DNA of 64,000 bases from Rhodoferax sp. TS-BS-61-7 (lineage in GTDB: Bacteria; Pseudomonadota; Gammaproteobacteria; Burkholderiales; Burkholderiaceae_C), in NCBI RefSeq assembly GCF_002943465.1, contig NZ_PTQY01000001.1:1116001-1180000 (forward strand), read 5' to 3'. Positions within the stretch are counted from its first letter, which is position 1. Every line of letters begins with the position of its first letter. Both the position numbers and the translations under genes were made by a program. Below the pieces are notes generated by a model. That model was not told the origin of the DNA. It saw only the letters and a program-made list of their open reading frames with translations, and did no database searches. Positions 1 through 64,000 of the stretch are shown in pieces.

Positions 1-622
1 CCATGGTGGAGGCGGTGCCCATGGTCATGCAGGTGCCGGTGGAGCGGTGCATATCGCTCTCGCAGGACGAGAACTCTTGCATGGTCATTTCACCCGCGCG
101 CACCATTTCAGACATTTGCCACACACCGGTGCCGGAGCCCACGTCTTTGCCGCGGAACTTGCCGTTGAGCATGGGGCCACCGGACAGGCCGATGGTGGGC
201 AGGTCGCAGCTGGCCGCACCCATCATCAGGGAAGGGGTGGTTTTGTCGCAGCCCATGAGCAGCACCACGCCGTCGATCGGGTTGCCGCGGATGCTTTCTT
301 CCACGTCCATGGACGCCAGGTTGCGGAACAGCATGGCCGTGGGGCGCAGCTGGGTTTCGCCCAGCGACATGACGGGGAATTCAAGTGGGAAGCCACCGGC
401 TTCGTACACACCACGTTTGACGAACTCGGCCAATTCACGGAAGTGGCCGTTGCAGGGCGTTAGTTCGCTCCAGGTGTTGCAGATACCAATGATGGGGCGA
501 CCGTCCAGCAGGTCGTGCGGGTAGCCCTGGTTTTTGAGCCAGCTGCGGTGCACAAACCCGTCGCGGTCTTGGCGGCCGAACCAGGCTTGGCTGCGGCGAA
601 ATGGGGGCTTGGGGGAGTCCAT
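1..622 (-). CDS. IlvD/Edd-family sugar-acid dehydratase (L-arabonate dehydratase-like), 3' end outside window
   Basis: The first 207 residues of a dehydratase that converts an aldonic acid such as L-arabonate, D-galactonate or D-xylonate into its 2-keto-3-deoxy acid. The start ATG at 622 gives MDSPKPPFRR. Visible motifs are CNTWSE (about 48-53) and GCDKT (about 124-128). Cys57, Cys125 and Cys198 have the spacing expected for [2Fe-2S] ligands in pentonate dehydratases of this family, and the Lys in GCDKT is the usual carboxylated metal ligand. The gene runs off the left edge, so the C-terminal half is unseen. It is divergent from an SDR sugar dehydrogenase and near chvE, which argues for sugar-acid rather than branched-chain amino acid metabolism. 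The exact substrate is inferred. Confidence 0.85.
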   Translation of the reverse strand, partial: MDSPKPPFRRSQAWFGRQDRDGFVHRSWLKNQGYPHDLLDGRPIIGICNTWSELTPCNGHFRELAEFVKRGVYEAGGFPLEFPVMSLGETQLRPTAMLFRNLASMDVEESIRGNPIDGVVLLMGCDKTTPSLMMGAASCDLPTIGLSGGPMLNGKFRGKDVGSGTGVWQMSEMVRAGEMTMQEFSSCESDMHRSTGTCMTMGTASTM

Positions 623-760
623 GAATGTATGCCTCGTTTTCTAGGGAGGGTATTCCTCCAGTTCTTGACAGGGGGCATCGTAACAATGCACAGTGATAAT
701 AGAAAATGAATTAACTAGCAATTCATATATCTATATTGCAATCAATTAAAAAGGAAAATT

Positions 761-1534
761 ATGTCGGCAGTTTCTGGCTTGGCGCAGTACCTCAGCTTGC
801 GCGGTAAAAGCGTCTTCATCACCGGTGGAGGAACTGGAATTGGGGCCGCCATGGTGAGCGCTTTCGCCGAGCAAGGTGCGCAGGTGGCCTTTGTGGATGT
901 GGCCGCCGCCGAGAGTGAAGCCCTGGCCGCACAACTGCGGGCCCAGGGCGCAACGGTGTGGTGGCAAAGCTGCGACGTGCGCGATGTGGCGGCCCTGCAG
1001 CAGGCCATTGCCAGCGCCCAGGCCGTGCTCGGCGATTTCTCGGTGCTGGTGAACAACGTGGCCCGGGACGACCGCCACACGCTGGAGTCCGTCACGCCGG
1101 AATACTGGGATGAGCGCATGGCCGTGAACCAACGCCCGGCCTTTTTTGCCATCCAGGCCATTGCGCCCGGCATGCGCCGTCTAGGTGGCGGTGCGGTCAT
1201 TAACCTGGGCTCCACCGGCTGGCAGACCAAGGGCAGTGGGTATCCCTGTTACGCAGTGGCCAAATCGTCCGTCAACGGGTTGACCCGCGGCCTGGCGGAT
1301 TCATTGGGCGCGGACCGCATCCGCATCAACACCGTGTCGCCCGGTTGGGTGATGACCGAGCGGCAGATTGCCATGTGGCTGGACGCCGCGGGCGAAGCCG
1401 ACATCCAGCGCAACCAGTGCCTGCCGGACAAGCTGCGCCCCTCGGACGTGGCGCGTATGGTGCTGTTTTTGGCCTCCGACGACGGTGCCATGTGCACCGC
1501 CCAGGAGTTCAAGGTGGACGCAGGCTGGGCCTGA
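761..1534 (+). CDS. SDR-family sugar 1-dehydrogenase (xylose/arabinose dehydrogenase-like)
   Basis: A 257-residue NAD(P)-dependent short-chain dehydrogenase. The cofactor loop TGGGTGIG is at about 21-28, NNVA is at about 98-101, and the catalytic Ser151, Tyr164 and Lys168 (YAVAK) are all present. DDRH, YWDER and IAPGM follow the pattern I recall from the Caulobacter D-xylose dehydrogenase, so oxidation of a pentose or galactose to its lactone is the best guess. Start ATG at 761 follows an A/G-rich site (AAGGAAAA). It is transcribed away from the dehydratase gene and converges on the GbpR-type regulator. Substrate preference cannot be read from the sequence. Confidence 0.8.
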   Translation: MSAVSGLAQYLSLRGKSVFITGGGTGIGAAMVSAFAEQGAQVAFVDVAAAESEALAAQLRAQGATVWWQSCDVRDVAALQQAIASAQAVLGDFSVLVNNVARDDRHTLESVTPEYWDERMAVNQRPAFFAIQAIAPGMRRLGGGAVINLGSTGWQTKGSGYPCYAVAKSSVNGLTRGLADSLGADRIRINTVSPGWVMTERQIAMWLDAAGEADIQRNQCLPDKLRPSDVARMVLFLASDDGAMCTAQEFKVDAGWA

Positions 1535-1545
1535 GGGCCTGGCGT

Positions 1546-2517
1546 TCAGACCGGGGGGGGGGCAAAGGTGAACTCTTTGCCGTACACCGTCATGGCGGAG
1601 GCCTTGAGGGCGCGCAACACCACCTCGCCCGCAGGGGACAGCAGGCGGTCGCGCCGGGTGATGAAGCCAAAAGGCTCCATGTCCAGCGGTAGCGCCACCG
1701 GCAGGATGGACATCAGGCCGTGGTTGGCGTAGTAGCGCGCCACGTCCACCGCCATCACACTCACCATATCGCTCTGCTGCATCATTTTGCTGATGAACAG
1801 CAGGGCGCTGGTTTCCACGCTGTTGGTGGGCTGCTGCAGCCCCAGTTCCTGGATCATCAGGTCGAAACGGTGGCGCAGCATGCTGCCGGAGGGGGGCACG
1901 ATCCAGCCGTACTGGAACACGTCTTCCAGGCTGGGCTTGATGGCGGTCAGCAGCGGGTGGCCGGGGCGCGCCACGGCGCAGATGGGCTCGTCCGTGACCA
2001 CCTCGTAGCGCAGGGCGGCCTTGTCGTGTTCGGGGGAGAGGCGGCCCACCAGAATGTCCAGTGTGCCGCGGTTCAGGCGCTCGATCAGCACGTTGCTGGG
2101 CTCGATCTGGATGGTGATGTGCAGATTCGGGTGGGCCTGTTTGACGGCGGCCACCGTGGGGGGCAGCAGCGCCAGCCCGGGCGCAGTGATGGAGCCCAGG
2201 TTGACCTGGCCAAACTGCCCGCTTTTGGCTGCCTGCAGCTCTTCGTGGGCCTGGTTCAGGCTGGCCAGCGCAGCGCGCGCGTGGCGAATCATGGTGTCGC
2301 CGTACCAGGTGGGGCGCATGCCGCGCGGCAGCCGTTCAAACAGCGACACCCCCAGCACATCCTCCAGGTCCTTGAGCAGTTTGGAGGCTGCGGGCTGCGT
2401 CATGTTGAGTACCTGTGCCGCGCGATGGATGTTTCCTTCTTCGGACAACGCCACAAGCAGCAGCAACTGCCGTGTTTTGAGGCGAGCGCGCAAGAACCAG
2501 TGGGTGTAGTTTGTCAT
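1546..2517 (-). CDS. gbpR: LysR-family regulator, GbpR-like (sugar-uptake regulator)
   Basis: A 323-residue LysR regulator. The N-terminal winged helix-turn-helix (about 16-75) includes EEGNIHRAAQVLNMTQPAAS, and a periplasmic-binding-like effector domain follows (about 100-310). In Agrobacterium and Azospirillum, GbpR regulators sit beside and control the galactose/arabinose-binding protein gene chvE (sbpA). Here the gene is divergent from chvE with 147 bases between, the same arrangement. The 3' end carries a run of ten G on the + strand (1553-1562) that encodes the Pro-rich tail. Its stop is 11 bases from the SDR gene stop, with the two genes convergent. Confidence 0.85.
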   Translation of the reverse strand: MTNYTHWFLRARLKTRQLLLLVALSEEGNIHRAAQVLNMTQPAASKLLKDLEDVLGVSLFERLPRGMRPTWYGDTMIRHARAALASLNQAHEELQAAKSGQFGQVNLGSITAPGLALLPPTVAAVKQAHPNLHITIQIEPSNVLIERLNRGTLDILVGRLSPEHDKAALRYEVVTDEPICAVARPGHPLLTAIKPSLEDVFQYGWIVPPSGSMLRHRFDLMIQELGLQQPTNSVETSALLFISKMMQQSDMVSVMAVDVARYYANHGLMSILPVALPLDMEPFGFITRRDRLLSPAGEVVLRALKASAMTVYGKEFTFAPPPV

Positions 2518-2664
2518 ATGAGGGTTATCACCAATCTGTATTTCAGTATCGAAACAGCTGCAAACTATATTAGAAATTAATCTATCACATCCTTATCATC
2601 CGGGCTCTGCGCCGACCTGGCAAAGACCCCTCGTGAATCAAGTTAATTAAACAGGAGACATCCC
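2518..2664. promoter_or_regulatory. Divergent gbpR/chvE promoter region
   Basis: A 147-base region between two divergent starts. It is AT-rich near 2560-2590 and includes CTATATT at 2565-2571, a word that also occurs upstream of the SDR gene at 731-737. A ribosome site (CAGGAGA) precedes chvE. Control by GbpR is inferred from family practice; no -35/-10 pair was clear. Confidence 0.45.
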
Positions 2665-3741
2665 ATGACAGCACGTAGAAGCACTCTGAAGGCCCTGGTA
2701 GCCAGCTTGGCCATCGGCTTGGCATTTGGCAGCACCGTTGCCAACGCCCAAGACAAAGGCCTGGTCGGCGTGGCCATGCCCACCAAGAGCTCCACTCGCT
2801 GGATTGCCGACGGCAACAGCATGGTCGCCGCTTTGGCTGCCAAAGGCTACAAGGCCGACTTGCAGTACGCCGAAGACGACATCCCTAACCAGTTGGCCCA
2901 GATCGAAAACATGATCACCAAAGGCGCCAAGGTGCTGGTGATTGCCGCCATCGACGGCACGACGCTGACCAACGTGTTGCAAAAAGCCGCTGACAAGGGC
3001 ATCAAGGTGGTGTCTTACGACCGTTTGATCGTGGGCTCCAAAAACGTCGACTACTACGCCACGTTCGACAACTTCCAAGTGGGTGTGTTGCAAGCCCAGT
3101 CCCTGGAAAAGGCTTTGGGCCTGAAAGAAGGCAAGGGTCCTTTCAACATCGAATTGTTCGGTGGTTCGTCGGATGACAACAACGCCTTCTTCTTCTACGA
3201 CGGCGCCATGTCGGTGCTGGACCCCTACATCAAGTCCGGCAAGCTGGTGGTGCGCTCCAAGCAAACCGGCATGCAAAAAGTGGCAACCCTGCGTTGGGAT
3301 GGCCAAGTGGCCCAGGCCCGCATGGAAAACCTGTTGAGCGCTTACTACGGCAAAGACAAGCTGAACGCCGTGTTGTCTCCCTATGACGGCATTTCCATCG
3401 GCATCTTGTCCGCACTCAAGGGCGTGGGCTACGGCACTGCGGCTCAGCCCATGCCTTTCGTGAGCGGCCAAGACGCTGAAGTGCCTTCCGTGAAGTCCAT
3501 CATCCGCAAGGAACAGTACTCCACCATCTTCAAGGACACCCGTGAACTGGCCAAAGTGGCCGCCAACATGGTGGACGCGGTGATGGGCGGCAAGCAGCCT
3601 GAAATCAACGACACCAAGACCTACAACAACAAGGTCAAGGTCGTTCCTTCTTACCTGTTGAAGCCTGTGTCTGTGGACATCTCCAACTACAAGCAAGTGT
3701 TGGTGGGCAGCGGCTACATCAAGGAAGAGCAACTCAAGTAA
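2665..3741 (+). CDS. chvE: Periplasmic sugar-binding protein ChvE
   Basis: A 358-residue substrate-binding protein of a CUT2-type ABC transporter. The signal peptide is basic then hydrophobic and is probably cut after VANA (27). The mature protein has the type I periplasmic-binding fold with the ChvE-typical stretches [34 protein letters not shown] and SGQDAE. ChvE binds L-arabinose, D-galactose, D-xylose and related sugars and delivers them to GguAB. The gene starts an apparent operon with gguA and gguB; a hairpin lies between chvE and gguA, as is common where the binding protein is made in excess. Family assignment is firm, ligand preference is not. Confidence 0.95.
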
Positions 3742-3762
3742 TCTCGGCAACGAGCGAAAGAG

Positions 3763-3791
3763 GCCCTGTGCCCCAAAGCACAGGGCTTTTT
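3763..3791 (+). terminator. Rho-independent-type hairpin between chvE and gguA
   Basis: Stem GCCCTGTGC (3763-3771) pairs perfectly with GCACAGGGC (3778-3786) across a six-base loop and is followed by five T. It lies 22 bases after the chvE stop and 40 bases before gguA. It probably ends most chvE transcripts or protects their 3' ends while letting some transcription reach gguAB. Confidence 0.85.
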
Positions 3792-3830
3792 ACATTCTCC
3801 CGGGTTCAAGAGAACGATAGTTGAGGCAAC

Positions 3831-5363
3831 ATGGTCGAACCAATTTTAGAAATGCGTGGGATGCGCAAAACATTCCATGGCGTGACGGCGCTCAGCAATG
3901 TGAACCTCACAGTGCTGCCGGGCCAGATCCATGCCATCGTTGGAGAAAACGGCGCCGGCAAGTCCACCCTGATGAAAGTGCTCAGCGGTGTGTACCCCCA
4001 TGGTGAGTACGAAGGCGAAATTCGCTACCAGGGCAAAGAGTGCAAGTTCAAGGGCATTCACGACAGCGAAGCCCTGGGCATCATCATCATCCACCAGGAG
4101 CTGGCACTCGTGCCCCTGCTCTCGATCACTGAGAACATCTTCCTGGGCAATGAGCAGGCCAAGGGCGGCGTGATTGACTGGAATACGTCTTACGTCAAAA
4201 CCAAAGCGCTGCTGCAAAAAGTGGGTTTGAACGAATCGCCCAATACGCTGATTACCAATCTGGGTGTGGGCAAACAGCAGCTCATCGAAATTGCCAAAGC
4301 CCTGTCCAAGGAAGTGAAGCTGCTGATCCTGGACGAGCCCACGGCCAGTCTGAATGAAAAAGACAGCGATGCCTTGCTGGAACTGTTGCTGGAGCTCAAG
4401 CGCCAGGGCATTGCCTGCATCCTGATCTCGCACAAACTCAATGAAATTTCCAAGGTGGCCGATGCCATCACCGTGCTGCGCGACGGCGCCAGTGTGGCCA
4501 CGCTGGACTGCAGCACCGAGCCGGTCAGTGAAGACTTGGTGATCCGCAACATGGTGGGCCGCGAGATGGCTGACCGTTACCCTAAGCGCACCCCCAACGT
4601 GGGTGACAAGGTCTTTGAGGTCAAGAACTGGACCGTGCACCACGCCGAACACGCTGACCGCAAGGTCATCAAAGGCGTGGACCTGCATGTGAAGCGCGGC
4701 GAGATTGTGGGCATTGCCGGTCTGATGGGCGCGGGCCGCACCGAGCTCGCCATGAGCATTTTTGGCCGCACCTATGGGCAAAACACCAGCGGCCAGGTGT
4801 TCCTGAACGGCAAAGAGGTGGACACCAGCACGGTGCAAAAAGCCATCAACCATGGCATTGCCTATGTGACCGAAGACCGCAAGGGCTATGGCCTGGTGCT
4901 GGACGAAACCATTGCCTGGAACACCACCCTGGCCAACCTGCCTGCCGTGGCCAAACGTTCGGTGGTGGACGAAGGGCGTGAGTTTGGCGTGGCCCAGGAC
5001 TTCCGCAAAAAACTCAACATCCGCAGCCCCAATGTGTTTGCCCGCACCGTCAACCTGTCGGGCGGCAACCAGCAAAAGGTGGTGCTCAGCAAGTGGCTGT
5101 TCTCCGAACCCGAGGTGCTGATTCTGGACGAGCCCACGCGCGGTATCGACGTGGGCGCCAAGTACGAGATTTACACCATCATTGCCCAGCTGGCGGCCGA
5201 GGGCAAATGTGTGCTCATGATCTCCAGCGAGATGCCAGAGCTGCTGGGCATGTGTGACCGAATCTGTGTGCTCAACGAGGGCGCCTTCGTGGCCGAATTT
5301 TCGGCAGCCGAAGCGACCCAGGAAAAAATTATGCGATCTATCGTGACATCAGGAGTGAATTGA
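3831..5363 (+). CDS. gguA: Sugar ABC transporter ATP-binding protein GguA
   Basis: A 510-residue double ATPase of the RbsA/XylG/MmsA type. The first half has Walker A GENGAGKS (38-45), a signature-like GVGKQQ and Walker [12 protein letters not shown]. The second half has a degenerate Walker A (GLMGAGRTE), signature LSGGNQQK and Walker [11 protein letters not shown]. Decay of the second Walker A is normal for this family. It energises sugar import at the inner membrane with ChvE and GguB. One base separates its stop from the gguB ATG, so the two are translationally linked. Confidence 0.95.
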
Positions 5364-5364
5364 T

Positions 5365-6555
5365 ATGGCAACCCCCAACACAGGCGCAACCCCGACGACC
5401 ACTGGCGGCGCGGCCTTCCTGAAAAACAACCTGCGTGAATACGGTTTGCTCATGGCCCTGGTGGTCATCATGGGCTTCTTCCAGGTCATGACCGACGGCA
5501 CGTTGTTCCAGCCGCTCAACCTGACCAACCTGATCCTGCAAAACAGCTACATCATTGTCATGGCGCTGGGTATGCTGCTGGTTATCGTGGCCGGCCACAT
5601 TGACCTTTCGGTCGGGTCGGTCTGCGGCTTTATTGGTGCGGTGGCCGCGGTGCTGATGGTGAACTACAACTGGCACTACGTGCCTGCCGCCATCGTGTGT
5701 CTGGTGCTGGGCGGTGTCATCGGCGCGGCCCAAGGCTACTGGGTGGCGTTCTACAAAATTCCGTCCTTCATCGTCACCCTGGCCGGCATGCTGGTTTTCA
5801 AGGGCCTGGCGCTGGCCGTGCTGGAAGGTGCGTCTGTGGGCCCCTTCCCACCCGAGTTTCAGCTGCTCAGCACGGGTTTTATCCCTGACCCGTTCTCGGG
5901 TGAAAACCTGCGCATCGCCTCCCTGATTCTGGGCTTGTTGATTGCGCTGGCCATGCTTATTGCCAAGGTTCGTGACCGTGCGGGCCGCAACCAGCACGGC
6001 ATGGAAAACGAACCCCTGGTCATCTTTGCCATCAAGAACCTGGTGTTTGTGGCCATGATCGTGGCCTTCACCTACATGTTGTCCACCTACAAGGGCCTGC
6101 CCAATGTGCTGGTGGTCATGCTGTTGTTGATGTTGGTCTATGACTTTGTCGCTTCCAAGACCACCATTGGCCGCCGCATCTACGCGCTGGGTGGCAACGA
6201 AAAAGCGGCTCGCCTGTCCGGTATCCGCACCGAACGCCTGACCTTCTACACCTTCATCAACATGGGGGTGCTGGCGGCCTTGGCCGGTCTGATCTTTGCG
6301 GCCCGCTTGAACACCGCCACCCCCAAGGCCGGTCTGGGCTTCGAGCTGGACGTGATTGCGGCCTGTTTCATTGGCGGCGCGTCGGCTTCGGGCGGTGTGG
6401 GCAAGGTGCTGGGTGCCGTGATTGGCGCCTTCATCATGGGCGTCATGAACAACGGCATGTCCATCATGGGTATCGGCATTGACTACCAGCAGGTCATCAA
6501 GGGCCTGGTGCTGTTGGCCGCCGTCTGCTTCGACGTCTACAACAAGAACAAATAA
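5365..6555 (+). CDS. gguB: Sugar ABC transporter permease GguB
   Basis: A 396-residue polytopic membrane protein of the RbsC/XylH permease family. Hydrophobic spans begin at about residue 27 (YGLLMALVVIMGFF). The conserved GHIDLSVGSV and FIVTLAGMLVFKG segments and the cytoplasmic loop GRRIYALGGNEKAARLSGI are typical. It forms the translocation channel for sugar captured by ChvE. Start ATG at 5365 is immediately after gguA. The next gene begins nine bases later, so import and catabolism are in one transcription unit. Confidence 0.95.
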   Translation: MATPNTGATPTTTGGAAFLKNNLREYGLLMALVVIMGFFQVMTDGTLFQPLNLTNLILQNSYIIVMALGMLLVIVAGHIDLSVGSVCGFIGAVAAVLMVNYNWHYVPAAIVCLVLGGVIGAAQGYWVAFYKIPSFIVTLAGMLVFKGLALAVLEGASVGPFPPEFQLLSTGFIPDPFSGENLRIASLILGLLIALAMLIAKVRDRAGRNQHGMENEPLVIFAIKNLVFVAMIVAFTYMLSTYKGLPNVLVVMLLLMLVYDFVASKTTIGRRIYALGGNEKAARLSGIRTERLTFYTFINMGVLAALAGLIFAARLNTATPKAGLGFELDVIAACFIGGASASGGVGKVLGAVIGAFIMGVMNNGMSIMGIGIDYQQVIKGLVLLAAVCFDVYNKNK

Positions 6556-6564
6556 GGATCCATC

Positions 6565-7494
6565 ATGTACTCCGCTGCCAATGCCCGCTACAAGGGTGTG
6601 TTTCCGGTCGTCCCTACGACTTTTGATGCAACCGGTGCACTCGATCTGGAGAGCCAGAAACGCTGCGTCGATTTCATGATCGAAGCCGGCTCCACCGGCC
6701 TGTGCATCCTGGCCAACTTCTCCGAGCAGTTTGTGCTGGCCGATGCCGAGCGCGAAGTGCTCACCAAAACCATTCTGGAGCACGTCAAGGGCCGTGTGCC
6801 CGTGATCGTGACCACCACCCACTTCAGCACCCAGATCACCATCGCACGCAGCGTGCAGGCGCAGCAGTGGGGTGCTTCCATGGTCATGGTCATGCCGCCC
6901 TACCATGGCGCCACCATCCGGGTGCCCGAAGGGCAGATTTACGAGTACTTCGCCCGCCTGTCCGACGCGATCGACATTCCCATCATGATCCAGGACGCCC
7001 CGGTCAGCGGCACGCCGCTGTCGGTGCCCTTGCTGGTCCGCATGGCCCAAGAGATCAAACAGGTGGCCTACTTCAAGATCGAGACCGCCGGTGCGGCTTC
7101 CAAACTGCGCGAACTCATCCGCGTGGGGGGTGCTGCCATCGAAGGCCCCTGGGATGGTGAAGAGGCCATCACGTTGATGCCCGATTTGGACGCTGGCGCT
7201 ACCGGCGCCATGACCGGCGGCGGTTTCCCGGATGGCATCCGCAAGATCGTCGACGCCTACGCAGCCGGTCGCCGAGAAGACGCTGTGGCGCTGTACCAGC
7301 AGTGGTTGCCCCTGATCAATTACGAGAACCGCCAGGGCGGCATCTTGACCGCCAAGGCCCTCATGAAAGAAGGCGGCGTGATTGCCTGCGAAGCCGGCCG
7401 CCATCCCTTCCCCGCCATGCACCCCGATACCCGGGCCGGTCTCATCGAAACAGCCAAGCGCCTGGACCCCTTGGTCCTGCGCTGGGGCAAGTAA
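6565..7494 (+). CDS. DapA-family 2-keto-3-deoxy-sugar-acid dehydratase (L-2-keto-3-deoxyarabonate dehydratase-like)
   Basis: A 309-residue member of the dihydrodipicolinate synthase/N-acetylneuraminate lyase superfamily. Lys171 in YFKIET is the expected Schiff-base lysine, and the N-terminal stretch YKGVFPVVPTTF is typical. The context (ABC sugar importer, sugar-acid dehydratase, aldehyde dehydrogenase) points to conversion of L-2-keto-3-deoxyarabonate to alpha-ketoglutarate semialdehyde, as for AraD of Azospirillum. Aldolase action on keto-deoxy acids is the alternative. It starts nine bases after gguB, with AAGGATCC as ribosome site. Confidence 0.85.
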   Translation: MYSAANARYKGVFPVVPTTFDATGALDLESQKRCVDFMIEAGSTGLCILANFSEQFVLADAEREVLTKTILEHVKGRVPVIVTTTHFSTQITIARSVQAQQWGASMVMVMPPYHGATIRVPEGQIYEYFARLSDAIDIPIMIQDAPVSGTPLSVPLLVRMAQEIKQVAYFKIETAGAASKLRELIRVGGAAIEGPWDGEEAITLMPDLDAGATGAMTGGGFPDGIRKIVDAYAAGRREDAVALYQQWLPLINYENRQGGILTAKALMKEGGVIACEAGRHPFPAMHPDTRAGLIETAKRLDPLVLRWGK

Positions 7495-7508
7495 ATAAGG
7501 ACACGCGC

Positions 7509-8669
7509 ATGTCTGACAACACCGTCTTCAAGCTCCTGGGCCGTCGCCTGCGATTGGCCGTGATTGGCGGAGGCCCTGGCTCCTTCATCGGTGCCATGCA
7601 CCGCCAGGCCGCCCGCTTGGACGACCGCTACGAGCTGGTGGCCGCGGCGCTGTCCTCCGACCCCGAGCGCTCACGCATTACGGGCCAGGGCATTGGTGTG
7701 GCGCAAGACCGGTGTTATCCCAGTGGCCAGGCCCTCATCGACGCCGAGGTCCAGCGCCCTGATGGTGCCGAGGTGGTGGCCATCATGACGCCCAACGACA
7801 GCCACTATGCCTTCGCCATGCAGGCGCTGGAGCGCGGCCTGGACGTCATTTGCGACAAGCCCATGACCAACACCCTGGCCGAAGCCGAAGCGCTGCATGC
7901 GCGGGTGCAGGCCACGGGACTGGTGTTTTGCCTAACCCACAACTACACGGGTTACCCCATGGTGCGCCAAGCCAAGGCCATGGTCATGGCGGGTGACCTG
8001 GGCGAGATCCGCCTGGTGCAGGTGGAGTACGTGCAGGGTGGCCGCGCCAAAAGCGGCCCCGGCCGCAAGGCCTGGAAAGAAGACCCGACACGCGGCGGCC
8101 CCTCGCTGGTGCTCGGTGATATCGGTACCCATGCGCACAACCTGCTGCGTTTCATCACCGGGCTTGAAGTGGCCCAGGTGGCGGCCGAGGTGGGCAGCAT
8201 CGTGCCTGACCGCATTACCCACGATTACGCAGGCGCGATGTTGCGCCTGAGTAATGGCGCGCGTGGCAGCTTCTGGGTCACCCAGGCGGCCGCTGGTGTG
8301 GAAAACGGCCTGCGCATCCGTGTGAGCGGATCACAAGGCAGCCTGGAGTGGCACCAGGAGCATCCGCAGGTGCTGCAGTTCAAGCCGCTCGATGCTCCGG
8401 CCCAGGTGCGCACCCCCAATGGCCCCGGCACCCTGCCCCTGTCGGCGCGCGCATCGCGCATCGTGGCCGGCCACCCCGAAGGTTTCCACGAAGCCTTTGC
8501 CAATCTCTACACCGATGCGTCCGACGCGATTGCCGCGCGCCGCAGCGGCCAGACGGCCGACCCGCTGTCCCTGCATTTCCCCAACGCCACCGATGGGCTA
8601 CAAGGCATCCGCTTTGTGGCCGCCGCGGTGGCCTCCAGTAACCAGCAGGGCGTTTGGACGTCCCTGTAA
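7509..8669 (+). CDS. Gfo/Idh/MocA-family oxidoreductase
   Basis: A 386-residue NAD(P)-dependent oxidoreductase. The Rossmann loop GGGPGSFIG is at about 20-28, the catalytic Lys is in CDKPMTNTLAE (the family's EKP motif, here DKP), and a C-terminal alpha/beta domain follows. The ATG at 7509 has AAGGACACGC just upstream. An upstream in-frame extension exists, but it would overlap the previous gene. In this operon it may be the sugar 1-dehydrogenase (aldose to lactone), a role filled by Gfo/Idh enzymes in Azospirillum. The SDR at 761 is a competing candidate for the same step. Confidence 0.85.
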   Translation: MSDNTVFKLLGRRLRLAVIGGGPGSFIGAMHRQAARLDDRYELVAAALSSDPERSRITGQGIGVAQDRCYPSGQALIDAEVQRPDGAEVVAIMTPNDSHYAFAMQALERGLDVICDKPMTNTLAEAEALHARVQATGLVFCLTHNYTGYPMVRQAKAMVMAGDLGEIRLVQVEYVQGGRAKSGPGRKAWKEDPTRGGPSLVLGDIGTHAHNLLRFITGLEVAQVAAEVGSIVPDRITHDYAGAMLRLSNGARGSFWVTQAAAGVENGLRIRVSGSQGSLEWHQEHPQVLQFKPLDAPAQVRTPNGPGTLPLSARASRIVAGHPEGFHEAFANLYTDASDAIAARRSGQTADPLSLHFPNATDGLQGIRFVAAAVASSNQQGVWTSL

Positions 8670-8672
8670 CTT

Positions 8673-10127
8673 GTGAACACCACCATGACGACTTCCCAGC
8701 ACAACAACCTCATCAACGGCGAATGGGTGGCCGCGGCCAGCTACGCGCCCAACCTCAACCCCTCCAACCTGGCCGATGTGATTGGCGAATACGCCCAGGC
8801 TGATGTGGCCCAGCTCAACACGGCTGTGGCCGCAGCCCAAAAAGCCTTCCCTGCCTGGTCTACTGGCGGCATCCAGGCGCGCGCCGATGCGTTGGACAAG
8901 ATTGGCAATGAAATCTTGGCCCGCAAGGAAGAGCTGGGCACCCTGCTGGCCCGTGAAGAAGGCAAAACCCGCAATGAGGGCATTGGCGAAGCCGCCCGTG
9001 CCGGCAACATCTTCAAGTTCTTCGCCGGCGAATGCCTGCGCCTGGCCGGTGAGACCCTGCCCTCGGTGCGCCCCGGCATTGGCGTGGAAGTCACGCGTGA
9101 ACCGCTGGGCGTGATCGGCCTGATCACCCCCTGGAACTTCCCCATCGCCATTCCGGCCTGGAAGATTGCACCGGCCCTGGCCTACGGCAACTGCGTGGTC
9201 TTGAAGCCCGCCGACCTGGTGCCCGGTTGCGCCTGGGCGCTGGCCGACATCATCCACCGCAGCGGCATTCCCGCCGGTGTGTTCAACCTGGTCATGGGCT
9301 CGGGCCGCGTGATTGGTGACGCCCTGGTCAACCACCCCGGCATCACGGCCATCAGCTTCACCGGCTCGGTGGGGGTGGGCCAGCGCATTGCCGCGGCCTG
9401 TGCCGGCCACATGAAGAAGGTGCAGCTGGAGATGGGTGGCAAGAACCCGCAAGTCGTGCTGGACGATGCCGACCTGGGCGTGGCGGTTGAGCTCAGCGTG
9501 CAAAGCGCGTTCTACTCCACGGGCCAACGCTGCACCGCGTCCAGCCGCCTCATCGTGACGGACAAGATCTACCCTGCTTTCATCGAAGCCATGCAAAAGC
9601 GCATGGCCGCCATCAAGGTGGGCGACGCGCTGGAAGCTGGTATCGATATCGGCCCGGTGTCTTCGCAGGCCCAGCTGGAGCAAGATTTGTCCTACGTGGA
9701 AATCGGCAAAGCCGAAGGCGCCACGCTGCTGACCGGCGGTGAGCGTCTGAGCCGTGGTACCGATGGTTTTTACATGGCGCCCGCCCTGCTGGTGGACAGC
9801 ACCGCCGCCATGCGCATCAACCGCGAAGAAATCTTTGGCCCCGTGGCTAGCGTGATCCGCGTGAAAGACTATGACGAAGCCCTGGCCGTAGCCAACGACA
9901 CACCGTTTGGCCTGTCCGCTGGCATTGCCACCACCTCGCTCAAGTACGCCACCCACTTCAAACGCCACAGCCAAGCCGGCATGGTGATGGTGAACCTGCC
10001 CACAGCAGGGGTGGACTACCACGTGCCGTTTGGTGGCCGCAAAGGCTCCAGCTACGGCTCGCGGGAGCAAGGCAAATACGCTGCCGAATTCTTCACCACG
10101 GTGAAGACGGCTTACACCCTGGCGTAA
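8673..10127 (+). CDS. Aldehyde dehydrogenase, probably alpha-ketoglutarate semialdehyde dehydrogenase
   Basis: A 484-residue NAD(P)-dependent aldehyde dehydrogenase with GTG start at 8673; an in-frame ATG at 8685 (MTTSQHNN) is an equally possible start. The oxyanion-hole Asn lies in TPWNFP (about 152-157), the general base is Glu253 (LEMGGKNP) and the nucleophile is Cys287 (TGQRCTAS). Placed after a keto-deoxyarabonate dehydratase, it would oxidise alpha-ketoglutarate semialdehyde to alpha-ketoglutarate and close the route to the TCA cycle. Family membership is certain; the substrate is inferred from position. Confidence 0.88.
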   Translation: MNTTMTTSQHNNLINGEWVAAASYAPNLNPSNLADVIGEYAQADVAQLNTAVAAAQKAFPAWSTGGIQARADALDKIGNEILARKEELGTLLAREEGKTRNEGIGEAARAGNIFKFFAGECLRLAGETLPSVRPGIGVEVTREPLGVIGLITPWNFPIAIPAWKIAPALAYGNCVVLKPADLVPGCAWALADIIHRSGIPAGVFNLVMGSGRVIGDALVNHPGITAISFTGSVGVGQRIAAACAGHMKKVQLEMGGKNPQVVLDDADLGVAVELSVQSAFYSTGQRCTASSRLIVTDKIYPAFIEAMQKRMAAIKVGDALEAGIDIGPVSSQAQLEQDLSYVEIGKAEGATLLTGGERLSRGTDGFYMAPALLVDSTAAMRINREEIFGPVASVIRVKDYDEALAVANDTPFGLSAGIATTSLKYATHFKRHSQAGMVMVNLPTAGVDYHVPFGGRKGSSYGSREQGKYAAEFFTTVKTAYTLA

Positions 10128-10145
10128 ACCTTCAAGGCCCCCACC

Positions 10146-11213
10146 ATGCGCACCCTTCGACGAATCTTTCTAGGTACTCTGTTGTTGGGCTCCATGCCCT
10201 GGGCCCTGGCACAAACCGCCAGCAAAGGTGGGGTGGGCCTTCTCATGCCCACCATTACCTCGCAGCGCTGGGTGGTGGACGGGCTGGCCATGGTGCGCGC
10301 CATGGACAAACTGGGCTATCGCCCAGATCTGAAGTACGCCGACGACAACGTGGCCACGCAGATCGCGCAGATCGAAGAGATGCTCAAGGCCAGCGACATG
10401 AAGGTGTTGGTGATTGGTGCCATTGACGGCAGCAAGCTGGCCCCGGTGCTGCAAAAAGCGGCCGAAAAAAAGATCAAGGTCATTGCCTATGACCGCCTGA
10501 TCCGCGACACCCCCCATGTGGACTACTACGCCACCTTCGACAACTTCCAGGTCGGCGTGCTGCAGGGTACCTACATCATCGAGCACCTGGGGTTGGACAA
10601 GGGCAAGGGGCCTTTCAACATCGAGCTGTTCGGTGGGTCGTCGGACGACAACAACGCTTTTTTCTTTTACGACGGCGCCATGTCGGTGCTCAAGCCCTAT
10701 ATCGACAAGGGCAAGCTCGTGGTGGGTTCGGGCCAGATGGGCATGGACAAGGTGGCCACGCAGCGCTGGAGCGGGTCGGTCGCACGTGCACGCTTGACCC
10801 AAATTCTCGACAAGTACTACAGCAAACAGCGCCTGGACGCCCTGCTCTCACCGTACGACGGCATCAGCATGGAGCTGCTGACAGCGATGAAAAAGGCGGG
10901 TTATGGCCAGGGTGGCCAGCCTCTACCGGTGGTCACCGGTCAGGATGCCGAAATGCCTACCGTGCGCTCCATCATCCGTGGGGAGCAGACATCCACCGTG
11001 TTCAAGGACAACCGGGAGCTGGCCCAGGTGGTCACCACCATGGTGGACGCCATTCTGTCGGGCAAAAACCCCGTCATCAACGACGAGAAGACCTACAACA
11101 ACGGGCAGAAAGTGGTGCCTGCATTCCTGCTCAAGCCGATGACCGTGGATGTGAACAACTGGCGCGCTGCACTGGTGGCCTCGGGCTACTACAAGGCCGA
11201 CCAGTTCCGCTGA
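10146..11213 (+). CDS. Second ChvE-like periplasmic sugar-binding protein (orphan)
   Basis: A 355-residue paralogue of the ChvE at 2665. It has its own signal peptide (cut near ALAQ, residue 23) and nearly the same ligand-pocket segments: [33 protein letters not shown] and VTGQDAE. It has no ATPase or permease next to it, so it probably uses GguAB with a different ligand or affinity. The N-terminal region diverges more than the core. It ends ten bases from the convergent AraC gene and closes the sugar operon. Confidence 0.88.
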
Positions 11214-11223
11214 ACCAGCGCCG

Positions 11224-12204
11224 CTATTGCAGCGGTGGCGCGCAGCGTTTGTGGGTCTGTGAGGGCAGCTCGCCAAACATGGCCTGGTAGTCTTTGGCAA
11301 AGTGGCCAAAGTGCCAGAAACCCATATCGGTGGCCGCCTCGGTCACCGAGCTGGCAGTCTTGAGGGCCTGGCGCACCGCACCCAGGCGAATGGCGCGCAG
11401 ATAGGCCAGTGGGCTGATGCCCAGAATCCTGTGGAAAGCGTTTTGCAGCGTGCGTCGGCTCACCCCCAGCGCCATGCACAGTTCGCCCACCGTGGGGGCT
11501 TGCTGCAACTGCCCTTGCACCAGGGCGCGGGCCTGTTGCACCAGCTGCCAGTGCACATCGTGGGCCGTGTCGGCGGGGCTGCTGGCCAGGTTCAGCGCCG
11601 TGACCTTTTCCACCAGGGTGTCCACCATGCCGGCCCGCAGCGCGGGCAGTGAGAACATGGCGGGCGCTGTGTGGGCGGTTTCAAACAGCATCAGCATCAC
11701 TTGCCGCAGGCCTTCCAGCGCCTGCGGGTCGGTGGCCCGCAGACCTGCCTCATCGCGCGCCAGGGCGCCCTGGCCCCAAGGGTAGAGGGTATTGGCCAGC
11801 ACCGGGTCCAGTTCCAAGCCCATCATCACGTGGTCGCTGCCGGTACGGAACTCGAAGCCGGACTGCCCCGAAAACACATGCAGCGCATTGCGGTCCGACT
11901 GCACACCACAAAACACGCTGCTGCCGTCGCAGCGCAGAGGCACGCCCAGCGCCAGCACGCCGTTGTGCAACTGGCCGCTCTGGTACACGGTAGAGCCCAG
12001 GCCCTCCATGAACAGGCGCACCGGCCCCAGGTCCACGCGCTGGATGGCCCCGCGAAAACCGCCGCCCGAGAGCTGCAGGTAGGACTGGTTCCAGCCCGTC
12101 AGTGCCGCGGCTTGTTCATCCACATCGGCATAAATGGCCGACTCGAACCCCGCAGCCTGCACGCTTGTCGCCACGGGGATTGCCGAAATGGGATGTTGGG
12201 ACAT
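11224..12204 (-). CDS. AraC-family transcriptional regulator, EutR-like
   Basis: A 326-residue regulator (ATG at 12204; a TTG 18 bases upstream is possible). The C-terminal AraC helix-turn-helix pair spans about residues 220-320, with GFWHFGHFAKDYQAMFGELPS, a wording I recall from the ethanolamine regulator EutR. The N-terminal half would bind the effector. It is divergent from an ethanolamine-type permease with about 160 bases between, so local control of the amine cluster is likely. EutR of enterobacteria responds to ethanolamine plus cobalamin; whether cobalamin matters here is doubtful, because no B12-dependent lyase is present. Confidence 0.8.
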   Translation of the reverse strand: MSQHPISAIPVATSVQAAGFESAIYADVDEQAAALTGWNQSYLQLSGGGFRGAIQRVDLGPVRLFMEGLGSTVYQSGQLHNGVLALGVPLRCDGSSVFCGVQSDRNALHVFSGQSGFEFRTGSDHVMMGLELDPVLANTLYPWGQGALARDEAGLRATDPQALEGLRQVMLMLFETAHTAPAMFSLPALRAGMVDTLVEKVTALNLASSPADTAHDVHWQLVQQARALVQGQLQQAPTVGELCMALGVSRRTLQNAFHRILGISPLAYLRAIRLGAVRQALKTASSVTEAATDMGFWHFGHFAKDYQAMFGELPSQTHKRCAPPLQ

Positions 12205-12362
12205 AAGCCAAAGATTCTGCAAAAAACATGCCGGGGCGCTTCTAGGTGTTTACACCCGGCCATGTTGCATCCAGTGCCCCTGCCGATACGGGATAGCCCG
12301 CACAGCCTGCGCTCTCCACAATGAACCAGCCTTTTTTGTCCAACCCAGTCAAGGAGTCGTTC

Positions 12363-13841
12363 ATGTCAGAGCATTCGGGTGTCCAGTACACCAAAGTTGA
12401 CCATAGCTATTTCGAAAAACGCGGGCTGCGTCGCTACGCCGGTGTCTGGTCGCTTTGGGCCCTGGGGGTGGGGGCGGTGATCTCGGGCCACTTCTCGGGC
12501 TGGAATCTGGGGCTGGCCAATGGCTGGGGCAGCATGCTGTTTGCCACCATCATTATTGCCATCATGTATTTGGGGCTGACCTTCTCGCTGGCCGAGATGT
12601 CACCCGCCTTGCCGCACACCGGTGGTGCCTATTCGTTTGCCCGCACTGCCATGGGGCCTTGGGGCGGCTTCCTCACGGGTCTGTCGGAAAACGTCGAGTA
12701 CGTCATCACCCCCGCCGTCATCGTGTATTTCATCAGCAGCTATATGGGTGGCATCTTCGGCACGCCCGTCGAGTACCTGCCGCTCTGGTGGATAGGTTTC
12801 TACATCTTTTTTGTGGGACTCAACATCGTGGGCGTGGAGTTGTCCTTCAAGGTCACCCTCGTCATCACACTGCTGGCCCTGGCCTGCTTGGCCGTCTTTT
12901 GGGTGAGCGCACTGCCCAACATCGACTTCAGCCGTTGGGCCATGAACGTGGGCGAGGGCGGCGTTTTGCTGGAGAACGGCAACGGCCCCCTGCTGCCCCT
13001 GGGCATCACGGGTGTGCTGGCTGCCATGCCGTTTGCCGTGTGGCTGTTTCTGGCGATTGAGCAACTGCCGCTGGCTGCCGAAGAGTCAGTGGACCCCAAG
13101 CGCGACATGCCCCGCGGCATTCTGGCCGGCATCTTCACGCTGATCTTCTCGGCCTTTATGGTGCTGTGGCTCAACCCCTCGATTGCCGGCATCGGTGCCC
13201 ACACGCTGGCCAAGTCGGGCGAACCCCTGCTGGACGGCTTCAAGGCCATCTACGGTGATGGCATTGCCAAGGTGCTGGCCCTGGTGGCGGTGCTGGGCCT
13301 GATTGCCAGCTTCCACACCATCATCTTTGCCAAGGGCCGCCAGATCTATTCGCTGAGCCGCGCCGGTTATTTCCCCTCGGTGCTGTCCATCACCCATGGC
13401 AGCCGCAAGACACCCCACCTCGCCATGATCCTGGGCTCGGTGGTGGCCTTGGCCGTGATGTTTGTGTTGTGGTTCAGCCTGGGCTCGGACAAGGGCGCCG
13501 CCGTCATTGGTGGCACGCTGCTCAACATGGCGGTGTTTGGCGCCATGTTCTCTTACATCATGCAGGCGCTGTCCTTTATCCTGTTGCGCAAGAACATGCC
13601 CAACATCCCCCGTCCCTACCGCAGCCCCCTGGGTGTGGTGGGTGCTGCGCTCACCGTGGTGATTGCGGTGGTCACGCTGTACTTCCAGCTCAGCGACCCG
13701 CTCTACCGTGACGGCGTGATGTGGGTGGCGGTGTGGTTTGCCGCCGGTATCGCCTACTTTGCCTTGGTGGGGCGCAAGCGCCTGATCCTCTCGCCCGAAG
13801 AAGAGTTCGCCATGGAAATGGCCGAAAAAACACGCGTTTAA
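12363..13841 (+). CDS. APC-family permease, ethanolamine permease-like
   Basis: A 492-residue amino acid-polyamine-organocation family transporter with about 12 hydrophobic spans. The start MSEHSGVQYTKVDHSYFEKRGLRRYAGVW (read in parts: MSEHSG, DHSYFEKRGL, RYAGVWSLW) is like Eat ethanolamine permeases. ATG 12363 has AAGGAGTCG just upstream; an earlier in-frame start at 12321 is less likely. It heads an apparent operon with the glutamine-synthetase-like gene 17 bases downstream. Ethanolamine import is the best reading, but other short amines are possible. Confidence 0.82.
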   Translation: MSEHSGVQYTKVDHSYFEKRGLRRYAGVWSLWALGVGAVISGHFSGWNLGLANGWGSMLFATIIIAIMYLGLTFSLAEMSPALPHTGGAYSFARTAMGPWGGFLTGLSENVEYVITPAVIVYFISSYMGGIFGTPVEYLPLWWIGFYIFFVGLNIVGVELSFKVTLVITLLALACLAVFWVSALPNIDFSRWAMNVGEGGVLLENGNGPLLPLGITGVLAAMPFAVWLFLAIEQLPLAAEESVDPKRDMPRGILAGIFTLIFSAFMVLWLNPSIAGIGAHTLAKSGEPLLDGFKAIYGDGIAKVLALVAVLGLIASFHTIIFAKGRQIYSLSRAGYFPSVLSITHGSRKTPHLAMILGSVVALAVMFVLWFSLGSDKGAAVIGGTLLNMAVFGAMFSYIMQALSFILLRKNMPNIPRPYRSPLGVVGAALTVVIAVVTLYFQLSDPLYRDGVMWVAVWFAAGIAYFALVGRKRLILSPEEEFAMEMAEKTRV

Positions 13842-13858
13842 ACCCACCGGAGACCTCT

Positions 13859-15268
13859 ATGGCGACACGCAAGCCTTCTGCCAGTACTGCACGGGCCAAG
13901 CCAGCCGCGACCCACGCGGCCTTGGCCGCAGTGCAGAAATCCGGCGCCCCCAAAGTCAAGGTGGCGGTGACCGACATCGATGGCGTACTGCGTGGCAAGT
14001 ACCTGCACCGGGACAAGTTCCTCGGTGCCGCCGAGCCCTACCCGGCGGGGGGCTTCGGCTTCTGCGACGTGGTGATGGGCTGGGACATGATGGACACCTG
14101 CTACGACAACACCACGGTCACTGGCTGGCAGCATGGGTTTCCAGATGCCCTGGCGCGGCTGGACCTGAACACGGCGCGTCATGTGCCCTGGGACGACGGT
14201 GTGCCGTTTTTCCTGGGTGAGTTTGTCAACGCCGACGGCACACCGCACCCGCTGTGCCCGCGCCAGACCCTGAAGCGCGTACTGAAGCGTGCCGAAAAGA
14301 TGGGCTTGCAGGTCATGACCGGCATGGAGTTCGAGTGGTACAACTTTTTGGAAACCCCGCAAAGCTGGGCCGACAAAAAAGGCGTGGGCGCCACGCCGCT
14401 CACGCCCGGCATGTTTGGCTACTCGCTGTTGCGGGCCAACCAGAACCGCCACTTCTTCAACGCCATCATGGACGACATGCTGGCCTTCAAGGTGCCGATT
14501 GAAGGCCTGCACACCGAGACCGGCCCCGGCGTGTTCGAAGTCGCCATCGGGTTCTCAGAAGCGCTGGAGCAGGCCGACCGCGCCGTGTTGTTCAAGACCG
14601 GCGCCAAGGAAATCGGCGCACGTTTTGGCATCATGCCCAGCTTCATGGCCAAGCCGCACCAGCCCCTGCCCGGCTGCAGTGGCCATATCCACCAAAGCCT
14701 GAGCGATGGCAAGAACAACCTGTTCTATGACGCCAAATCGCCGCGCAAGATGAGCAAGCTGTTCGAGAGTTACCTGGCCGGGCAGGTCAATTGCCTGATG
14801 GAGTTTGGCCCCCTGATCTGGCCCACCATCAACAGCTACAAACGCCTGGTCGACGGCTTCTGGGCCCCGGTCAAGCCGACCTGGGGCATGGACAACCGCA
14901 CGGCCAGCTTCCGCGTCATTGCGGGCAGTCCCAAAGCCACACGCTTGGAGACACGCTGCCCTGGTGCCGACGTCAATCCTTACTTGGCCATGGCTGCCGT
15001 CATTGCGGCGGGCCTGGACGGTGTGGAGAAAGGCCTCAAGCTCACCACCCCGCCCATCACCGGCACCAACGGTGGGGCCGAGCACATTCCCCGTGCGCCG
15101 CGCACCCTGATCGAGACCACCCGCAACTTCAAGGAATCGGCCGTGGCACGCGACTGGCTGGGCGACACCTTTGTCGACCACTTTGCCGCCACCCGCGAAT
15201 GGGAGTGGCGCCAGTGGCTGGACGCCGTGACCGACTGGGAAATGAAACGTTACTTCGAAATCATCTAG
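13859..15268 (+). CDS. Glutamine-synthetase-family gamma-glutamyl-amine ligase
   Basis: A 469-residue type I glutamine-synthetase-like enzyme. Catalytic features seen are MEFEWYNF (glutamate/metal site), TETGPGVFEVAI, GCSGHIHQSL (ATP/metal) and WGMDNRTASFR. The usual GSI regulatory tail is absent. Enzymes of this type (PuuA, IpuC, GlnA3, GlnA4) ligate glutamate to amines using ATP rather than assimilating ammonium. Between an ethanolamine-type permease and oxidising enzymes it most likely makes gamma-glutamylethanolamide; putrescine or another amine is the alternative. Start ATG 13859 follows CCGGAGACC. Confidence 0.85.
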   Translation: MATRKPSASTARAKPAATHAALAAVQKSGAPKVKVAVTDIDGVLRGKYLHRDKFLGAAEPYPAGGFGFCDVVMGWDMMDTCYDNTTVTGWQHGFPDALARLDLNTARHVPWDDGVPFFLGEFVNADGTPHPLCPRQTLKRVLKRAEKMGLQVMTGMEFEWYNFLETPQSWADKKGVGATPLTPGMFGYSLLRANQNRHFFNAIMDDMLAFKVPIEGLHTETGPGVFEVAIGFSEALEQADRAVLFKTGAKEIGARFGIMPSFMAKPHQPLPGCSGHIHQSLSDGKNNLFYDAKSPRKMSKLFESYLAGQVNCLMEFGPLIWPTINSYKRLVDGFWAPVKPTWGMDNRTASFRVIAGSPKATRLETRCPGADVNPYLAMAAVIAAGLDGVEKGLKLTTPPITGTNGGAEHIPRAPRTLIETTRNFKESAVARDWLGDTFVDHFAATREWEWRQWLDAVTDWEMKRYFEII

Positions 15269-15277
15269 AGACCCACC

Positions 15278-16411
15278 ATGAGCATCACTTCTTTTTCATT
15301 CCCCACGCCCATCAAGTTTGGCGCCGGCGCGCGCAAGCTGGTGGCCCAGCACTTGAAGGATCTGGGCCTCAAGCGCCCCCTCATCGTGACCGACAAGGCC
15401 CTGGGCGCGTTGCCCGTGCTGGCCGAGTTTCAGACCCACCTGGCAGGGCTGGACGTGGCCGTGTTTTCGGGCGTGTTTGGCAACCCCACCTGCAGCCAGG
15501 TGATGGACGGTGCGGCGGCTTACAAGGCGCACCGGGCTGACTGCGTGATTGGTTTTGGCGGCGGCGCCGCGCTGGATGTGGCCAAGGTCGTGGGCTTGGC
15601 CGCCACGCACGACGGCGACATTCTGGAGTACGTGTGGGACCACCCGCAGGTGCGCTCCATCGTCAACGAGCTGCCCTACTTTGTGGCCCTGCCCACCACC
15701 TCGGGCACGGGCTCGGAAGTGGGCCGCTCCAGCGTGGTGAGTGAGAACGACACGCACCTGAAGCGCGTGGTCTTCAGCCCCAAGATTTTGGCCAAAACCG
15801 TGTTTGCCGACCCCGAGCTCACGCTGGGCCTGCCGCCCCATGTGACGGCCGCCACCGGTATGGACGCCTTGACCCACAACATCGAGAGTTATCTCTCCCC
15901 CGCTTACCACCCGCTGTGCGACGGCATTGCGCTAGAGGGCACACGCATTGCCGCAGCGGCCTTGGTCACCGCGGTCAAAGACCCCGGCAACCTGCCTGCG
16001 CGCTCCGACATGATGATGTCGTCCATAATGGGCGCCATTGCTTTCCAGAAAGACCTGGGCGCCGTGCACTCCTGTGCCCACGCGCTGGGCGCCGTGTGCG
16101 ACTTGCACCACGGCCTGGCCAACGCGCTAATGATTGACACCGTGATGGCCTGGAACCAGCAGGCCGTGCCCGCCAAATTTGACGAGCTGGCCCATGTGTG
16201 TGGTGTGACCGGCGGTGGCCAGGCGTTTGTGGCCTGGCTCAAGGCCCTCAAGGCCAGCGTGGGCATCACCGGTGGCCTGGCCAGCCACGGCGTCAAACCC
16301 GAGCATCTGGCGCGCCTGGTGGAGGTGGCCACGGCCGACATCTGCCACCAGACCAACCCGCACCCCTGCACCGCCGCCGACTTCGAGCGCCTGTTCAAGG
16401 CCGCCATGTGA
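15278..16411 (+). CDS. Iron-containing (group III) alcohol dehydrogenase
   Basis: A 377-residue dehydroquinate-synthase-like alcohol dehydrogenase. NAD-binding GFGGGAALDVAK is at about 92-103, and the metal-site stretches GMDALTHNIE and CAHALGAVCDLHHGLANA carry the expected Asp and His ligands. In the operon it sits between the gamma-glutamyl ligase and the hydrolase. The proposed job is oxidation of the alcohol of gamma-glutamylethanolamide to the aldehyde. Its stop shares one base with the next start (TGATG at 16409-16413), so translation is coupled. Confidence 0.88.
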   Translation: MSITSFSFPTPIKFGAGARKLVAQHLKDLGLKRPLIVTDKALGALPVLAEFQTHLAGLDVAVFSGVFGNPTCSQVMDGAAAYKAHRADCVIGFGGGAALDVAKVVGLAATHDGDILEYVWDHPQVRSIVNELPYFVALPTTSGTGSEVGRSSVVSENDTHLKRVVFSPKILAKTVFADPELTLGLPPHVTAATGMDALTHNIESYLSPAYHPLCDGIALEGTRIAAAALVTAVKDPGNLPARSDMMMSSIMGAIAFQKDLGAVHSCAHALGAVCDLHHGLANALMIDTVMAWNQQAVPAKFDELAHVCGVTGGGQAFVAWLKALKASVGITGGLASHGVKPEHLARLVEVATADICHQTNPHPCTAADFERLFKAAM

Positions 16412-17223
16412 TGCACGCCGCCGGGGAACGCCTCAAGATTGCCGTGAGTGCATGTTTTATGCACCCGGACCCGGCGCGCGCCGCGTTTGCCAAGAAGACG
16501 CTCAACTACGTGGAGCTGTCGGTGCCGCACTGGCTCATGTCCGGCGGAGCGCTGCCGGTCATGGTGCCGTCGGTGGAGGGTGACACCGCACGCGGCGGCA
16601 TCACGCTGGACGACTACGCGCAGTGGCTCGATGGCCTGGTGCTGCATGGCGGTGCCGACCTGTGGCCCGGCAGTTATGGCGAGGCACCCATAGACGCGCG
16701 CTGGCAGGGCGACAAAGTGCGCGATGCGTACGAGATGGCGCTGGTGAAGGTCTTTGTGGCGGCGGGCAAGCCGGTGTTCGGCATCTGCCGCGGCCTGCAG
16801 CTCATCAACGCCACCTTTGGCGGCACGCTGGTGCAAGACATTCCCACCCAGCGCCCCGATGCCTTGCAGCACCGCGACGCCGAACGTTACGACCGGAACT
16901 TCCACCAACTGGAGTTAGTGCCAAAAACACGCCTTAGCGCGCTTCTGGATTGCGCAAGCAGCTATAAAATTAATAGCGTTCACCACCAGTGCATCAAAGA
17001 CCTGGCGCCCGGCTTTGAAGTGGAAGCGCGTTGCCCGGACGACGGCACCATCGAGGCCATCCGCGCCACCGGCCCCGACTGGATTGCCGCGGTGCAGTGG
17101 CACCCCGAATTTCACAAAGCCGAGCACGGCACGCTGGACGACACCCCGCTGCTGCACGATTTTTTGGCCCAGGCGCACGCAGTGCGTGCGGCGGCCCACC
17201 ACACCCTTTCCCCTGAACTCTGA
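16411..17223 (+). CDS. Class I glutamine amidotransferase-like gamma-glutamyl hydrolase (PuuD-like, peptidase C26)
   Basis: A 270-residue hydrolase. The nucleophile is Cys126 (GICRGLQ) and the His231/Glu233 pair is in QWHPEFH, completing the catalytic triad. PuuD enzymes remove glutamate from gamma-glutamyl amino acids; here the product would be glycine if the substrate is gamma-glutamylglycine. Residues about 174-189 (read SALLDCASSYKINS) are encoded by an inverted copy of the dispersed repeat, so this segment is an insertion relative to the family. ATG 16411 overlaps the previous stop. Confidence 0.85.
   Translation: MHAAGERLKIAVSACFMHPDPARAAFAKKTLNYVELSVPHWLMSGGALPVMVPSVEGDTARGGITLDDYAQWLDGLVLHGGADLWPGSYGEAPIDARWQGDKVRDAYEMALVKVFVAAGKPVFGICRGLQLINATFGGTLVQDIPTQRPDALQHRDAERYDRNFHQLELVPKTRLSALLDCASSYKINSVHHQCIKDLAPGFEVEARCPDDGTIEAIRATGPDWIAAVQWHPEFHKAEHGTLDDTPLLHDFLAQAHAVRAAAHHTLSPEL
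16927..16978 (-). repeat. Dispersed repeat copy 1, inside the gamma-glutamyl hydrolase gene
   Basis: Read on the minus strand: GCTAT, seven bases, ATAGCTGCTTGCGCA, then a spacer and GCGCTAAGGC. The element lies fully inside the coding sequence in inverse orientation and contributes CASSYKINS in frame, without a stop. Confidence 0.75.
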
Positions 17224-17237
17224 ACTTTGAGCACCCC

Positions 17238-18611
17238 ATGAGCCAACTCGCCATCCACAACCCGGCCAACGGCCACCTCATCACCACCCTGGGCGCTGAC
17301 GATGCCAGCACCGTGGCCGCCAAAGCCGCGCGTGCCCGTGCCGCCCAGCACGCCTGGGCTGCCACGCCGCTGGCCGATCGCAAGGCCTGCATCACGGCTT
17401 TTCGCGCCGGGGTGGTGCACGACCTGGAGTCGCTGGCTTTCACCATGACGCGTGAGACTGGCAAACCCATCAAGATGTCGCGCAATGAACTTAATGGCCT
17501 GCTGGGTCGGCTCGATTTCTTTTTGGCCGAGGCCGACGCCACGCTGGCCACCCAAACCGTGTTCTCTGAGGGCGGCATGACCGAGCAGATCCAGCACACA
17601 CCGCTGGGTGTGGTGGCCAATATCTCGGCCTGGAACTACCCCTGGTTTGTGGGCTGCAACGTCATCGTGCCCGCACTGCTCACGGGCAACACGGTGCTCT
17701 ACAAACCCTCGGAGTACGCCACCCTCACTGGCTTGGAAATCACCCGCCTGCTGCACAAGGCCGGTGTGCCAGAGGACGTGATGATTTGCCTGGTAGGCGC
17801 TGGTGCTGTGGGCGCCGCGCTGCTGGAGCAAAAGGTGGACGGCGTGTTTTTCACCGGCTCGTATGCCACCGGCGCACGGATTGCCCAGGCCGTGGGCAGC
17901 AAGTTCGTGAAGCTGCAGCTGGAGCTGGGCGGCAAAGACCCCACCTATGTGTGCGACGACGCCAATGTGCAGGTGGCCGCCGAGAGCCTGGCTGATGGCG
18001 CCATGTACAACACCGGCCAAAGCTGCTGCTCGGTCGAGCGTGTGTATGTGCACGAGAAGGTGTATGACCAGTTTGTGGAGGCCTTCGTCAATACGGTCAA
18101 AACTTTCAAAACCGGCGACCCGGTGGCCGAGGACACCTATATCGGTGCACTGACCCGCGCCCCGCAGCTCGATGTGCTGGCGGCCCAGGTGGCCGATGCA
18201 CAGGCCAAGGGCGCCACGCTGCTCACCGGTGGTGCGCGCGGCACCGGTGAGGGCAACTGGTTCGCGCCCACGGTGTTCTCCCATGTGAACCACAGCATGG
18301 AGCTGATGCGCGAAGAAAGCTTCGGCCCCATCATCGGCATCCAGAAAGTGGGCAGCGACGCCGAGGCCGTGAAATTGATGAACGACACCCGCTACGGCCT
18401 GACCGCCGGTGTGTTCACTCCCAATGAAGCACGTGCCAAAGCGGTACTGGAGCAGGTGCACGCCGGCACCGTCTACTGGAACTGCTGCGACCGCGTGAGC
18501 CCGCGCCTGCCTTGGAGCGGCCATGGCGATTCGGGCGTGGGTCTCACGCTCTCTACGTACGGTATCCAGACCTTTACCCGCCCCAAGGCATGGCATTTGC
18601 GTAAGGCCTAA
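17238..18611 (+). CDS. Aldehyde dehydrogenase of the amine cluster
   Basis: A 457-residue NAD(P)-dependent aldehyde dehydrogenase. Asn in SAWNYPW (about 130-136), Glu229 (LELGGKDP) and Cys263 (TGQSCCS) form the active site; a second Cys follows directly. It starts 14 bases after the hydrolase gene. The inferred role is oxidation of gamma-glutamyl-aminoacetaldehyde to gamma-glutamylglycine ahead of hydrolysis, by analogy with PuuC in putrescine breakdown. It is clearly distinct from the aldehyde dehydrogenase at 8673. Confidence 0.88.
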   Translation: MSQLAIHNPANGHLITTLGADDASTVAAKAARARAAQHAWAATPLADRKACITAFRAGVVHDLESLAFTMTRETGKPIKMSRNELNGLLGRLDFFLAEADATLATQTVFSEGGMTEQIQHTPLGVVANISAWNYPWFVGCNVIVPALLTGNTVLYKPSEYATLTGLEITRLLHKAGVPEDVMICLVGAGAVGAALLEQKVDGVFFTGSYATGARIAQAVGSKFVKLQLELGGKDPTYVCDDANVQVAAESLADGAMYNTGQSCCSVERVYVHEKVYDQFVEAFVNTVKTFKTGDPVAEDTYIGALTRAPQLDVLAAQVADAQAKGATLLTGGARGTGEGNWFAPTVFSHVNHSMELMREESFGPIIGIQKVGSDAEAVKLMNDTRYGLTAGVFTPNEARAKAVLEQVHAGTVYWNCCDRVSPRLPWSGHGDSGVGLTLSTYGIQTFTRPKAWHLRKA

Positions 18612-18714
18612 GCGCTAGGGCAAATTTGCGCGGCTGCACCAATTCGGGCCGCCGCGCGAAACTGCCGTAGGCGAGTGGACTTTCACGACAGTTACCAACG
18701 TAAAGGACGGACCA

Positions 18715-20193
18715 ATGAGCACACAAAGCGTTATGCGCGAGCCGCGCGACGCGGATGCACAACTGCTGGAAAGCATGGGCTACCAGCAGGACCTGCACCG
18801 ACGGATGAGCAAGTTTTCCAACTTCGCCGTCTCTTTCTCCATCATTTGTATCCTGGCCGGCGGCATTACGGCCTTCCCCAGCGCACTGGGTGCGGGCGGC
18901 GGTTTTTCCATCAGCCTGGGCTGGATTGTGGGCGCGGCCTTTGCCACCGTGGTGGCGCTGGCCATGGCACAAATTGCCTCGGCCTACCCCACTGCGGGTG
19001 GCCTGTACCACTGGGGCTCCATCCTGGGCAACAAGGGTTATGGCTGGGTCACCGCCTGGTTCAACTTGCTGGGCCTGGTGCTGGTGGTCGCGTCGGTGAA
19101 CTTCGGCGTCTACGACCCCTTCTTCAAGACGCTGATCGCGCCGCTGCTGGGCCTGGACACTACCAACTGGGGCTTGGCCGAGCAAGTGGGCTTTATCTCC
19201 CTGTTCACCATCACCCAGGCCATCCTGAACCACAAGGCTGCGGGCCTGACCACCAAGTTGCTCGACATCTCGGGTTACCTGATTTTTGTGATCGCCACGG
19301 TGCTGACCCTGTCGCTGTGGATCTACAACACCACCCCGGTCGATTTTTCACGCCTCACTACCTTCGTCAACTTCAGTGGGAAAGAAGGCAGCATGTGGCC
19401 CGAGTCGGGCAACTCTGTCATGGTGTTTTTGGCAGGCCTGCTGCTCACCGTCTACACCATCACCGGGTTTGACGCATCGGCCCACACGTCCGAGGAAACC
19501 CACAATGCCGCCGAAAACGTGCCCAAGGGCATCATCTCCAGCGTGTTGTGGTCGGCCTTGTTTGGCTTCGGCATGATTTGCACCTTTGTACTGGTCATGC
19601 CCAGTGTTCCCGACGCGGTGAAGCAGGGCATGGGCTTTTTCTCGGTGCTGCTGGACAGCCTGCCCCCGGCACTAAAAGCGGTGCTGGGCATCGGCATCTT
19701 TGCCTGCAACTACCTGTGCGCCTTGGCCTGCCTGATGTCCACCTCACGCATGATGTACGCCTTTGCACGTGACGGTGGCCTGCCCATGTCCAACGTGTTG
19801 AAGTCGGTTGACCCGGTGAACAAAACCCCTGGCCCTGCCATCTGGGTGTCCTGTGTGGCTGCGGTGCTGGCCACCTTGTATGCCGACGCCTTTGTGGTCT
19901 TGTCTACCGCCTGCGCTGTGTTCCTGTACATCTCGTACGTCATGCCCACCGCCGCCGGCATTTTTGCCGAAGGCAAAACCTGGACCCGCAAAGGCCCGTT
20001 CAACCTGGGCGGCCTGTCCAAACCCATCGGCATCCTGGCCGTGTTGGGGGGCTTGGTGTTGATTTTTGTGGGCATCCAGCCACCCAACCAGAAGGTGCTG
20101 TACCTGATCATTGCACTGGTGGCGTTCCTGGCCGTGTTCTGGTGGGGCTTTGGTGAACGCAATCGCTTCAAGGGTCCGCCCGCTGCGAAGTAA
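18715..20193 (+). CDS. APC-family amino acid/choline/GABA permease
   Basis: A 492-residue transporter with about 12 membrane spans. It has the amino acid/choline transporter N-terminus (LESMGYQQDLHRRMSKFSNF) and the loop FDASAHTSEETHNAAENVPKGI typical of this branch. Substrates in the family include GABA, choline and amino acids. It follows the amine cluster after 103 bases and ends in a strong terminator, so it is probably the last gene of that unit and may move the amine, glycine or a related compound. The substrate cannot be told from sequence alone. Confidence 0.82.
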   Translation: MSTQSVMREPRDADAQLLESMGYQQDLHRRMSKFSNFAVSFSIICILAGGITAFPSALGAGGGFSISLGWIVGAAFATVVALAMAQIASAYPTAGGLYHWGSILGNKGYGWVTAWFNLLGLVLVVASVNFGVYDPFFKTLIAPLLGLDTTNWGLAEQVGFISLFTITQAILNHKAAGLTTKLLDISGYLIFVIATVLTLSLWIYNTTPVDFSRLTTFVNFSGKEGSMWPESGNSVMVFLAGLLLTVYTITGFDASAHTSEETHNAAENVPKGIISSVLWSALFGFGMICTFVLVMPSVPDAVKQGMGFFSVLLDSLPPALKAVLGIGIFACNYLCALACLMSTSRMMYAFARDGGLPMSNVLKSVDPVNKTPGPAIWVSCVAAVLATLYADAFVVLSTACAVFLYISYVMPTAAGIFAEGKTWTRKGPFNLGGLSKPIGILAVLGGLVLIFVGIQPPNQKVLYLIIALVAFLAVFWWGFGERNRFKGPPAAK

Positions 20194-20227
20194 GTGATGC
20201 CGCGGGCAGTGCCCGCATGGCATGGAA

Positions 20228-20261
20228 GCACGCCACCCCTACCCGGGTGGCGTGCTTTTTT
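20228..20261 (+). terminator. Rho-independent terminator after the amine-cluster permease
   Basis: Perfect 11-base stem GCACGCCACCC (20228-20238) with GGGTGGCGTGC (20245-20255), loop of six bases, then six T. It marks the end of the amine cluster. Confidence 0.92.
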
Positions 20262-20334
20262 ATGGTGCAACGCGTAGCTGCTATCGTTGCGGGCTGTGCC
20301 CCATTGGGGTGTCGTTTGTTCAGAGGAGTGCGTG

Positions 20335-21138
20335 ATGGCGATGGATGTGGTGGATTACGAAATTTTTGGTTCCGAGATGCAATACGTTGAGGTGGAACTG
20401 GACCCTGGCGAGGCCGCCATCGGCGAAGCCGGCGTGATGATGTACATGCAAGAAGGCATCACCATGGACACCATCTTTGGTGACGGCTCGCAGCAAGGCG
20501 GCTTCTTTGGCAAGCTCATGGGCGCAGGCAAGCGCTTGTTGACCGGTGAAGGCCTGTTCACCACCGTGTTCCAAAACAGCGGCGCCGGCAAACAGCGTGT
20601 GGCCTTTGCCGCACCCTACCCCGGCAAGATCGTGCCCATGGACCTGAGCCAACTGGGCGGCACCATCATCTGCCAGAAAGATTCCTTTTTGTGCGCCGCC
20701 AAAGGGGTGGCGCTGGGCATTGCCTTCCAGAAGAAGCTGGGTGTGGGCCTGTTTGGTGGCGAAGGCTTCATCATGCAAAAGCTCGACGGCGACGGCATGG
20801 CCTTTGTGCACGCCGGTGGCACGCTGATGGAACGCACCCTGGCACCGGGCGAGACGCTACGGGTGGACACCGGTTGTGTGGTGGCCTTCCAGCCCACGGT
20901 GGACTTTGACATCCAGTATGTCGGCAAGATCAAGTCCGCCATTTTTGGTGGTGAAGGCCTGTTTTTTGCCACGCTGCGTGGCCCCGGCAAGGTGTGGCTG
21001 CAAAGCCTGCCGCTGTCGCGCCTGGCGAACCGCATCATCCTGTCGGCCCCCGCCGCAGGCGGCCGCTCAGCAGACCAAGGCTCCCTGTTGGGTGCCGGTG
21101 TGCTGGGCGGTCTCATTGGTGGTGGCAGCGACGACTGA
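20335..21138 (+). CDS. AIM24/TIGR00266-family protein
   Basis: A 267-residue soluble protein of the AIM24 (DUF124) family: all-beta, with repeated motifs such as [19 protein letters not shown] near the start and a glycine-rich tail (about 245-267). No catalytic motif is visible. Members are widespread with unknown biochemical role. ATG 20335 has CAGAGGAGTG just upstream; an in-frame start 48 bases earlier lacks such a site. The next gene starts 11 bases after its stop, suggesting a two-gene unit with the M48 peptidase. Confidence 0.85.
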
Positions 21139-21149
21139 ACGCCCGCACC

Positions 21150-22268
21150 ATGCACAGCACCCCCAACACCTTTGGCGGCCGGCTCTTTGCGCCCGGCCTG
21201 GACGGCGTGGGCATGCCCGCCACGGGCCAATGGCGCCAGGGGCGGCTGGTGGTGTGGGTGCAAGACGGTGCGGCTGAACGCGAGTGGCTGGCGCCCGAGC
21301 ACCCTACGCTGAGCGCGGGCGGTTTTAACGCCGCACAGCTGAGCGTGGGGTGGCCAGTGGACGGCGGCCAGCTGCAATTTTTTGTAGACGCGGGTGCTGC
21401 GCGCACGGCGTTTGCCGCAGGCATGCCCGCCAGCCTGGCCCAACCCCACGGTGTGGCCCAGCGCGCGGCGCGCGGGGTGGAGCGGCGCTTCAAGTTCTGG
21501 TGGGCGGCGTTGGCCGCCGTGGCCCTGCTACCGGTGTTGGCCGTGGCCTTGCTGGTGCTGCGCGGGGGCGATGTGGTGAACTGGGCCGTGCAACAGATTC
21601 CCCACGCGCAAGAGGCCAAACTGGGCGACCTGGTGCTGGCGCAAACCCGCGCACAGATGCGCGTGATCGACAGCGGCCCCGCGGTGGACGCCGTGAAACA
21701 CATCGGCGAGCGCCTGACCCCCGGCACCCTGCACCGCTACCGCTGGCTGGTGGTGGACAACCAAGAGATGAACGCGTTTGCCGCGCCCGGCGGCGTGGTG
21801 GTGGTCTACAGCGGCCTGCTCAAGAGCACCGACACACCCGAAGAAGCCGCGGGCGTGATCGCCCACGAGGTCGCCCACGCCGAACTGCGCCACGGCCTGC
21901 AAGGTTTGGTCAAAAGCCTGGGCCTGCGCGCCGGTGCCGCCGTGTTGCTGGGCGACTGGAGCGGTGCCGTGCTGAGCGAAGCCACCACCAGCTTGCTGGA
22001 AATGCAGTTTTCGCGCGAGGCCGAAACCCAGGCCGACGCCGAGGGCCTGCGCCGCCTGGTAGCCGCCAAAATCAACCCCGAAGGCATGGCCCGCTTTATG
22101 GACAAGCTGGCTGCAAAAAGCCAAGGCGCCACACCGCCTGCGTTGTTGTCCACCCACCCCGCATCGGCCGAACGCGCCACCCAGTTGCGGGCGCTGGCCG
22201 GGCAACACCCCGGTCCTTGGGAGCCGCTGGCGTTGGACTGGGCCACGGTGAAAGCCAGCTTGCCCTGA
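21150..22268 (+). CDS. M48-family zinc metallopeptidase with one membrane span
   Basis: A 372-residue membrane-anchored peptidase. A single hydrophobic span (about 117-137, FWWAALAAVALLPVLAVALL) follows a 110-residue N-terminal region and precedes the catalytic domain. The zinc motif HEVAH is at 239-243, with the third ligand probably Glu in SREAETQADAEG, and TFHPAS-like SMTHPASAER (here STHPASAER) follows. BepA/LoiP-like peptidases of this family act in envelope quality control. The substrate is unknown. It is coupled to the AIM24-like gene. Confidence 0.85.
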   Translation: MHSTPNTFGGRLFAPGLDGVGMPATGQWRQGRLVVWVQDGAAEREWLAPEHPTLSAGGFNAAQLSVGWPVDGGQLQFFVDAGAARTAFAAGMPASLAQPHGVAQRAARGVERRFKFWWAALAAVALLPVLAVALLVLRGGDVVNWAVQQIPHAQEAKLGDLVLAQTRAQMRVIDSGPAVDAVKHIGERLTPGTLHRYRWLVVDNQEMNAFAAPGGVVVVYSGLLKSTDTPEEAAGVIAHEVAHAELRHGLQGLVKSLGLRAGAAVLLGDWSGAVLSEATTSLLEMQFSREAETQADAEGLRRLVAAKINPEGMARFMDKLAAKSQGATPPALLSTHPASAERATQLRALAGQHPGPWEPLALDWATVKASLP

Positions 22269-22340
22269 CCCATGCGCCGCCGCATCACGCGGCACGATGT
22301 TTGCAGCGCTCTCCTGTCTATCAACACGTCAGGAGAATCT

Positions 22341-22784
22341 ATGAACCGCAACGATGTCACGGAAAAAATCATGACCGTGAAAGTCAGCAAAGGTATTAGC
22401 TGGGAGTCGGTGGCCAAAAAAGTGGGGCTGAGCAAAGAGTGGACCACGGCCGCTTGCCTGGGCCAAATGACGCTGGACGCCAAGCAGGCCAAGACCGTGG
22501 GCAAGATTTTTGGCCTCTCGGTGGATGAGCAAAAGTGGTTGCAGGTCGTGCCCTACAAAGGCTCTTTGCCTAGCGCAGTACCCACAGACCCGCTGATCTA
22601 CCGCTGGTATGAAATCGTTAACGTGTATGGCACCACCATCAAGGAGCTGATCCATGAAGAGTTTGGCGACGGCATCATGAGCGCCATCGACTTCTCCATG
22701 GACATCGTGCGCCAGCCAGACCCCAAAGGGGACCGCGTGAACGTGGTGCTGTCGGGCAAGTTTCTGCCCTACAAAACCTATTGA
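22341..22784 (+). CDS. cynS: Cyanate hydratase (cyanase)
   Basis: A 147-residue enzyme that converts cyanate plus bicarbonate to ammonia and CO2. The N-terminal helical domain and the catalytic C-terminal segment with RWYEIVNVYGTTIKELIHEEFGDGIMSAIDF (read as RWYE, IKELIHEEFGDG, SAIDF) contain the expected catalytic Arg, Glu and Ser. Length matches the family. ATG 22341 is preceded by AGGAGAATC. No carbonic anhydrase (cynT) or cynR is next to it. It converges on aroG with two bases between stops. Confidence 0.95.
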   Translation: MNRNDVTEKIMTVKVSKGISWESVAKKVGLSKEWTTAACLGQMTLDAKQAKTVGKIFGLSVDEQKWLQVVPYKGSLPSAVPTDPLIYRWYEIVNVYGTTIKELIHEEFGDGIMSAIDFSMDIVRQPDPKGDRVNVVLSGKFLPYKTY

Positions 22785-22786
22785 TC

Positions 22787-23881
22787 TCAGGCCCGCTGGC
22801 GGCGCGTGCGCACCGCCGCTGCCAACTCCTGCAACACCGGCACCGTCTGCGCCATGCTGATGCAGGCATCGGTCACGCTCACGCCATGCTTCAATGGCTG
22901 GCCCGCCACGATGTCCTGCCGACCTTCGTTCAGATGGCTCTCGATCATGATGCCGGTGATGCGCGCATCGCCCGCCGCAATCTGCTGCGCTACATCGGCC
23001 GCCACCACAATCTGACGTGCATGTTGTTTGCTGCTGTTGGCGTGGCTCACGTCCACCATCACCTGCTCGCGCAGACCTGCAGCCTTGAGCAGCGCGCAGG
23101 CCACATCCACATCGGTTTTGCTGTAGTTGGGCTGCTTGCCACCGCGCAGAATCACATGGCAGTCGTCATTGCCACGGGTCTCGAAAATCGCGGCCTGGCC
23201 CATCTTGGTCATGCCCATGAAAGCGTGCGCGCCTTGCGCGGCCTGGATGGCGTCGGTGGCGACCTTGATGCCACCATCGGTGCCGTTCTTGAAGCCCACG
23301 GGGCACGACAGGCCGCTGGCCAACTGGCGGTGGCTCTGGCTCTCTGTGGTGCGCGCGCCAATGGCGCCCCAGCTCACCAGTTCGCTGATGAACTGCGGCG
23401 AGAGCAGGTCCAGAAACTCCGTGCCCGCGGGCAGGCCCAGTGCCAGCACATCCAGTAGCAGGCGGCGTGCCATCTCCAGCCCTTCGTTGATGGCAAAGCT
23501 GTCGTCCAGGTGCGGGTCGTTGATATAACCCTTCCAGCCCACCGTGGTGCGCGGCTTCTCGAAGTACACGCGCATCACTACCAGCAGGTCGTCGCTCAAA
23601 GCATCGGCCTGCACCTTGAGCTGGCGCGCGTACTCCATGGCTTGGTCATGGTCGTGGATGGAGCAGGGCCCCACCACCACCACCAGCCGGTCGTCCTGCC
23701 CATGCAGCACCTTAGAGATGGCCGCACGGCTGCTCTCTACCAGCGCCTGCGCCGCATCGGGCACCGGCAACTTTTCTTCCAGCAGCGCCGGCGTGATCAG
23801 CGGACGCACCGCCCCAATGCGCACATCGTCGATGCGCGTGGTGTCGTGGGTGGTGAGGGCGGCGATGGTGGAGTGGGGCAT
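22787..23881 (-). CDS. aroG: 3-deoxy-7-phosphoheptulonate (DAHP) synthase, AroG/AroF/AroH type
   Basis: A 364-residue type I DAHP synthase, first step of the shikimate pathway (phosphoenolpyruvate plus erythrose 4-phosphate). Family segments are VVVGPCSIHD, RVYFEKPRTTVGWKG, GARTTESQSHR, GFKNGTDG and VDVSHANSSK; these include the metal ligand Cys and the phosphate-binding residues. Length is normal. Which amino acid inhibits it cannot be stated. A copy of the dispersed repeat begins immediately upstream of the start codon. Confidence 0.95.
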   Translation of the reverse strand: MPHSTIAALTTHDTTRIDDVRIGAVRPLITPALLEEKLPVPDAAQALVESSRAAISKVLHGQDDRLVVVVGPCSIHDHDQAMEYARQLKVQADALSDDLLVVMRVYFEKPRTTVGWKGYINDPHLDDSFAINEGLEMARRLLLDVLALGLPAGTEFLDLLSPQFISELVSWGAIGARTTESQSHRQLASGLSCPVGFKNGTDGGIKVATDAIQAAQGAHAFMGMTKMGQAAIFETRGNDDCHVILRGGKQPNYSKTDVDVACALLKAAGLREQVMVDVSHANSSKQHARQIVVAADVAQQIAAGDARITGIMIESHLNEGRQDIVAGQPLKHGVSVTDACISMAQTVPVLQELAAAVRTRRQRA

Positions 23882-23882
23882 A

Positions 23883-23936
23883 CTATGATTTTGATAGCTG
23901 CTTGCGCAGGTTGGACGGGGGCTGGAGGCTTAAAAC
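23883..23936 (+). repeat. Dispersed repeat copy 2, between aroG and the retropepsin-like gene
   Basis: CTAT, seven bases, ATAGCTGCTTGCGCA, then GGGGGCTGGAGGCTTAAAA. It fills much of the divergent intergenic region and abuts the aroG start codon, so it must overlap the promoter or leader of aroG. Confidence 0.8.
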
Positions 23937-23992
23937 ATATCAATTTTAGGGCGAAGAAGGTCGGAGTCTTGTCTCTTCTTACACTCCAGTCC

Positions 23993-24517
23993 ATGTCCAC
24001 CTCACCCACGCCGTCCCCCAACGACCTCCCCACAAGCCTTAAATGGGGCCCGCTGGCCATCGTGGTCGTGTGGCTCGCGGTCATGGGGGGCCTGTACCTG
24101 CTGTCCGCGCAGTACCTCAAACCAAAGTCTGTGGCGGTATTGCCGGGTGGGGTGTTGGTGATACCCATGGCGCGTGACGGGCACTTTTATGCCACGGGCA
24201 CGGTGGGCAGCAAGTCGGCGCGGTTTTTGGTGGACACGGGGGCGTCGATGGTGACGGTGAGCGAGGCGTTTGCGCAGCAGGCCGGGCTGGTCGGTGGCAC
24301 GCCCACGGTGTTCAAAACGGCCAATGGCGATTTGCAGGGGCGGGTGCTCAGCGATGTGCCGGTGTCCATGGGGCCCGCGCAGGTGTCGGGTGTGCGGGTG
24401 GGTGTGGGGCTGGTGGGCGGAGAGCCCGACGAGGCGTTGCTGGGCCAGAGCTTTTTGAACAAATTCGAGATCACGCTGGCGGACCGCCAGATGACGCTCA
24501 AGCCCAAGGCGCAGTAG
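23993..24517 (+). CDS. Retropepsin-like aspartic protease family protein (TIGR02281)
   Basis: A 174-residue protein with one membrane anchor (about 19-38) and a periplasmic retropepsin-like domain. The active Asp81 is in LVDTGAS and the flap-like and C-terminal LLGQSFLNKFEI segments match clan AA single-domain proteases. These act as dimers in retroviruses; the bacterial role is unknown. ATG 23993 was chosen because it gives the usual cytoplasmic stub and anchor. Confidence 0.82.
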   Translation: MSTSPTPSPNDLPTSLKWGPLAIVVVWLAVMGGLYLLSAQYLKPKSVAVLPGGVLVIPMARDGHFYATGTVGSKSARFLVDTGASMVTVSEAFAQQAGLVGGTPTVFKTANGDLQGRVLSDVPVSMGPAQVSGVRVGVGLVGGEPDEALLGQSFLNKFEITLADRQMTLKPKAQ

Positions 24518-24526
24518 GTGCTGCGT

Positions 24527-24592
24527 TCACACTAGTCCATGCCACTCCATCATTTCGCACCACGCCGGCAAGCTAGCGCTTGGATTTTGTAG
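24527..24592 (-). pseudogene. Remnant of the 3' end of a hypoxanthine-DNA glycosylase gene
   Basis: Read on the minus strand this stretch ends ASLPAWCEMMEWHGLV-stop. That closely follows the C-terminus of the intact glycosylase gene at 26272-26775, KLAAWREVMERHGLA-stop. Nucleotide identity is clear over about 40 bases (compare 24538-24578 with 26283-26322). Upstream of this the similarity breaks off, with a further match around TTGTAGAC. There is no start or body of a gene. It seems to be the old 3' end left when the adjacent accessory gene arrived. Confidence 0.7.
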
Positions 24593-24629
24593 ACTTCCTT
24601 GAGCAAAGCCGTTGAGGAACATAGTTTTT

Positions 24630-26153
24630 ATGACCGATCATCTTGAATTTATTGCCAACGGATGGGGCATGCCATCCATGCCCAAGGCGACTGCCGACGC
24701 TTTGTTGGACTCTGTGCTGCAAGGTCGTGAAACCTTGCAGTTAGAGACCAAAAGAGTTTCCGGAAAAATGGTTGGTAAAGCTTTGCAGACTGTATGTGCT
24801 TTTGCCAATACTCATGGCGGGTGGCTGATGTTGGGGGTTGAGGATTTCGACAAGGCCACGGGGCGCGACCGACTCTATGGAATACAAGAAAACCCGGAGG
24901 CACTTGATGAGTTGCTACGCAAAATCCGCACGCACTTTACGCCACCAATCACGGGTATCCAGCCTTGGTTTTTGATGACCGAGTTACGTGATGGCAAGCA
25001 TGATCAATTGATCTGCTTTCAGGTGCCTCCTAGCGATAAGGTGCATTCAATCATTGACGGCGGCACCTGGATGCGTTTGCCGGCCAGCAACCGTGAAATG
25101 GTTGCGAGTGAGATAACGGACTTGTCATACCGGCGCGGCGTGCATAGCGCTGAAAGTGAGCCCGTTGACGTGGACTTTGATTTGCTAGATACAGCAGTCT
25201 GGCGACTGTTCGTGCAAGGACGGGGATTGACAACCACAGATGTTGCCGATCAGTTGTACCGCATTGGGTTGGCTAAAAAGGTTAATGGTGTGCTCAAACC
25301 ATTGCGAGCAGCGGTGTTGTTGTTTGCAGATCATCCAGGTGCTTTGCTGGCCGCCTCGGGTACACGAGCTGATGTGCGGGTGTTTCATTACAAAGGCACG
25401 GTTGAACAAGCGGGGGACGTACCCAACTTAAAGAGGCCGCCGAAAACATTTTCTGGCCAGATTTATCAATTGATTTCGCAAGTGGATGTGTATGTGCAGG
25501 ATGAGTTGGCGCACGGGCTGACGCTGGCAGCGTCAGGCTTTCAGACAGTGCACCGTTACCCGGTACGCGTTATCAAGGAAGCCATCACCAATGCGCTGAT
25601 TCATCGCGATTACCGTCTGAACCGTGATGTCCAGATACGCATTTTTGATAATCGGATCGAAGTAATCAGTCCTGGGCTCTTTCCTGGTCGCATTACAGCG
25701 GCTACGGTGCACAAAATGGGTTCTTTCGCGCGCAATCCATTGATAGCGAGCAATTTGCGCGAATTCCCAGTCCCCCCGAACGTGGATGCGGGAGAGGGGG
25801 TTAGGATGATGTTCAGTCTGATGCGAGCCGGCAACCTGTATCCACCGCAGTACCGTGAAGTGCGTGATCAGGCGCAAGAGGCGATAGTTGTAACGTTACT
25901 AAACGAAGAGCGTCCGCCAGTATGGGAGCAAGTGAGCGACTGGATGGATCGAAACGGCCCGATTAACAATAGTGCGCTATGTCAAATTGCAGGCTTGGAC
26001 ACGCTGAAGGCCTCCAAGCTCCTGCAACGATGGGTGGTTCAAGGGCTTCTTGTCAGCGATGACACACGAGGCAAGCGCAATACTGTTTATCGCAAGCCGA
26101 GTCAGATAGATGTTGATTTGCTCCAAGACGTGCAATCTGACGAAGGGCAGTAG
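24630..26153 (+). CDS. AlbA_2 (Schlafen-like) / RecG-like putative transcriptional regulator, accessory
   Basis: A 507-residue protein of the type annotated as 'ATP-dependent DNA helicase RecG-like' or 'putative DNA-binding protein'. It has an N-terminal AlbA_2 domain (about 25-150, ETLQLETKR, FANTHGGWLMLGVED), a middle region, a histidine-kinase-like ATPase fold (about 310-420, EAITNALIHRDY, GEGVRMMF) and C-terminal winged-helix segments (about 430-500). It is not a true RecG: no helicase motifs are seen. The ATG at 24630 has GAGGAA nine bases upstream. The gene is visibly AT-richer than its neighbours and is flanked by a duplicated gene end, suggesting acquisition. Roles of the family include regulation and phage defence; none is shown here. 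Confidence 0.8.
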   Translation: MTDHLEFIANGWGMPSMPKATADALLDSVLQGRETLQLETKRVSGKMVGKALQTVCAFANTHGGWLMLGVEDFDKATGRDRLYGIQENPEALDELLRKIRTHFTPPITGIQPWFLMTELRDGKHDQLICFQVPPSDKVHSIIDGGTWMRLPASNREMVASEITDLSYRRGVHSAESEPVDVDFDLLDTAVWRLFVQGRGLTTTDVADQLYRIGLAKKVNGVLKPLRAAVLLFADHPGALLAASGTRADVRVFHYKGTVEQAGDVPNLKRPPKTFSGQIYQLISQVDVYVQDELAHGLTLAASGFQTVHRYPVRVIKEAITNALIHRDYRLNRDVQIRIFDNRIEVISPGLFPGRITAATVHKMGSFARNPLIASNLREFPVPPNVDAGEGVRMMFSLMRAGNLYPPQYREVRDQAQEAIVVTLLNEERPPVWEQVSDWMDRNGPINNSALCQIAGLDTLKASKLLQRWVVQGLLVSDDTRGKRNTVYRKPSQIDVDLLQDVQSDEGQ

Positions 26154-26174
26154 CTTGGACAAGTTGCACCGGTT

Positions 26175-26259
26175 CATTATCTGACCCGCTAGATAATGAA
26201 AATGAAAAATTGAAAATTACCTTAATAAACAAGGACTTAGATAAAGATCCATTATCTAA
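26175..26259. repeat. Paired inverted repeats built on ATTATCT/AGATAAT
   Basis: CATTATCT (26175-26182) and AGATAATG (26191-26198) form an 8-base-arm inverted repeat with an 8-base spacer. TTAGATAA (26237-26244) and TTATCTAA (26252-26259) form a second with a 7-base spacer. They fill the AT-rich gap between the AlbA_2 gene and the convergent glycosylase gene and could be weak terminators, operators or a recombination site. Confidence 0.6.
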
Positions 26260-26271
26260 AACGGCAAAACC

Positions 26272-26775
26272 CTAAGCCAGCCCGTGCCGCTCCATCACCT
26301 CGCGCCACGCAGCCAGCTTGCGTTCAAAGGTCCAACTGGCGTTGGCTGGGCTGGTACTGGGCAGCTTGTAGACGGGCACGCCCAGCGTCTGCGTGTGGCG
26401 TGCGTGTTTGTAGCTCTCGCCGCCGTTGTGGGCAATGGCCTGCAGCTGCGGTAGCTGCAGCCTGGCAATGTCGTTGACCACGGCGTCGCGGATGGCCGTG
26501 TCCAGGCTGCCTTCGCGCTGGCAGCTGGCATACACATCCCACACGCCCAGGCCGCGCTCCAGCAGCCAGGTGCTACGGGATTCATAGCTGCTCGCGCATA
26601 TTCCATCTGGGCTAGAGGGCCAAATGGCTTGTAATATCTTCCAGAACTGGTTTTGCGGGTGGCCGTAATACTGCTGCGCTTGCAGCGAGCGCACACCGGG
26701 GAAACTGCCCAAAATCAGCACCCGCGTGGCGGGCGACACCAGTGGCGGCAGGCCGGTCAGCACGGTGGCCGCCAT
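26272..26775 (-). CDS. Hypoxanthine-DNA (DNA-deoxyinosine) glycosylase, uracil-DNA glycosylase superfamily
   Basis: A 167-residue DNA repair glycosylase. The N-terminal LILGSFPGVRSLQAQQYYGHPQNQFWKI is typical of the family that removes deoxyinosine (read in parts: LILGSFPGV, YYGHPQNQFW), and the later IAHNGGES and LPSTSPANA segments complete the pocket. Residues about 52-70 (SSPDGICASSYESRS) come from a copy of the dispersed repeat and are an insertion between conserved segments. The last 16 residues are duplicated as a remnant at 24527. Enzyme family is fairly sure; base specificity is from recall. Confidence 0.82.
   Translation of the reverse strand: MAATVLTGLPPLVSPATRVLILGSFPGVRSLQAQQYYGHPQNQFWKILQAIWPSSPDGICASSYESRSTWLLERGLGVWDVYASCQREGSLDTAIRDAVVNDIARLQLPQLQAIAHNGGESYKHARHTQTLGVPVYKLPSTSPANASWTFERKLAAWREVMERHGLA
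26571..26634 (+). repeat. Dispersed repeat copy 3, inside the hypoxanthine-DNA glycosylase gene
   Basis: TGCTAC, seven bases, ATAGCTGCTCGCGCATATTCCAT, GGGCTAGAGGGCCAAA read in order on the + strand; the gene is on the other strand. The peptide it adds contains CASSYES, the same frame as copy 1. Confidence 0.8.
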
Positions 26776-26780
26776 GGGCG

Positions 26781-27095
26781 TTATTTCTTGGCCAGGGTCT
26801 TGCGGGCCTGCTCGATGCCGCCTACGTTTTCGGCCTTGCTAAAGCCCAGACCCTTGAGCGTGTCCAGCGCAATGCCGCTGCGCCGGCCGGACTGGCAGTA
26901 CAGCATCACCTTGTCGTCTTTGGTGACACCGGCCTTGGCAATCTGCTGGGCGATGTTGCCGTGTTCGATGTTGATGGCGCCTTCCACATGGCCGGCCGCA
27001 AATTCCTGCGGGGTGCGCACGTCAATGATGACGTCTTTGGCTTGGGCGGTGAGGCTGAGCAGTCCAAGGACGATGCTTGTGAAGAGGGTTTTCAT
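26781..27095 (-). CDS. Exported rhodanese-domain protein
   Basis: A 104-residue single-domain rhodanese with a signal peptide (MKTLFTSIVLGLLSLTAQA) and active Cys67 in YCQSGRRS. It would act in the periplasm on sulfane sulfur or bind thiol partners. ATG 27095 is chosen because it starts the signal peptide; the upstream in-frame extension is unlike one. It lies five bases from the glycosylase start on the same strand, but the functions look unrelated. Confidence 0.85.
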   Translation of the reverse strand: MKTLFTSIVLGLLSLTAQAKDVIIDVRTPQEFAAGHVEGAINIEHGNIAQQIAKAGVTKDDKVMLYCQSGRRSGIALDTLKGLGFSKAENVGGIEQARKTLAKK

Positions 27096-27155
27096 GGGCG
27101 CTTTTCGGTAGGAGTCTGTGTCCGCCAATTGTCGCCCGCTTCGCCGCGAGAAGCT

Positions 27156-29330
27156 TTACTGAGGGATAAACCGCAGCCGGTAGATCAACGCACTCTCCGC
27201 ATTCATGCGCGGCAGCGGCAGGCCCACTGCGGCCAGCCAGGCGCCGTGCGCGGTGGGTGGCAGGGCCTGCTGGGCACCGGCGGCCAGGGCTGCGTCGTTC
27301 AGCGGGCTGCTGGTCCAGTCGGGCGGGGTGGGGTCCAGCCGTTCGATGGTGTAGTGGGCGGCCGGGCGCAGCATGGGCAGGCGCAGCGGCGGCGTGTTGC
27401 GGTGGCTGGTGGGCGTGGTGCGGTAGACCAGCAGCAGCACCTCGCTGGCATTGGCGTCGCCATGGGCTTGCCACAACACGCCGTCGCCGGCTTCGCCCAG
27501 CCACACCTGGCCGGTGTGCAGGCGGTTGCGCAGCTGCTTGTACAGGCCTACCCAGCGGCCCAGCGCCATGCGCTCGTCATCGCCCATATGGCGCACATCG
27601 GCCTCAATGCCCAGGTGGCCGCTGAGTGCCACGCCGGCGCGGAAGTTCAGGCTCTGGCTGCGGCCCGTGGTGTGCGCGGGCGCGGGGCCAATGTGGGCAC
27701 CCAGAATCTCGGGCGGCAAAAACTGCAGCGCACCGCGCTGGATGGCCACGCGCGACAGCGCATCGTTGCAATCGCTGGTCCACACGCGGTGGGTATGGGC
27801 CAACACGCCCATGTCGAGCCGAGCGCCGCCAGAGGCGCAGCTTTCAATCTCCAGTTGCGGGTGGGCGGCGCGCACGCGGTCCAGCAGCGCATACAGCGCA
27901 TGCACAAAGCTGCGGTACGCGGGGCGGCCCAGTGCGTTGCCGGCCGTGCTCAGGTCGCGGTTCATGTCCCACTTCAGGTAGGCAATGGGCACGTTCTGTA
28001 ACAGGGTGTCCAGCTTGGCGAACAGGTAGTCGGACACCTCGGGGCGGGCCACGTCCAGCACCAGCTGGTTGCGCATGGTCAGCAGGGGGCGGCCTTCGAG
28101 CTGCAGCGCCCAGTCGGGGTGGGCGCGGAAGAGCTGGCTGTCGGGGTTGACCATTTCGGGCTCCACCCACAGGCCAAACTCCATGCCCAGCTCGTTCACA
28201 TACTGTGCTAGCGGCTGCAGGCCGTGGGGGTACTTGCCAGCATCGGGCCACCAGTCACCCAGGGCGGCCTGGTCGCTGTGGCGGCCCTGGAACCAGCCGT
28301 CGTCCAGCACAAAACGCTCCACTCCCACGCTGGCGGCGGCGGCGGCCAGCGCGCGGATGTCGTCGGTACGGTGGTCAAAGTAGACCGCTTCCCAGGTGTT
28401 CAGGTGCACAGGGCGCGGACGCATGCGACCACCGGGCCAGGGCAGGCGGCTGCGCACCGTGGCGTGGAAGTTGGCGGCCAGGCCATTCAGGCCCGTGGTG
28501 GCGCAGCTGGCGAACAGCGTGGGTGTTTGCAGCGATTCGCCAGCTGCCAGGCGCACTTCGCCCGGTGCCAGCCATTCGCCCATCTGCCATTGGTATTGCC
28601 CGTCGTGCAGCCACTCAATGGCCTGTTTGTGGTTGCCGGACCAAGCCAGGTGCGCGCCATACACGGTGCCCGTGTGCTGCGTGGCACCCGGTGTGGTGAC
28701 CACGGCGCCCGGAAAGCTGTCGTGCGAGGTGCGGCCGCGCCGGTTCTCGCGCTGCCACAGGCTGCGCGAAAGGGCGTCCACCTGCAACTGGAATTCGTTG
28801 GCCCATTGGCCCGTGTAGGAACGCACGGCCTGCGCATCACCGGGCAGCGGCACGGTGCCGGCAGCCAGCCATTGCACGTCCAGCACATCACTGCCGTCGT
28901 TGAACAACTCGCTGCGCAGCTGCAACACATCATGGGCATCCAGCGCCACATGCATCACCAGGCGCAGCTGGGCCACGTTATCAATCAAGTGGATGGCGAT
29001 GCTCTGGCCGTCCACCAGGGTCTCGATGCGGCAGGCGGTGAACTGCTGTGCAAACTGCTGGCCGCTGCGGTGCGCCAGCAGCGCACTCTGCATGTACCAG
29101 CCCACGCCAAAGGTGGGGGCCACGCTCAGCGGCTGGTCGAACTCCATGCTGCTTGGCGGGATGGCGCGGCCGTCACGTAGGGGCGCCAAGGGGACGCAGT
29201 TATCTGGCAGGCGCGGGCCCCAGTAGCGCCACAGCGGTGCTTCATGCGGGCGCACCTCCAGCACCACGGTGCTGTGGGTGCCGTGCAGAACGGTGAATGC
29301 GGCAGAGGCCTCGGGCGCGTGGGTGGGCAT
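27156..29330 (-). CDS. Alpha-galactosidase, glycoside hydrolase family 36
   Basis: A 724-residue GH36 enzyme that releases terminal alpha-galactose from raffinose-type sugars or melibiose. The beta-supersandwich N-terminal domain is followed by the TIM barrel with LDDGWFQGR (about 342-350). The nucleophile is Asp455 (KWDMNRD) and the acid/base is Asp520 (WTSDCNDA). SCASGG precedes the latter, as expected. No signal peptide is visible, so it acts in the cytoplasm on imported oligosaccharide. It is the distal gene of the LacI-controlled operon, 24 bases after the ATPase gene. Confidence 0.92.
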   Translation of the reverse strand: MPTHAPEASAAFTVLHGTHSTVVLEVRPHEAPLWRYWGPRLPDNCVPLAPLRDGRAIPPSSMEFDQPLSVAPTFGVGWYMQSALLAHRSGQQFAQQFTACRIETLVDGQSIAIHLIDNVAQLRLVMHVALDAHDVLQLRSELFNDGSDVLDVQWLAAGTVPLPGDAQAVRSYTGQWANEFQLQVDALSRSLWQRENRRGRTSHDSFPGAVVTTPGATQHTGTVYGAHLAWSGNHKQAIEWLHDGQYQWQMGEWLAPGEVRLAAGESLQTPTLFASCATTGLNGLAANFHATVRSRLPWPGGRMRPRPVHLNTWEAVYFDHRTDDIRALAAAAASVGVERFVLDDGWFQGRHSDQAALGDWWPDAGKYPHGLQPLAQYVNELGMEFGLWVEPEMVNPDSQLFRAHPDWALQLEGRPLLTMRNQLVLDVARPEVSDYLFAKLDTLLQNVPIAYLKWDMNRDLSTAGNALGRPAYRSFVHALYALLDRVRAAHPQLEIESCASGGARLDMGVLAHTHRVWTSDCNDALSRVAIQRGALQFLPPEILGAHIGPAPAHTTGRSQSLNFRAGVALSGHLGIEADVRHMGDDERMALGRWVGLYKQLRNRLHTGQVWLGEAGDGVLWQAHGDANASEVLLLVYRTTPTSHRNTPPLRLPMLRPAAHYTIERLDPTPPDWTSSPLNDAALAAGAQQALPPTAHGAWLAAVGLPLPRMNAESALIYRLRFIPQ

Positions 29331-29354
29331 GGGCAGAGCAGAGGGCGGGGCAGT

Positions 29355-30455
29355 TTAGTTGCAGTAAATGCGCTGGCCGCTCTTGTCGAACAGCAGGGCC
29401 TTGGCCGCGTCAAAGCGCGCCTCCAGCGGCTGGCCCGAGCGCAGGCTGCGGCCGTGTTTGCTTTCTATCACCACCATCACGCCGCTGGCCGAGCGCGCGT
29501 AGACGAAGGTCTCGCCGCCCAGGTGCTCCAGCATGTCGATGGTGACGGGCAGCGTGGCGCTGCCGTCTTCCACGAAATGCTCGGGCCGCACGCCCACCGA
29601 CACCTCGGTGCCTACGGCGGGCAGGTTGCCGTCCAGCGGCAAGCTCACCACCGCGTTACCAAACCCGGCCAAGGCGACCTGGCAGGCGTTGGTGCCGTTG
29701 CTGCGTGTGTGGCCCGTGATGGTGCCGTCAAAGAAGTTCATGCGCGGCGAGCCGATGAAGCCCGCCACAAAGGTGTTGGCCGGGTTGTCGTACAGCTCCA
29801 GCGGCGCACCCACCTGCTCCACCACACCGGCGCGCAGCACCACGATCTTGTCGGCCAGGGTCATGGCCTCCACTTGGTCGTGCGTCACGTAGATGATGGT
29901 GCTGCCGAGCTCGCGGTGCAGGCGCGCAATCTCGATGCGCATGTGCACGCGCAGCTCGGCGTCCAGGTTGGAGAGCGGCTCGTCAAACAAAAACACCTGC
30001 GGGTCACGCACGATGGCGCGGCCAATCGCCACGCGCTGGCGCTGCCCGCCCGACAGGGCCTTGGGCTTGCGGTCCATCAGCGGGCCCAGGCCCAGGATGT
30101 TGGCGGCCGCGTCCACCTTGGTGACGACCTCGGCCTTGGCCACACCGGCGTGCTTGAGGGCGAAGCCCATGTTCTCGCGCACCGTCATGTGGGGGTAGAG
30201 CGCGTAGCTCTGGAACACCATGGCAATGCCGCGCTTGGACGGGTCCACATGGTTCATCACCTGGTCGCCAATGCGCAGCTCGCCGCTGCTGATGTCTTCC
30301 AGGCCCGAGATGGCGCGTAGGAGGGTGGACTTGCCGCAGCCCGACGGGCCCACGAACACCACGAACTCGCCGTGTTTGATGTCGAGGTCCACGCCGCGGA
30401 TGATTTCGATGTTGCCGAAGGATTTGCGGACCTGGGTGAGTTTGACGTCTGCCAT
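29355..30455 (-). CDS. Carbohydrate ABC transporter ATP-binding protein (UgpC/MsmK type)
   Basis: A 366-residue ATPase of the CUT1 group. Walker A GPSGCGKST is at 36-44, signature LSGGQRQRVAIGRA at about 134-147 and Walker B VFLFDEPLSNLD just after. The C-terminal TOBE/OB region (about 240-366) ends in GVRPEHF and a regulatory tail. It powers the two permeases at 32719-34435. Placement between two glycosidase genes supports galactoside import. Confidence 0.95.
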   Translation of the reverse strand: MADVKLTQVRKSFGNIEIIRGVDLDIKHGEFVVFVGPSGCGKSTLLRAISGLEDISSGELRIGDQVMNHVDPSKRGIAMVFQSYALYPHMTVRENMGFALKHAGVAKAEVVTKVDAAANILGLGPLMDRKPKALSGGQRQRVAIGRAIVRDPQVFLFDEPLSNLDAELRVHMRIEIARLHRELGSTIIYVTHDQVEAMTLADKIVVLRAGVVEQVGAPLELYDNPANTFVAGFIGSPRMNFFDGTITGHTRSNGTNACQVALAGFGNAVVSLPLDGNLPAVGTEVSVGVRPEHFVEDGSATLPVTIDMLEHLGGETFVYARSASGVMVVIESKHGRSLRSGQPLEARFDAAKALLFDKSGQRIYCN

Positions 30456-30470
30456 GTTCTTCTCCTCGTT

Positions 30471-32708
30471 TTATTCTGCGCGCAGCGCCAACAGCTGTTC
30501 GCCCATGCGGCGGGTGGATACGCGCACGGTGATGTCGCCCACGGCGCCAGTCGTCTCGACCCAGAAGCCGGTCACTCCGCCTTTGAGCGTGAGCGTATCG
30601 GGGCCGAGCAGCTTGGCGGCACCGCTCACTTGCACTTGCACTACATCGTCCAGGAAGGGCAGCAGACGCCCGGCCTGGTCCAGCGCACGCACGATCACGC
30701 GGGTGGCGTCTTTCTCGTGGGCGTGCAGCACCGTGTCGTCCACTTGCACCTGCAGCGTGGTGGGCAGGGGGTTGCCCGAAAGCTGGACGGTGGCCACCGC
30801 TTTGCCATCGAGGTAGCCGGTGACGGTGGCGTCGCGCCACAACATGCCCCAGGCGCCTAGGTCATTCATGTTGACGTGGCGGCTGTCAAAGATGACGGGT
30901 GCGTGTGGCAGGTGGGGGTAACGTTCGCGGTCGGGCTCGGCGCGCTTGGCAGCAAAGTCGCCCACCTTCAGTTCCACATAGTCGCAGTTGGTCAGCACGA
31001 TCAGCGGCAGCACCTCGCAGCGGTCTTTTTCGCCACGTGCCCAGTAGGTCACGGGCTCCAGCACCACCTGTTCGGCCGGGCTGCATTGGCTGGTGTAGCC
31101 CCAGGCGGCGAACTTGGGTTCGCGGAAGATGTCCATCACGCCGTGGTGGCAGATGCGGTCACCCGCACCAAAGTCTTTGTGCGTGTTGTAGTCGTACATG
31201 CACCAGCCGATGGCGCCGCTGATGACGGGGTTCTCATACGCCTTGTTCAGCACATCCAGATGCCGGCTCACGTGTTCGGCCTGGCGGTCTTCGGGGTCGA
31301 TGCGTTTGGTGGGGTACATGTGGCCGTTGAATTCGGTCACAAGATATGGTACCTCGTGGTCCAGGCCGGTCACCTGGCGCGGTTGGCGCAGCGGCGTGGG
31401 GGCGATGCCTTTCATCCACTCGGGCGCGGCCACGTGGCAGAAGTCGTTGACGGTGTACACGTCTTCCAGCAGCTCGCTGTTTTCGATGTAGCGCACGCCG
31501 CCGGTCTGGCGTGTGCTGTCCAGGCTGCGGGCCATCGCGTTGGTGCGGGTGTAGAAGGCGTGGTTGTCCTGCGACTCGTTGATACGCACGCCCCAGATGA
31601 CGATGGAGGGGTGGTTCCAGTCGCGCTCTACCATGCGGCGCACGTTTTCCACCGACTCGTCTTGCCAGGCCTGGCCACCAATGTGCTGCCAGCCCGGAAT
31701 CTCTTCAAACACCAGGAGGCCAATCTCGTCACAGCGGTCCAGAAAGTAGGTGGACTGTGGGTAGTGCGAGGTGCGCACCAGGTTGCACTTGAGCACGTCC
31801 TTCATCACGTCGGCGTCTTTTTCCTGCGCGCGCTGGCCCATGGCGTAGCCCACATAGGGGTAGCTCTGGTGGCGGTTCAGGCCGCGAATTTTGAGGTGTT
31901 TGCCGTTGAGGAAAAAACCCTCGGTGGTGAAACACGCTGTGCGGAAGCCGAAACGTGTGCTGAGCTGGTCGCGGTTGTCCAGCGTGGCGCGCACCAGGTA
32001 GAGCTGGGGGGCGTCGAGCTCCCAGAGTTTCAGGCCCGCCAGAGATTCAAACGTGGCTTCAAAACCCGTGGCGCTGATGCCCACGGTCTGCTGCTGCAGC
32101 ACGGTGCCGTCCACCTGGCAGAGCTCCACCAAAACTTTACCGCTGATGGGGGCGTTGGTGGGATTGGCCACAAAGCCCTTGACCACCACACCCTTGGCGT
32201 CGGTCAGCTCGTTCGATGTCTCCACCTTCAGGTTGGCAACGGACACCGCGTCGGTGACTTGCAGCCACACATCACGGTAAATGCCGGCGTAGGTCAGGTA
32301 GTCAATCTGGCCGCCAAAGGGCGGGATCTCGGGGTTTTCGCTGCCGTCGATCTTGACGGTGATGAGGTTGTCGCCTTCTTTCAGCAGACCGGTCAGGCGT
32401 GCGCTGAACGGGGTGTAGCCGTCTTTGTGCGCGACTACCTGGGTGCCGTTGACCCAGACCACACTATCCGCCATGGCGCCATCAAAACGCAGGCTCACTT
32501 CGCGGCCGGCCCATGCGGGCTGCCAGGCCAGGGTGGTTTGGTAGCCAAATTCTTTCTGGTAACTGCGTTCGTCCAGGTAGGTCATTTCCAAATCCACCGC
32601 GTTGTGCGGCAGGCGCACGGCGGTGCCGGGCTGGGCCTTGGTGATCAGGTCAGACGAAAAAGAGGTGTGGAAGGTCCAGCCCGAGACGAGCTTGGTGACG
32701 GTACGCAT
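30471..32708 (-). CDS. Beta-galactosidase-like glycoside hydrolase family 2
   Basis: A 745-residue GH2 enzyme with sugar-binding, immunoglobulin-like and TIM-barrel domains in order. The acid/base is Glu378 (WGVRINES) and the nucleophile is Glu459 (VTEFNGH). NRHQSYPYVG and RTSHYPQS are the usual GH2 substrate-site segments. No signal peptide is seen, so it is cytoplasmic. GH2 also contains beta-glucuronidases and mannosidases; the adjacent alpha-galactosidase favours a galactoside substrate. Confidence 0.88.
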   Translation of the reverse strand: MRTVTKLVSGWTFHTSFSSDLITKAQPGTAVRLPHNAVDLEMTYLDERSYQKEFGYQTTLAWQPAWAGREVSLRFDGAMADSVVWVNGTQVVAHKDGYTPFSARLTGLLKEGDNLITVKIDGSENPEIPPFGGQIDYLTYAGIYRDVWLQVTDAVSVANLKVETSNELTDAKGVVVKGFVANPTNAPISGKVLVELCQVDGTVLQQQTVGISATGFEATFESLAGLKLWELDAPQLYLVRATLDNRDQLSTRFGFRTACFTTEGFFLNGKHLKIRGLNRHQSYPYVGYAMGQRAQEKDADVMKDVLKCNLVRTSHYPQSTYFLDRCDEIGLLVFEEIPGWQHIGGQAWQDESVENVRRMVERDWNHPSIVIWGVRINESQDNHAFYTRTNAMARSLDSTRQTGGVRYIENSELLEDVYTVNDFCHVAAPEWMKGIAPTPLRQPRQVTGLDHEVPYLVTEFNGHMYPTKRIDPEDRQAEHVSRHLDVLNKAYENPVISGAIGWCMYDYNTHKDFGAGDRICHHGVMDIFREPKFAAWGYTSQCSPAEQVVLEPVTYWARGEKDRCEVLPLIVLTNCDYVELKVGDFAAKRAEPDRERYPHLPHAPVIFDSRHVNMNDLGAWGMLWRDATVTGYLDGKAVATVQLSGNPLPTTLQVQVDDTVLHAHEKDATRVIVRALDQAGRLLPFLDDVVQVQVSGAAKLLGPDTLTLKGGVTGFWVETTGAVGDITVRVSTRRMGEQLLALRAE

Positions 32709-32718
32709 GTGAAAAACC

Positions 32719-33537
32719 TTATTTGACGGAGCCCAGCATGCCCTGTACGAACTGCCGTTGCATTGCGGAGAAGACGACCAGGGTGGGCAAGGTGGCTAGC
32801 ATGGCCGCCAGCATGATCACGCCGAAGTCGGGGAAGTAGGCCGAGCCCAGCGAGGACAGAACCAGGGTGATGGTTTTGAGCTCGGGCGACTGCAGCACGA
32901 TGAGGGGCCAGAGGAAGTTGTTCCAGGCCGCCATGAACACGATGATGAAGGCGGCTGCATAGGTGGAGCGCATCACCGGCACATAAACAAACAAGAAAAT
33001 CTGCCATTCCTTCAGGCCGTCCAGGCGCGCTGCTTCGCGCAGTTCGGGGGGGAAGGCCTTGGTGCTCTGGCGGAAGTAAAACACGATGTAGGCCGACGCC
33101 AGCGCGGGCAGGATGACGCCCAGGTGCGTGTCCAGCAAATCGAATTGCGCCATCAGGATGAACAGCGGAATCATCAGCGCGGCAAAGGGCACCATCAGCG
33201 TGAGCAGCAGGCCGTTGTAGACGCGTTCGCGAGCCTTGGAGCTGAACACTTCAAAGCCATAACCCGCCAAAGACGAGATGAGCAGGGTGAAGAAGCCACC
33301 TACGATGGCAATCTTCCCGGAGTTCCAGAAGACCTGGGCCACGTCAAAACTCTTGTTGAGTTTCTCGAAGTTCTCCAGCAGCGCGCTGCCGAAGGTGAAC
33401 TTGCCCTTGGTCACGTCCACGGATGCGTTGGTGGCGCTGATCACCATCCAGGCAAACGGGAACAGCGACACCGCGGCCATCAGTCCCAAGAACAGGTAGA
33501 CGCCGCCCATGCGGAATTTTTCAGCCCAGTTGCTCAT
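32719..33537 (-). CDS. Carbohydrate ABC transporter permease (MalG-like)
   Basis: A 272-residue inner-membrane permease with about six spans. The EAA loop that contacts the ATPase reads EAARLDGLKEWQIFLFVYVP. ATG 33537 (MSNWAEK) is chosen because it is separated by one base from the upstream permease stop, giving tight coupling; a longer frame would overlap that gene by 23 bases. It imports oligosaccharide with its partner permease and the ATPase at 29355. Confidence 0.93.
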   Translation of the reverse strand: MSNWAEKFRMGGVYLFLGLMAAVSLFPFAWMVISATNASVDVTKGKFTFGSALLENFEKLNKSFDVAQVFWNSGKIAIVGGFFTLLISSLAGYGFEVFSSKARERVYNGLLLTLMVPFAALMIPLFILMAQFDLLDTHLGVILPALASAYIVFYFRQSTKAFPPELREAARLDGLKEWQIFLFVYVPVMRSTYAAAFIIVFMAAWNNFLWPLIVLQSPELKTITLVLSSLGSAYFPDFGVIMLAAMLATLPTLVVFSAMQRQFVQGMLGSVK

Positions 33538-33538
33538 G

Positions 33539-34435
33539 TCAGTTGCGCTCCCGGGCGGCATAAAACTGGATGGCGGCCAGCGCGGCGACCAGCATCACGA
33601 TGACGTAAGACACCGTAGCGGCATAACCGAAGTTGGGCACGAATTTGAACGACAGGTTGTAGATGTACATGGACAGCGTGAGCGTGTTGTCAGAGAACAC
33701 GGTGCCCACGGTGGTGATGTTCATGGGTTCGTCAAACAACTGCAGCGTGCCGATGGTGGAGGTCACCGTGGTGAACAGGATCACCGGCTTGAGATTGGGA
33801 ATGGTGATGGAGACAAACCGGCGATATGCCGAGATGCCATCAATACGCGCGGCCTCATAGATCGACTTGTCGATGTTCTGCATGGCCGCCAGATAAAAGA
33901 TCATGTTGTAGCCAGTCCAGCGCCAGGTAATGGCGATGATGATGACCACCTTGGACCAGAACGGGTCGTTGAGCCAGGGAATGGGTTCACTGATGAGGCC
34001 CAGCCAGGCCAGGCCATGGTTGACCAAGCCGTCGTACGAAAACATGCTTTTGAACACCACCGAGTACGCCACCAGGGAGGTCACGCAGGGCAGAAAAACC
34101 GCCGTGCGCAACAGCCCGCGAAAGCGCAGGTTCGGCATGTTCAGGCAGCTGGCCATGACCAGGGCCAGCAACAGCATGATGGGCACCTGGATCACCAGAA
34201 AGATGCAGGTGTTCTGCAGGGCCTTCAGAAAGACCGGATCACTGGCCAGACGCACCACGTTGCCCACGCCTACGAACTCCACCACCGTTCCCTGCCCGGC
34301 ATGCAGGGACATCCACAGCGAGCGGACGATCGGGTAGGCCATGAAGACCCCGATCAGCCCGAGCGCGATGGAAACAAATAGCCAACCGTTGACGTCGTAA
34401 AAACGCCGGTAGCTGGTCGTAGGCTTGGGCGCCAT
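33539..34435 (-). CDS. Carbohydrate ABC transporter permease (MalF-like)
   Basis: A 298-residue permease with six main membrane spans. The EAA loop reads YEAARIDGISAYRRFVSITIPNL. It pairs with the MalG-like permease that follows after one base. It is preceded by the binding-protein gene 31 bases upstream, the usual CUT1 order (binding protein, F, G). Confidence 0.93.
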   Translation of the reverse strand: MAPKPTTSYRRFYDVNGWLFVSIALGLIGVFMAYPIVRSLWMSLHAGQGTVVEFVGVGNVVRLASDPVFLKALQNTCIFLVIQVPIMLLLALVMASCLNMPNLRFRGLLRTAVFLPCVTSLVAYSVVFKSMFSYDGLVNHGLAWLGLISEPIPWLNDPFWSKVVIIIAITWRWTGYNMIFYLAAMQNIDKSIYEAARIDGISAYRRFVSITIPNLKPVILFTTVTSTIGTLQLFDEPMNITTVGTVFSDNTLTLSMYIYNLSFKFVPNFGYAATVSYVIVMLVAALAAIQFYAARERN

Positions 34436-34466
34436 GGTGCTCCTTTGGTCCAGTGTTGCCGTGTGC

Positions 34467-35741
34467 TTACTTGATTTGCGAGGCGAGTTGGTTGTGGATG
34501 TTTTCCAGCGCCTTCTCGACCGGCAGGCCTTGTGCCAAAGCTGGCAGTTGGGCGGCTACCGCAGCGTCACCTTCGGCGGTGTAAATGCCGTAGTTCACGC
34601 TAGGCACCTTGCCCATCCAGTCGCTGTATTGCTGCCACACCTTGGCGCCACCGAAGAAGGGGTCGGCTTCAGAGTAAGCCTTGCCATTGCGCGAGGCCAG
34701 CAGGGAGCCCACAGCGCCGCGCGATTGCAGAATGGTCTGGTAGAAGTCCACATCCTTGGCGTACACCTCGTTCAGGAAGTCTGCTGCGGCAGCCTTCTCT
34801 TTGCCAGCGGCCAGCACATACCAGCTGGAGCCGCCCAGGTTGGAGGCGTTGGTGGCGCCTGGCACGCTCAGGCGGGGGGTGGCGGCCACAGCCCATTTTC
34901 CGGACTGGCTGGCTTCGGCCTTGACCGAGCCGGTGATCCACACGCCGGTAATCACAGACGCCACGTCACCCTTGTTCAAGGCACCGACCCACTCGCCCCA
35001 GCCTGAGGTGGGCTTGTAGATGCCGGTCTTCATGAACTTGACCTGGGTTTCCAGGGCGGCCTTGAGGGCGGGGTTGCTCTTGATATCGAGCTTGCCGTCC
35101 TTGTCAAAGTACCAGCGGCCGGCGGACTGCATCATGATGCGGATGCTGGCAATGTCTTGCGGGTCCATGGCAAACATCTTCTTGCCGGTTTTGGTTTCGA
35201 CTTGTTTGCCGATCTCCAGGTAGCGGTCCCAAGTGATGTTTTGCATGTCCTTGTCGGTGAAGCCGGCCTGCTTGATCAGGTCGCTGCGGTAGTACATGCC
35301 GGTGGTGCCGGTGTCAAAGGGCAGGCCGTAGACCTTGCCACCCATGCTCATGAGGTTGACCTTGTAGCTGGCAAAGGCCTTGTGGTCCACCTTGCCAGAC
35401 AGGGGCTCAAACGCGCCGGGGAAAGAGCGCAGGTACTTGGGGGCGTTGTAGTCCTCCACCAGCACGATGTCCGGCAGCGTCTTGGTCACGCCGGAGGCCA
35501 GGGTGGTCTGCAGCTTTTGCTCCACATCGGCCTTGGCCATGTCGATGATCTTGAAGGTCACGCCGGGGTGCTTGGCGGTGTAGCGCTTGGCCGCCTCTTG
35601 CATGATGGCGATGTTGAAGTTCGGGTCCCAGGCCCAGATGGTGACTTCACCCGCGTGGGCGGCGTGGCTGGCCATCAGGCCGGAGGTGCTCAGGACCAAG
35701 CCGATCATGGTGCTGAGGGTGCTGCGTTTGGCGAAATTCAT
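34467..35741 (-). CDS. Extracellular solute-binding protein, family 1 (oligosaccharide/galactoside)
   Basis: A 424-residue periplasmic binding protein. The signal peptide MNFAKRSTLSTMIGLVLSTS...AHAG is probably cut after AHA (about 30), and the mature protein starts EVTIWAWDPNF, typical of the family. ATG 35741 begins the signal peptide; an upstream in-frame start would add 14 unlike residues. First gene of the operon, followed by two permeases, beta-galactosidase, ATPase and alpha-galactosidase. A LacI-type operator lies about 130 bases upstream. Confidence 0.92.
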   Translation of the reverse strand: MNFAKRSTLSTMIGLVLSTSGLMASHAAHAGEVTIWAWDPNFNIAIMQEAAKRYTAKHPGVTFKIIDMAKADVEQKLQTTLASGVTKTLPDIVLVEDYNAPKYLRSFPGAFEPLSGKVDHKAFASYKVNLMSMGGKVYGLPFDTGTTGMYYRSDLIKQAGFTDKDMQNITWDRYLEIGKQVETKTGKKMFAMDPQDIASIRIMMQSAGRWYFDKDGKLDIKSNPALKAALETQVKFMKTGIYKPTSGWGEWVGALNKGDVASVITGVWITGSVKAEASQSGKWAVAATPRLSVPGATNASNLGGSSWYVLAAGKEKAAAADFLNEVYAKDVDFYQTILQSRGAVGSLLASRNGKAYSEADPFFGGAKVWQQYSDWMGKVPSVNYGIYTAEGDAAVAAQLPALAQGLPVEKALENIHNQLASQIK

Positions 35742-35868
35742 GGTGTGTTTTCCTGTCTCTGTGTCAATGAATGTTGTGGGCAAGTGGCGCGCAGTAGAAC
35801 ACTGGTGCGCTGGGCTTGTTGTCTCCGGTTAGCGTGTGATGACGGTGGTGCGACTGGCATCCTTTCCA

Positions 35869-35888
35869 AAATTTAAGCGGTTAAATTT
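35869..35888. promoter_or_regulatory. LacI-type operator 1 (upstream of the galactoside operon)
   Basis: Palindrome ATTTAAGCGGTTAAAT at 35871-35886, flanked by A and T on either side. The centre GCGG/CCGC with AT arms is the layout expected for LacI-family operators. It lies about 130 bases upstream of the binding-protein start. Confidence 0.75.
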
Positions 35889-35970
35889 TTGGCCCGGCCT
35901 GAGGCCTACGTTCACTGATTCCCCAGAGGAGCGACATCCCGGAAGCTCCCCTGAAACACCCCGAAAATTA

Positions 35971-35989
35971 AAATTTAAGCGGTTAAATT
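35971..35989. promoter_or_regulatory. LacI-type operator 2 (upstream of lacI-family gene)
   Basis: The same 16-base core ATTTAAGCGGTTAAAT at 35973-35988, 102 bases from operator 1 and about 115 bases before the regulator start. Identical spacing-compatible operators allow looping and autoregulation. The 363-base gap 35742-36104 otherwise holds only promoter-like AT-rich sequence; I see no gene in it. Confidence 0.75.
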
Positions 35990-36104
35990 CAGCAATTTTT
36001 GGAGTATACCTACGGGTATCGGCAAATAAACCGGGTCCTAGGGTAAATCCTAGGCTTCAAAAAACGTATCAATTGATGCCAATTCACACGAAGTTGCAGC
36101 GCAC

Positions 36105-37124
36105 ATGGCCACTCTGAGTGAAGTCGCCCGCCTGGCCGGGGTTACCACCGCCACTGTCTCCAACGTGCTGCGCAACACGCAGAAGGTGAAGCCTGCCACC
36201 GTGCAAAAGGTGCAAGAGGCCATCGCCGCCACCGGCTACCGGCCCAACCTCATGGCGCGTGCGTTGGCCGAGGGCAAGTCGTCCATGGTGGCGCTGGTGC
36301 TACCCGACATCAACAACCCCTTCTACCCCGAGTTCGTGCGGGTAGCAGAGCGGGTGGCGCGCCACCGCAACTACTTTCTGATGGTGTGCAACACCGATGA
36401 GCGCCCCGACATAGGCCGTGCCTACCTGCACCAGATTGCCGGCACCCTGGCTGACGGCGTGCTGGTGCTGCACACCGGTATCAGTGCGGACGACATCAAC
36501 GAGTTGAAGACGCGCCGCTCGCCCATCGTGTTGGCGTCCGAAGAACAGGTCGACCTGGCCAACCAGATTCCCCACGTGGTGGTGAACTTCCATCGCGCTG
36601 GCGAGATTGCGGGTCAGCATTTGCTGGAACTGGGGCACCGCCGCATCGGTGCCATCGTCGGGTGTGGCCTGGAAGGTATGCAGCTCGGACGCCTCAACGG
36701 CTTCAAAAGCGCACTCGCCGCCAGCGGCAGCACCTTGATTGACGCCATGGTCCGCAATGTGAGCGACACCGTGGCCGGTGGCCACGAAGCCACCGACTCG
36801 TTGCTGGCACAGCACTCGGACTTGACCGCCATTTTTTGCACCAATGACCTGATGGCTTACGGTGCCAGCCAAGCCCTGGCGGACCGGGGTATCCGTATCC
36901 CGCAAGATATTTCACTTATCGGCGTGACCGATATCCAGCTGGCGCGCGACATGCGCCCGGCCCTCACGACCGTGGCCCTGGGCATTGAGCAGGTGGCCAC
37001 CATGTCCATCAACCTGCTGCTAGACCTGATCGAAAACCCCGCGCACCAACCCACCATCGTGCATGTGCCCGACCCGGTGCTGGTGGTGCGGGCCTCCACC
37101 GGTCCGGTGCGCAGCGGCGCCTGA
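36105..37124 (+). CDS. LacI-family transcriptional regulator of the galactoside locus
   Basis: A 339-residue repressor. The N-terminal helix-turn-helix and hinge read TLSEVARLAGVTTATVSNVL and NLMARALAEGKS, followed by a periplasmic-binding-like inducer domain. It is divergent from the sugar import/hydrolysis operon and flanked by twin operators, so it almost certainly represses that operon and itself until an inducing galactoside appears. Which sugar induces is unknown. Confidence 0.92.
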   Translation: MATLSEVARLAGVTTATVSNVLRNTQKVKPATVQKVQEAIAATGYRPNLMARALAEGKSSMVALVLPDINNPFYPEFVRVAERVARHRNYFLMVCNTDERPDIGRAYLHQIAGTLADGVLVLHTGISADDINELKTRRSPIVLASEEQVDLANQIPHVVVNFHRAGEIAGQHLLELGHRRIGAIVGCGLEGMQLGRLNGFKSALAASGSTLIDAMVRNVSDTVAGGHEATDSLLAQHSDLTAIFCTNDLMAYGASQALADRGIRIPQDISLIGVTDIQLARDMRPALTTVALGIEQVATMSINLLLDLIENPAHQPTIVHVPDPVLVVRASTGPVRSGA

Positions 37125-37144
37125 ACGGGGGCCGAAGGCGCGCT

Positions 37145-37771
37145 CTAGAGCGTGTCGATAGGGTTGCTGGTGGTGGTGTCACCAATCGCGAATCGGTCGC
37201 GGCAGCGCGTGTAAAAGCTGGCACCAAAGCGCCCCACCGGGTGGTATTCCTGCAGGCGCACGCGCCAGGCCTCGGTGTCAATCAGGCCATCGCGCGCGCT
37301 GAGCCACAGCACCCGCCCAATGAAGACATAACGGCTGGCGGTCTCCAGGGTCTCGTGCAGCACGCATTCAAAGGCGACGGGCGCCTCAGTAATGCGCGGC
37401 GGGCGCACGCTGTGCGAGGGCGTGGCGTGCAGGCCCACGGCGTCCAGCTCGCTGACGGAGGCCGGAAAACTCTCGCCGCAGGCATGCATCTGGGCGGCCA
37501 GCGCCTCGTCACTCATGTGCACCACAAACTCACGCTGCGACAGGATGTTGGCCGCCGTGTCCTTGAGCCGCCCGTCTTGCAGGCGGTTGATGCTGAGCAT
37601 CACCACCGGCGGGTCTTCGCCCAGCATGTTGAACATCGAAAACGGTGCGGCGTTCACCACACCTTGCGAGCTGAGCGTGGTGACCAGCGCGATGGGGCGC
37701 GGCACGATCAGGCTGGCCATGAGCTTGTAGCGCTGGTAGGCGCTGATCTGGGAAAAGTCGACTTCGGTCAT
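37145..37771 (-). CDS. Flavin reductase-like domain protein (FMN-binding split barrel)
   Basis: A 208-residue flavoprotein of the flavin reductase-like family. VPRPIALVTT, NAAPFSMFNM and NILSQREFVVHM are typical FMN-contact segments. ATG 37771 (MTEVDFSQ) has family-like spacing; the extra upstream residues in the frame are unlike members. Function could be FMN reduction for a monooxygenase or a stand-alone oxidoreductase. It is separated from the decarboxylase gene by a copy of the dispersed repeat. Confidence 0.82.
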   Translation of the reverse strand: MTEVDFSQISAYQRYKLMASLIVPRPIALVTTLSSQGVVNAAPFSMFNMLGEDPPVVMLSINRLQDGRLKDTAANILSQREFVVHMSDEALAAQMHACGESFPASVSELDAVGLHATPSHSVRPPRITEAPVAFECVLHETLETASRYVFIGRVLWLSARDGLIDTEAWRVRLQEYHPVGRFGASFYTRCRDRFAIGDTTTSNPIDTL

Positions 37772-37820
37772 GCGCGCGATTGCACGCAAGGGGCATGCCG
37801 ATCGTTGTTGGCATCTCAAA

Positions 37821-37880
37821 TTGCTATCAATTTAGGAGCTATTTGCGCAGTATCTACAAGGGCTAGGGCCTTATTTGGCT
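37821..37880 (+). repeat. Dispersed repeat copy 4, between flavin reductase and decarboxylase genes
   Basis: TGCTATCAATTTAGGAGCTATTTGCGCA in parts (TGCTAT, AGCTATTTGCGCA) followed by GGGCTAGGGCC. It overlaps the 3' end of the decarboxylase gene, whose stop codon lies at 37871-37873 within the element. Confidence 0.75.
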
Positions 37881-39349
37881 TGAAAATCGCCCAACGCCAG
37901 CCGTTCCTGCGCCGCCATCAGCACGGCGCCTAGCAGCATCTGCACATCGTCCAACCGGGTGCGGTGGTTCACCAGTGCCACGCGGATCGCCAGCACACCG
38001 CCAATGCGCGTGGTGGACGGCACCGCCACGCCAGACTCCTGCACATCGGCCACGATGTCGGCGTTCAGCGCGTCCAGGTCCACACCTGCCGCCAGCACGC
38101 GAAAGCACACCACATTAAGCGTGACCGGCGCCAGCCGCTCCAGCTGTGGCTGGGCGTCCACCAGATGGGCCAGCTGCTGCGCCAGGCTGCAGTTCTGTGC
38201 GACCACCTGGCCCAGCTTGGCTGCGCCATAGGTCTTGAGTGTCATCCACACCTTGAGCGCACGGAAACCGCGCGACAGGTCGGGCCCAAAGTCGGTGGGC
38301 CAGGGCTGGTTGCCCGCCAGCCCACGCACGCTACGTTGCAGGTAGGCCGGCTGGCTGGCAAAGGTGGCCGCGTGCAGCGTGGCGTCGCGCACCACAATGC
38401 AACCCGCGTCGTAAGGCACCTGCGCCCATTTGTGAAAATCAAAGGCCACCGAGTCGGCCTGGCTCAGCCCTTGCACCAGCGGGCGCTGCGCGGGCGAGAG
38501 CATGGCCAGCGCGCCATAGGCCGCGTCCACATGGAACCACAGGCCCTGCGCGCGTGCCAGCGCGGCCAACGCGGCAAGGTCGTCCACCGCACCGGTATCC
38601 ACGGTGCCCGCGCTGCCCACCACCATAAAGGGCTGCAGGCCGGCCGCACGGTCTTGCGCCATGGCGGCTTGCAGCGCGTCCATGTCCATGCGGTGTTGTT
38701 CGTCTAGACCAATCAGGCGCAGCGCATCGCTGCCCAGGCCGGCCATGTCCATGGCGCGGGCCACGCAGTTGTGCGCCTCTACCGAGGTGTAGGCCACCAG
38801 CGGCCGGCCCTGCAGTCCGCTGTGCCGCACGTCCGTGCCCAGCGCCCGCGTGCGTGCCACCAGCACGGCAATCAGGTTGGCCATGGAGGTGCCGGTGACC
38901 AGCACGCCACTGGCGTCTTGCGGAAAACCCAGCATCTCGGCCGCCCAGCGGATCACTTGGCGCTCCACCTCGATCGGTGCATGGTCGCGCCCGCCCAGGT
39001 TGGGGTTGGTGGCGGCGGTTAGCAGTTCGGCCAGCATGCCCACGGGGTTGCCTCCACCCTGCACCCAGCCCATGAAACGGGGGTGGCTGTTGCCACTGCC
39101 ATAGGGTTGCACCAGGGTCTGGAAGTCCTGGTACACGGTCTCCAGATCGCCGGGCTCGGTGGGCAGCGCCCCCGTGCGCAAGGCCTGGCGGGCATCGTTT
39201 GGCATGGGCTGCCACACGGGCGCTTCGCGCAGCCCGGCCAGCATGTCCACCATGTCGTCGAGCATGCGGTGGCCCATCTGGCGCACCGCGTTCCAATCGG
39301 TGGGGTCCAGGCTGTCGGGGGAGGCTTGGAAAGGAATGTCTACGGACAT
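37871..39349 (-). CDS. PLP-dependent group II decarboxylase (aromatic L-amino acid decarboxylase-like)
   Basis: A 492-residue decarboxylase of fold type I. The PLP lysine is Lys307 (FDFHKWAQVP), PLP-binding Asp275 is in FHVDAAYG and the ring-stacking His193 is in VEAHNCVARA. GNSHPRFMGW matches aromatic amino acid decarboxylases (dopa, tryptophan, tyrosine). The last residues and stop fall in a dispersed repeat. It is on the same strand as gyrB and ridA, 41 bases downstream of ridA, so it may be read from that operon. Substrate is uncertain. Confidence 0.85.
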   Translation of the reverse strand: MSVDIPFQASPDSLDPTDWNAVRQMGHRMLDDMVDMLAGLREAPVWQPMPNDARQALRTGALPTEPGDLETVYQDFQTLVQPYGSGNSHPRFMGWVQGGGNPVGMLAELLTAATNPNLGGRDHAPIEVERQVIRWAAEMLGFPQDASGVLVTGTSMANLIAVLVARTRALGTDVRHSGLQGRPLVAYTSVEAHNCVARAMDMAGLGSDALRLIGLDEQHRMDMDALQAAMAQDRAAGLQPFMVVGSAGTVDTGAVDDLAALAALARAQGLWFHVDAAYGALAMLSPAQRPLVQGLSQADSVAFDFHKWAQVPYDAGCIVVRDATLHAATFASQPAYLQRSVRGLAGNQPWPTDFGPDLSRGFRALKVWMTLKTYGAAKLGQVVAQNCSLAQQLAHLVDAQPQLERLAPVTLNVVCFRVLAAGVDLDALNADIVADVQESGVAVPSTTRIGGVLAIRVALVNHRTRLDDVQMLLGAVLMAAQERLALGDFQAK

Positions 39350-39390
39350 GCGGATGGCTTATGTCGTCAACACCGTGGGGCGCGTGGCCC

Positions 39391-42358
<2,968 letters not shown>

Positions 42359-42367
42359 TTAATGACC

Positions 42368-42390
42368 AAACCCCCGAAGGCCGGGGGTTT
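42368..42390 (-). terminator. Hairpin between dnaN and gyrB
   Basis: AAACCCCCG (42368-42376) and CGGGGGTTT (42382-42390) pair across a five-base loop. There is only a short T-tract on the gyrB side, so it is a possible attenuator or weak terminator, not a strong one. Confidence 0.5.
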
Positions 42391-42391
42391 G

Positions 42392-42421
42392 ATTGCGCAG
42401 GTAGCTATTATTTTTATAGCG
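42392..42421 (-). repeat. Dispersed repeat copy 5 (short), between dnaN and gyrB
   Basis: Read on the minus strand: GCTATAAAAATAATAGCTACC and TGCGCAATC, matching the palindromic head of the element. The tail is absent, replaced by the hairpin at 42368. It lies one base after the dnaN stop. Confidence 0.6.
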
Positions 42422-43528
42422 TCAGATTCTCATGGGCATCACGACGTATTTGAAGGTCGCGTTGTCCGGAATGGTGATCAGGGCCGAACTGTTGCCGTCC
42501 GACAGCTCCACTTTCACCATTTCCTGGCCCATATTGCTCAGGGCATCGATCAGGTAGGTGACGTTGAAGCCAATCTCGATGCTGTCACCGCCGTAGTCGA
42601 TGTCCAGTTCGTCCACCGCCTCTTCCTGCTCAGCGTTGTTGGACGCCACACGCAGGCTGCCGGGGTCGATGTTCAGGCGCACGCCCTTGAACTTGTCGCT
42701 GGTCAAAATGGCGGTGCGTTGCAGCGTCTTGAGCAGCGCTTCACGGCCCAGGGTGATGCTGTTTTTGTGGTTCTTGGGGATGACGCGGTTGTAGTCGGGG
42801 AACTTGCCCTCGACCAGCTTGGTCACGAACTCCATGCCGTCAAAGGTGAACTTGGCCTGGTTGTTGGCGAACTGCATTTCAATCGCGCCTTCGGCATCGC
42901 TCAGCAGGCGCTGTAGCTCAATCACCGTCTTGCGCGGCAATATCACTTCCTGCTTGGGCACTTCCACGTCCAGTGTGGCGGACGCAAAAGCCAGGCGGTG
43001 GCCGTCGGTAGCAACCAGGCTCAACTGCTTGCCTTCGGCGACAAACAAAATTCCGTTCAGGTAGTAGCGGATGTCGTGCACCGCCATGGCAAAGGACACC
43101 TGGCTCAGCAGGTCCTTCAGGGTTTTTTGTGGCACGCTGAAGACGGGGCCAAAACTGGCGCTTTCTTGCACCAGCGGAAAGTCTTCGGCCTGCATGGTCT
43201 GCAGGGTGAACTTGCTCTTACCGCCCTTAAGGATGATCTTGCTTTGGCTGGACTCCAGTGACACGGTCTGGTCACCGGGCATGGTGCGCAGGATGTCAAT
43301 GAGCTTGCGTGCGCCAATGGTGGTGGTGAAGTTGCCGGTGTCACCACCCAGCTCGGCCGTGGTGCGGATCTGGATTTCCAGGTCGCTGGTGGTCAGCTGA
43401 ATCGATGTCCCTGTTTTGCGCAACAGCACGTTGGCCAGGATAGGCAGCGTATGGCGGCGCTCGACAATACCGGCCACGGACTGCAGAACCGATAGAACCT
43501 TGTCTTGCGTTGCCTTCAATACGATCAT
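42422..43528 (-). CDS. dnaN: DNA polymerase III sliding clamp (beta subunit)
   Basis: A 368-residue clamp with three similar domains that rings DNA and tethers Pol III. The start MIVLKATQDKV at 43528 is the family's normal N-terminus; an in-frame start 27 bases up would add an unlike MVEFQKEVD. The C-terminal KYVVMPMRI is the characteristic end. Gene order dnaA-dnaN-gyrB on one strand is standard for this order, although recF is not between dnaN and gyrB here. Confidence 0.98.
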   Translation of the reverse strand: MIVLKATQDKVLSVLQSVAGIVERRHTLPILANVLLRKTGTSIQLTTSDLEIQIRTTAELGGDTGNFTTTIGARKLIDILRTMPGDQTVSLESSQSKIILKGGKSKFTLQTMQAEDFPLVQESASFGPVFSVPQKTLKDLLSQVSFAMAVHDIRYYLNGILFVAEGKQLSLVATDGHRLAFASATLDVEVPKQEVILPRKTVIELQRLLSDAEGAIEMQFANNQAKFTFDGMEFVTKLVEGKFPDYNRVIPKNHKNSITLGREALLKTLQRTAILTSDKFKGVRLNIDPGSLRVASNNAEQEEAVDELDIDYGGDSIEIGFNVTYLIDALSNMGQEMVKVELSDGNSSALITIPDNATFKYVVMPMRI

Positions 43529-43652
43529 GTCAACCTCTTTTTGAAACTCAACCATGGATGCAAGGCCCAGAAAAGCCCTGCATTTACAAACAATCTCACC
43601 ATTTTCCCCTTTTTTGATAGCGACTTGAGGGGTCTGGCACTTGTTTTTACAT

Positions 43653-45065
43653 TCAACCCTTCAGGGTTTGCTCCAGGACGTGGAGCTGCTGGTTCAGCTC
43701 GGTCAGCTGCTGGCGTTCCCCCCCGATTTTTCGCACCGCATGCAGCACCGTGGTGTGGTCGCGCCCGCCAAACAGCTCGCCGATCTCGGGCAGGCTTTTT
43801 TGGGTCAGTTCCTTGGCCAGGTACATGGCAATCTGGCGTGGCCGGGCAATGCTAGCCGGGCGCTTCTTGCTGTACATGTCGGCGACCTTGATCTTGTAAT
43901 AGTCCGCCACGGTCTTTTGGATGTTTTCCACAGAAATCTGGCGGTTCTGGATCGACAGCAAATCGCGTAGCGCTTCCCGGGCCAGCTGGATGGAGATTTC
44001 CTTCTGGTTGAAGCGTGAATAGGCCAGGATTTTGCGCAGCGCGCCTTCGAGCTCGCGTACGTTGGAGCGCACGTTTTTGGCCACAAAGAAGGCGACCTCT
44101 TCGGGCATCTCCGAACCCTCGGCGCGTGCCTTGTTGATCAGAATTGCCACCCGCATTTCCAGCTCGGGCGGCTCAATCGCCACCGTCAAACCGGAGTCAA
44201 AACGCGAAACTAGCCGCTCGTGGATGTCTGCCAATCCCTTGGGGTAGGTGTCACTGGTCATCACGATGTGTGACTTTTTGGCCAGCAGGGCTTCAAAGGC
44301 GTTGAAGAACTCTTCCTGGGTGCGGTCCTTGTTGGCAAAGAACTGCACATCGTCAATCAGCAACAAATCCAGCGAGTGGTAACGCTCTTTGAATTCATCA
44401 AAAGTCTTGCGCTGGTAGGCCTTAACCACATCCGATACAAATTGTTCCGCGTGGATGTAGAGAACTTTGGAACCCGGCTTGTCTGCCAGCAGGCGGTTGC
44501 CCACCGCGTGCATCAAGTGGGTCTTGCCCAGACCCACGCCGCCGTAGATGAACAGTGGGTTGTACAGATGGCCTGGCATGGTGGCCACGTGCATGGCGGC
44601 GGCACGGGCCATGCGGTTGGCCGTGCCCTCAACCAGGCTCTCAAAAGTCAGCAGGCTGTTGAGCCGGTTCTTGGGGCCACCACTGACGCGGTCTTCGCCC
44701 ACCTCAACTTCATCAACGGCTGTAGGTACTTCAGCAACTCGGGGCATGCTGGCTTGCCTGACAGGTGCTTCACGCGGAGTGATCGCTAACTCAACTATGA
44801 CGGGTTGACCGTACAACTTCTCCAGCAAGGCTGCGATGCGCTGGCTGTATTGGGCCCGTACCCAGTCCAGTTTGAAGCGGTTGGCCACAAAAATGGTGGC
44901 CTTGGACATGTCGTCATGTACCTGAGCGGCCAGGGGCTTGATCCAGGTGTTGAACTGCTGCTCTGGCAGCTCTTGGGCCAACTGGTCCACGCAGCTTTGC
45001 CACAGGCTTTGACCGAGCTCCTGGCTGTGGGTATCTGGTGTATGTGGGGGGAGTCCCTGGGTCAT
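43653..45065 (-). CDS. dnaA: Chromosomal replication initiator protein DnaA
   Basis: A 470-residue AAA+ initiator. It has an N-terminal domain I, a linker of low similarity (about 95-135), Walker [10 protein letters not shown] (175-183), Walker [10 protein letters not shown] and the DNA-binding domain IV with the signature [11 protein letters not shown] near the C-terminus. It opens oriC and loads the replisome. The divergent rpmH gene and DnaA-box-like sites lie in the 273 bases upstream. Confidence 0.98.
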
Positions 45066-45338
45066 TGTGGGGGTCAGCTTCTGTGGATAGTTATGGATTG
45101 CTGCGCGCTGGATTGTAATTTATCAAGACTTTATCCACATTCTGGCTGGCAAAACCAAATCTTACAGTGCTGCACACCATGTAGACGCTAAGGTGTTGCT
45201 GTGATTCAGAAAATTTGCGATAATGCCGGGTTCCCCTGATTGTGTTCGGGGCGATAGACCGACATTCGTGCCTCATTTCCCCTTGGTTTCCCTCGGGGAG
45301 GCGGTGCGGATACCCACAGAGCCTGTTAGGAAATTCAC
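45066..45338. other. Candidate oriC / dnaA-rpmH divergent regulatory region
   Basis: A 273-base gap between dnaA and rpmH, the usual origin position in betaproteobacteria. A perfect DnaA box TTATCCACA is at 45131-45139, a one-mismatch box (TGTGGATAG, reverse of CTATCCACA) at 45082-45090 and a two-mismatch one (ATACCCACA) at 45310-45318. The stretch 45113-45170 is AT-rich. Box number is low for an origin, so it may be only the dnaA promoter with the origin partly elsewhere. Confidence 0.6.
45196..45224 (+). promoter_or_regulatory. Sigma-70 promoter for rpmH
   Basis: TTGCTG (45196-45201) and GATAAT (45219-45224) with a 17-base spacer, directed to rpmH. This gives an untranslated leader of about 105 bases. 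It is a near-consensus match. Confidence 0.7.
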
Positions 45339-45473
45339 ATGAAACGCACTTACCAACCCTCCAAAATCCGCCGTGCACGCACCCATGGTTTTCTGGTCCG
45401 CATGAAAACCCGTGGTGGCCGCGCCGTGATCAACGCACGCCGCGCCAAGGGCCGCAAGCGCCTGGCTGTCTAA
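45339..45473 (+). CDS. rpmH: 50S ribosomal protein L34
   Basis: A 44-residue basic ribosomal protein, [18 protein letters not shown] followed by [20 protein letters not shown] and RKRLAV. Sequence and length are diagnostic. ATG 45339 with TTAGGAAA upstream. First gene of the rpmH-rnpA-yidD-yidC-mnmE unit. Confidence 0.98.
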
Positions 45474-45548
45474 TTCGCGCGGATCTGGCAAACCAAGGCT
45501 GACTGGCTTTTGGTCCTTGCGGATTCGCCACATGCCGGCAACGCCCCG

Positions 45549-45953
45549 GTGCGGCGCCTCAAAACCCGTGCCCAGTTTCAAGCGGTGCTTGGCGGGATAA
45601 CTGTGTCCAAAACAGCCCACTTCGCCTTGCACGCCCGTGCTTTGACAGTAGCCTCCGACGTGTCGGAGGCTTTGTTGTTTCCGGAACCTGCGGTGTGGCT
45701 GGGTGCCATGGTGCCCAAGCGGTGGGCCAAACGCGCGGTCACGCGCAACACCATTAAGCGCCAGATCTACAACGTGGGAATTGAATTCTCCACGGGCTTG
45801 GAGCCGCGTGCGCATTTGGTGCGTTTGCGCTCTGGGTTTGACCGCGCCCAATTCCCCAGTGCCACTTCGGATGCCCTCAAGGCCGCGGTGCGCAGCGAGT
45901 TGCAGCAGCTGTTTGCCCGTGCCCGAACCTCGCCCGTTGTAGCCAAGCCATGA
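45549..45953 (+). CDS. rnpA: Ribonuclease P protein component
   Basis: A 134-residue protein subunit of RNase P. The GTG start at 45549 yields MRRLKTRAQFQAV, the usual N-terminus; a TTG at 45510 in the same frame is less likely. The RNA-binding signature is the Arg-rich stretch KRWAKRAVTRNTIKRQI. It overlaps yidD by four bases (ATGA). Confidence 0.92.
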   Translation: MRRLKTRAQFQAVLGGITVSKTAHFALHARALTVASDVSEALLFPEPAVWLGAMVPKRWAKRAVTRNTIKRQIYNVGIEFSTGLEPRAHLVRLRSGFDRAQFPSATSDALKAAVRSELQQLFARARTSPVVAKP

Positions 45954-46222
45954 TGCAGGCCGCACTGATGGGGCTGGTCAAGGCCTACCGTTTGTTCCTG
46001 AGCCCTTGGCTGGGGTCTGCCTGCCGTTTTGAGCCAACCTGTTCCGCCTATTCTTTGCAAGCGCTGCAAACGCATGGCGCTGCAGCGGGCTCTTATCTCA
46101 CGTTGGCCCGTCTGGCCCGCTGCCACCCTTGGTGTGCGGGTGGGCATGATCCGGTTCCTGCCGAACGTCCCCGGCTCTTCGGCCGTCTGATTTCCTCTCC
46201 TTCTGAAAAGAAAACTTCATGA
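45950..46222 (+). CDS. yidD: Membrane protein insertion efficiency factor YidD
   Basis: A 90-residue protein, ATG 45950 overlapping the rnpA stop. Family motifs are YRLFLSPWLGSACRFEPTCSAYS and ARCHPWCAGGHDPVP. It assists YidC-dependent insertion. The stop overlaps the yidC start by four bases. Confidence 0.95.
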   Translation: MMQAALMGLVKAYRLFLSPWLGSACRFEPTCSAYSLQALQTHGAAAGSYLTLARLARCHPWCAGGHDPVPAERPRLFGRLISSPSEKKTS

Positions 46223-47919
46223 ACGATATTCGCCGCACCATCTTGTGGGTGATCTTTGGCTTCTCCATGGTGTTGCTTTGGGACCAATGGCAGATCCACA
46301 ATGGCAATAAAGCCACTTTCTTTCCAAGCCCGGCCAAGACCACCGCGCCTGCGGCTGGAGCGCCAGCGGGTAAAACGGATGCCTTGGTGCCTGCCGCGAC
46401 TGCGCCGGCTGGTGCCGCTCCTGCGGTGCCCGCTGCGCCTGCCGTGGCCGGCGAACGGTTTGAGGTGAACACCGATGTCTTAAAGCTGACATTCGACACC
46501 GAAGGTGGCTCCCTGGTGCGCTCCGAGTTCCTCAAGTACTCGGACATGGCCGACAAGATCCGCAACTTCGTGTTGCTGGACGATTCCAAGGACCGTGTGT
46601 ACCTGGCGCAAACCGGTGTCATTCCGGGTGCTGCTGGCGGCGTATCGCCCACCCACAAATCGGTCATGACCGTCAGTGGTGACCGTGCCCTGAAAGAGGG
46701 CCAAGACGAATTGGTGATCACCTTCACCTCGCCCGAAGTGGGCGGCTTGAAATTGGTGAAGACCTACACCCTGCGTCGTGGTGCCTATGACATTGCCGTC
46801 AAGCATGAGCTGACCAATGCTTCCAGTGCCCCTCTGTCGCCCCAGCTGTACCTGCAGTTGGTTCGTGACGGCAACAAACCGGCCGGTGAGTCCTCGTTCT
46901 ACTCCACCTTCACGGGCCCTGCGGTGTACACCGAGGCCAAGAAGTACCAAAAGGTAGAGTTCAGCGAGATCAAGAAAAAGAGCGCGACTTTCGAGAAGGA
47001 AGCCGACAACGGCTACATCGCGATGGTGCAGCACTACTTTGCCAGCGCCTGGATATTGCCTGCAGGCACTGCGCGCTCCTACTCTCTGGATGGCGTGGAC
47101 ATCGGCTCGGGCATGGCAGATTGCTGCTACCGTGCCACCATGATTTCGCCGGTGCCGGCCATTGAGCCTGGCAAGACCCAAACCATTGCGGCCACCCTGT
47201 TTGTGGGCCCCCAGGAAGAAAAAGCGCTGGAAGCCCTGGCTCCCGGCCTCGAACTGGTGAAGGACTACGGTTGGTTGACCATTCTGGCCAAGCCCCTGTA
47301 TTGGTTGCTCGACAAGCTGCACGGTTTTATCCAGAACTGGGGCTGGTCCATCGTGGCGCTGGTGCTCTTGCTGAAAATCGCTTTCTACTGGCTCAATGCC
47401 AAGGCCTACGCGAGCATGGCCAAGATGAAGGCGGTCAACCCCAAGATCATGGAGATGCGTGAGCGCCTCAAAGACAACCCGCAGCAAATGCAACAGGAGA
47501 TGATGCGCATCTACCGTGAAGAAAAGGTCAACCCCATGGGTGGTTGTTTCCCCATCATGGTTCAGATCCCGGTGTTTATTGCGCTGTACTGGGTGCTCCT
47601 GTCCAGCGTGGAAATGCGCAATGCGCCCTGGTTGGGTTGGATTCAGGACTTGTCCTCGCCAGACCCTTATTTCATCCTGCCCCTGATCATGACGTTGACC
47701 ACGCTGCTGCAGACGGCCCTGAACCCCGCGCCACCAGATCCTCTGCAAGCCAAGATGATGTGGTTCATGCCGCTGGCGTTCAGCGTGATGTTCTTCTTCT
47801 TCCCCTCGGGCCTGGTGTTGTACTGGATCACCAACAACATTTTGTCCATCGCACAGCAGTGGATCATCAACACCCGCATGGGTGTACCGCCCCAGTTCAA
47901 CCTGCCCAAGTTCAAGTAA
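46219..47919 (+). CDS. yidC: Membrane protein insertase YidC
   Basis: A 566-residue Oxa1/YidC insertase. One N-terminal span (about 4-20), a large periplasmic domain preceded by an Ala/Pro-rich linker (about 33-75), and five C-terminal spans with YWLNAKAYASMAKMK, GGCFPIMVQIPVFIALYWVL and VLYWITNNILSIAQQ. It inserts inner-membrane proteins with or without SecYEG. ATG 46219 overlaps the yidD stop. Confidence 0.97.
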   Translation: MNDIRRTILWVIFGFSMVLLWDQWQIHNGNKATFFPSPAKTTAPAAGAPAGKTDALVPAATAPAGAAPAVPAAPAVAGERFEVNTDVLKLTFDTEGGSLVRSEFLKYSDMADKIRNFVLLDDSKDRVYLAQTGVIPGAAGGVSPTHKSVMTVSGDRALKEGQDELVITFTSPEVGGLKLVKTYTLRRGAYDIAVKHELTNASSAPLSPQLYLQLVRDGNKPAGESSFYSTFTGPAVYTEAKKYQKVEFSEIKKKSATFEKEADNGYIAMVQHYFASAWILPAGTARSYSLDGVDIGSGMADCCYRATMISPVPAIEPGKTQTIAATLFVGPQEEKALEALAPGLELVKDYGWLTILAKPLYWLLDKLHGFIQNWGWSIVALVLLLKIAFYWLNAKAYASMAKMKAVNPKIMEMRERLKDNPQQMQQEMMRIYREEKVNPMGGCFPIMVQIPVFIALYWVLLSSVEMRNAPWLGWIQDLSSPDPYFILPLIMTLTTLLQTALNPAPPDPLQAKMMWFMPLAFSVMFFFFPSGLVLYWITNNILSIAQQWIINTRMGVPPQFNLPKFK

Positions 47920-47940
47920 GCAGGCGGGGGTCATGCAGCT

Positions 47941-49347
47941 GTGCTGACACGCCAAAGCGACCCCATCGTGGCTGTGGCCACGGCCCCTGGACGGGGGGCC
48001 GTGGGTATTGTCCGCATCAGCGGTAAAGACCTTTCCGGGTTTGTCCAGGCCCTCTTGGGCCGCACCTTGCGGCCACGCGAAGCCACCTATCTGCCCTTTG
48101 CCGATGCACAAGGCCAGCCGCTGGACCAGGGGCTGGCCTTGTACTTTCCGGCACCCCATTCCTTCACCGGTGAAGATGTGCTGGAGCTGCAGGCCCATGG
48201 TGGTGCCGTCGTCTTGCAATTGCTGGTGGCGCGCTGCCTGGAGCTGGCGGCTACTGTCCCCAGTGGGTCGGGTGGCGCGACCTTGCCGGGGCTGCGCATT
48301 GCCGAACCCGGTGAGTTTTCCCAGCGGGCTTTTCTGAACGGCAAGATCGACCTGACCCAGGCGGAGGCCATTGCCGATTTGATTGATGCCAGCACCGAAG
48401 CGGCGGCGCGCAGTGCCACGCAGTCGTTGGCGGGGGCATTCTCCCGGCAGGTGCATACGCTGCTCGAAGCGCTGACCCATCTGCGCATGCTGGTCGAGGC
48501 GACGCTGGATTTTCCGGAAGAAGAAATCGACTTTCTGCAGAAAGCGGATGCGTTGGGGCAACTGCAAACACTGCAGGGCACCGTGCAGCAGGTGCTGCAG
48601 CAGGCCACCCAGGGAGCCTTGCTGCGCGAGGGCATTACCGTGGTCATCGCTGGCCAGCCGAATGCCGGCAAGTCCTCCTTGCTCAATGCATTGGCGGGCG
48701 CCGAGCTGGCCATCGTCACACCCGTTGCGGGCACCACGCGGGACAAGGTGCAACAGACCATCCAGATCAAGGGCATTCCCATCCACGTGGTGGACACGGC
48801 TGGCCTGCGCAGCAGTGACGATGCCGTGGAGCAGATCGGCATTGCACGTGCCTGGCAAGCCATTGAGGAGGCCGATGCGGTGTTGTTTCTGCATGACCTG
48901 ACACGCCAGGGTGCTATGGAATACATAGCTGCTGACGCAGATATTACGGGTGCTTTAGCCCAAAAGCTTGCTAAAAACACACCGGTGATCCATGTCTGGA
49001 ACAAGGCCGATGCGGTGCCTGAGGTGGCGCCTGATACGGGCATTGTCTTGTCGGCCAAAACCGGTATGGGCCTGGATGCCCTGCGGGAGCGCTTGTTGGT
49101 GTCCGCTGGCTGGCAGCCTTCGGCGGGTGGCAGCTTCATGGCACGCCAACGCCACTTGCAGGCATTGCGCCAGGTGGATGCCCATTTGATGGAAGCCCAT
49201 GCCCACTTGGGCATGGGTGCCAATGCCCTGGACCTGTTGGCTGAAGAGTTGCGTCTGGGCCAGAACGCACTGAGCGAAATTACCGGTGCGTTCAGCTCGG
49301 ATGACCTGTTAGGTGTGATCTTCTCGAAGTTTTGCATTGGCAAATAG
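47941..49347 (+). CDS. mnmE: tRNA uridine-5-carboxymethylaminomethyl modification GTPase MnmE
   Basis: A 468-residue GTPase that with MnmG modifies U34 of certain tRNAs. It has an N-terminal formyl-folate-binding domain, Walker [10 protein letters not shown] (238-246), the DTAGLR G3 motif (about 285-290), NKAD and the diagnostic C-terminal CIGK with the catalytic Cys. The GTG at 47941 gives the usual [20 protein letters not shown]. Residues about 323-345 come from a dispersed repeat inserted in a loop of the G domain. Confidence 0.95.
48911..48972 (+). repeat. Dispersed repeat copy 6, inside mnmE
   Basis: GTGCTAT, seven bases, ATAGCTGCTGACGCAG, then a decayed tail with GGGTGCTTTAGCC. It adds [18 protein letters not shown] in frame, the same frame as copy 7 in the DUF2063 gene. 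Confidence 0.7.
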
Positions 49348-49391
49348 CCTGCACTACACTCCATCGCTCCCAGCCCCCGAAAGCAATAACA

Positions 49392-50105
49392 ATGTCCCTG
49401 TTCCGTTGGTTCTCCAAAAAAACGCAGGTCCCGCCGCCTGCCGCAGAAAGCTCTGGCCTGGGCCATATCGATGCCACCTTGCCCTTTAACCACAGTGGCA
49501 AGTCACGTTCCAAGGGGCCGAATTCTGTGCCGGGCAGTGCTGCCAACCGCAAAAATGAACGCTTGGAGCGCCGCGAGCTGTTGTATGCGGTGGTGCGCGA
49601 GTCCATGACCCGCGCTGGCCTGCTGTCTACCAGCTACAAATTCAAGGTGTTATCCCTCGATTCCCGGGGCCGGCAGTACCTGATCATGATGGACATGGCG
49701 CGCCAGAACGTGGGAGACCCCCAGCGCTTGGCAGACATGGAGAGTCACATCGCCAAGGTGGCCAAGTCCCGGCACGACATTCTGGTTACAGCGGTGTACT
49801 GGCGTGTTAACGAACACGTGACGGCGGGTCTGGCACGCAGTGCCAGCGCAGCGCCGGTAGTGGCCGTACCTGTGGCTGCCGTGGCGGTGGCACCTGTAGC
49901 CCCGCGGTATGAGCCTTTGCAGGCGGACGAAGTGGCGGCGTTCAAGCAGGCCCTGGCGGCCATCCCTTCGCCCACCGCCTTGTCGGCACCCGGAGAAATT
50001 GTGCGTTCTGGACGCCGCAATCCGGCACCCCCCAGTTTTCAGGACACGGAATTGGATGACCGCAATTCGCCGCTGAGTGGTACCCAGTACGGCGACCTGA
50101 ACTGA
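49392..50105 (+). CDS. Conserved hypothetical protein (237 aa)
   Basis: I do not recognise a named family. It begins MSLFRWFSKK, has a low-complexity N-terminal third, then a compact segment (about 55-135) with RRELLYAVVRESMTRAGLLSTSYKFKVLSLDSRG (read in parts: RRELLYAVVRESM, YKFKVLSLDSRG), a Val/Ala-rich linker (about 145-175) and a disordered-looking tail. It has no signal peptide or membrane span. ATG 49392 has CAATAAC upstream, so the ribosome site is poor. It lies 44 bases after mnmE and converges on apt. Confidence 0.75.
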   Translation: MSLFRWFSKKTQVPPPAAESSGLGHIDATLPFNHSGKSRSKGPNSVPGSAANRKNERLERRELLYAVVRESMTRAGLLSTSYKFKVLSLDSRGRQYLIMMDMARQNVGDPQRLADMESHIAKVAKSRHDILVTAVYWRVNEHVTAGLARSASAAPVVAVPVAAVAVAPVAPRYEPLQADEVAAFKQALAAIPSPTALSAPGEIVRSGRRNPAPPSFQDTELDDRNSPLSGTQYGDLN

Positions 50106-50121
50106 GCGGCCTCAGCGGGCC

Positions 50122-50676
50122 TTAGTGGCCCGCAAAATCGACCAGGGTGAACAAGGGCAGACCGGATTCACGCAACCGGTCGGAACCGCCCAACTCGGGC
50201 AGGTCAACAATGGCGGCACCTTCCATGACATGGGCGCCCAGGCGCTCCAGAAGCTTTTTGCCCGCCATCATGGTGCCGCCGGTAGCGATCAGGTCATCAA
50301 TCAGTAGGACACGGTCACCCGCCTTCACGGCATCGGTGTGTAGCTCTACGGTGGCGCTGCCGTACTCCAGCTCATAGGTCTCTTCCACGGTGGTGAATGG
50401 CAGCTTGCCTTTCTTGCGGATTGGGACAAAGCCAATGTTCAATTCGTAGGCCACCACGGCGCCCAGGATGAAGCCACGGGCATCGAGCCCGGCCACCACA
50501 TCGGGCCGCATGCTGGGGTCCATGTAGCGGTGTACAAAGGCATCGATCAACACCCGGAAGACCTTGGCGTCTTGCAACAGCGGGGTGATGTCACGGAACT
50601 GCACCCCTGGCGCAGGCCAGTCGGGCACGGTGCGAATATTGTCCCGAAGGTATTGGTTGACGCTGAGGTGTTGCAT
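50122..50676 (-). CDS. apt: Adenine phosphoribosyltransferase
   Basis: A 184-residue purine salvage enzyme: adenine plus PRPP gives AMP. The PRPP-binding motif is [14 protein letters not shown] and the flexible-loop region reads [20 protein letters not shown] (20 residues). Length is normal. It is convergent with the preceding hypothetical gene, 16 bases between stops. Confidence 0.96.
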
Positions 50677-50741
50677 AGAAACGGGGCAGGTGCAGAAATG
50701 AAGGCAGGCGCTATTGTGCCCCCAACGGTGCAGCGCAGGGG

Positions 50742-52727
50742 CTAACCTTTGAGCAGCTTCTGCTCGGCCATGGCCAGTGCCTCGGCCTTGCCGGACAGCA
50801 CCAGCGTATCGCCGCCCTCCAGCGTGGTGCGGGCTTCGGCGCGGGAGCTGGCGCCATTGCTGCGGCGCAGGCTCAGCACCCGGATGTCCAGCGCTTCCAG
50901 ATCAAAGTGGGATAAGGGTTTGCCCGAGGCCTTGGCACCCAGTGGCAGGTTCACGGTGACCAGGCGTTCTTGTTGCAACTCGTCCACAGAGTCGTCGTCG
51001 GCACCATGGAAGAAACCGCGCAAGAGGTTGTAGCGGGCATCCCGCTGGTCTTGCACGATACGGATCACACGTCGCATGGGCACACCCACCAGGGCCAGTG
51101 CGTGGCTGGCCAGCATCAGCGAGCCCTCAATCGCTTCTGGTACCACCTCCGTGGCACCGGCGGCGCGTAGCTTGTCCAAGGCATGGTCGTCCTGGGTGCG
51201 CACAATGACCGGCACCTGGGGCGCATGGGCATGGGTGTTGCTCAGTACCTTCAGGGCAGCGCCTTCGCCCAGATACGTAATCACTACGGCACTGGCGCGG
51301 GCCAGTCCGGCCGCCATCAGGGCCTGCAGGCGGGCGGCATCACCAAACACCACCGAGTGCCCGGCCGCGGCGGCCTGGCGCACCCGGTCCGGGTCCAGGT
51401 CCAGTGCCATGTAGGGAATACCTTCGTTCTCCAGCATGCGCGCCAGGTTTTGTCCGCAGCGGCCAAACCCGCAAATGATGACGTGCTGGTTGGCGCTGAT
51501 GGACTTGCGCGCGATGGTGGTCATCTGCAGTGACTGCAACAGCCACTCGCTGCTCACCAGTTTCATCACGATGCGGTTGCTGTACATCACGATAAAGGGC
51601 GTGGCCAGCATCGACAGCACCATGCTGGCCAAAATCGGGTTCAGCAAAGCAGGTGGCACCAGGGAGTTTTTTTGCGCCAGGGTCAGCAGCACAAAGCCGA
51701 ACTCACCCGCCTGGGCCAGGTACAGGCCGGTGCGCAGGCCCACGCCCGATGAGGCCCCTAACACCTTGGCCAGGCCGGTGACCAGCGCGGCTTTGAACAC
51801 GATGGGCAGAACCACCAGCAGCAAGACCAAGGGCCAGCGCTCCAACACCAGACGCCAGTCCAGCAGCATGCCGATGGAGATGAAAAACAGCCCCAACAGC
51901 ACATCGTGGAAGGGACGAATGTCGGTTTCCACCTGGTGTTTGTATTCGGTTTCCGAAATCAGCATGCCGGCAATGAAGGCGCCCAGTGCCAAGCTCAGCC
52001 CCGCCAGTTCGGTCAACCAGGCCAGGCCCAGGGTGATGAACAACAGGTTCAGTACAAACAGCTCGTCACTTTTGCGGCGCGCCACCAGGGTCAGCCAACG
52101 CCGCATCAGGTGTTGTCCCCCCACCAGCAGCACCGTAACCAGCACCACCGCCTTTAGTGCGGCCAGTGCGAGTGCCTCAAACAGTTGTTCGCCAGAGGCG
52201 CCCAAGGCGGGAATCAGCACCAGCAAAGGCACCACCGCCAAATCCTGGAACAGCAACACCCCCATGACGCGTTTGCCGTGTTCGGAGTCCATCTCCAGCC
52301 GCTCCACCATTAGTTTGACCACGATGGCGGTGCTGCTCATGGCCAGGGCGCAGGACAGCGCTAGCGCGGCCTGCCACTCCATGTTCCAGATACGGGGGAA
52401 CAAGGCCGCCATGCCCAAGGTGGCTGCGGTGGCTAGGCAAATGGTGACCGCTACCTGCAACAGCCCCAGCCCGAACACGTGTTTGCGCATGGCACGCAAC
52501 CGCGGCAGGTTGAACTCCAGGCCAATCACAAACATCAGGAACACCACGCCAAACTCGCCCAGGTGGCGCACACCGTCGGAGTTTTGCGAGAGCGCCAATG
52601 CATTGGGCCCAATCACCACGCCTACCGCCAGGTATCCCAACATGGGGGGCAACTTGAGCGAGCGGCACACCACCACCCCCAGCACGGCAGCCAGCAGGTA
52701 AAGCAGTGTGATTTCCAGTCCAGTCAT
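50742..52727 (-). CDS. CPA2-family cation/proton antiporter (Kef-type) with TrkA domains
   Basis: A 661-residue membrane protein. About 12 hydrophobic spans (residues 5-385), then a TrkA-N domain with [15 protein letters not shown] (NAD-binding) and a C-terminal TrkA-C domain (about 580-660). It would exchange K+ for H+ under control of its nucleotide-binding domain. KefB/KefC proteins are glutathione-adduct gated with KefF/KefG; no partner gene is near. It is divergent from kdsD. Confidence 0.9.
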
Positions 52728-52747
52728 GGCGCCATACTAGCAAGAGA

Positions 52748-52774
52748 CATGCGCGTCTATAAAATGCGCGCATG
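52748..52774. promoter_or_regulatory. Inverted repeat over the kdsD -10 region
   Basis: CATGCGCG (52748-52755) and CGCGCATG (52767-52774) flank TATAAA (52758-52763). The right arm contains the kdsD start codon at 52772. It may be an operator or an mRNA hairpin; the promoter itself is only partly supported, as no -35 was clear. Confidence 0.4.
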
Positions 52775-53773
52775 ACAGCATATGCAGCAAGCGGCGGGTC
52801 TTCGCGCGCCGACCGGGCTTTGGCTCTGGCCAAAGAAACGTTTGACATCGAGGCCGCGGCCGTTTTGGGCCTCAAGGACCGTGTGGGGGAAAGTTTTGCC
52901 CAGACCGTGGAGCGCATTCTTGCCATCCAGGGTCGTGTGGTGGTGATGGGCATGGGCAAGAGTGGCCATGTGGGTCGCAAGATTGCGGCCACACTGGCCT
53001 CCACCGGTACGCCTGCGCTGTTTGTGCACCCTGCCGAAGCCAGCCACGGTGATCTGGGCATGGTCACCGCGACCGATCTCGTGCTGATGATTTCCAACAG
53101 TGGCGAGTCCCAGGAAATGGCGGCCATCCTGCCGGTTCTCAAGCGACTCGGCGCGCCCTTGGTGGCGATGACCAGCAAGTCCGAGTCCATGATGGCGCGT
53201 TACGCAGACCTGTGGATTGATACCGGTGTGTCCAAAGAAGCCTGCCCGCTCAACCTGGCGCCGACCGCTAGTACCACGGCCCAGTTGGCGATGGGTGATG
53301 CGCTGGCGGTTGCCTTGTTGGACGCGCGGGGATTTCGCGCAGAAGACTTTGCACGCTCCCACCCTGGGGGGGCGCTGGGGCGCAAGTTGTTGACGCATGT
53401 GAGCGACGTGATGCGCTCCGGGGACGCTGTCCCCAAAGTGCTGCCCACGGCCACATTTAGCGAGCTGATGCGGGAAATGAGCGCCAAAGGTCTGGGCGCT
53501 ACGGCCGTGGTTGAGGTCGATGGATCGGTGCTGGGCATCTTTACGGATGGTGATTTGCGCCGCATGTTGGAGCAAGGCGTGGATTTGCGCGCGAAGACCG
53601 CCCGCGACCTGATGCACCCGCACCCCTACATGATCAACATGGATGCACTGGCGGTGGACGCGGCCGATCTGATGGAGGCCAAACGCATCACCAGCGTGTT
53701 GGTCGTGGATGCCCAGGGTGCCCTGTGCGGCGCACTGAACAGCAACGACCTCATGCGCGCGAAAGTCATCTGA
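52772..53773 (+). CDS. kdsD: D-arabinose 5-phosphate isomerase (KpsF/GutQ/KdsD)
   Basis: A 333-residue isomerase that makes arabinose 5-phosphate for KDO. A SIS domain spans about 40-175 (GMGKSGHVGRKIAATLASTG, SNSGESQEM) and two CBS domains about 205-330 (VMRSGDAVP). It starts the core-LPS gene set and shares its last base with the kdsC start (TGATG). Confidence 0.95.
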   Translation: MTAYAASGGSSRADRALALAKETFDIEAAAVLGLKDRVGESFAQTVERILAIQGRVVVMGMGKSGHVGRKIAATLASTGTPALFVHPAEASHGDLGMVTATDLVLMISNSGESQEMAAILPVLKRLGAPLVAMTSKSESMMARYADLWIDTGVSKEACPLNLAPTASTTAQLAMGDALAVALLDARGFRAEDFARSHPGGALGRKLLTHVSDVMRSGDAVPKVLPTATFSELMREMSAKGLGATAVVEVDGSVLGIFTDGDLRRMLEQGVDLRAKTARDLMHPHPYMINMDALAVDAADLMEAKRITSVLVVDAQGALCGALNSNDLMRAKVI

Positions 53774-54324
53774 TGGCGGCCCTTCCTCATATTCAGTTTG
53801 CGCCCGATCTCTTGCTCCGCGCCCAGGGCATCCAGGTGGTGTTTTTCGATGTGGATGGCGTCTTGACCGATGGTGGCCTGCTGTTCTCCGAATCCGGCGA
53901 AACCCTCAAGCGTTTCAACACCCTGGATGGGCATGGCCTGAAGCTGTTGCAAAAAGCGGGTATCACCCCGGTCATCATCACCGGGCGTGATTCGCAAGCC
54001 CTGCGGGTCCGGTTGCAGGCGCTGGGTGTGGTGCACGCCCACTTTGGCACCGAAGACAAACGACCAGCCGCTGAGCAGACCCTGAAGGCACTGGGCCTGG
54101 ATTGGTCCCAAGCGGCCGCCATGGGGGATGACTGGCCCGACCTGCCCGTGATGCGGCGCGCCGCACTGGCCTGTGCCCCGGCCAACGCCCATGTTGAGGT
54201 GCTGGGTGCCGCTCAGCACGTGACCCGTGTACCCGGTGGTCACGGTGCGGTGCGTGAGTTGTGTGACTTGTTGCTGGTGGCCAGCGGGCGGTATGCTGAC
54301 CTGCTCGGAACCTACACCCAGTGA
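53773..54324 (+). CDS. kdsC: KDO-8-phosphate phosphatase, HAD family
   Basis: A 183-residue HAD phosphatase without a cap domain. Nucleophile Asp26 and Asp28 are in FFDVDGVLTDGG, the Thr/Ser motif is in ITGRDS and the C-terminal Asp pair is in MGDDWPDL. It dephosphorylates KDO 8-phosphate. ATG 53773 overlaps the kdsD stop, and its own stop overlaps the lptC start. Confidence 0.95.
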   Translation: MAALPHIQFAPDLLLRAQGIQVVFFDVDGVLTDGGLLFSESGETLKRFNTLDGHGLKLLQKAGITPVIITGRDSQALRVRLQALGVVHAHFGTEDKRPAAEQTLKALGLDWSQAAAMGDDWPDLPVMRRAALACAPANAHVEVLGAAQHVTRVPGGHGAVRELCDLLLVASGRYADLLGTYTQ

Positions 54325-54935
54325 AAAACTTTCTGTACGAAGCTTGGGAGCGTTTTCTGCTCTACCTGCCCCTGATGGTGATGGGGACGCTGGCGCTGGG
54401 GACCTACTGGCTGGTGCGAAGCACCCCCGTGCCTGAGGTCGCCCAGGCGGAACGTGTGCGTGGGCACGAGCCCGACTACTTCATGCATGGCTTTTCCATC
54501 AAGACCTACGATGCGACGGGGCGTATGCGGTCCGAGGTGCAAGGGGATGTGGCGCGCCACTACCCCGACACGAAATGGATCGAAATCGACAGCATCCGCA
54601 TCCGCTCCTTTGATGCCCAGGGCCGCCTCACCACGGCCAGTGCACTGCGCGGGTTGACCAATGACAGTGGTTCGGAAGTCCAACTCATGGGCAAGGCCGT
54701 TGTGGTGCGCGAAGCGGACAACACTGCGGCTGGCAAGGCAACGCCGCGCATGGAATACCGTGGTGAGTTTTTGCACGCGTTTATGGACACCGAAATGGTC
54801 AAGTCCCACCAGCCCGTGGAACTCACCCGCGGCAAAGACCGGTTCACGGCCGATGCCATGGAATTTGACAATGTGGACCAAGTGATGCAGCTGCGCGGAC
54901 GTGTGCGAGGCACCTTGGTACCAGAGTCCCGCTAA
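54321..54935 (+). CDS. lptC: LPS export system periplasmic protein LptC
   Basis: A 204-residue protein: GTG start at 54321 (overlap GTGA with kdsC), one N-terminal membrane span (about 11-30) and an OstA/LptC jellyroll with YFMHGFSIKTYDATGRMR. It links the LptBFG transporter to LptA. In most relatives lptA follows directly; here an SDR gene follows, so lptA is elsewhere. Confidence 0.9.
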   Translation: MKNFLYEAWERFLLYLPLMVMGTLALGTYWLVRSTPVPEVAQAERVRGHEPDYFMHGFSIKTYDATGRMRSEVQGDVARHYPDTKWIEIDSIRIRSFDAQGRLTTASALRGLTNDSGSEVQLMGKAVVVREADNTAAGKATPRMEYRGEFLHAFMDTEMVKSHQPVELTRGKDRFTADAMEFDNVDQVMQLRGRVRGTLVPESR

Positions 54936-54962
54936 ACCCGTATCTATGCTTTGGAGCAACCG

Positions 54963-55739
54963 ATGGCCGCTTTGATTTTTATTACGGGTGCCTCCAGCGG
55001 CATTGGCCAAGCCCTGGCCTGGCGTTACTACCAAGCCGGCTACACGCTGGCCTTGGTGGCCCGCCGTACCGAAGAGATCCAGGCCTGGGCCCAGAGCCAG
55101 GCGTTGGATGCGGCCCGCTACCGTGTGTACCGCGCCGACGTGTCGGACATCGACAGCATTGTGGGCGCCGGTCAAGCCTGCTTGGCGGAGCTGGGGGTGC
55201 CCGATGTGGTGATTGCCAATGCGGGCATCAGCGTGGGTATGGATACCGGGGTGCGCGGTGATCTGGACGTGATGGTGCGCACCTTCAGCACCAACAACGT
55301 GGGGCTGGCGGCCACCTTCCACCCCTTTGTGCGTGCCATGGAGCAGCGGGGCAGCGGGGCTTTGGTGGGCATTGGCAGTGTCGCCGGCATCCGCGGGCTG
55401 CCAGGCCATGGCGCTTACTGTGCGAGCAAGGCTGCCGTGATCAACTACTGCGAATCTTTGCGTGGTGAGTTGCGCAGCAGTGGTGTCAAGGTTGTCACGC
55501 TGTGCCCCGGCTACATTGACACGCCACTCACGCGCCAGAACCGCTATGGCATGCCGTTCCTGATGCAGCCTGAAGCGTTTGCCGATCGCGCGTTTGACGC
55601 GGTTGCGCAGGGTGCCACTTACCGCGTCATTCCGTGGCAGATGGGGTTGGTGGCCAAGGCTTTGCGTATGTTGCCGAATGCTTTGTTTGACAAAGTGTTG
55701 GCAGGACGTCCGCGCAAACGCCGGCAAGACGAGGCTTAA
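54963..55739 (+). CDS. SDR-family oxidoreductase
   Basis: A 258-residue short-chain dehydrogenase. Cofactor loop TGASSGIG is at about 8-15, NAGIS is at about 86-90 and the active-site Tyr/Lys are in YCASK. ATG 54963 after TTGGAGCAACCG; a TTG upstream in frame is less likely. Substrate is unknown. It follows lptC after 27 bases and ends at a strong bidirectional terminator. Confidence 0.88.
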   Translation: MAALIFITGASSGIGQALAWRYYQAGYTLALVARRTEEIQAWAQSQALDAARYRVYRADVSDIDSIVGAGQACLAELGVPDVVIANAGISVGMDTGVRGDLDVMVRTFSTNNVGLAATFHPFVRAMEQRGSGALVGIGSVAGIRGLPGHGAYCASKAAVINYCESLRGELRSSGVKVVTLCPGYIDTPLTRQNRYGMPFLMQPEAFADRAFDAVAQGATYRVIPWQMGLVAKALRMLPNALFDKVLAGRPRKRRQDEA

Positions 55740-55757
55740 ACGCAGCTTCTCCAATGC

Positions 55758-55783
55758 AAAAGGGACCCGAAGGTCCCTTTTTT
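55758..55783. terminator. Bidirectional terminator between SDR and RRM protein genes
   Basis: Perfect stem AAAAGGGACC (55758-55767) with GGTCCCTTTT (55772-55781), four-base loop, followed by T on the + strand (55778-55783) and by T on the minus strand as well. It serves both convergent genes. Confidence 0.9.
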
Positions 55784-55812
55784 GCGAAGTACAAGTACTT
55801 GCTGTGTGCTGC

Positions 55813-56256
55813 TTAGTAGCTGCTACGACCACCGCCGTAACCACCACCGCCGCCGCCACCGGAGCGGCCACCGCCACCACCGTAGCCGCCGCCACCGGAG
55901 CGGTCACCGCCGCCGCCGTAGCCGCCACCACCGGAACGGCCGCCGCCACCGAAGCCGCCGCCACCGCCAGCACCGCCGCCGAAGCCGCCGGAACGGGGAG
56001 GACGTGGTTCCATGGGACGGGCTTCGTTCACCACCAGACCGCGGCCACCGAACTGTTGACCGTTCATGGCGTTGATCGCGGTTTGTGCTTCAGCATCGCT
56101 GCCCATTTCCACAAAACCGAAGCCTTTGGAGCGACCGGTGTCGCGTTCCATCATGACTTTGGCGCTGGAAACGGAACCGTGTGCCGCAAACGCTTGTTGC
56201 AGGTCTTCGTCACGGAAAGAATAAGGCAGGTTGCCTACGTAAAGTTTGTTGCCCAT
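55813..56256 (-). CDS. Glycine-rich RNA-binding protein (RRM domain)
   Basis: A 147-residue protein with an N-terminal RRM (about 1-75): RNP2 LYVGNL and RNP1 KGFGFVEM, with the usual aromatic residues. The tail (about 88-147) is a run of glycine-rich units with Tyr, Arg and Ser (GGGGYGGGG, RSGGGG). Such proteins are cold-inducible RNA chaperones in cyanobacteria and plants. ATG 56256 is the family start. The DNA of the tail is a low-complexity triplet repeat. Confidence 0.92.
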   Translation of the reverse strand: MGNKLYVGNLPYSFRDEDLQQAFAAHGSVSSAKVMMERDTGRSKGFGFVEMGSDAEAQTAINAMNGQQFGGRGLVVNEARPMEPRPPRSGGFGGGAGGGGGFGGGGRSGGGGYGGGGDRSGGGGYGGGGGRSGGGGGGGYGGGRSSY

Positions 56257-56258
56257 GG

Positions 56259-56298
56259 AGGGACTCCTCAAAATAACTCAAAACGCGATGGAGTCCTT
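56259..56298 (-). promoter_or_regulatory. Leader hairpin masking the ribosome site of the RRM gene
   Basis: On the mRNA, GGACTCC (56296-56290) can pair with GGAGTCC (56267-56261), extended by one G-U and one A-U to nine pairs, with a 22-base loop. The 3' arm holds the Shine-Dalgarno GGAG, seven bases before the ATG. The leader is about 140 bases. Confidence 0.55.
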
Positions 56299-56419
56299 AA
56301 CCGCAATCAACAAACCAGTGAAGACTTAAAGCAGACGCGAAACTGACTAAACACCGCAAACTTGCACACCCGTACTCTGGGCAATGCAAGACCATTATGC
56401 GCTAGTTTTTAAAAGCCAC

Positions 56420-56653
56420 CTAATTTTTATTTTTTATAGGGTTTGTGGCGGAATCCGGTTCTTCCTCTGCGTAGTGGCGCCACTGTTGCATGCTGTTGCG
56501 CATGGTGAGCATTTGGCGCTCGAACCGGGGGCAGGCTGCGCAGGCGAGCAGGTGCAAGCGCAGCGCAATGCGGTCGCCTGTGCCCAGCGGGCGGTCTTCC
56601 CGGGCGACGAGCAGGGCGGCCGCTTCTCGGCAGGTCCTTCGGAATGGCATCAT
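56420..56653 (-). CDS. Zinc-finger anti-sigma factor-like protein
   Basis: A 77-residue protein. The HLLACAACPRF segment gives the His-x3-Cys-x2-Cys zinc finger of anti-sigma factors. Start ATG 56653 overlaps the sigma-factor stop by four bases (ATGA), the usual sigma/anti-sigma pairing. No membrane span is visible, so it would act in the cytoplasm. It would release the sigma factor on metal or thiol stress; this is inferred. Confidence 0.8.
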   Translation of the reverse strand: MMPFRRTCREAAALLVAREDRPLGTGDRIALRLHLLACAACPRFERQMLTMRNSMQQWRHYAEEEPDSATNPIKNKN

Positions 56654-57219
56654 GGTTGAACGGCCTTTGCAAACCAGTGCATCTCCAGACACTCGCGCAA
56701 ACGCAGGCGAGCGCGGTGCAGCTGTACGTAAAGGTTAGTCGGCGTGAGCTGCAGCTCCTTACAAATTTCCTCGCTGGACAGTTCCAGCCACTCGCGCATC
56801 AGGAACAGCCGCCCCTGGACTGCCGGTAACTTGTTGGTGCAAGCCTCCAGGATTTCGAAAAATTGGCGGCGGCTTGCGTCCTGCTCCGGGTTGCCCCACT
56901 CGGAGGGCATTTGGCTAAAGTGGCCGTCGGCTTGGAACGCGATCAGGTCCAGCGGATCTGTTTGGTGGTCGGGATCGGTATCCAGCGTGGTGGCTTCCCG
57001 GCTGTGGTGGCGCAGGGCGTCAATGATCTTGTGTTTGAGGATGCCCACCAGCCAGGTTTTGAGTTGGGAGCGGCTGTCAAACGCCTGGGGCTTGGCGATC
57101 GCGGCCAACACGGTCTCGGACACGGCGTCTTCGGCCCAGGCCTCGTTGCGCAATTGCAGGCGTGCAAACTTGAGGAGGTAATCACGGAGGTCGGCGACCT
57201 GCTGTTCAAAACTGGGCAT
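56650..57219 (-). CDS. ECF-type RNA polymerase sigma factor (RpoQ-like)
   Basis: A 189-residue sigma-70 family factor. Region 2 has AEDAVSETVLAAI and the -10 recognition stretch QLKTWLVGILKHKIID, and region 4 has LPAVQGRLFLMREWLELSSEEI with a helix-turn-helix. ATG 57219 (MPSFEQQ) gives a family-like start; the upstream in-frame extension overlaps the divergent bufferin promoter. It is divergent from the DUF2282 operon and probably directs it. In Cupriavidus metallidurans RpoQ is the analogue for the gold-induced gig genes. Confidence 0.85.
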   Translation of the reverse strand: MPSFEQQVADLRDYLLKFARLQLRNEAWAEDAVSETVLAAIAKPQAFDSRSQLKTWLVGILKHKIIDALRHHSREATTLDTDPDHQTDPLDLIAFQADGHFSQMPSEWGNPEQDASRRQFFEILEACTNKLPAVQGRLFLMREWLELSSEEICKELQLTPTNLYVQLHRARLRLRECLEMHWFAKAVQP

Positions 57220-57426
57220 GGGGGTTTGCGGGTTGGTGTGGTTGCAGTGTACGGTTGCGCGGTGGCACCACGTTTGCAGCCAAGGGAAAACCCGTGTGCG
57301 CGTGTTATCAAGCGGGGGTACTGTAAGAAATGCCAACCCTGCCGGACTAACCTTCAACCAGCGTTCTGGCGCAATTCCGTGCCAAGCCTATCTGGTTGTT
57401 TCTCTTTCCAACCTAGGAGTTTTCTC

Positions 57427-57696
57427 ATGAACCAACGTGCCCTGATCGCCGCCACCGCCGCCAGCCTGATGACCTTGGCCTTGGCCTCTGCCCCCGTGGC
57501 CGCCCAAGAGAAAGAAAAATGCTTTGGTATTGCCAAGGCCGGACAAAATGACTGTGCCAACCTCTCTGGCAGCCACTCCTGCGCCGGCCAGTCCAAGGTG
57601 GACATGGACAAGGGTGAATGGAAGTACGTCGCCAAAGGCACCTGCAAGGACATGAAGGGCCTGTCCATGGAAGACGCCAAGAAGATGAAGAGCTGA
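57427..57696 (+). CDS. bufA1: DUF2282 bufferin-1-type peptide precursor
   Basis: An 89-residue exported peptide. The signal peptide runs to about ASAPVAAQ (27), then a mature core with four Cys (Cys32, Cys43, Cys52, Cys73: [28 protein letters not shown]) and a charged tail. DUF2282 peptides are the precursors of bufferins, metallophores whose Cys are converted to thiooxazoles by the MNIO partner. TAGGAG at 57414-57419 is the ribosome site. First gene of the operon. Confidence 0.88.
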
Positions 57697-57707
57697 TTGC
57701 CTTGCCC

Positions 57708-58640
57708 ATGACCGCCACCTACCCCGACATGCCTGTGCCCGCGCCCCGCGGCCAGGTCGGCATCGGGTGGCGGCACCCCCATTACGCGGAGCTGCTGGAG
57801 CGGCAGCCCGCACTGGACTTTCTGGAAGTCCACTCCGAGAATTTTTTTGGCGGCGGTGGTGCTGCATTGGCCGTGCTGATGCAGGCCAGGGCGCACTACC
57901 CCATCAGCCTGCACGGCGTGGGGCTGTCGCTGGGCTCGGCGGTGGGGCTGGACCCCTGGCACCTGGACCAGCTGGCCCGCCTGGTGCAGCGGGTGGACCC
58001 CGTGCGGGTGAGCGACCACGCCTGTTTTGCGCGTGGCACCCTGGGGGCGCAGACCGTGCACGGCGCAGACCTGTTGCCCATCCCGTTTTCTGACGAGGCG
58101 CTGGACGTGTTGTGCCGCCATGTGCAGCAGGTCCAAGACCGGTTGCAGCGCCGCTTCATGGTGGAAAACCTGTCGGCCTATGTGCGCTGGAACAGCGCAG
58201 ACGCCCACGACTGGTCGGAGACTGATTTTTTGACCACTCTGGCCCGGCGCACGGGCTGCCTGCTGCTGGTGGATGTGAACAACATTTATGTGAATGCGCG
58301 CAACGCCGAACTGGCGGGCCAACTTGCCGATCCGCTGCAAGCCAGCCGCGATTGGCTGGACGCCATTCCGCCCGATGCCGTAGGCGAGCTGCATGTGGCG
58401 GGCCACTGCCATGTGGCCGATGCGCATGGCGAGATCGTGATTGATGACCACGGCAGCCGGGTCAGCCCCGCGGTGTGGGCGCTGCACCGGCATGCCTTGC
58501 AACGTTTTGGCCCCGTGGCCACATTGGTGGAGTGGGACACCGAGGTGCCTGCGCTGGACGTGTTGCTGGAGGAGGCCGATACCGCCCGCCATGCAGGCCA
58601 CGCCGTGCGCGGCGCTGCCACTGCGGAGGCCTTGGCATGA
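57708..58640 (+). CDS. bufB: DUF692 / MNIO (multinuclear non-heme iron oxidase)
   Basis: A 310-residue MNIO enzyme with a TIM-barrel. [13 protein letters not shown] and EVHSENFF are typical, and metal ligands are in [27 protein letters not shown] and [12 protein letters not shown] proteins such as MbnB and BufB modify Cys in partner peptides; here the partner is the DUF2282 peptide 12 bases upstream. ATG 57708 gives [10 protein letters not shown]. Its last four bases overlap the next gene. Confidence 0.92.
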
Positions 58641-59407
58641 GCGCCCTGGCACTGCAGCAACAGCAGCTGCTGGAAAGCCTGTTTGTGCCCGAAACTGAAG
58701 GTGCTATAAAAAACATAGCTATTTGCGCAGATTCCATGGGCGCTAGAGGCCTAAAAGCCTACCAATCCAATGGCCACGCCCTGGCCGAGCGCGCGCTGCT
58801 GGCGGCCTACCCGGTGCTGGCGCAGATGCTGGGCGGTGAGAGTTTTGCCGCCCTGGCGCGTGCGCTGTGGCACGCAAGCCCCCCGCAGCGTGGTGATATG
58901 GCGCAGTGGGGGGGCACGCTGGCCGATTTTGTGGCGACCAGCCCGCAGCTGGCCGACGAGCCCTACCTGGCCGATGTGGCACGGGTGGAGTGGGCGCTGC
59001 ACACCTGTGCCAGTGCGGCTGATGCCGAACTCCAACCCGCCACCCTGGCCCTGTTGGGCAGCCACGACCTGGACACCCTGCGGCTGCAACTGGCCCCCGG
59101 CACCGCTGTGTTGTGCAGCCCCTGGCCCACGGCCAGCCTGGTGCGGGCGCATTTGCAGGAAGGCTTAACGCTGGCCGAAGCCGCTACCCGCTTGCGCGCA
59201 GGTCAGGCCGAAGATGTGGTGGTCTGGCGCCAGGGCTACCGCCCGCGCCTGCGGCAGGCGGTACCCGGGGAGGTGGTGTTCGTATCCACCCTGCTGCAGG
59301 GCCGTGCCTTGGGGCCCGCTCTGGATGTTGCCCCGCAACTCGACATCAACGCCTGGCTCACCGACGCCGTGCAAAGCGGACTGCTGTTGGCCGTCCACGC
59401 CCCCTGA
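58637..59407 (+). CDS. bufC: DUF2063 putative DNA-binding-domain protein (BufC)
   Basis: A 256-residue protein of the family annotated as DUF2063 or 'putative DNA-binding domain'. In MNIO operons it acts as the precursor-recognition partner (BufC/MbnC-like). The N-terminal [13 protein letters not shown] and later [16 protein letters not shown] are conserved parts. Residues about 22-42 ([17 protein letters not shown]) are encoded by a dispersed repeat copy and look like an insertion. ATG 58637 overlaps the bufB stop by four bases. Confidence 0.85.
58701..58759 (+). repeat. Dispersed repeat copy 7, inside bufC
   Basis: GTGCTAT, seven bases, ATAGCTATTTGCGCAG, then ATTCCATGGGCGCTAGAGG and CCTAAAA. 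It matches copy 4 and the full-length model end to end and keeps the bufC frame open. Confidence 0.85.
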
Positions 59408-59431
59408 TTCTTCCACCCCCGCCACCCTGCG

Positions 59432-59926
59432 ATGACGCCTACCGCCATGCCCTCTTTGCAAACCCCCAGTGCTTCCTGGACCACCCGCGCTGTTGCGCTG
59501 TGGGACCGTCTGGAGCGCAGCCTTAACACCCTGCAGCCCCTGGCCGCCCTGCTGGCGCGGCTGTATGTGGCGCAGGTGTTTTTCCTCTCGGGCCTGACCA
59601 AGCTGCGCGACTGGGACATCACCCTGGCCCTGTTTGCCGATGAATACCACGTGCCCCTGCTCTCGCCCGCGGTGGCTGCTGCGCTCGGCACAGCGGGTGA
59701 GCTGGTTTTGCCCGTGTTGCTGGTGCTGGGCCTGGCTGGGCGTTTTGCGGCGCTGGGCCTGAGCGTGGTGAATGGGGTGGCGGTGCTGGCGCTGGCCGAG
59801 ATTGCCCCGGCGGCGCTGCAGCAGCACATCACCTGGGGCGTGTTGTTGGCCGCCTTGGCGCTGTATGGCTGCGGCCCCTGGTCGCTGGGGCCGGTGTTGC
59901 GGCGTTGGGTGCTTCGCGGGGCGTAA
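59432..59926 (+). CDS. bufD: DoxX-family membrane protein (BufD)
   Basis: A 164-residue DoxX family protein with four hydrophobic spans (about 38-57, 80-105, 110-128, 132-150) after a 30-residue N-terminal region. The first span reads RLYVAQVFFLSGLTKLRDW, the family's signature. In gig/bufferin operons the DoxX gene follows DUF2063, as here. It may couple to the respiratory chain; the role is unproven. Confidence 0.85.
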   Translation: MTPTAMPSLQTPSASWTTRAVALWDRLERSLNTLQPLAALLARLYVAQVFFLSGLTKLRDWDITLALFADEYHVPLLSPAVAAALGTAGELVLPVLLVLGLAGRFAALGLSVVNGVAVLALAEIAPAALQQHITWGVLLAALALYGCGPWSLGPVLRRWVLRGA

Positions 59927-59935
59927 GCTCGCGCC

Positions 59936-62068
59936 ATGCCCGCCGCTCCCTTTCCGCCGCCCACACCCGCCACGCGCCGGGGGCTGTGGCCCACGCGCAT
60001 TGCCTGGCGGCTGGCACTGGGGCTGGGGGTGTTGGTGGGGCTGGTGTTGTTGGCGCTGTTGCAGTCGGGTTGGCAGCTGCGCTTGATGTCGGACCTCACC
60101 CAGCGTTTTGCCACGGGTGACATGCAGCGCCTGCTGCGGGTGCAGGCCCTGACGCTGCAAACCGAAGGTGTGGGTAGCGCCCTGGTGCGCCTGGTGCATG
60201 CCCCGCGCGAAGACCGTGTCAAAGAGTACACCGATGTGGATGCGCGCAACCGCACGCTGGACGGCATCATCGAATCGCTGTCCGAAGGGCTGAAGGATGT
60301 CGAACAGGAAGCCACCCTGCGTCGCCTGGTGGAGGCCCGCACCACCTATGCCGAGGCGTTTATTGCCACGGTGGACGAGATTGAAGCCGACAACCTGCCC
60401 GCCGCCGCGCGGGCCCTCAACGACCAGGTGAACCCGGCCCTGAACGCGATGTTGCGGGAATCGGGCGCCCTGTTGCAGCGTGAGCGCCAGCGGGTCGAAG
60501 AGCAACTGGCGGCGGCCCAATCGCTGTTTGAGCGCGTGGCCCTGTGGGTTGGCGCCGCATCGTTGCTGGGTGTTGCGCTCGCTGCGGTGGTGGCCTGGCG
60601 CACCACCCGCAGTGTGGTGGCGCCCTTGGCGCGGCTGGAGACCGCGGCCTTGCAAATTGCCCAGGGTGACTACCGCCACCGCATGCCGGATACGGGTACC
60701 CAGGAGGTAGACCGCGTGGGCCAGGCGCTCAACACCATGGCCGATGCAGTGGCGCAGCGCGAGCAGCAAATCGTGCGGCTGGCCTACCAGGACAGCCTCA
60801 CCGGCCTGCCCAACCGCACCGCACTGCTCTACCCGCAACACCCCGTGCCGGAAGGCTACAACGCGCTGTTGCTGATCGATTTGGCCCGGCTCAAGGCCAT
60901 CAACGAAACCTTGGGTTTTGCCACCGGCGACACCCTGATCAAAGAGCTGGCCACGCGCAGCCAGGCCGTGTTGCAGACCGCCATGGCCCGCGGTTGGGTG
61001 GGGCCGCGTGGCGTGGTGGCACGCCTGGCGGGCGGCAGTTTTGCCATGGCCGTTCGGGCGGCCAGCCGCCATGAAGTGGAGCAACTGCGCCTGGCACTCA
61101 GTGCGGCCATGGCGCAGTCGGTGGCCTGCAGCGGTCACAGCGTGGACCTGGCGATTGCGTGTGGCTTGGCCGGTGCCGAAACGCAGGATGCTGTGGCCGC
61201 CAATGCCCTGCTGCGCAATGCCGAGGTGGCGCTGCACAGCGCCAAACGCGCCGCGCTGGACCACACCTGGTACAGCGCCGCCCAGGAGGCCGCGCGCCTG
61301 GACCACCTGAGCCTGGTGTCGGACCTGCGCACGGCGGTGGCCCAGTCCCAGCTGCAAATGTGGCTGCAACCCAAGCTGTCGTTGCAGACCGGCCAGCCTG
61401 TGGGGGCCGAGGCCTTGGTGCGCTGGGTGCACCCGCAGCGTGGTTTTGTGTCGCCGGCTGAATTTGTGCCGTTTGCCGAGCAGACCGGATACATCACCAT
61501 GGTGACCGACTGGATGCTGGACCAGGCCCTGCACACCTTGCAGCGCTGGGCCAGCACCTACCCCCAGCTCAGCATCGCCGTCAACCTGAGCACGCGTGAC
61601 CTGCAAGACCCGGGTTTTGCGCTGCGTGTGGCCGCCAAGGTGGCTGCCAGCGGAGTCGATCCACAACGCCTGCGCCTGGAGGTGACCGAGAGCGGGGTGA
61701 TGCAAGACGCCGTGAAAAGCCTGGCCCTTCTGCACGCCCTGCGCGCGGTTGGCATGCCGCTGTCCATTGATGACTTTGGCACCGGCTACTCCTCGCTGGC
61801 CTACCTGCAGAAGATGCCGGTGAGTGAGCTCAAAATCGACCGCAGTTTTGTCGATGGCATTGACGCGGCACCCGCCAGCCAGCGGTTGGTCAAGGCCATG
61901 ATTGAGATGGGCCACGGTCTGGATCTGGTGGTCACCGCCGAAGGTGTGGAAACCACCGCCGAGCGCGACATGCTCATCAGCCTGGGGTGTGATGTCATGC
62001 AGGGCTACCTGGGCAGCAAACCCCTGCATGGTGATGTGATGGAAACCTGGTTGCTATCAAATACATAG
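59936..62068 (+). CDS. EAL-domain c-di-GMP phosphodiesterase with degenerate GGDEF
   Basis: A 710-residue inner-membrane protein. Two spans (about 20-40 and 195-220) bracket a periplasmic sensor region, followed by a HAMP-like segment (about 222-275), a GGDEF domain whose active motif reads AGGSF and so cannot make c-di-GMP, and an EAL domain with intact GAEALVRW, DDFGTGYSSLAYL and EGVET. It should hydrolyse c-di-GMP or sense it. It begins ten bases after bufD and so may belong to the metal-stress operon. Its stop codon lies in a dispersed repeat. Confidence 0.9.
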   Translation: MPAAPFPPPTPATRRGLWPTRIAWRLALGLGVLVGLVLLALLQSGWQLRLMSDLTQRFATGDMQRLLRVQALTLQTEGVGSALVRLVHAPREDRVKEYTDVDARNRTLDGIIESLSEGLKDVEQEATLRRLVEARTTYAEAFIATVDEIEADNLPAAARALNDQVNPALNAMLRESGALLQRERQRVEEQLAAAQSLFERVALWVGAASLLGVALAAVVAWRTTRSVVAPLARLETAALQIAQGDYRHRMPDTGTQEVDRVGQALNTMADAVAQREQQIVRLAYQDSLTGLPNRTALLYPQHPVPEGYNALLLIDLARLKAINETLGFATGDTLIKELATRSQAVLQTAMARGWVGPRGVVARLAGGSFAMAVRAASRHEVEQLRLALSAAMAQSVACSGHSVDLAIACGLAGAETQDAVAANALLRNAEVALHSAKRAALDHTWYSAAQEAARLDHLSLVSDLRTAVAQSQLQMWLQPKLSLQTGQPVGAEALVRWVHPQRGFVSPAEFVPFAEQTGYITMVTDWMLDQALHTLQRWASTYPQLSIAVNLSTRDLQDPGFALRVAAKVAASGVDPQRLRLEVTESGVMQDAVKSLALLHALRAVGMPLSIDDFGTGYSSLAYLQKMPVSELKIDRSFVDGIDAAPASQRLVKAMIEMGHGLDLVVTAEGVETTAERDMLISLGCDVMQGYLGSKPLHGDVMETWLLSNT

Positions 62069-62116
62069 CTGCTCGCGCATATTCCATAAGCACCAAGTGC
62101 TTGTTTGGCTATAAAT
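62051..62116 (+). repeat. Dispersed repeat copy 8, shared by two convergent gene ends
   Basis: TTGCTAT, seven bases, ATAGCTGCTCGCGCATATTCCAT, then AAGTGCTTGTTTGGCTATAAATC. The EAL gene stops at the TAG of ATAGC (62066-62068) and the LysR gene on the other strand stops at the TAG of CTATAAATC (62109-62111). Confidence 0.85.
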
Positions 62117-63059
62117 CTGACGGGGGCTTGAACGGACTGGCTTGCAGCGCCTGCGCGCATTCCTGCACCATCCAGCGGCGAAAGCGGTGCAGCGCTTCGC
62201 TGTTGCGCCGGGTGTTGGGCTCCACCAGAAAGTAGCCGCGCGCCGTGCGCTGCGGTGCGGCCACCGCGGCCACCAGTTGCCCGCTGCGCACCAGCGCATC
62301 CACCAGCGGGGCCCAGCCCAGCGCCACGCCCTGCCCGGCCATGGCCGCCTGGATGACCAGCGGGTAGTTGTTGAGCGTGAGGTCGTGCCCGGCGCCCGCA
62401 CTGCGCAGGCCATGGGCGGCAAACCAGCCCTCCCACAGCAGCCAGCGCTGGGGTTCGGCACTCTCCAGGTGCAGCAGCGGCAGCGTGCGCAGGTCGGCTG
62501 CCTGGCCGCTCAGGCGCTGCCGGGTATAAAAAGTCGGGCTGCACACCGGCACCACGATTTCGGGGAGCAAGGGGGTGGCGCTGCAGCCGGGCCAATGCCC
62601 GTCGCCAAATGCCACTGCCATGTCCACCGGTTCACCGCGGATGTCGAACTGGTTCTGGCTGGTGACGATGCGCACATCCAGCTCCGGCACCAGCTCGCGC
62701 AGTGCGGCCAGGCGCGGCATCAGCCAATAGGTGGCAAAGCCGAAGTCGGTGGCCACGGTCAGCACCTGGCGCTCGCGCCGCGCCCGGATTTTGGCGGCCA
62801 CCTCGCCAATGCTGCTCAGGCTCTCGCGCACCGCGGTCACCAGCTGCAAGCCCTCGGGCGTGAGCGACACGCCCCGGTGCTCCCGCTTGAACAGGGGCAC
62901 GCCCAGGTCGTCTTCCAGCAGGCCGATGCGCTGGCTCACCGCCGGTTGGCTGGTGCCCAGCTCCTGGGCCGCAGCGGTAAAGCTCAGGTGGCGCACCGCG
63001 GCTTCAAAAAACACCAGGCTTTGCAAAGGGGGGAGGCGGCGCATGTCTTGCATAAGCAC
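62109..63059 (-). CDS. LysR-family regulator (choline-sulfate utilisation type)
   Basis: A 316-residue LysR protein of the GcvA subgroup. The helix-turn-helix spans about 8-65 (LSFTAAAQELGTSQPAVSQRI), and the effector domain begins near residue 90. Inner starts at MQDMRRL (63050) are possible. It is divergent from a choline-sulfatase gene, and I recall such regulators (TIGR03418 type) next to betC. It probably controls that sulfatase. Confidence 0.85.
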   Translation of the reverse strand: MLMQDMRRLPPLQSLVFFEAAVRHLSFTAAAQELGTSQPAVSQRIGLLEDDLGVPLFKREHRGVSLTPEGLQLVTAVRESLSSIGEVAAKIRARRERQVLTVATDFGFATYWLMPRLAALRELVPELDVRIVTSQNQFDIRGEPVDMAVAFGDGHWPGCSATPLLPEIVVPVCSPTFYTRQRLSGQAADLRTLPLLHLESAEPQRWLLWEGWFAAHGLRSAGAGHDLTLNNYPLVIQAAMAGQGVALGWAPLVDALVRSGQLVAAVAAPQRTARGYFLVEPNTRRNSEALHRFRRWMVQECAQALQASPFKPPSDL

Positions 63060-63164
63060 AGTTTATGCCGCCATAAGTAATAGATGTCTTCACGCGCAGG
63101 TTTTGCGTGCCTAGACTGAATCCATTGCATAACCCGCCTTTATGTTTACACCGGTACTTTGAAC
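63060..63164. promoter_or_regulatory. Divergent LysR/betC promoter region
   Basis: A 105-base gap between divergent starts. It holds ATAAGTAATAG at 63073-63083 and a GC-poor patch; no clear -35/-10 pair was fixed. LysR binding here is inferred. Confidence 0.35.
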
Positions 63165-64000
63165 GTGCGCCCACCCAACATCCTCCTCCTCATGGCCGAC
63201 CAGCTGACGGCGTCAGCCCTGGCCACCTACGGCAACACCGTGAGCAAGACGCCCACCATCGACGCGCTGGCCGCGGCCGGCGTGGTGTTTGAGTCGGCTT
63301 ACACCAACAGCCCTTTGTGCGCACCCTCGCGCTATGTGTTCTTGTCCGGCAAGTTGCCATCCAGCATCGGCGCCTATGACAACGCGGCCGAGTTGCCGTC
63401 CGAGGTGCTGACCTTTGCCCACCACCTGCGCCACGCGGGTTACCGCACGGTGCTGTCCGGCAAGATGCATTTTTGCGGTGCCGATCAGACCCACGGGTTC
63501 GAGGAGCGGCTGACCACCGACATCTACCCCGCCGATTTCGGCTGGACGCCGGACTGGGAGCAGCCCGAGGTGCGCCCCAGCTGGTACCACAACATGGGTT
63601 CGGTGCTGGACGCCGGCCTGTGCGTGCGCACCAACCAGCTGGACTTTGACGACGAGGTGGTATTCCTCGCGCAGCAAAAGCTGTTTGATATGGCTCGTGA
63701 TGAGGACACGCGTCCCTTCTGCATGGTGGTCTCCATGACCCACCCGCACGACCCCTATGCCATCCCCCGCGACTACTGGGACCGCTACCGCCATGAAGAC
63801 ATCGACATGCCCCAGGTGCGCGACGACATGGTGCCGCGCGACCCCCACACCCAGCGCCTGCGCCATGTGAGCGACATGGACCGCACCCCGGTGAGCGACG
63901 ACCAAGTGCGTAACGCCCGCCACGCTTACTACGGCGCGGTGTCCTATGTGGATGACCAGATGGGCCGCATCCTCAAAACACTGGAGCAGACCGGCCAGGC
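63165..64000 (+). CDS. betC: Choline-sulfatase, 3' end outside window
   Basis: The N-terminal 278 residues of a sulfatase that releases sulfate from choline-O-sulfate. The GTG at 63165 gives MRPPNILLLMADQLT; a TTG two codons earlier is an alternative. The metal-site Asp is in MADQL and the formylglycine Cys is in the CAPSR motif (LCAPSRYVFLSGK). HFCGADQTHGFEER and the WDRYRHEDIDMPQ segment fit choline sulfatases. It provides choline and sulfate; the rest of a glycine-betaine route is not seen. Confidence 0.88.
   Translation, partial: MRPPNILLLMADQLTASALATYGNTVSKTPTIDALAAAGVVFESAYTNSPLCAPSRYVFLSGKLPSSIGAYDNAAELPSEVLTFAHHLRHAGYRTVLSGKMHFCGADQTHGFEERLTTDIYPADFGWTPDWEQPEVRPSWYHNMGSVLDAGLCVRTNQLDFDDEVVFLAQQKLFDMARDEDTRPFCMVVSMTHPHDPYAIPRDYWDRYRHEDIDMPQVRDDMVPRDPHTQRLRHVSDMDRTPVSDDQVRNARHAYYGAVSYVDDQMGRILKTLEQTGQ

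Follow-up and report, generated by a model that had tools for sequence, protein, structure and literature searches.

Does a bufferin operon that lies divergent to the genes for a sigma factor and its anti-sigma factor act as a private metal switch, or does it belong to a wider response to oxidant and copper damage? The locus that raises this question comes from Rhodoferax sp. TS-BS-61-7 (GCF_002943465.1, contig NZ_PTQY01000001.1, positions 1,116,001–1,180,000 of the forward strand); all coordinates given here are those of this 64,000-nt stretch, ‘the window’. As judged from its sequence, the bufferin operon is of the Buf1 type, and relatives of it occur across the Comamonadaceae.

Reading along the forward strand, bufA1 (57427–57696), with a ribosome binding site (AGGAG, 57415–57419) 7 nt upstream of its ATG, encodes an 89-aa DUF2282 bufferin precursor (PF10048, 87.9 bits; cut-off 22.4) containing four cysteines, which are present in all 65 distinct BufA relatives, and a single hydrophobic N-terminal segment, the signal sequence of a predicted exported peptide. 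There follows bufB (57708–58640), encoding the MNIO maturase (PF05114, 309.5, cut-off 25; NF050167 MNIO_BufB, 317.3, cut-off 310), with sequence matches in the PDB to 3bww and to chain D of 8hci, then bufC (58637–59407), encoding the DUF2063 MNIO partner protein (PF09836, 51.2 bits; cut-off 27.2). A PDB sequence search with BufC gave no match at an E-value of 1; its predicted model matches the partner subunit of TglHI (8hci/8hi7) and NGO1945 (3dee). The last gene, bufD (59432–59926), encodes a DoxX-family membrane protein with several hydrophobic segments (PF07681, 55.1 bits; cut-off 23.6). Four of the gene starts were chosen in this analysis; that of the MNIO gene was taken as 57708, the list of open reading frames also holding an earlier ATG at 57618, within bufA1. 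The labels BufA2 (NF050166; 26.5, cut-off 60), HvfC (NF050145; 20.8, cut-off 142) and HvfX (NF050144; 50.2, cut-off 80) were rejected. Genome-wide, there is one match to MNIO and one to DUF2282.

On the reverse strand lie the genes for a 189-aa ECF sigma factor (56650–57219; NF009173, 286.8, cut-off 255; TIGR02943, 224.5, cut-off 162.2) and, overlapping its end, for a 77-aa zinc-binding anti-sigma factor (56420–56653). All six genes are where the original prediction had placed them, with all six products over family cut-offs, and the bufA1-B-C-D order with a divergent sigma/zinc-finger anti-sigma pair is as reported for gigPABT/rpoQ-rsqA of Cupriavidus metallidurans (PMC10304878). Copper-buffering peptide operons like this one are already known; a hairpin in the bufA1 leader and an in-frame repeat in bufC, both described below, are absent from that prediction. 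Among the nearest named loci (L008–L033, 26 in all), 23 have the sigma gene, whereas none of 23 more distant ones (L034–L056) does; two genomes (G015, G054) carry buf genes and lack a match to the sigma factor.

The original prediction also expected the sigma factor to bind between 57220 and 57426, and this interval does hold a predicted sigma-dependent promoter for bufA1 (57322–57350, forward strand), made up of TGTAAGAA (57322–57329) and GACTAA (57345–57350), in the form TGTAAGAA-N15-GACTAA, i.e. TGTAAG-N17-GACTAA. Across 42 distinct intergenic regions, the pattern GTAAG-N15..19-GAC is found on the bufA side in 39 and on the sigma side in none, and the strict form TGTAAG-N17-GA[CT] in 33; autoregulation of the sigma gene was rejected on the basis of the motif-free sigma sides. 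A hexamer resembling a −10 element, TACACT (57246–57251, reverse strand), lies no more than 70 nt from the start of the sigma gene in 30 of the 42 regions, where letter shuffles would give 0.9, with the proviso that in some regions it coincides with the bufA −35 read on the opposite strand; from this conservation we infer that the sigma gene is transcribed from a housekeeping promoter.

Within its own genome, the bufA1 promoter pattern has nine sites at no more than one mismatch, including those of bufA, msrP (no mismatches) and msrA (one mismatch). The reversed pattern is commoner (60 versus 9), so single matches mean little without conservation. Two other one-mismatch matches are L135, with a small secreted protein whose gene follows a hisD-like one, and L132, which falls within a long frame. 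For msrP, the first gene of msrPQ (periplasmic methionine-sulfoxide reductase), conservation is at hand: in the best 30 of 55 matching genomes, a site scoring at least 10, a line set after the scores were seen, is present in 21 of 23 same-genus genomes with the sigma factor and in 2 of 7 without it (Fisher p = 0.0027). Of these 23 sites, 21 with and 2 without the sigma factor, 21 lie 49–52 nt upstream of the start codon; the sites share bases and spacing with the bufA promoters used to train the matrix, and contrast with a best opposite-strand score of −9.0 in the same regions. Two genomes (G014, G023) have the sigma factor and lack a good msrP site. The msrA site is weaker, its own score being 8.9 against 11.5 for the lowest training site; in the best 30 of 56 matching genomes, scores of at least 5 are reached in 11 of 21 with buf genes and 3 of 9 without, the opposite strand giving up to 4.2. 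The predicted promoter conserved upstream of bufA1 is, in summary of these matches, also found ahead of msrPQ and, more weakly, msrA. The description of the locus as a ‘compact stand-alone stress regulon’ is therefore rejected, since msrPQ carries the same promoter.

It might still be that the sigma factor controls bufA1BCD only, as a dedicated gold/copper switch, with the msrP and msrA sites serving another, similar sigma factor. The divergent layout shared with gig, which is responsive to Cu and Au (PMC10304878), would fit such an arrangement, as would one genome (G026) in which the msrP site is present and a match to the bufA1-linked sigma factor is absent. We consider it unlikely nonetheless, given that the msrP sites track the sigma factor and reproduce the bases and spacing of the bufA training promoters, and that three relatives keep the sigma/anti-sigma pair at the same site with the neighbouring buf genes absent, two of them (G041, G012) also retaining the msrP site. 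Nor is the earlier idea that the pair is the operon's ‘own’ supported, given these three relatives.

Turning to the anti-sigma factor, matches to zf-HC2 (PF13490; 25.9 bits, cut-off 22.2) and to NCBIfam NF052368 (65.3, cut-off 50) accompany a set of putative zinc-ligand residues, C8, H34, C38 and C41, of which the HxxxCxxC motif is retained in all 24 listed relatives (one of them partial). Peak 19-residue hydropathy is 0.97 for the protein itself and 1.16 when these 24 relatives (one partial) are included, so no membrane segment is expected; on this sequence evidence, the anti-sigma factor is a small soluble zinc protein. A PDB search with its sequence found no credible relative. The analogy with gig drawn in the original prediction hence holds for the divergent layout and fails for the anti-sigma factor, RsqA being predicted as membrane-bound in its published description (PMC10304878), whereas neither the Rhodoferax protein nor its 24 listed relatives (one partial) have a membrane-like stretch.

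We think it probable that the bufferin operon is under the control of this ECF sigma factor, restrained by the small soluble zinc anti-sigma, and that the same sigma factor also transcribes msrPQ and msrA. In such a mechanism, the sigma gene would be driven by its housekeeping promoter, and a hypochlorite-like oxidant or a thiol-reactive metal (Cu, Au) would strip zinc from the anti-sigma factor, or oxidise it; the freed sigma factor would then transcribe bufA1BCD along with msrPQ and msrA. BufB, with its partner BufC, would modify the bufferin, which would be exported by Sec and bind copper in the periplasm; MsrPQ and MsrA would repair oxidised methionine. Because conserved promoters tie the operon to the repair of oxidised methionine, we argue that bufferins form part of a response to oxidant/copper damage rather than a private metal switch. 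The proposal offers exact targets to check: one promoter matrix, one 5′-terminal mRNA hairpin and one soluble zinc sensor.

This wiring is at least as close to that of Neisseria sigmaE/MseR, of Haemophilus RpoE2/HseR and of Caulobacter sigmaF as it is to that of C. metallidurans gig. The latter, as described, likewise has a DUF2282-type peptide, MNIO, DUF2063 and DoxX in one operon, divergent from the genes for an ECF sigma and an anti-sigma factor; the same source reports that dependence of gig on RpoQ was not demonstrated and that deletion of rpoQ raised gig expression, which counts against the mechanism proposed here (PMC10304878). When plasmids were searched for this C. metallidurans locus, only relatives below 60% identity came up. 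In Neisseria (operon NMB2140-2145), an ECF sigma factor is described with a small cysteine/zinc anti-sigma, a gene for a DoxX-like protein and a regulon that includes methionine sulfoxide reductase (in Rhodoferax by promoter only), and its promoter, GTMAGBWTT - 12-13 - CGTCTAAH, is similar to that of bufA1; the Neisseria genes, however, form a single autoregulated operon, whereas those for the Rhodoferax pair are divergent on a motif-free side, and the reductase there is MsrA/MsrB rather than MsrPQ and perhaps MsrA (PMC2893595). The Haemophilus ECF sigma RpoE2, which like ours is not autoregulated, has a 67-aa cytoplasmic anti-sigma related to that of Neisseria and controls methionine sulfoxide reductases together with a DoxX/DUF2063/COG3220 cluster, a likeness to the Rhodoferax locus, in a regulon that responds to HOCl; that cluster is unlinked to the sigma gene and is not described as DUF2282 in this source, whereas the Rhodoferax Buf1 (DUF2282) operon adjoins it (PMC7907618). 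In the Caulobacter sigmaF/NrsF system, a single ECF sigma is reported to control two DUF2282-DUF692-DUF2063 operons as well as a gene of the YedY (MsrP) type, in a regulon that responds to heavy metals, but with a six-segment membrane anti-sigma (DUF1109) in place of a soluble zf-HC2 protein and with a promoter, GTAACC-N16-CGAA, that differs from the TGTAAG-N17-GACTAA of our window (PMC3511200); motifs of the Caulobacter type were confined to distant loci that lack a linked sigma gene (e.g. L036, L038–L041). Buf1 clusters, as described, share the precursor-MNIO-DUF2063-DoxX core, the four cysteines and nearby sigma factors, their named anti-sigma being NrsF as opposed to the zf-HC2 kind (PMC12452194).

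Just downstream of the promoter, folding and covariation predict a hairpin at the extreme 5′ end of the bufA1 mRNA (57355–57398, forward strand; −21.9 kcal/mol, z −2.85), its outer stem formed by CAACCAG (57355–57361) and CTGGTTG (57392–57398). In an alignment of 37 relatives, 95.0% of cells are paired, with 13 both-side changes, and none of 500 shuffles scores as high; L011, L027 and L031 were removed by hand, and L010, L022, L025, L028, L029 and L032 are missing as the promoter expression matched spacings of 13–17 only. Of 12 relatives, only four have a z-score below −2. An Rfam search of 56000–63500 gave no matches at E-values up to 1. Promoter and hairpin start combined into one pattern occur once each in 14 of 61 genomes, each match 1.3–2.1 kb from bufC by coordinates, and the reversed pattern in none. 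An inverted repeat that is palindromic, conserved and adjoins the start site could instead act as DNA, as the operator of another regulator, a reading we regard as rather unlikely: the second arm begins at varying distances, about 33 to 43 nt past the −10, conservation is lacking between the arms, base changes within them are compensatory, and in all 12 folded relatives the second arm is paired with the 5′ end (from inputs trimmed to begin at the stem). We favour an RNA structure; the bufA1 transcript should begin with this covariation-supported hairpin, which would probably shield the mRNA or tune its translation.

Lastly, bufC carries a palindromic repeat element, in frame (58701–58753, forward strand; residues about 23–39), that scores 44.4 bits (E 6.3e-13 in the window) against a profile built from 39 of the other copies that the genome contains, the bufC copy not among them, and outscores every other copy in the window. 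Genome-wide, the family numbers at least 94 copies, the head pattern occurring 94 times and its reversal not at all. In a tree of the 40 of 60 rows having both genes (L008–L033, L057–L086), the repeat is present at the same bufC site in 25 of 33 clade rows, the other 8 falling below the 12-bit line used for calling (L078, at 10.1, therefore counts as without); it was probably acquired a single time in this clade. Those 8 rows, and a linker whose length varies among relatives (up to AYQ it has 9 residues fewer in Curvibacter L021, and it is longer in L030), so that no clean element-sized insertion is seen, might be taken to mean that an ordinary linker resembles the repeat by chance; we hold this to be very improbable in view of the score from an independent profile and the 94-to-0 asymmetry of the head pattern. 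Somewhat better than evenly balanced, in our estimation, is the fuller reading that this clade has a family of short palindromic repeats read as protein in many ordinary genes, and that BufC, the MNIO partner, acquired one copy for good when the clade arose, the copy having stayed in frame since and being now part of the bufferin-making partner; BufC would then be a test case for the uptake of repetitive DNA into a functional enzyme partner. Rickettsia palindromic elements offer a likeness by description, as repeats read as protein within genes, in a different sequence and lineage (PMC3733652). Of the 94 copies, 40 were fetched and 39 entered the profile, 27 having an open frame of at least 120 codons across the copy; among the 20 frames, from 19 of these 27, that were given to Pfam, copies lie in those of DNA polymerase I, TilS, AIR-synthase-like and aquaporin-like proteins.

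Working outwards from the sigma factor, we see that the bufA1 promoter (57322-57350; -10 GACTAA at 57345-57350) does not stand alone in the genome. The original prediction had described a compact stand-alone stress regulon with its own sigma/anti-sigma pair; as far as promoters tell, 'stand-alone' is wrong, as a bufA1-type site also precedes msrPQ and a weaker one msrA. A genome scan with GTAAG-N17-GACTAA, allowing one mismatch, returns 9 sites (60 for the reversed control), three of them without mismatch: one inside the sigma gene, one the bufA1 promoter itself and one 48 nt upstream of a gene that, from its sequence, we take to be MsrP/YedY-like, with a presumably MsrQ-like frame behind it. 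For msrA, a one-mismatch site lies 56 nt upstream. A further one-mismatch, promoter-like site (L135; G000:C12:207483-207510, minus strand) is found 33 nt upstream of a gene for a small secreted protein with conserved-looking Cys.

Across 61 genomes, MsrP is present in 55, MsrA in 56 and the sigma factor in 27. With a matrix trained on 34 bufA promoters, the 200 nt upstream of msrP and of msrA were scored in 30 genomes each. The msrP region scores 13 or more in 19 of the 21 genomes with buf—one of the two lower-scoring genomes, G014, carrying TGTAAGAA before msrP, with a spacing one base longer—and 17 or more also in 4 of the 9 counted as without buf. Split instead by sigma, a good msrP site is seen in 21/23 genomes with it versus 2/7 without (Fisher p=0.0027); 21 of these 23 sites sit 49-52 nt upstream of the start codon, and the best opposite-strand score is -9.0. 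The msrA site is weaker (score of 5 or more in 11/21 genomes with buf and 3/9 without; opposite-strand scores reaching 4.2), a split by sigma, counted by hand, giving 13/21 with versus 1/9 without. On these promoter comparisons msrPQ is a likely target of the sigma factor, and msrA a possible one.

The pair and the buf operon are separable in both directions, since each occurs without the other. In three draft genomes (G041, G053, G012) the sigma and anti-sigma genes adjoin the RNA-binding-protein gene that also neighbours them in the window, and the fetched stretch around them contains no buf gene; the drafts G041 and G012 give no BufC match at E 0.001, and G053 only a distant one elsewhere in its genome. 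Conversely, G015 and G054 hold buf, with no sigma match at E 1e-30.

The six genes themselves are as predicted, with Pfam and NCBIfam matches in agreement: the anti-sigma (56420-56653) and ECF sigma (56650-57219) genes on the minus strand and, diverging from them, bufA1 (57427-57696), bufB (57708-58640), bufC (58637-59407) and bufD (59432-59926), with 11 nt from the bufA1 stop to bufB and a four-base bufB/bufC overlap. The 4.19 Mb genome contains one MNIO and one DUF2282 match. Closest named relatives at the locus are Curvibacter/Rhodoferax (82-84% MNIO protein identity). Of 100 same-genus genomes, 39 encode a full-length BufC relative (E 1e-46 or better); the operon is thus common but not universal. 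In one relative (L033:1964-3894) bufA is present in two copies upstream of bufB, with a putative membrane protein gene between the copies; in two others (L022:3018-3539, L029:3022-3525) a gene for an exported CPVC-motif protein, by eye presumably thioredoxin-like, separates the sigma gene from bufA.

All 65 distinct BufA relatives retain four Cys. BufB matches solved MNIO proteins in a PDB sequence search (3bww, E 3.9e-27; 8hci chain D, E 3e-9). For BufC the same search finds nothing at E 1, but a structural model predicted for the protein (mean pLDDT 89.2) matches chain A of 8hci/8hi7 (E 3.7e-5 and 4.8e-5), the second subunit of the TglHI holoenzyme, and also NGO1945 (3dee, E 1.5e-3). From their families and the available text of PMC12452194, we infer that BufB and BufC would act jointly on BufA1.

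Among 42 distinct sigma-bufA intergenic regions, 39 carry GTAAG-N15..19-GAC on the bufA side and none carries it on the side of the sigma gene; the strict TGTAAG-N17-GA[CT] occurs in 33. The spacing is 17 in 39/40 distinct leaders, under a search expression that admitted no larger spacings; in the fortieth (L065) the expression took an earlier match, and a 17-spaced site is visible. On the sigma side, TACACT lies within 70 nt upstream of the gene in 30/42 regions versus 0.9 expected, which suggests that the sigma gene is read from a housekeeping promoter; in some regions TACACT coincides with the reversed bufA -35. Distant buf loci without a linked sigma (L036, L038-L041, L043, L044, L046-L048, L050, L051, L054, L055) have TGTAACC...CGAA-type sites before bufA, the promoter type reported for Caulobacter sigmaF in the available text of PMC3511200.

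As far as the accessible texts go, gene set and layout match gig of C. metallidurans (PMC10304878), and Haemophilus RpoE2/HseR (PMC7907618) shares the soluble zinc anti-sigma, a sigma gene without the motif and a methionine-sulfoxide reductase target; Neisseria shows the same likenesses, except in operon structure. Caulobacter sigmaF co-controls buf operons with YedY (PMC3511200), and related sigma systems are reviewed for MsrPQ under HOCl (PMC10151825). No paper found in our literature search joins a Buf1 operon to both a zinc anti-sigma and msrPQ, but each separate link is already known, and the system is largely known.

Two features unlisted in the original prediction are ones a specialist would want to follow: a leader hairpin and an in-frame repeat. 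The first is an inverted repeat directly 3' of the bufA1 -10 (predicted hairpin, 57355-57398). By analogy with Neisseria, where transcription is reported to start six nucleotides after the -10 (PMC2893595), the bufA1 mRNA would have its 5' end near 57356, within the first arm. An alignment of 37 leaders gives 222 cells for the six outer pairs; 95.0% of these are paired, and 13 show changes at both positions. Each of the two values exceeds that of all 500 shuffles, though kinship of the sequences alone can beat shuffles, and slid versions pair at 45.3% at most. At the outermost variable pair, 23 sequences have A-U, 5 have G-C and 3 have C-G. The window's leader folds with z -2.85; all 12 relatives chosen for folding show pairing between the 5' end and the second arm, but z falls below -2 in only 4. 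The promoter together with TAACCA/CAACCA occurs once each in 14/61 genomes, the reversed pattern never.

The second feature is a palindromic repeat within bufC (58701-58753). Against a profile built from 39 other copies it scores 44.4 bits, the highest among the window's seven strong copies; the remaining six lie at 16922-16978, 23883-23940, 26580-26630, 37821-37883, 48911-48965 and 62051-62111. Genome-wide, the repeat's head pattern is found at 94 places and its reversal at none (at least 94 copies in total), and a literature search, most subscription journals lying outside its coverage, found no description of the repeat. On a tree of BufB plus the remainder of BufC, with the element counted at 12 bits or more, one clade (support 92/98) has it in 25 of its 33 rows, against 0/7 outside; this requires five changes versus 12.2 expected from shuffled labels, and can be read as a single gain with four losses. 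The repeat encodes BufC residues ~23-39, including a short helix predicted with low confidence (pLDDT 57-68), in a linker whose length varies among relatives; the repeat may have entered bufC by insertion or by overwriting. Of 40 copies sampled, a Pfam scan covered 19 that lie in long frames: nine are in frame within a domain or between two domains (L090, L094, L095, L098, L100, L101, L116, L119, L122), two precede a domain and eight have no Pfam match. The copy at 62051-62111 overlaps the 3' end of a GGDEF-EAL gene (59936-62068) and so supplies its stop codon.
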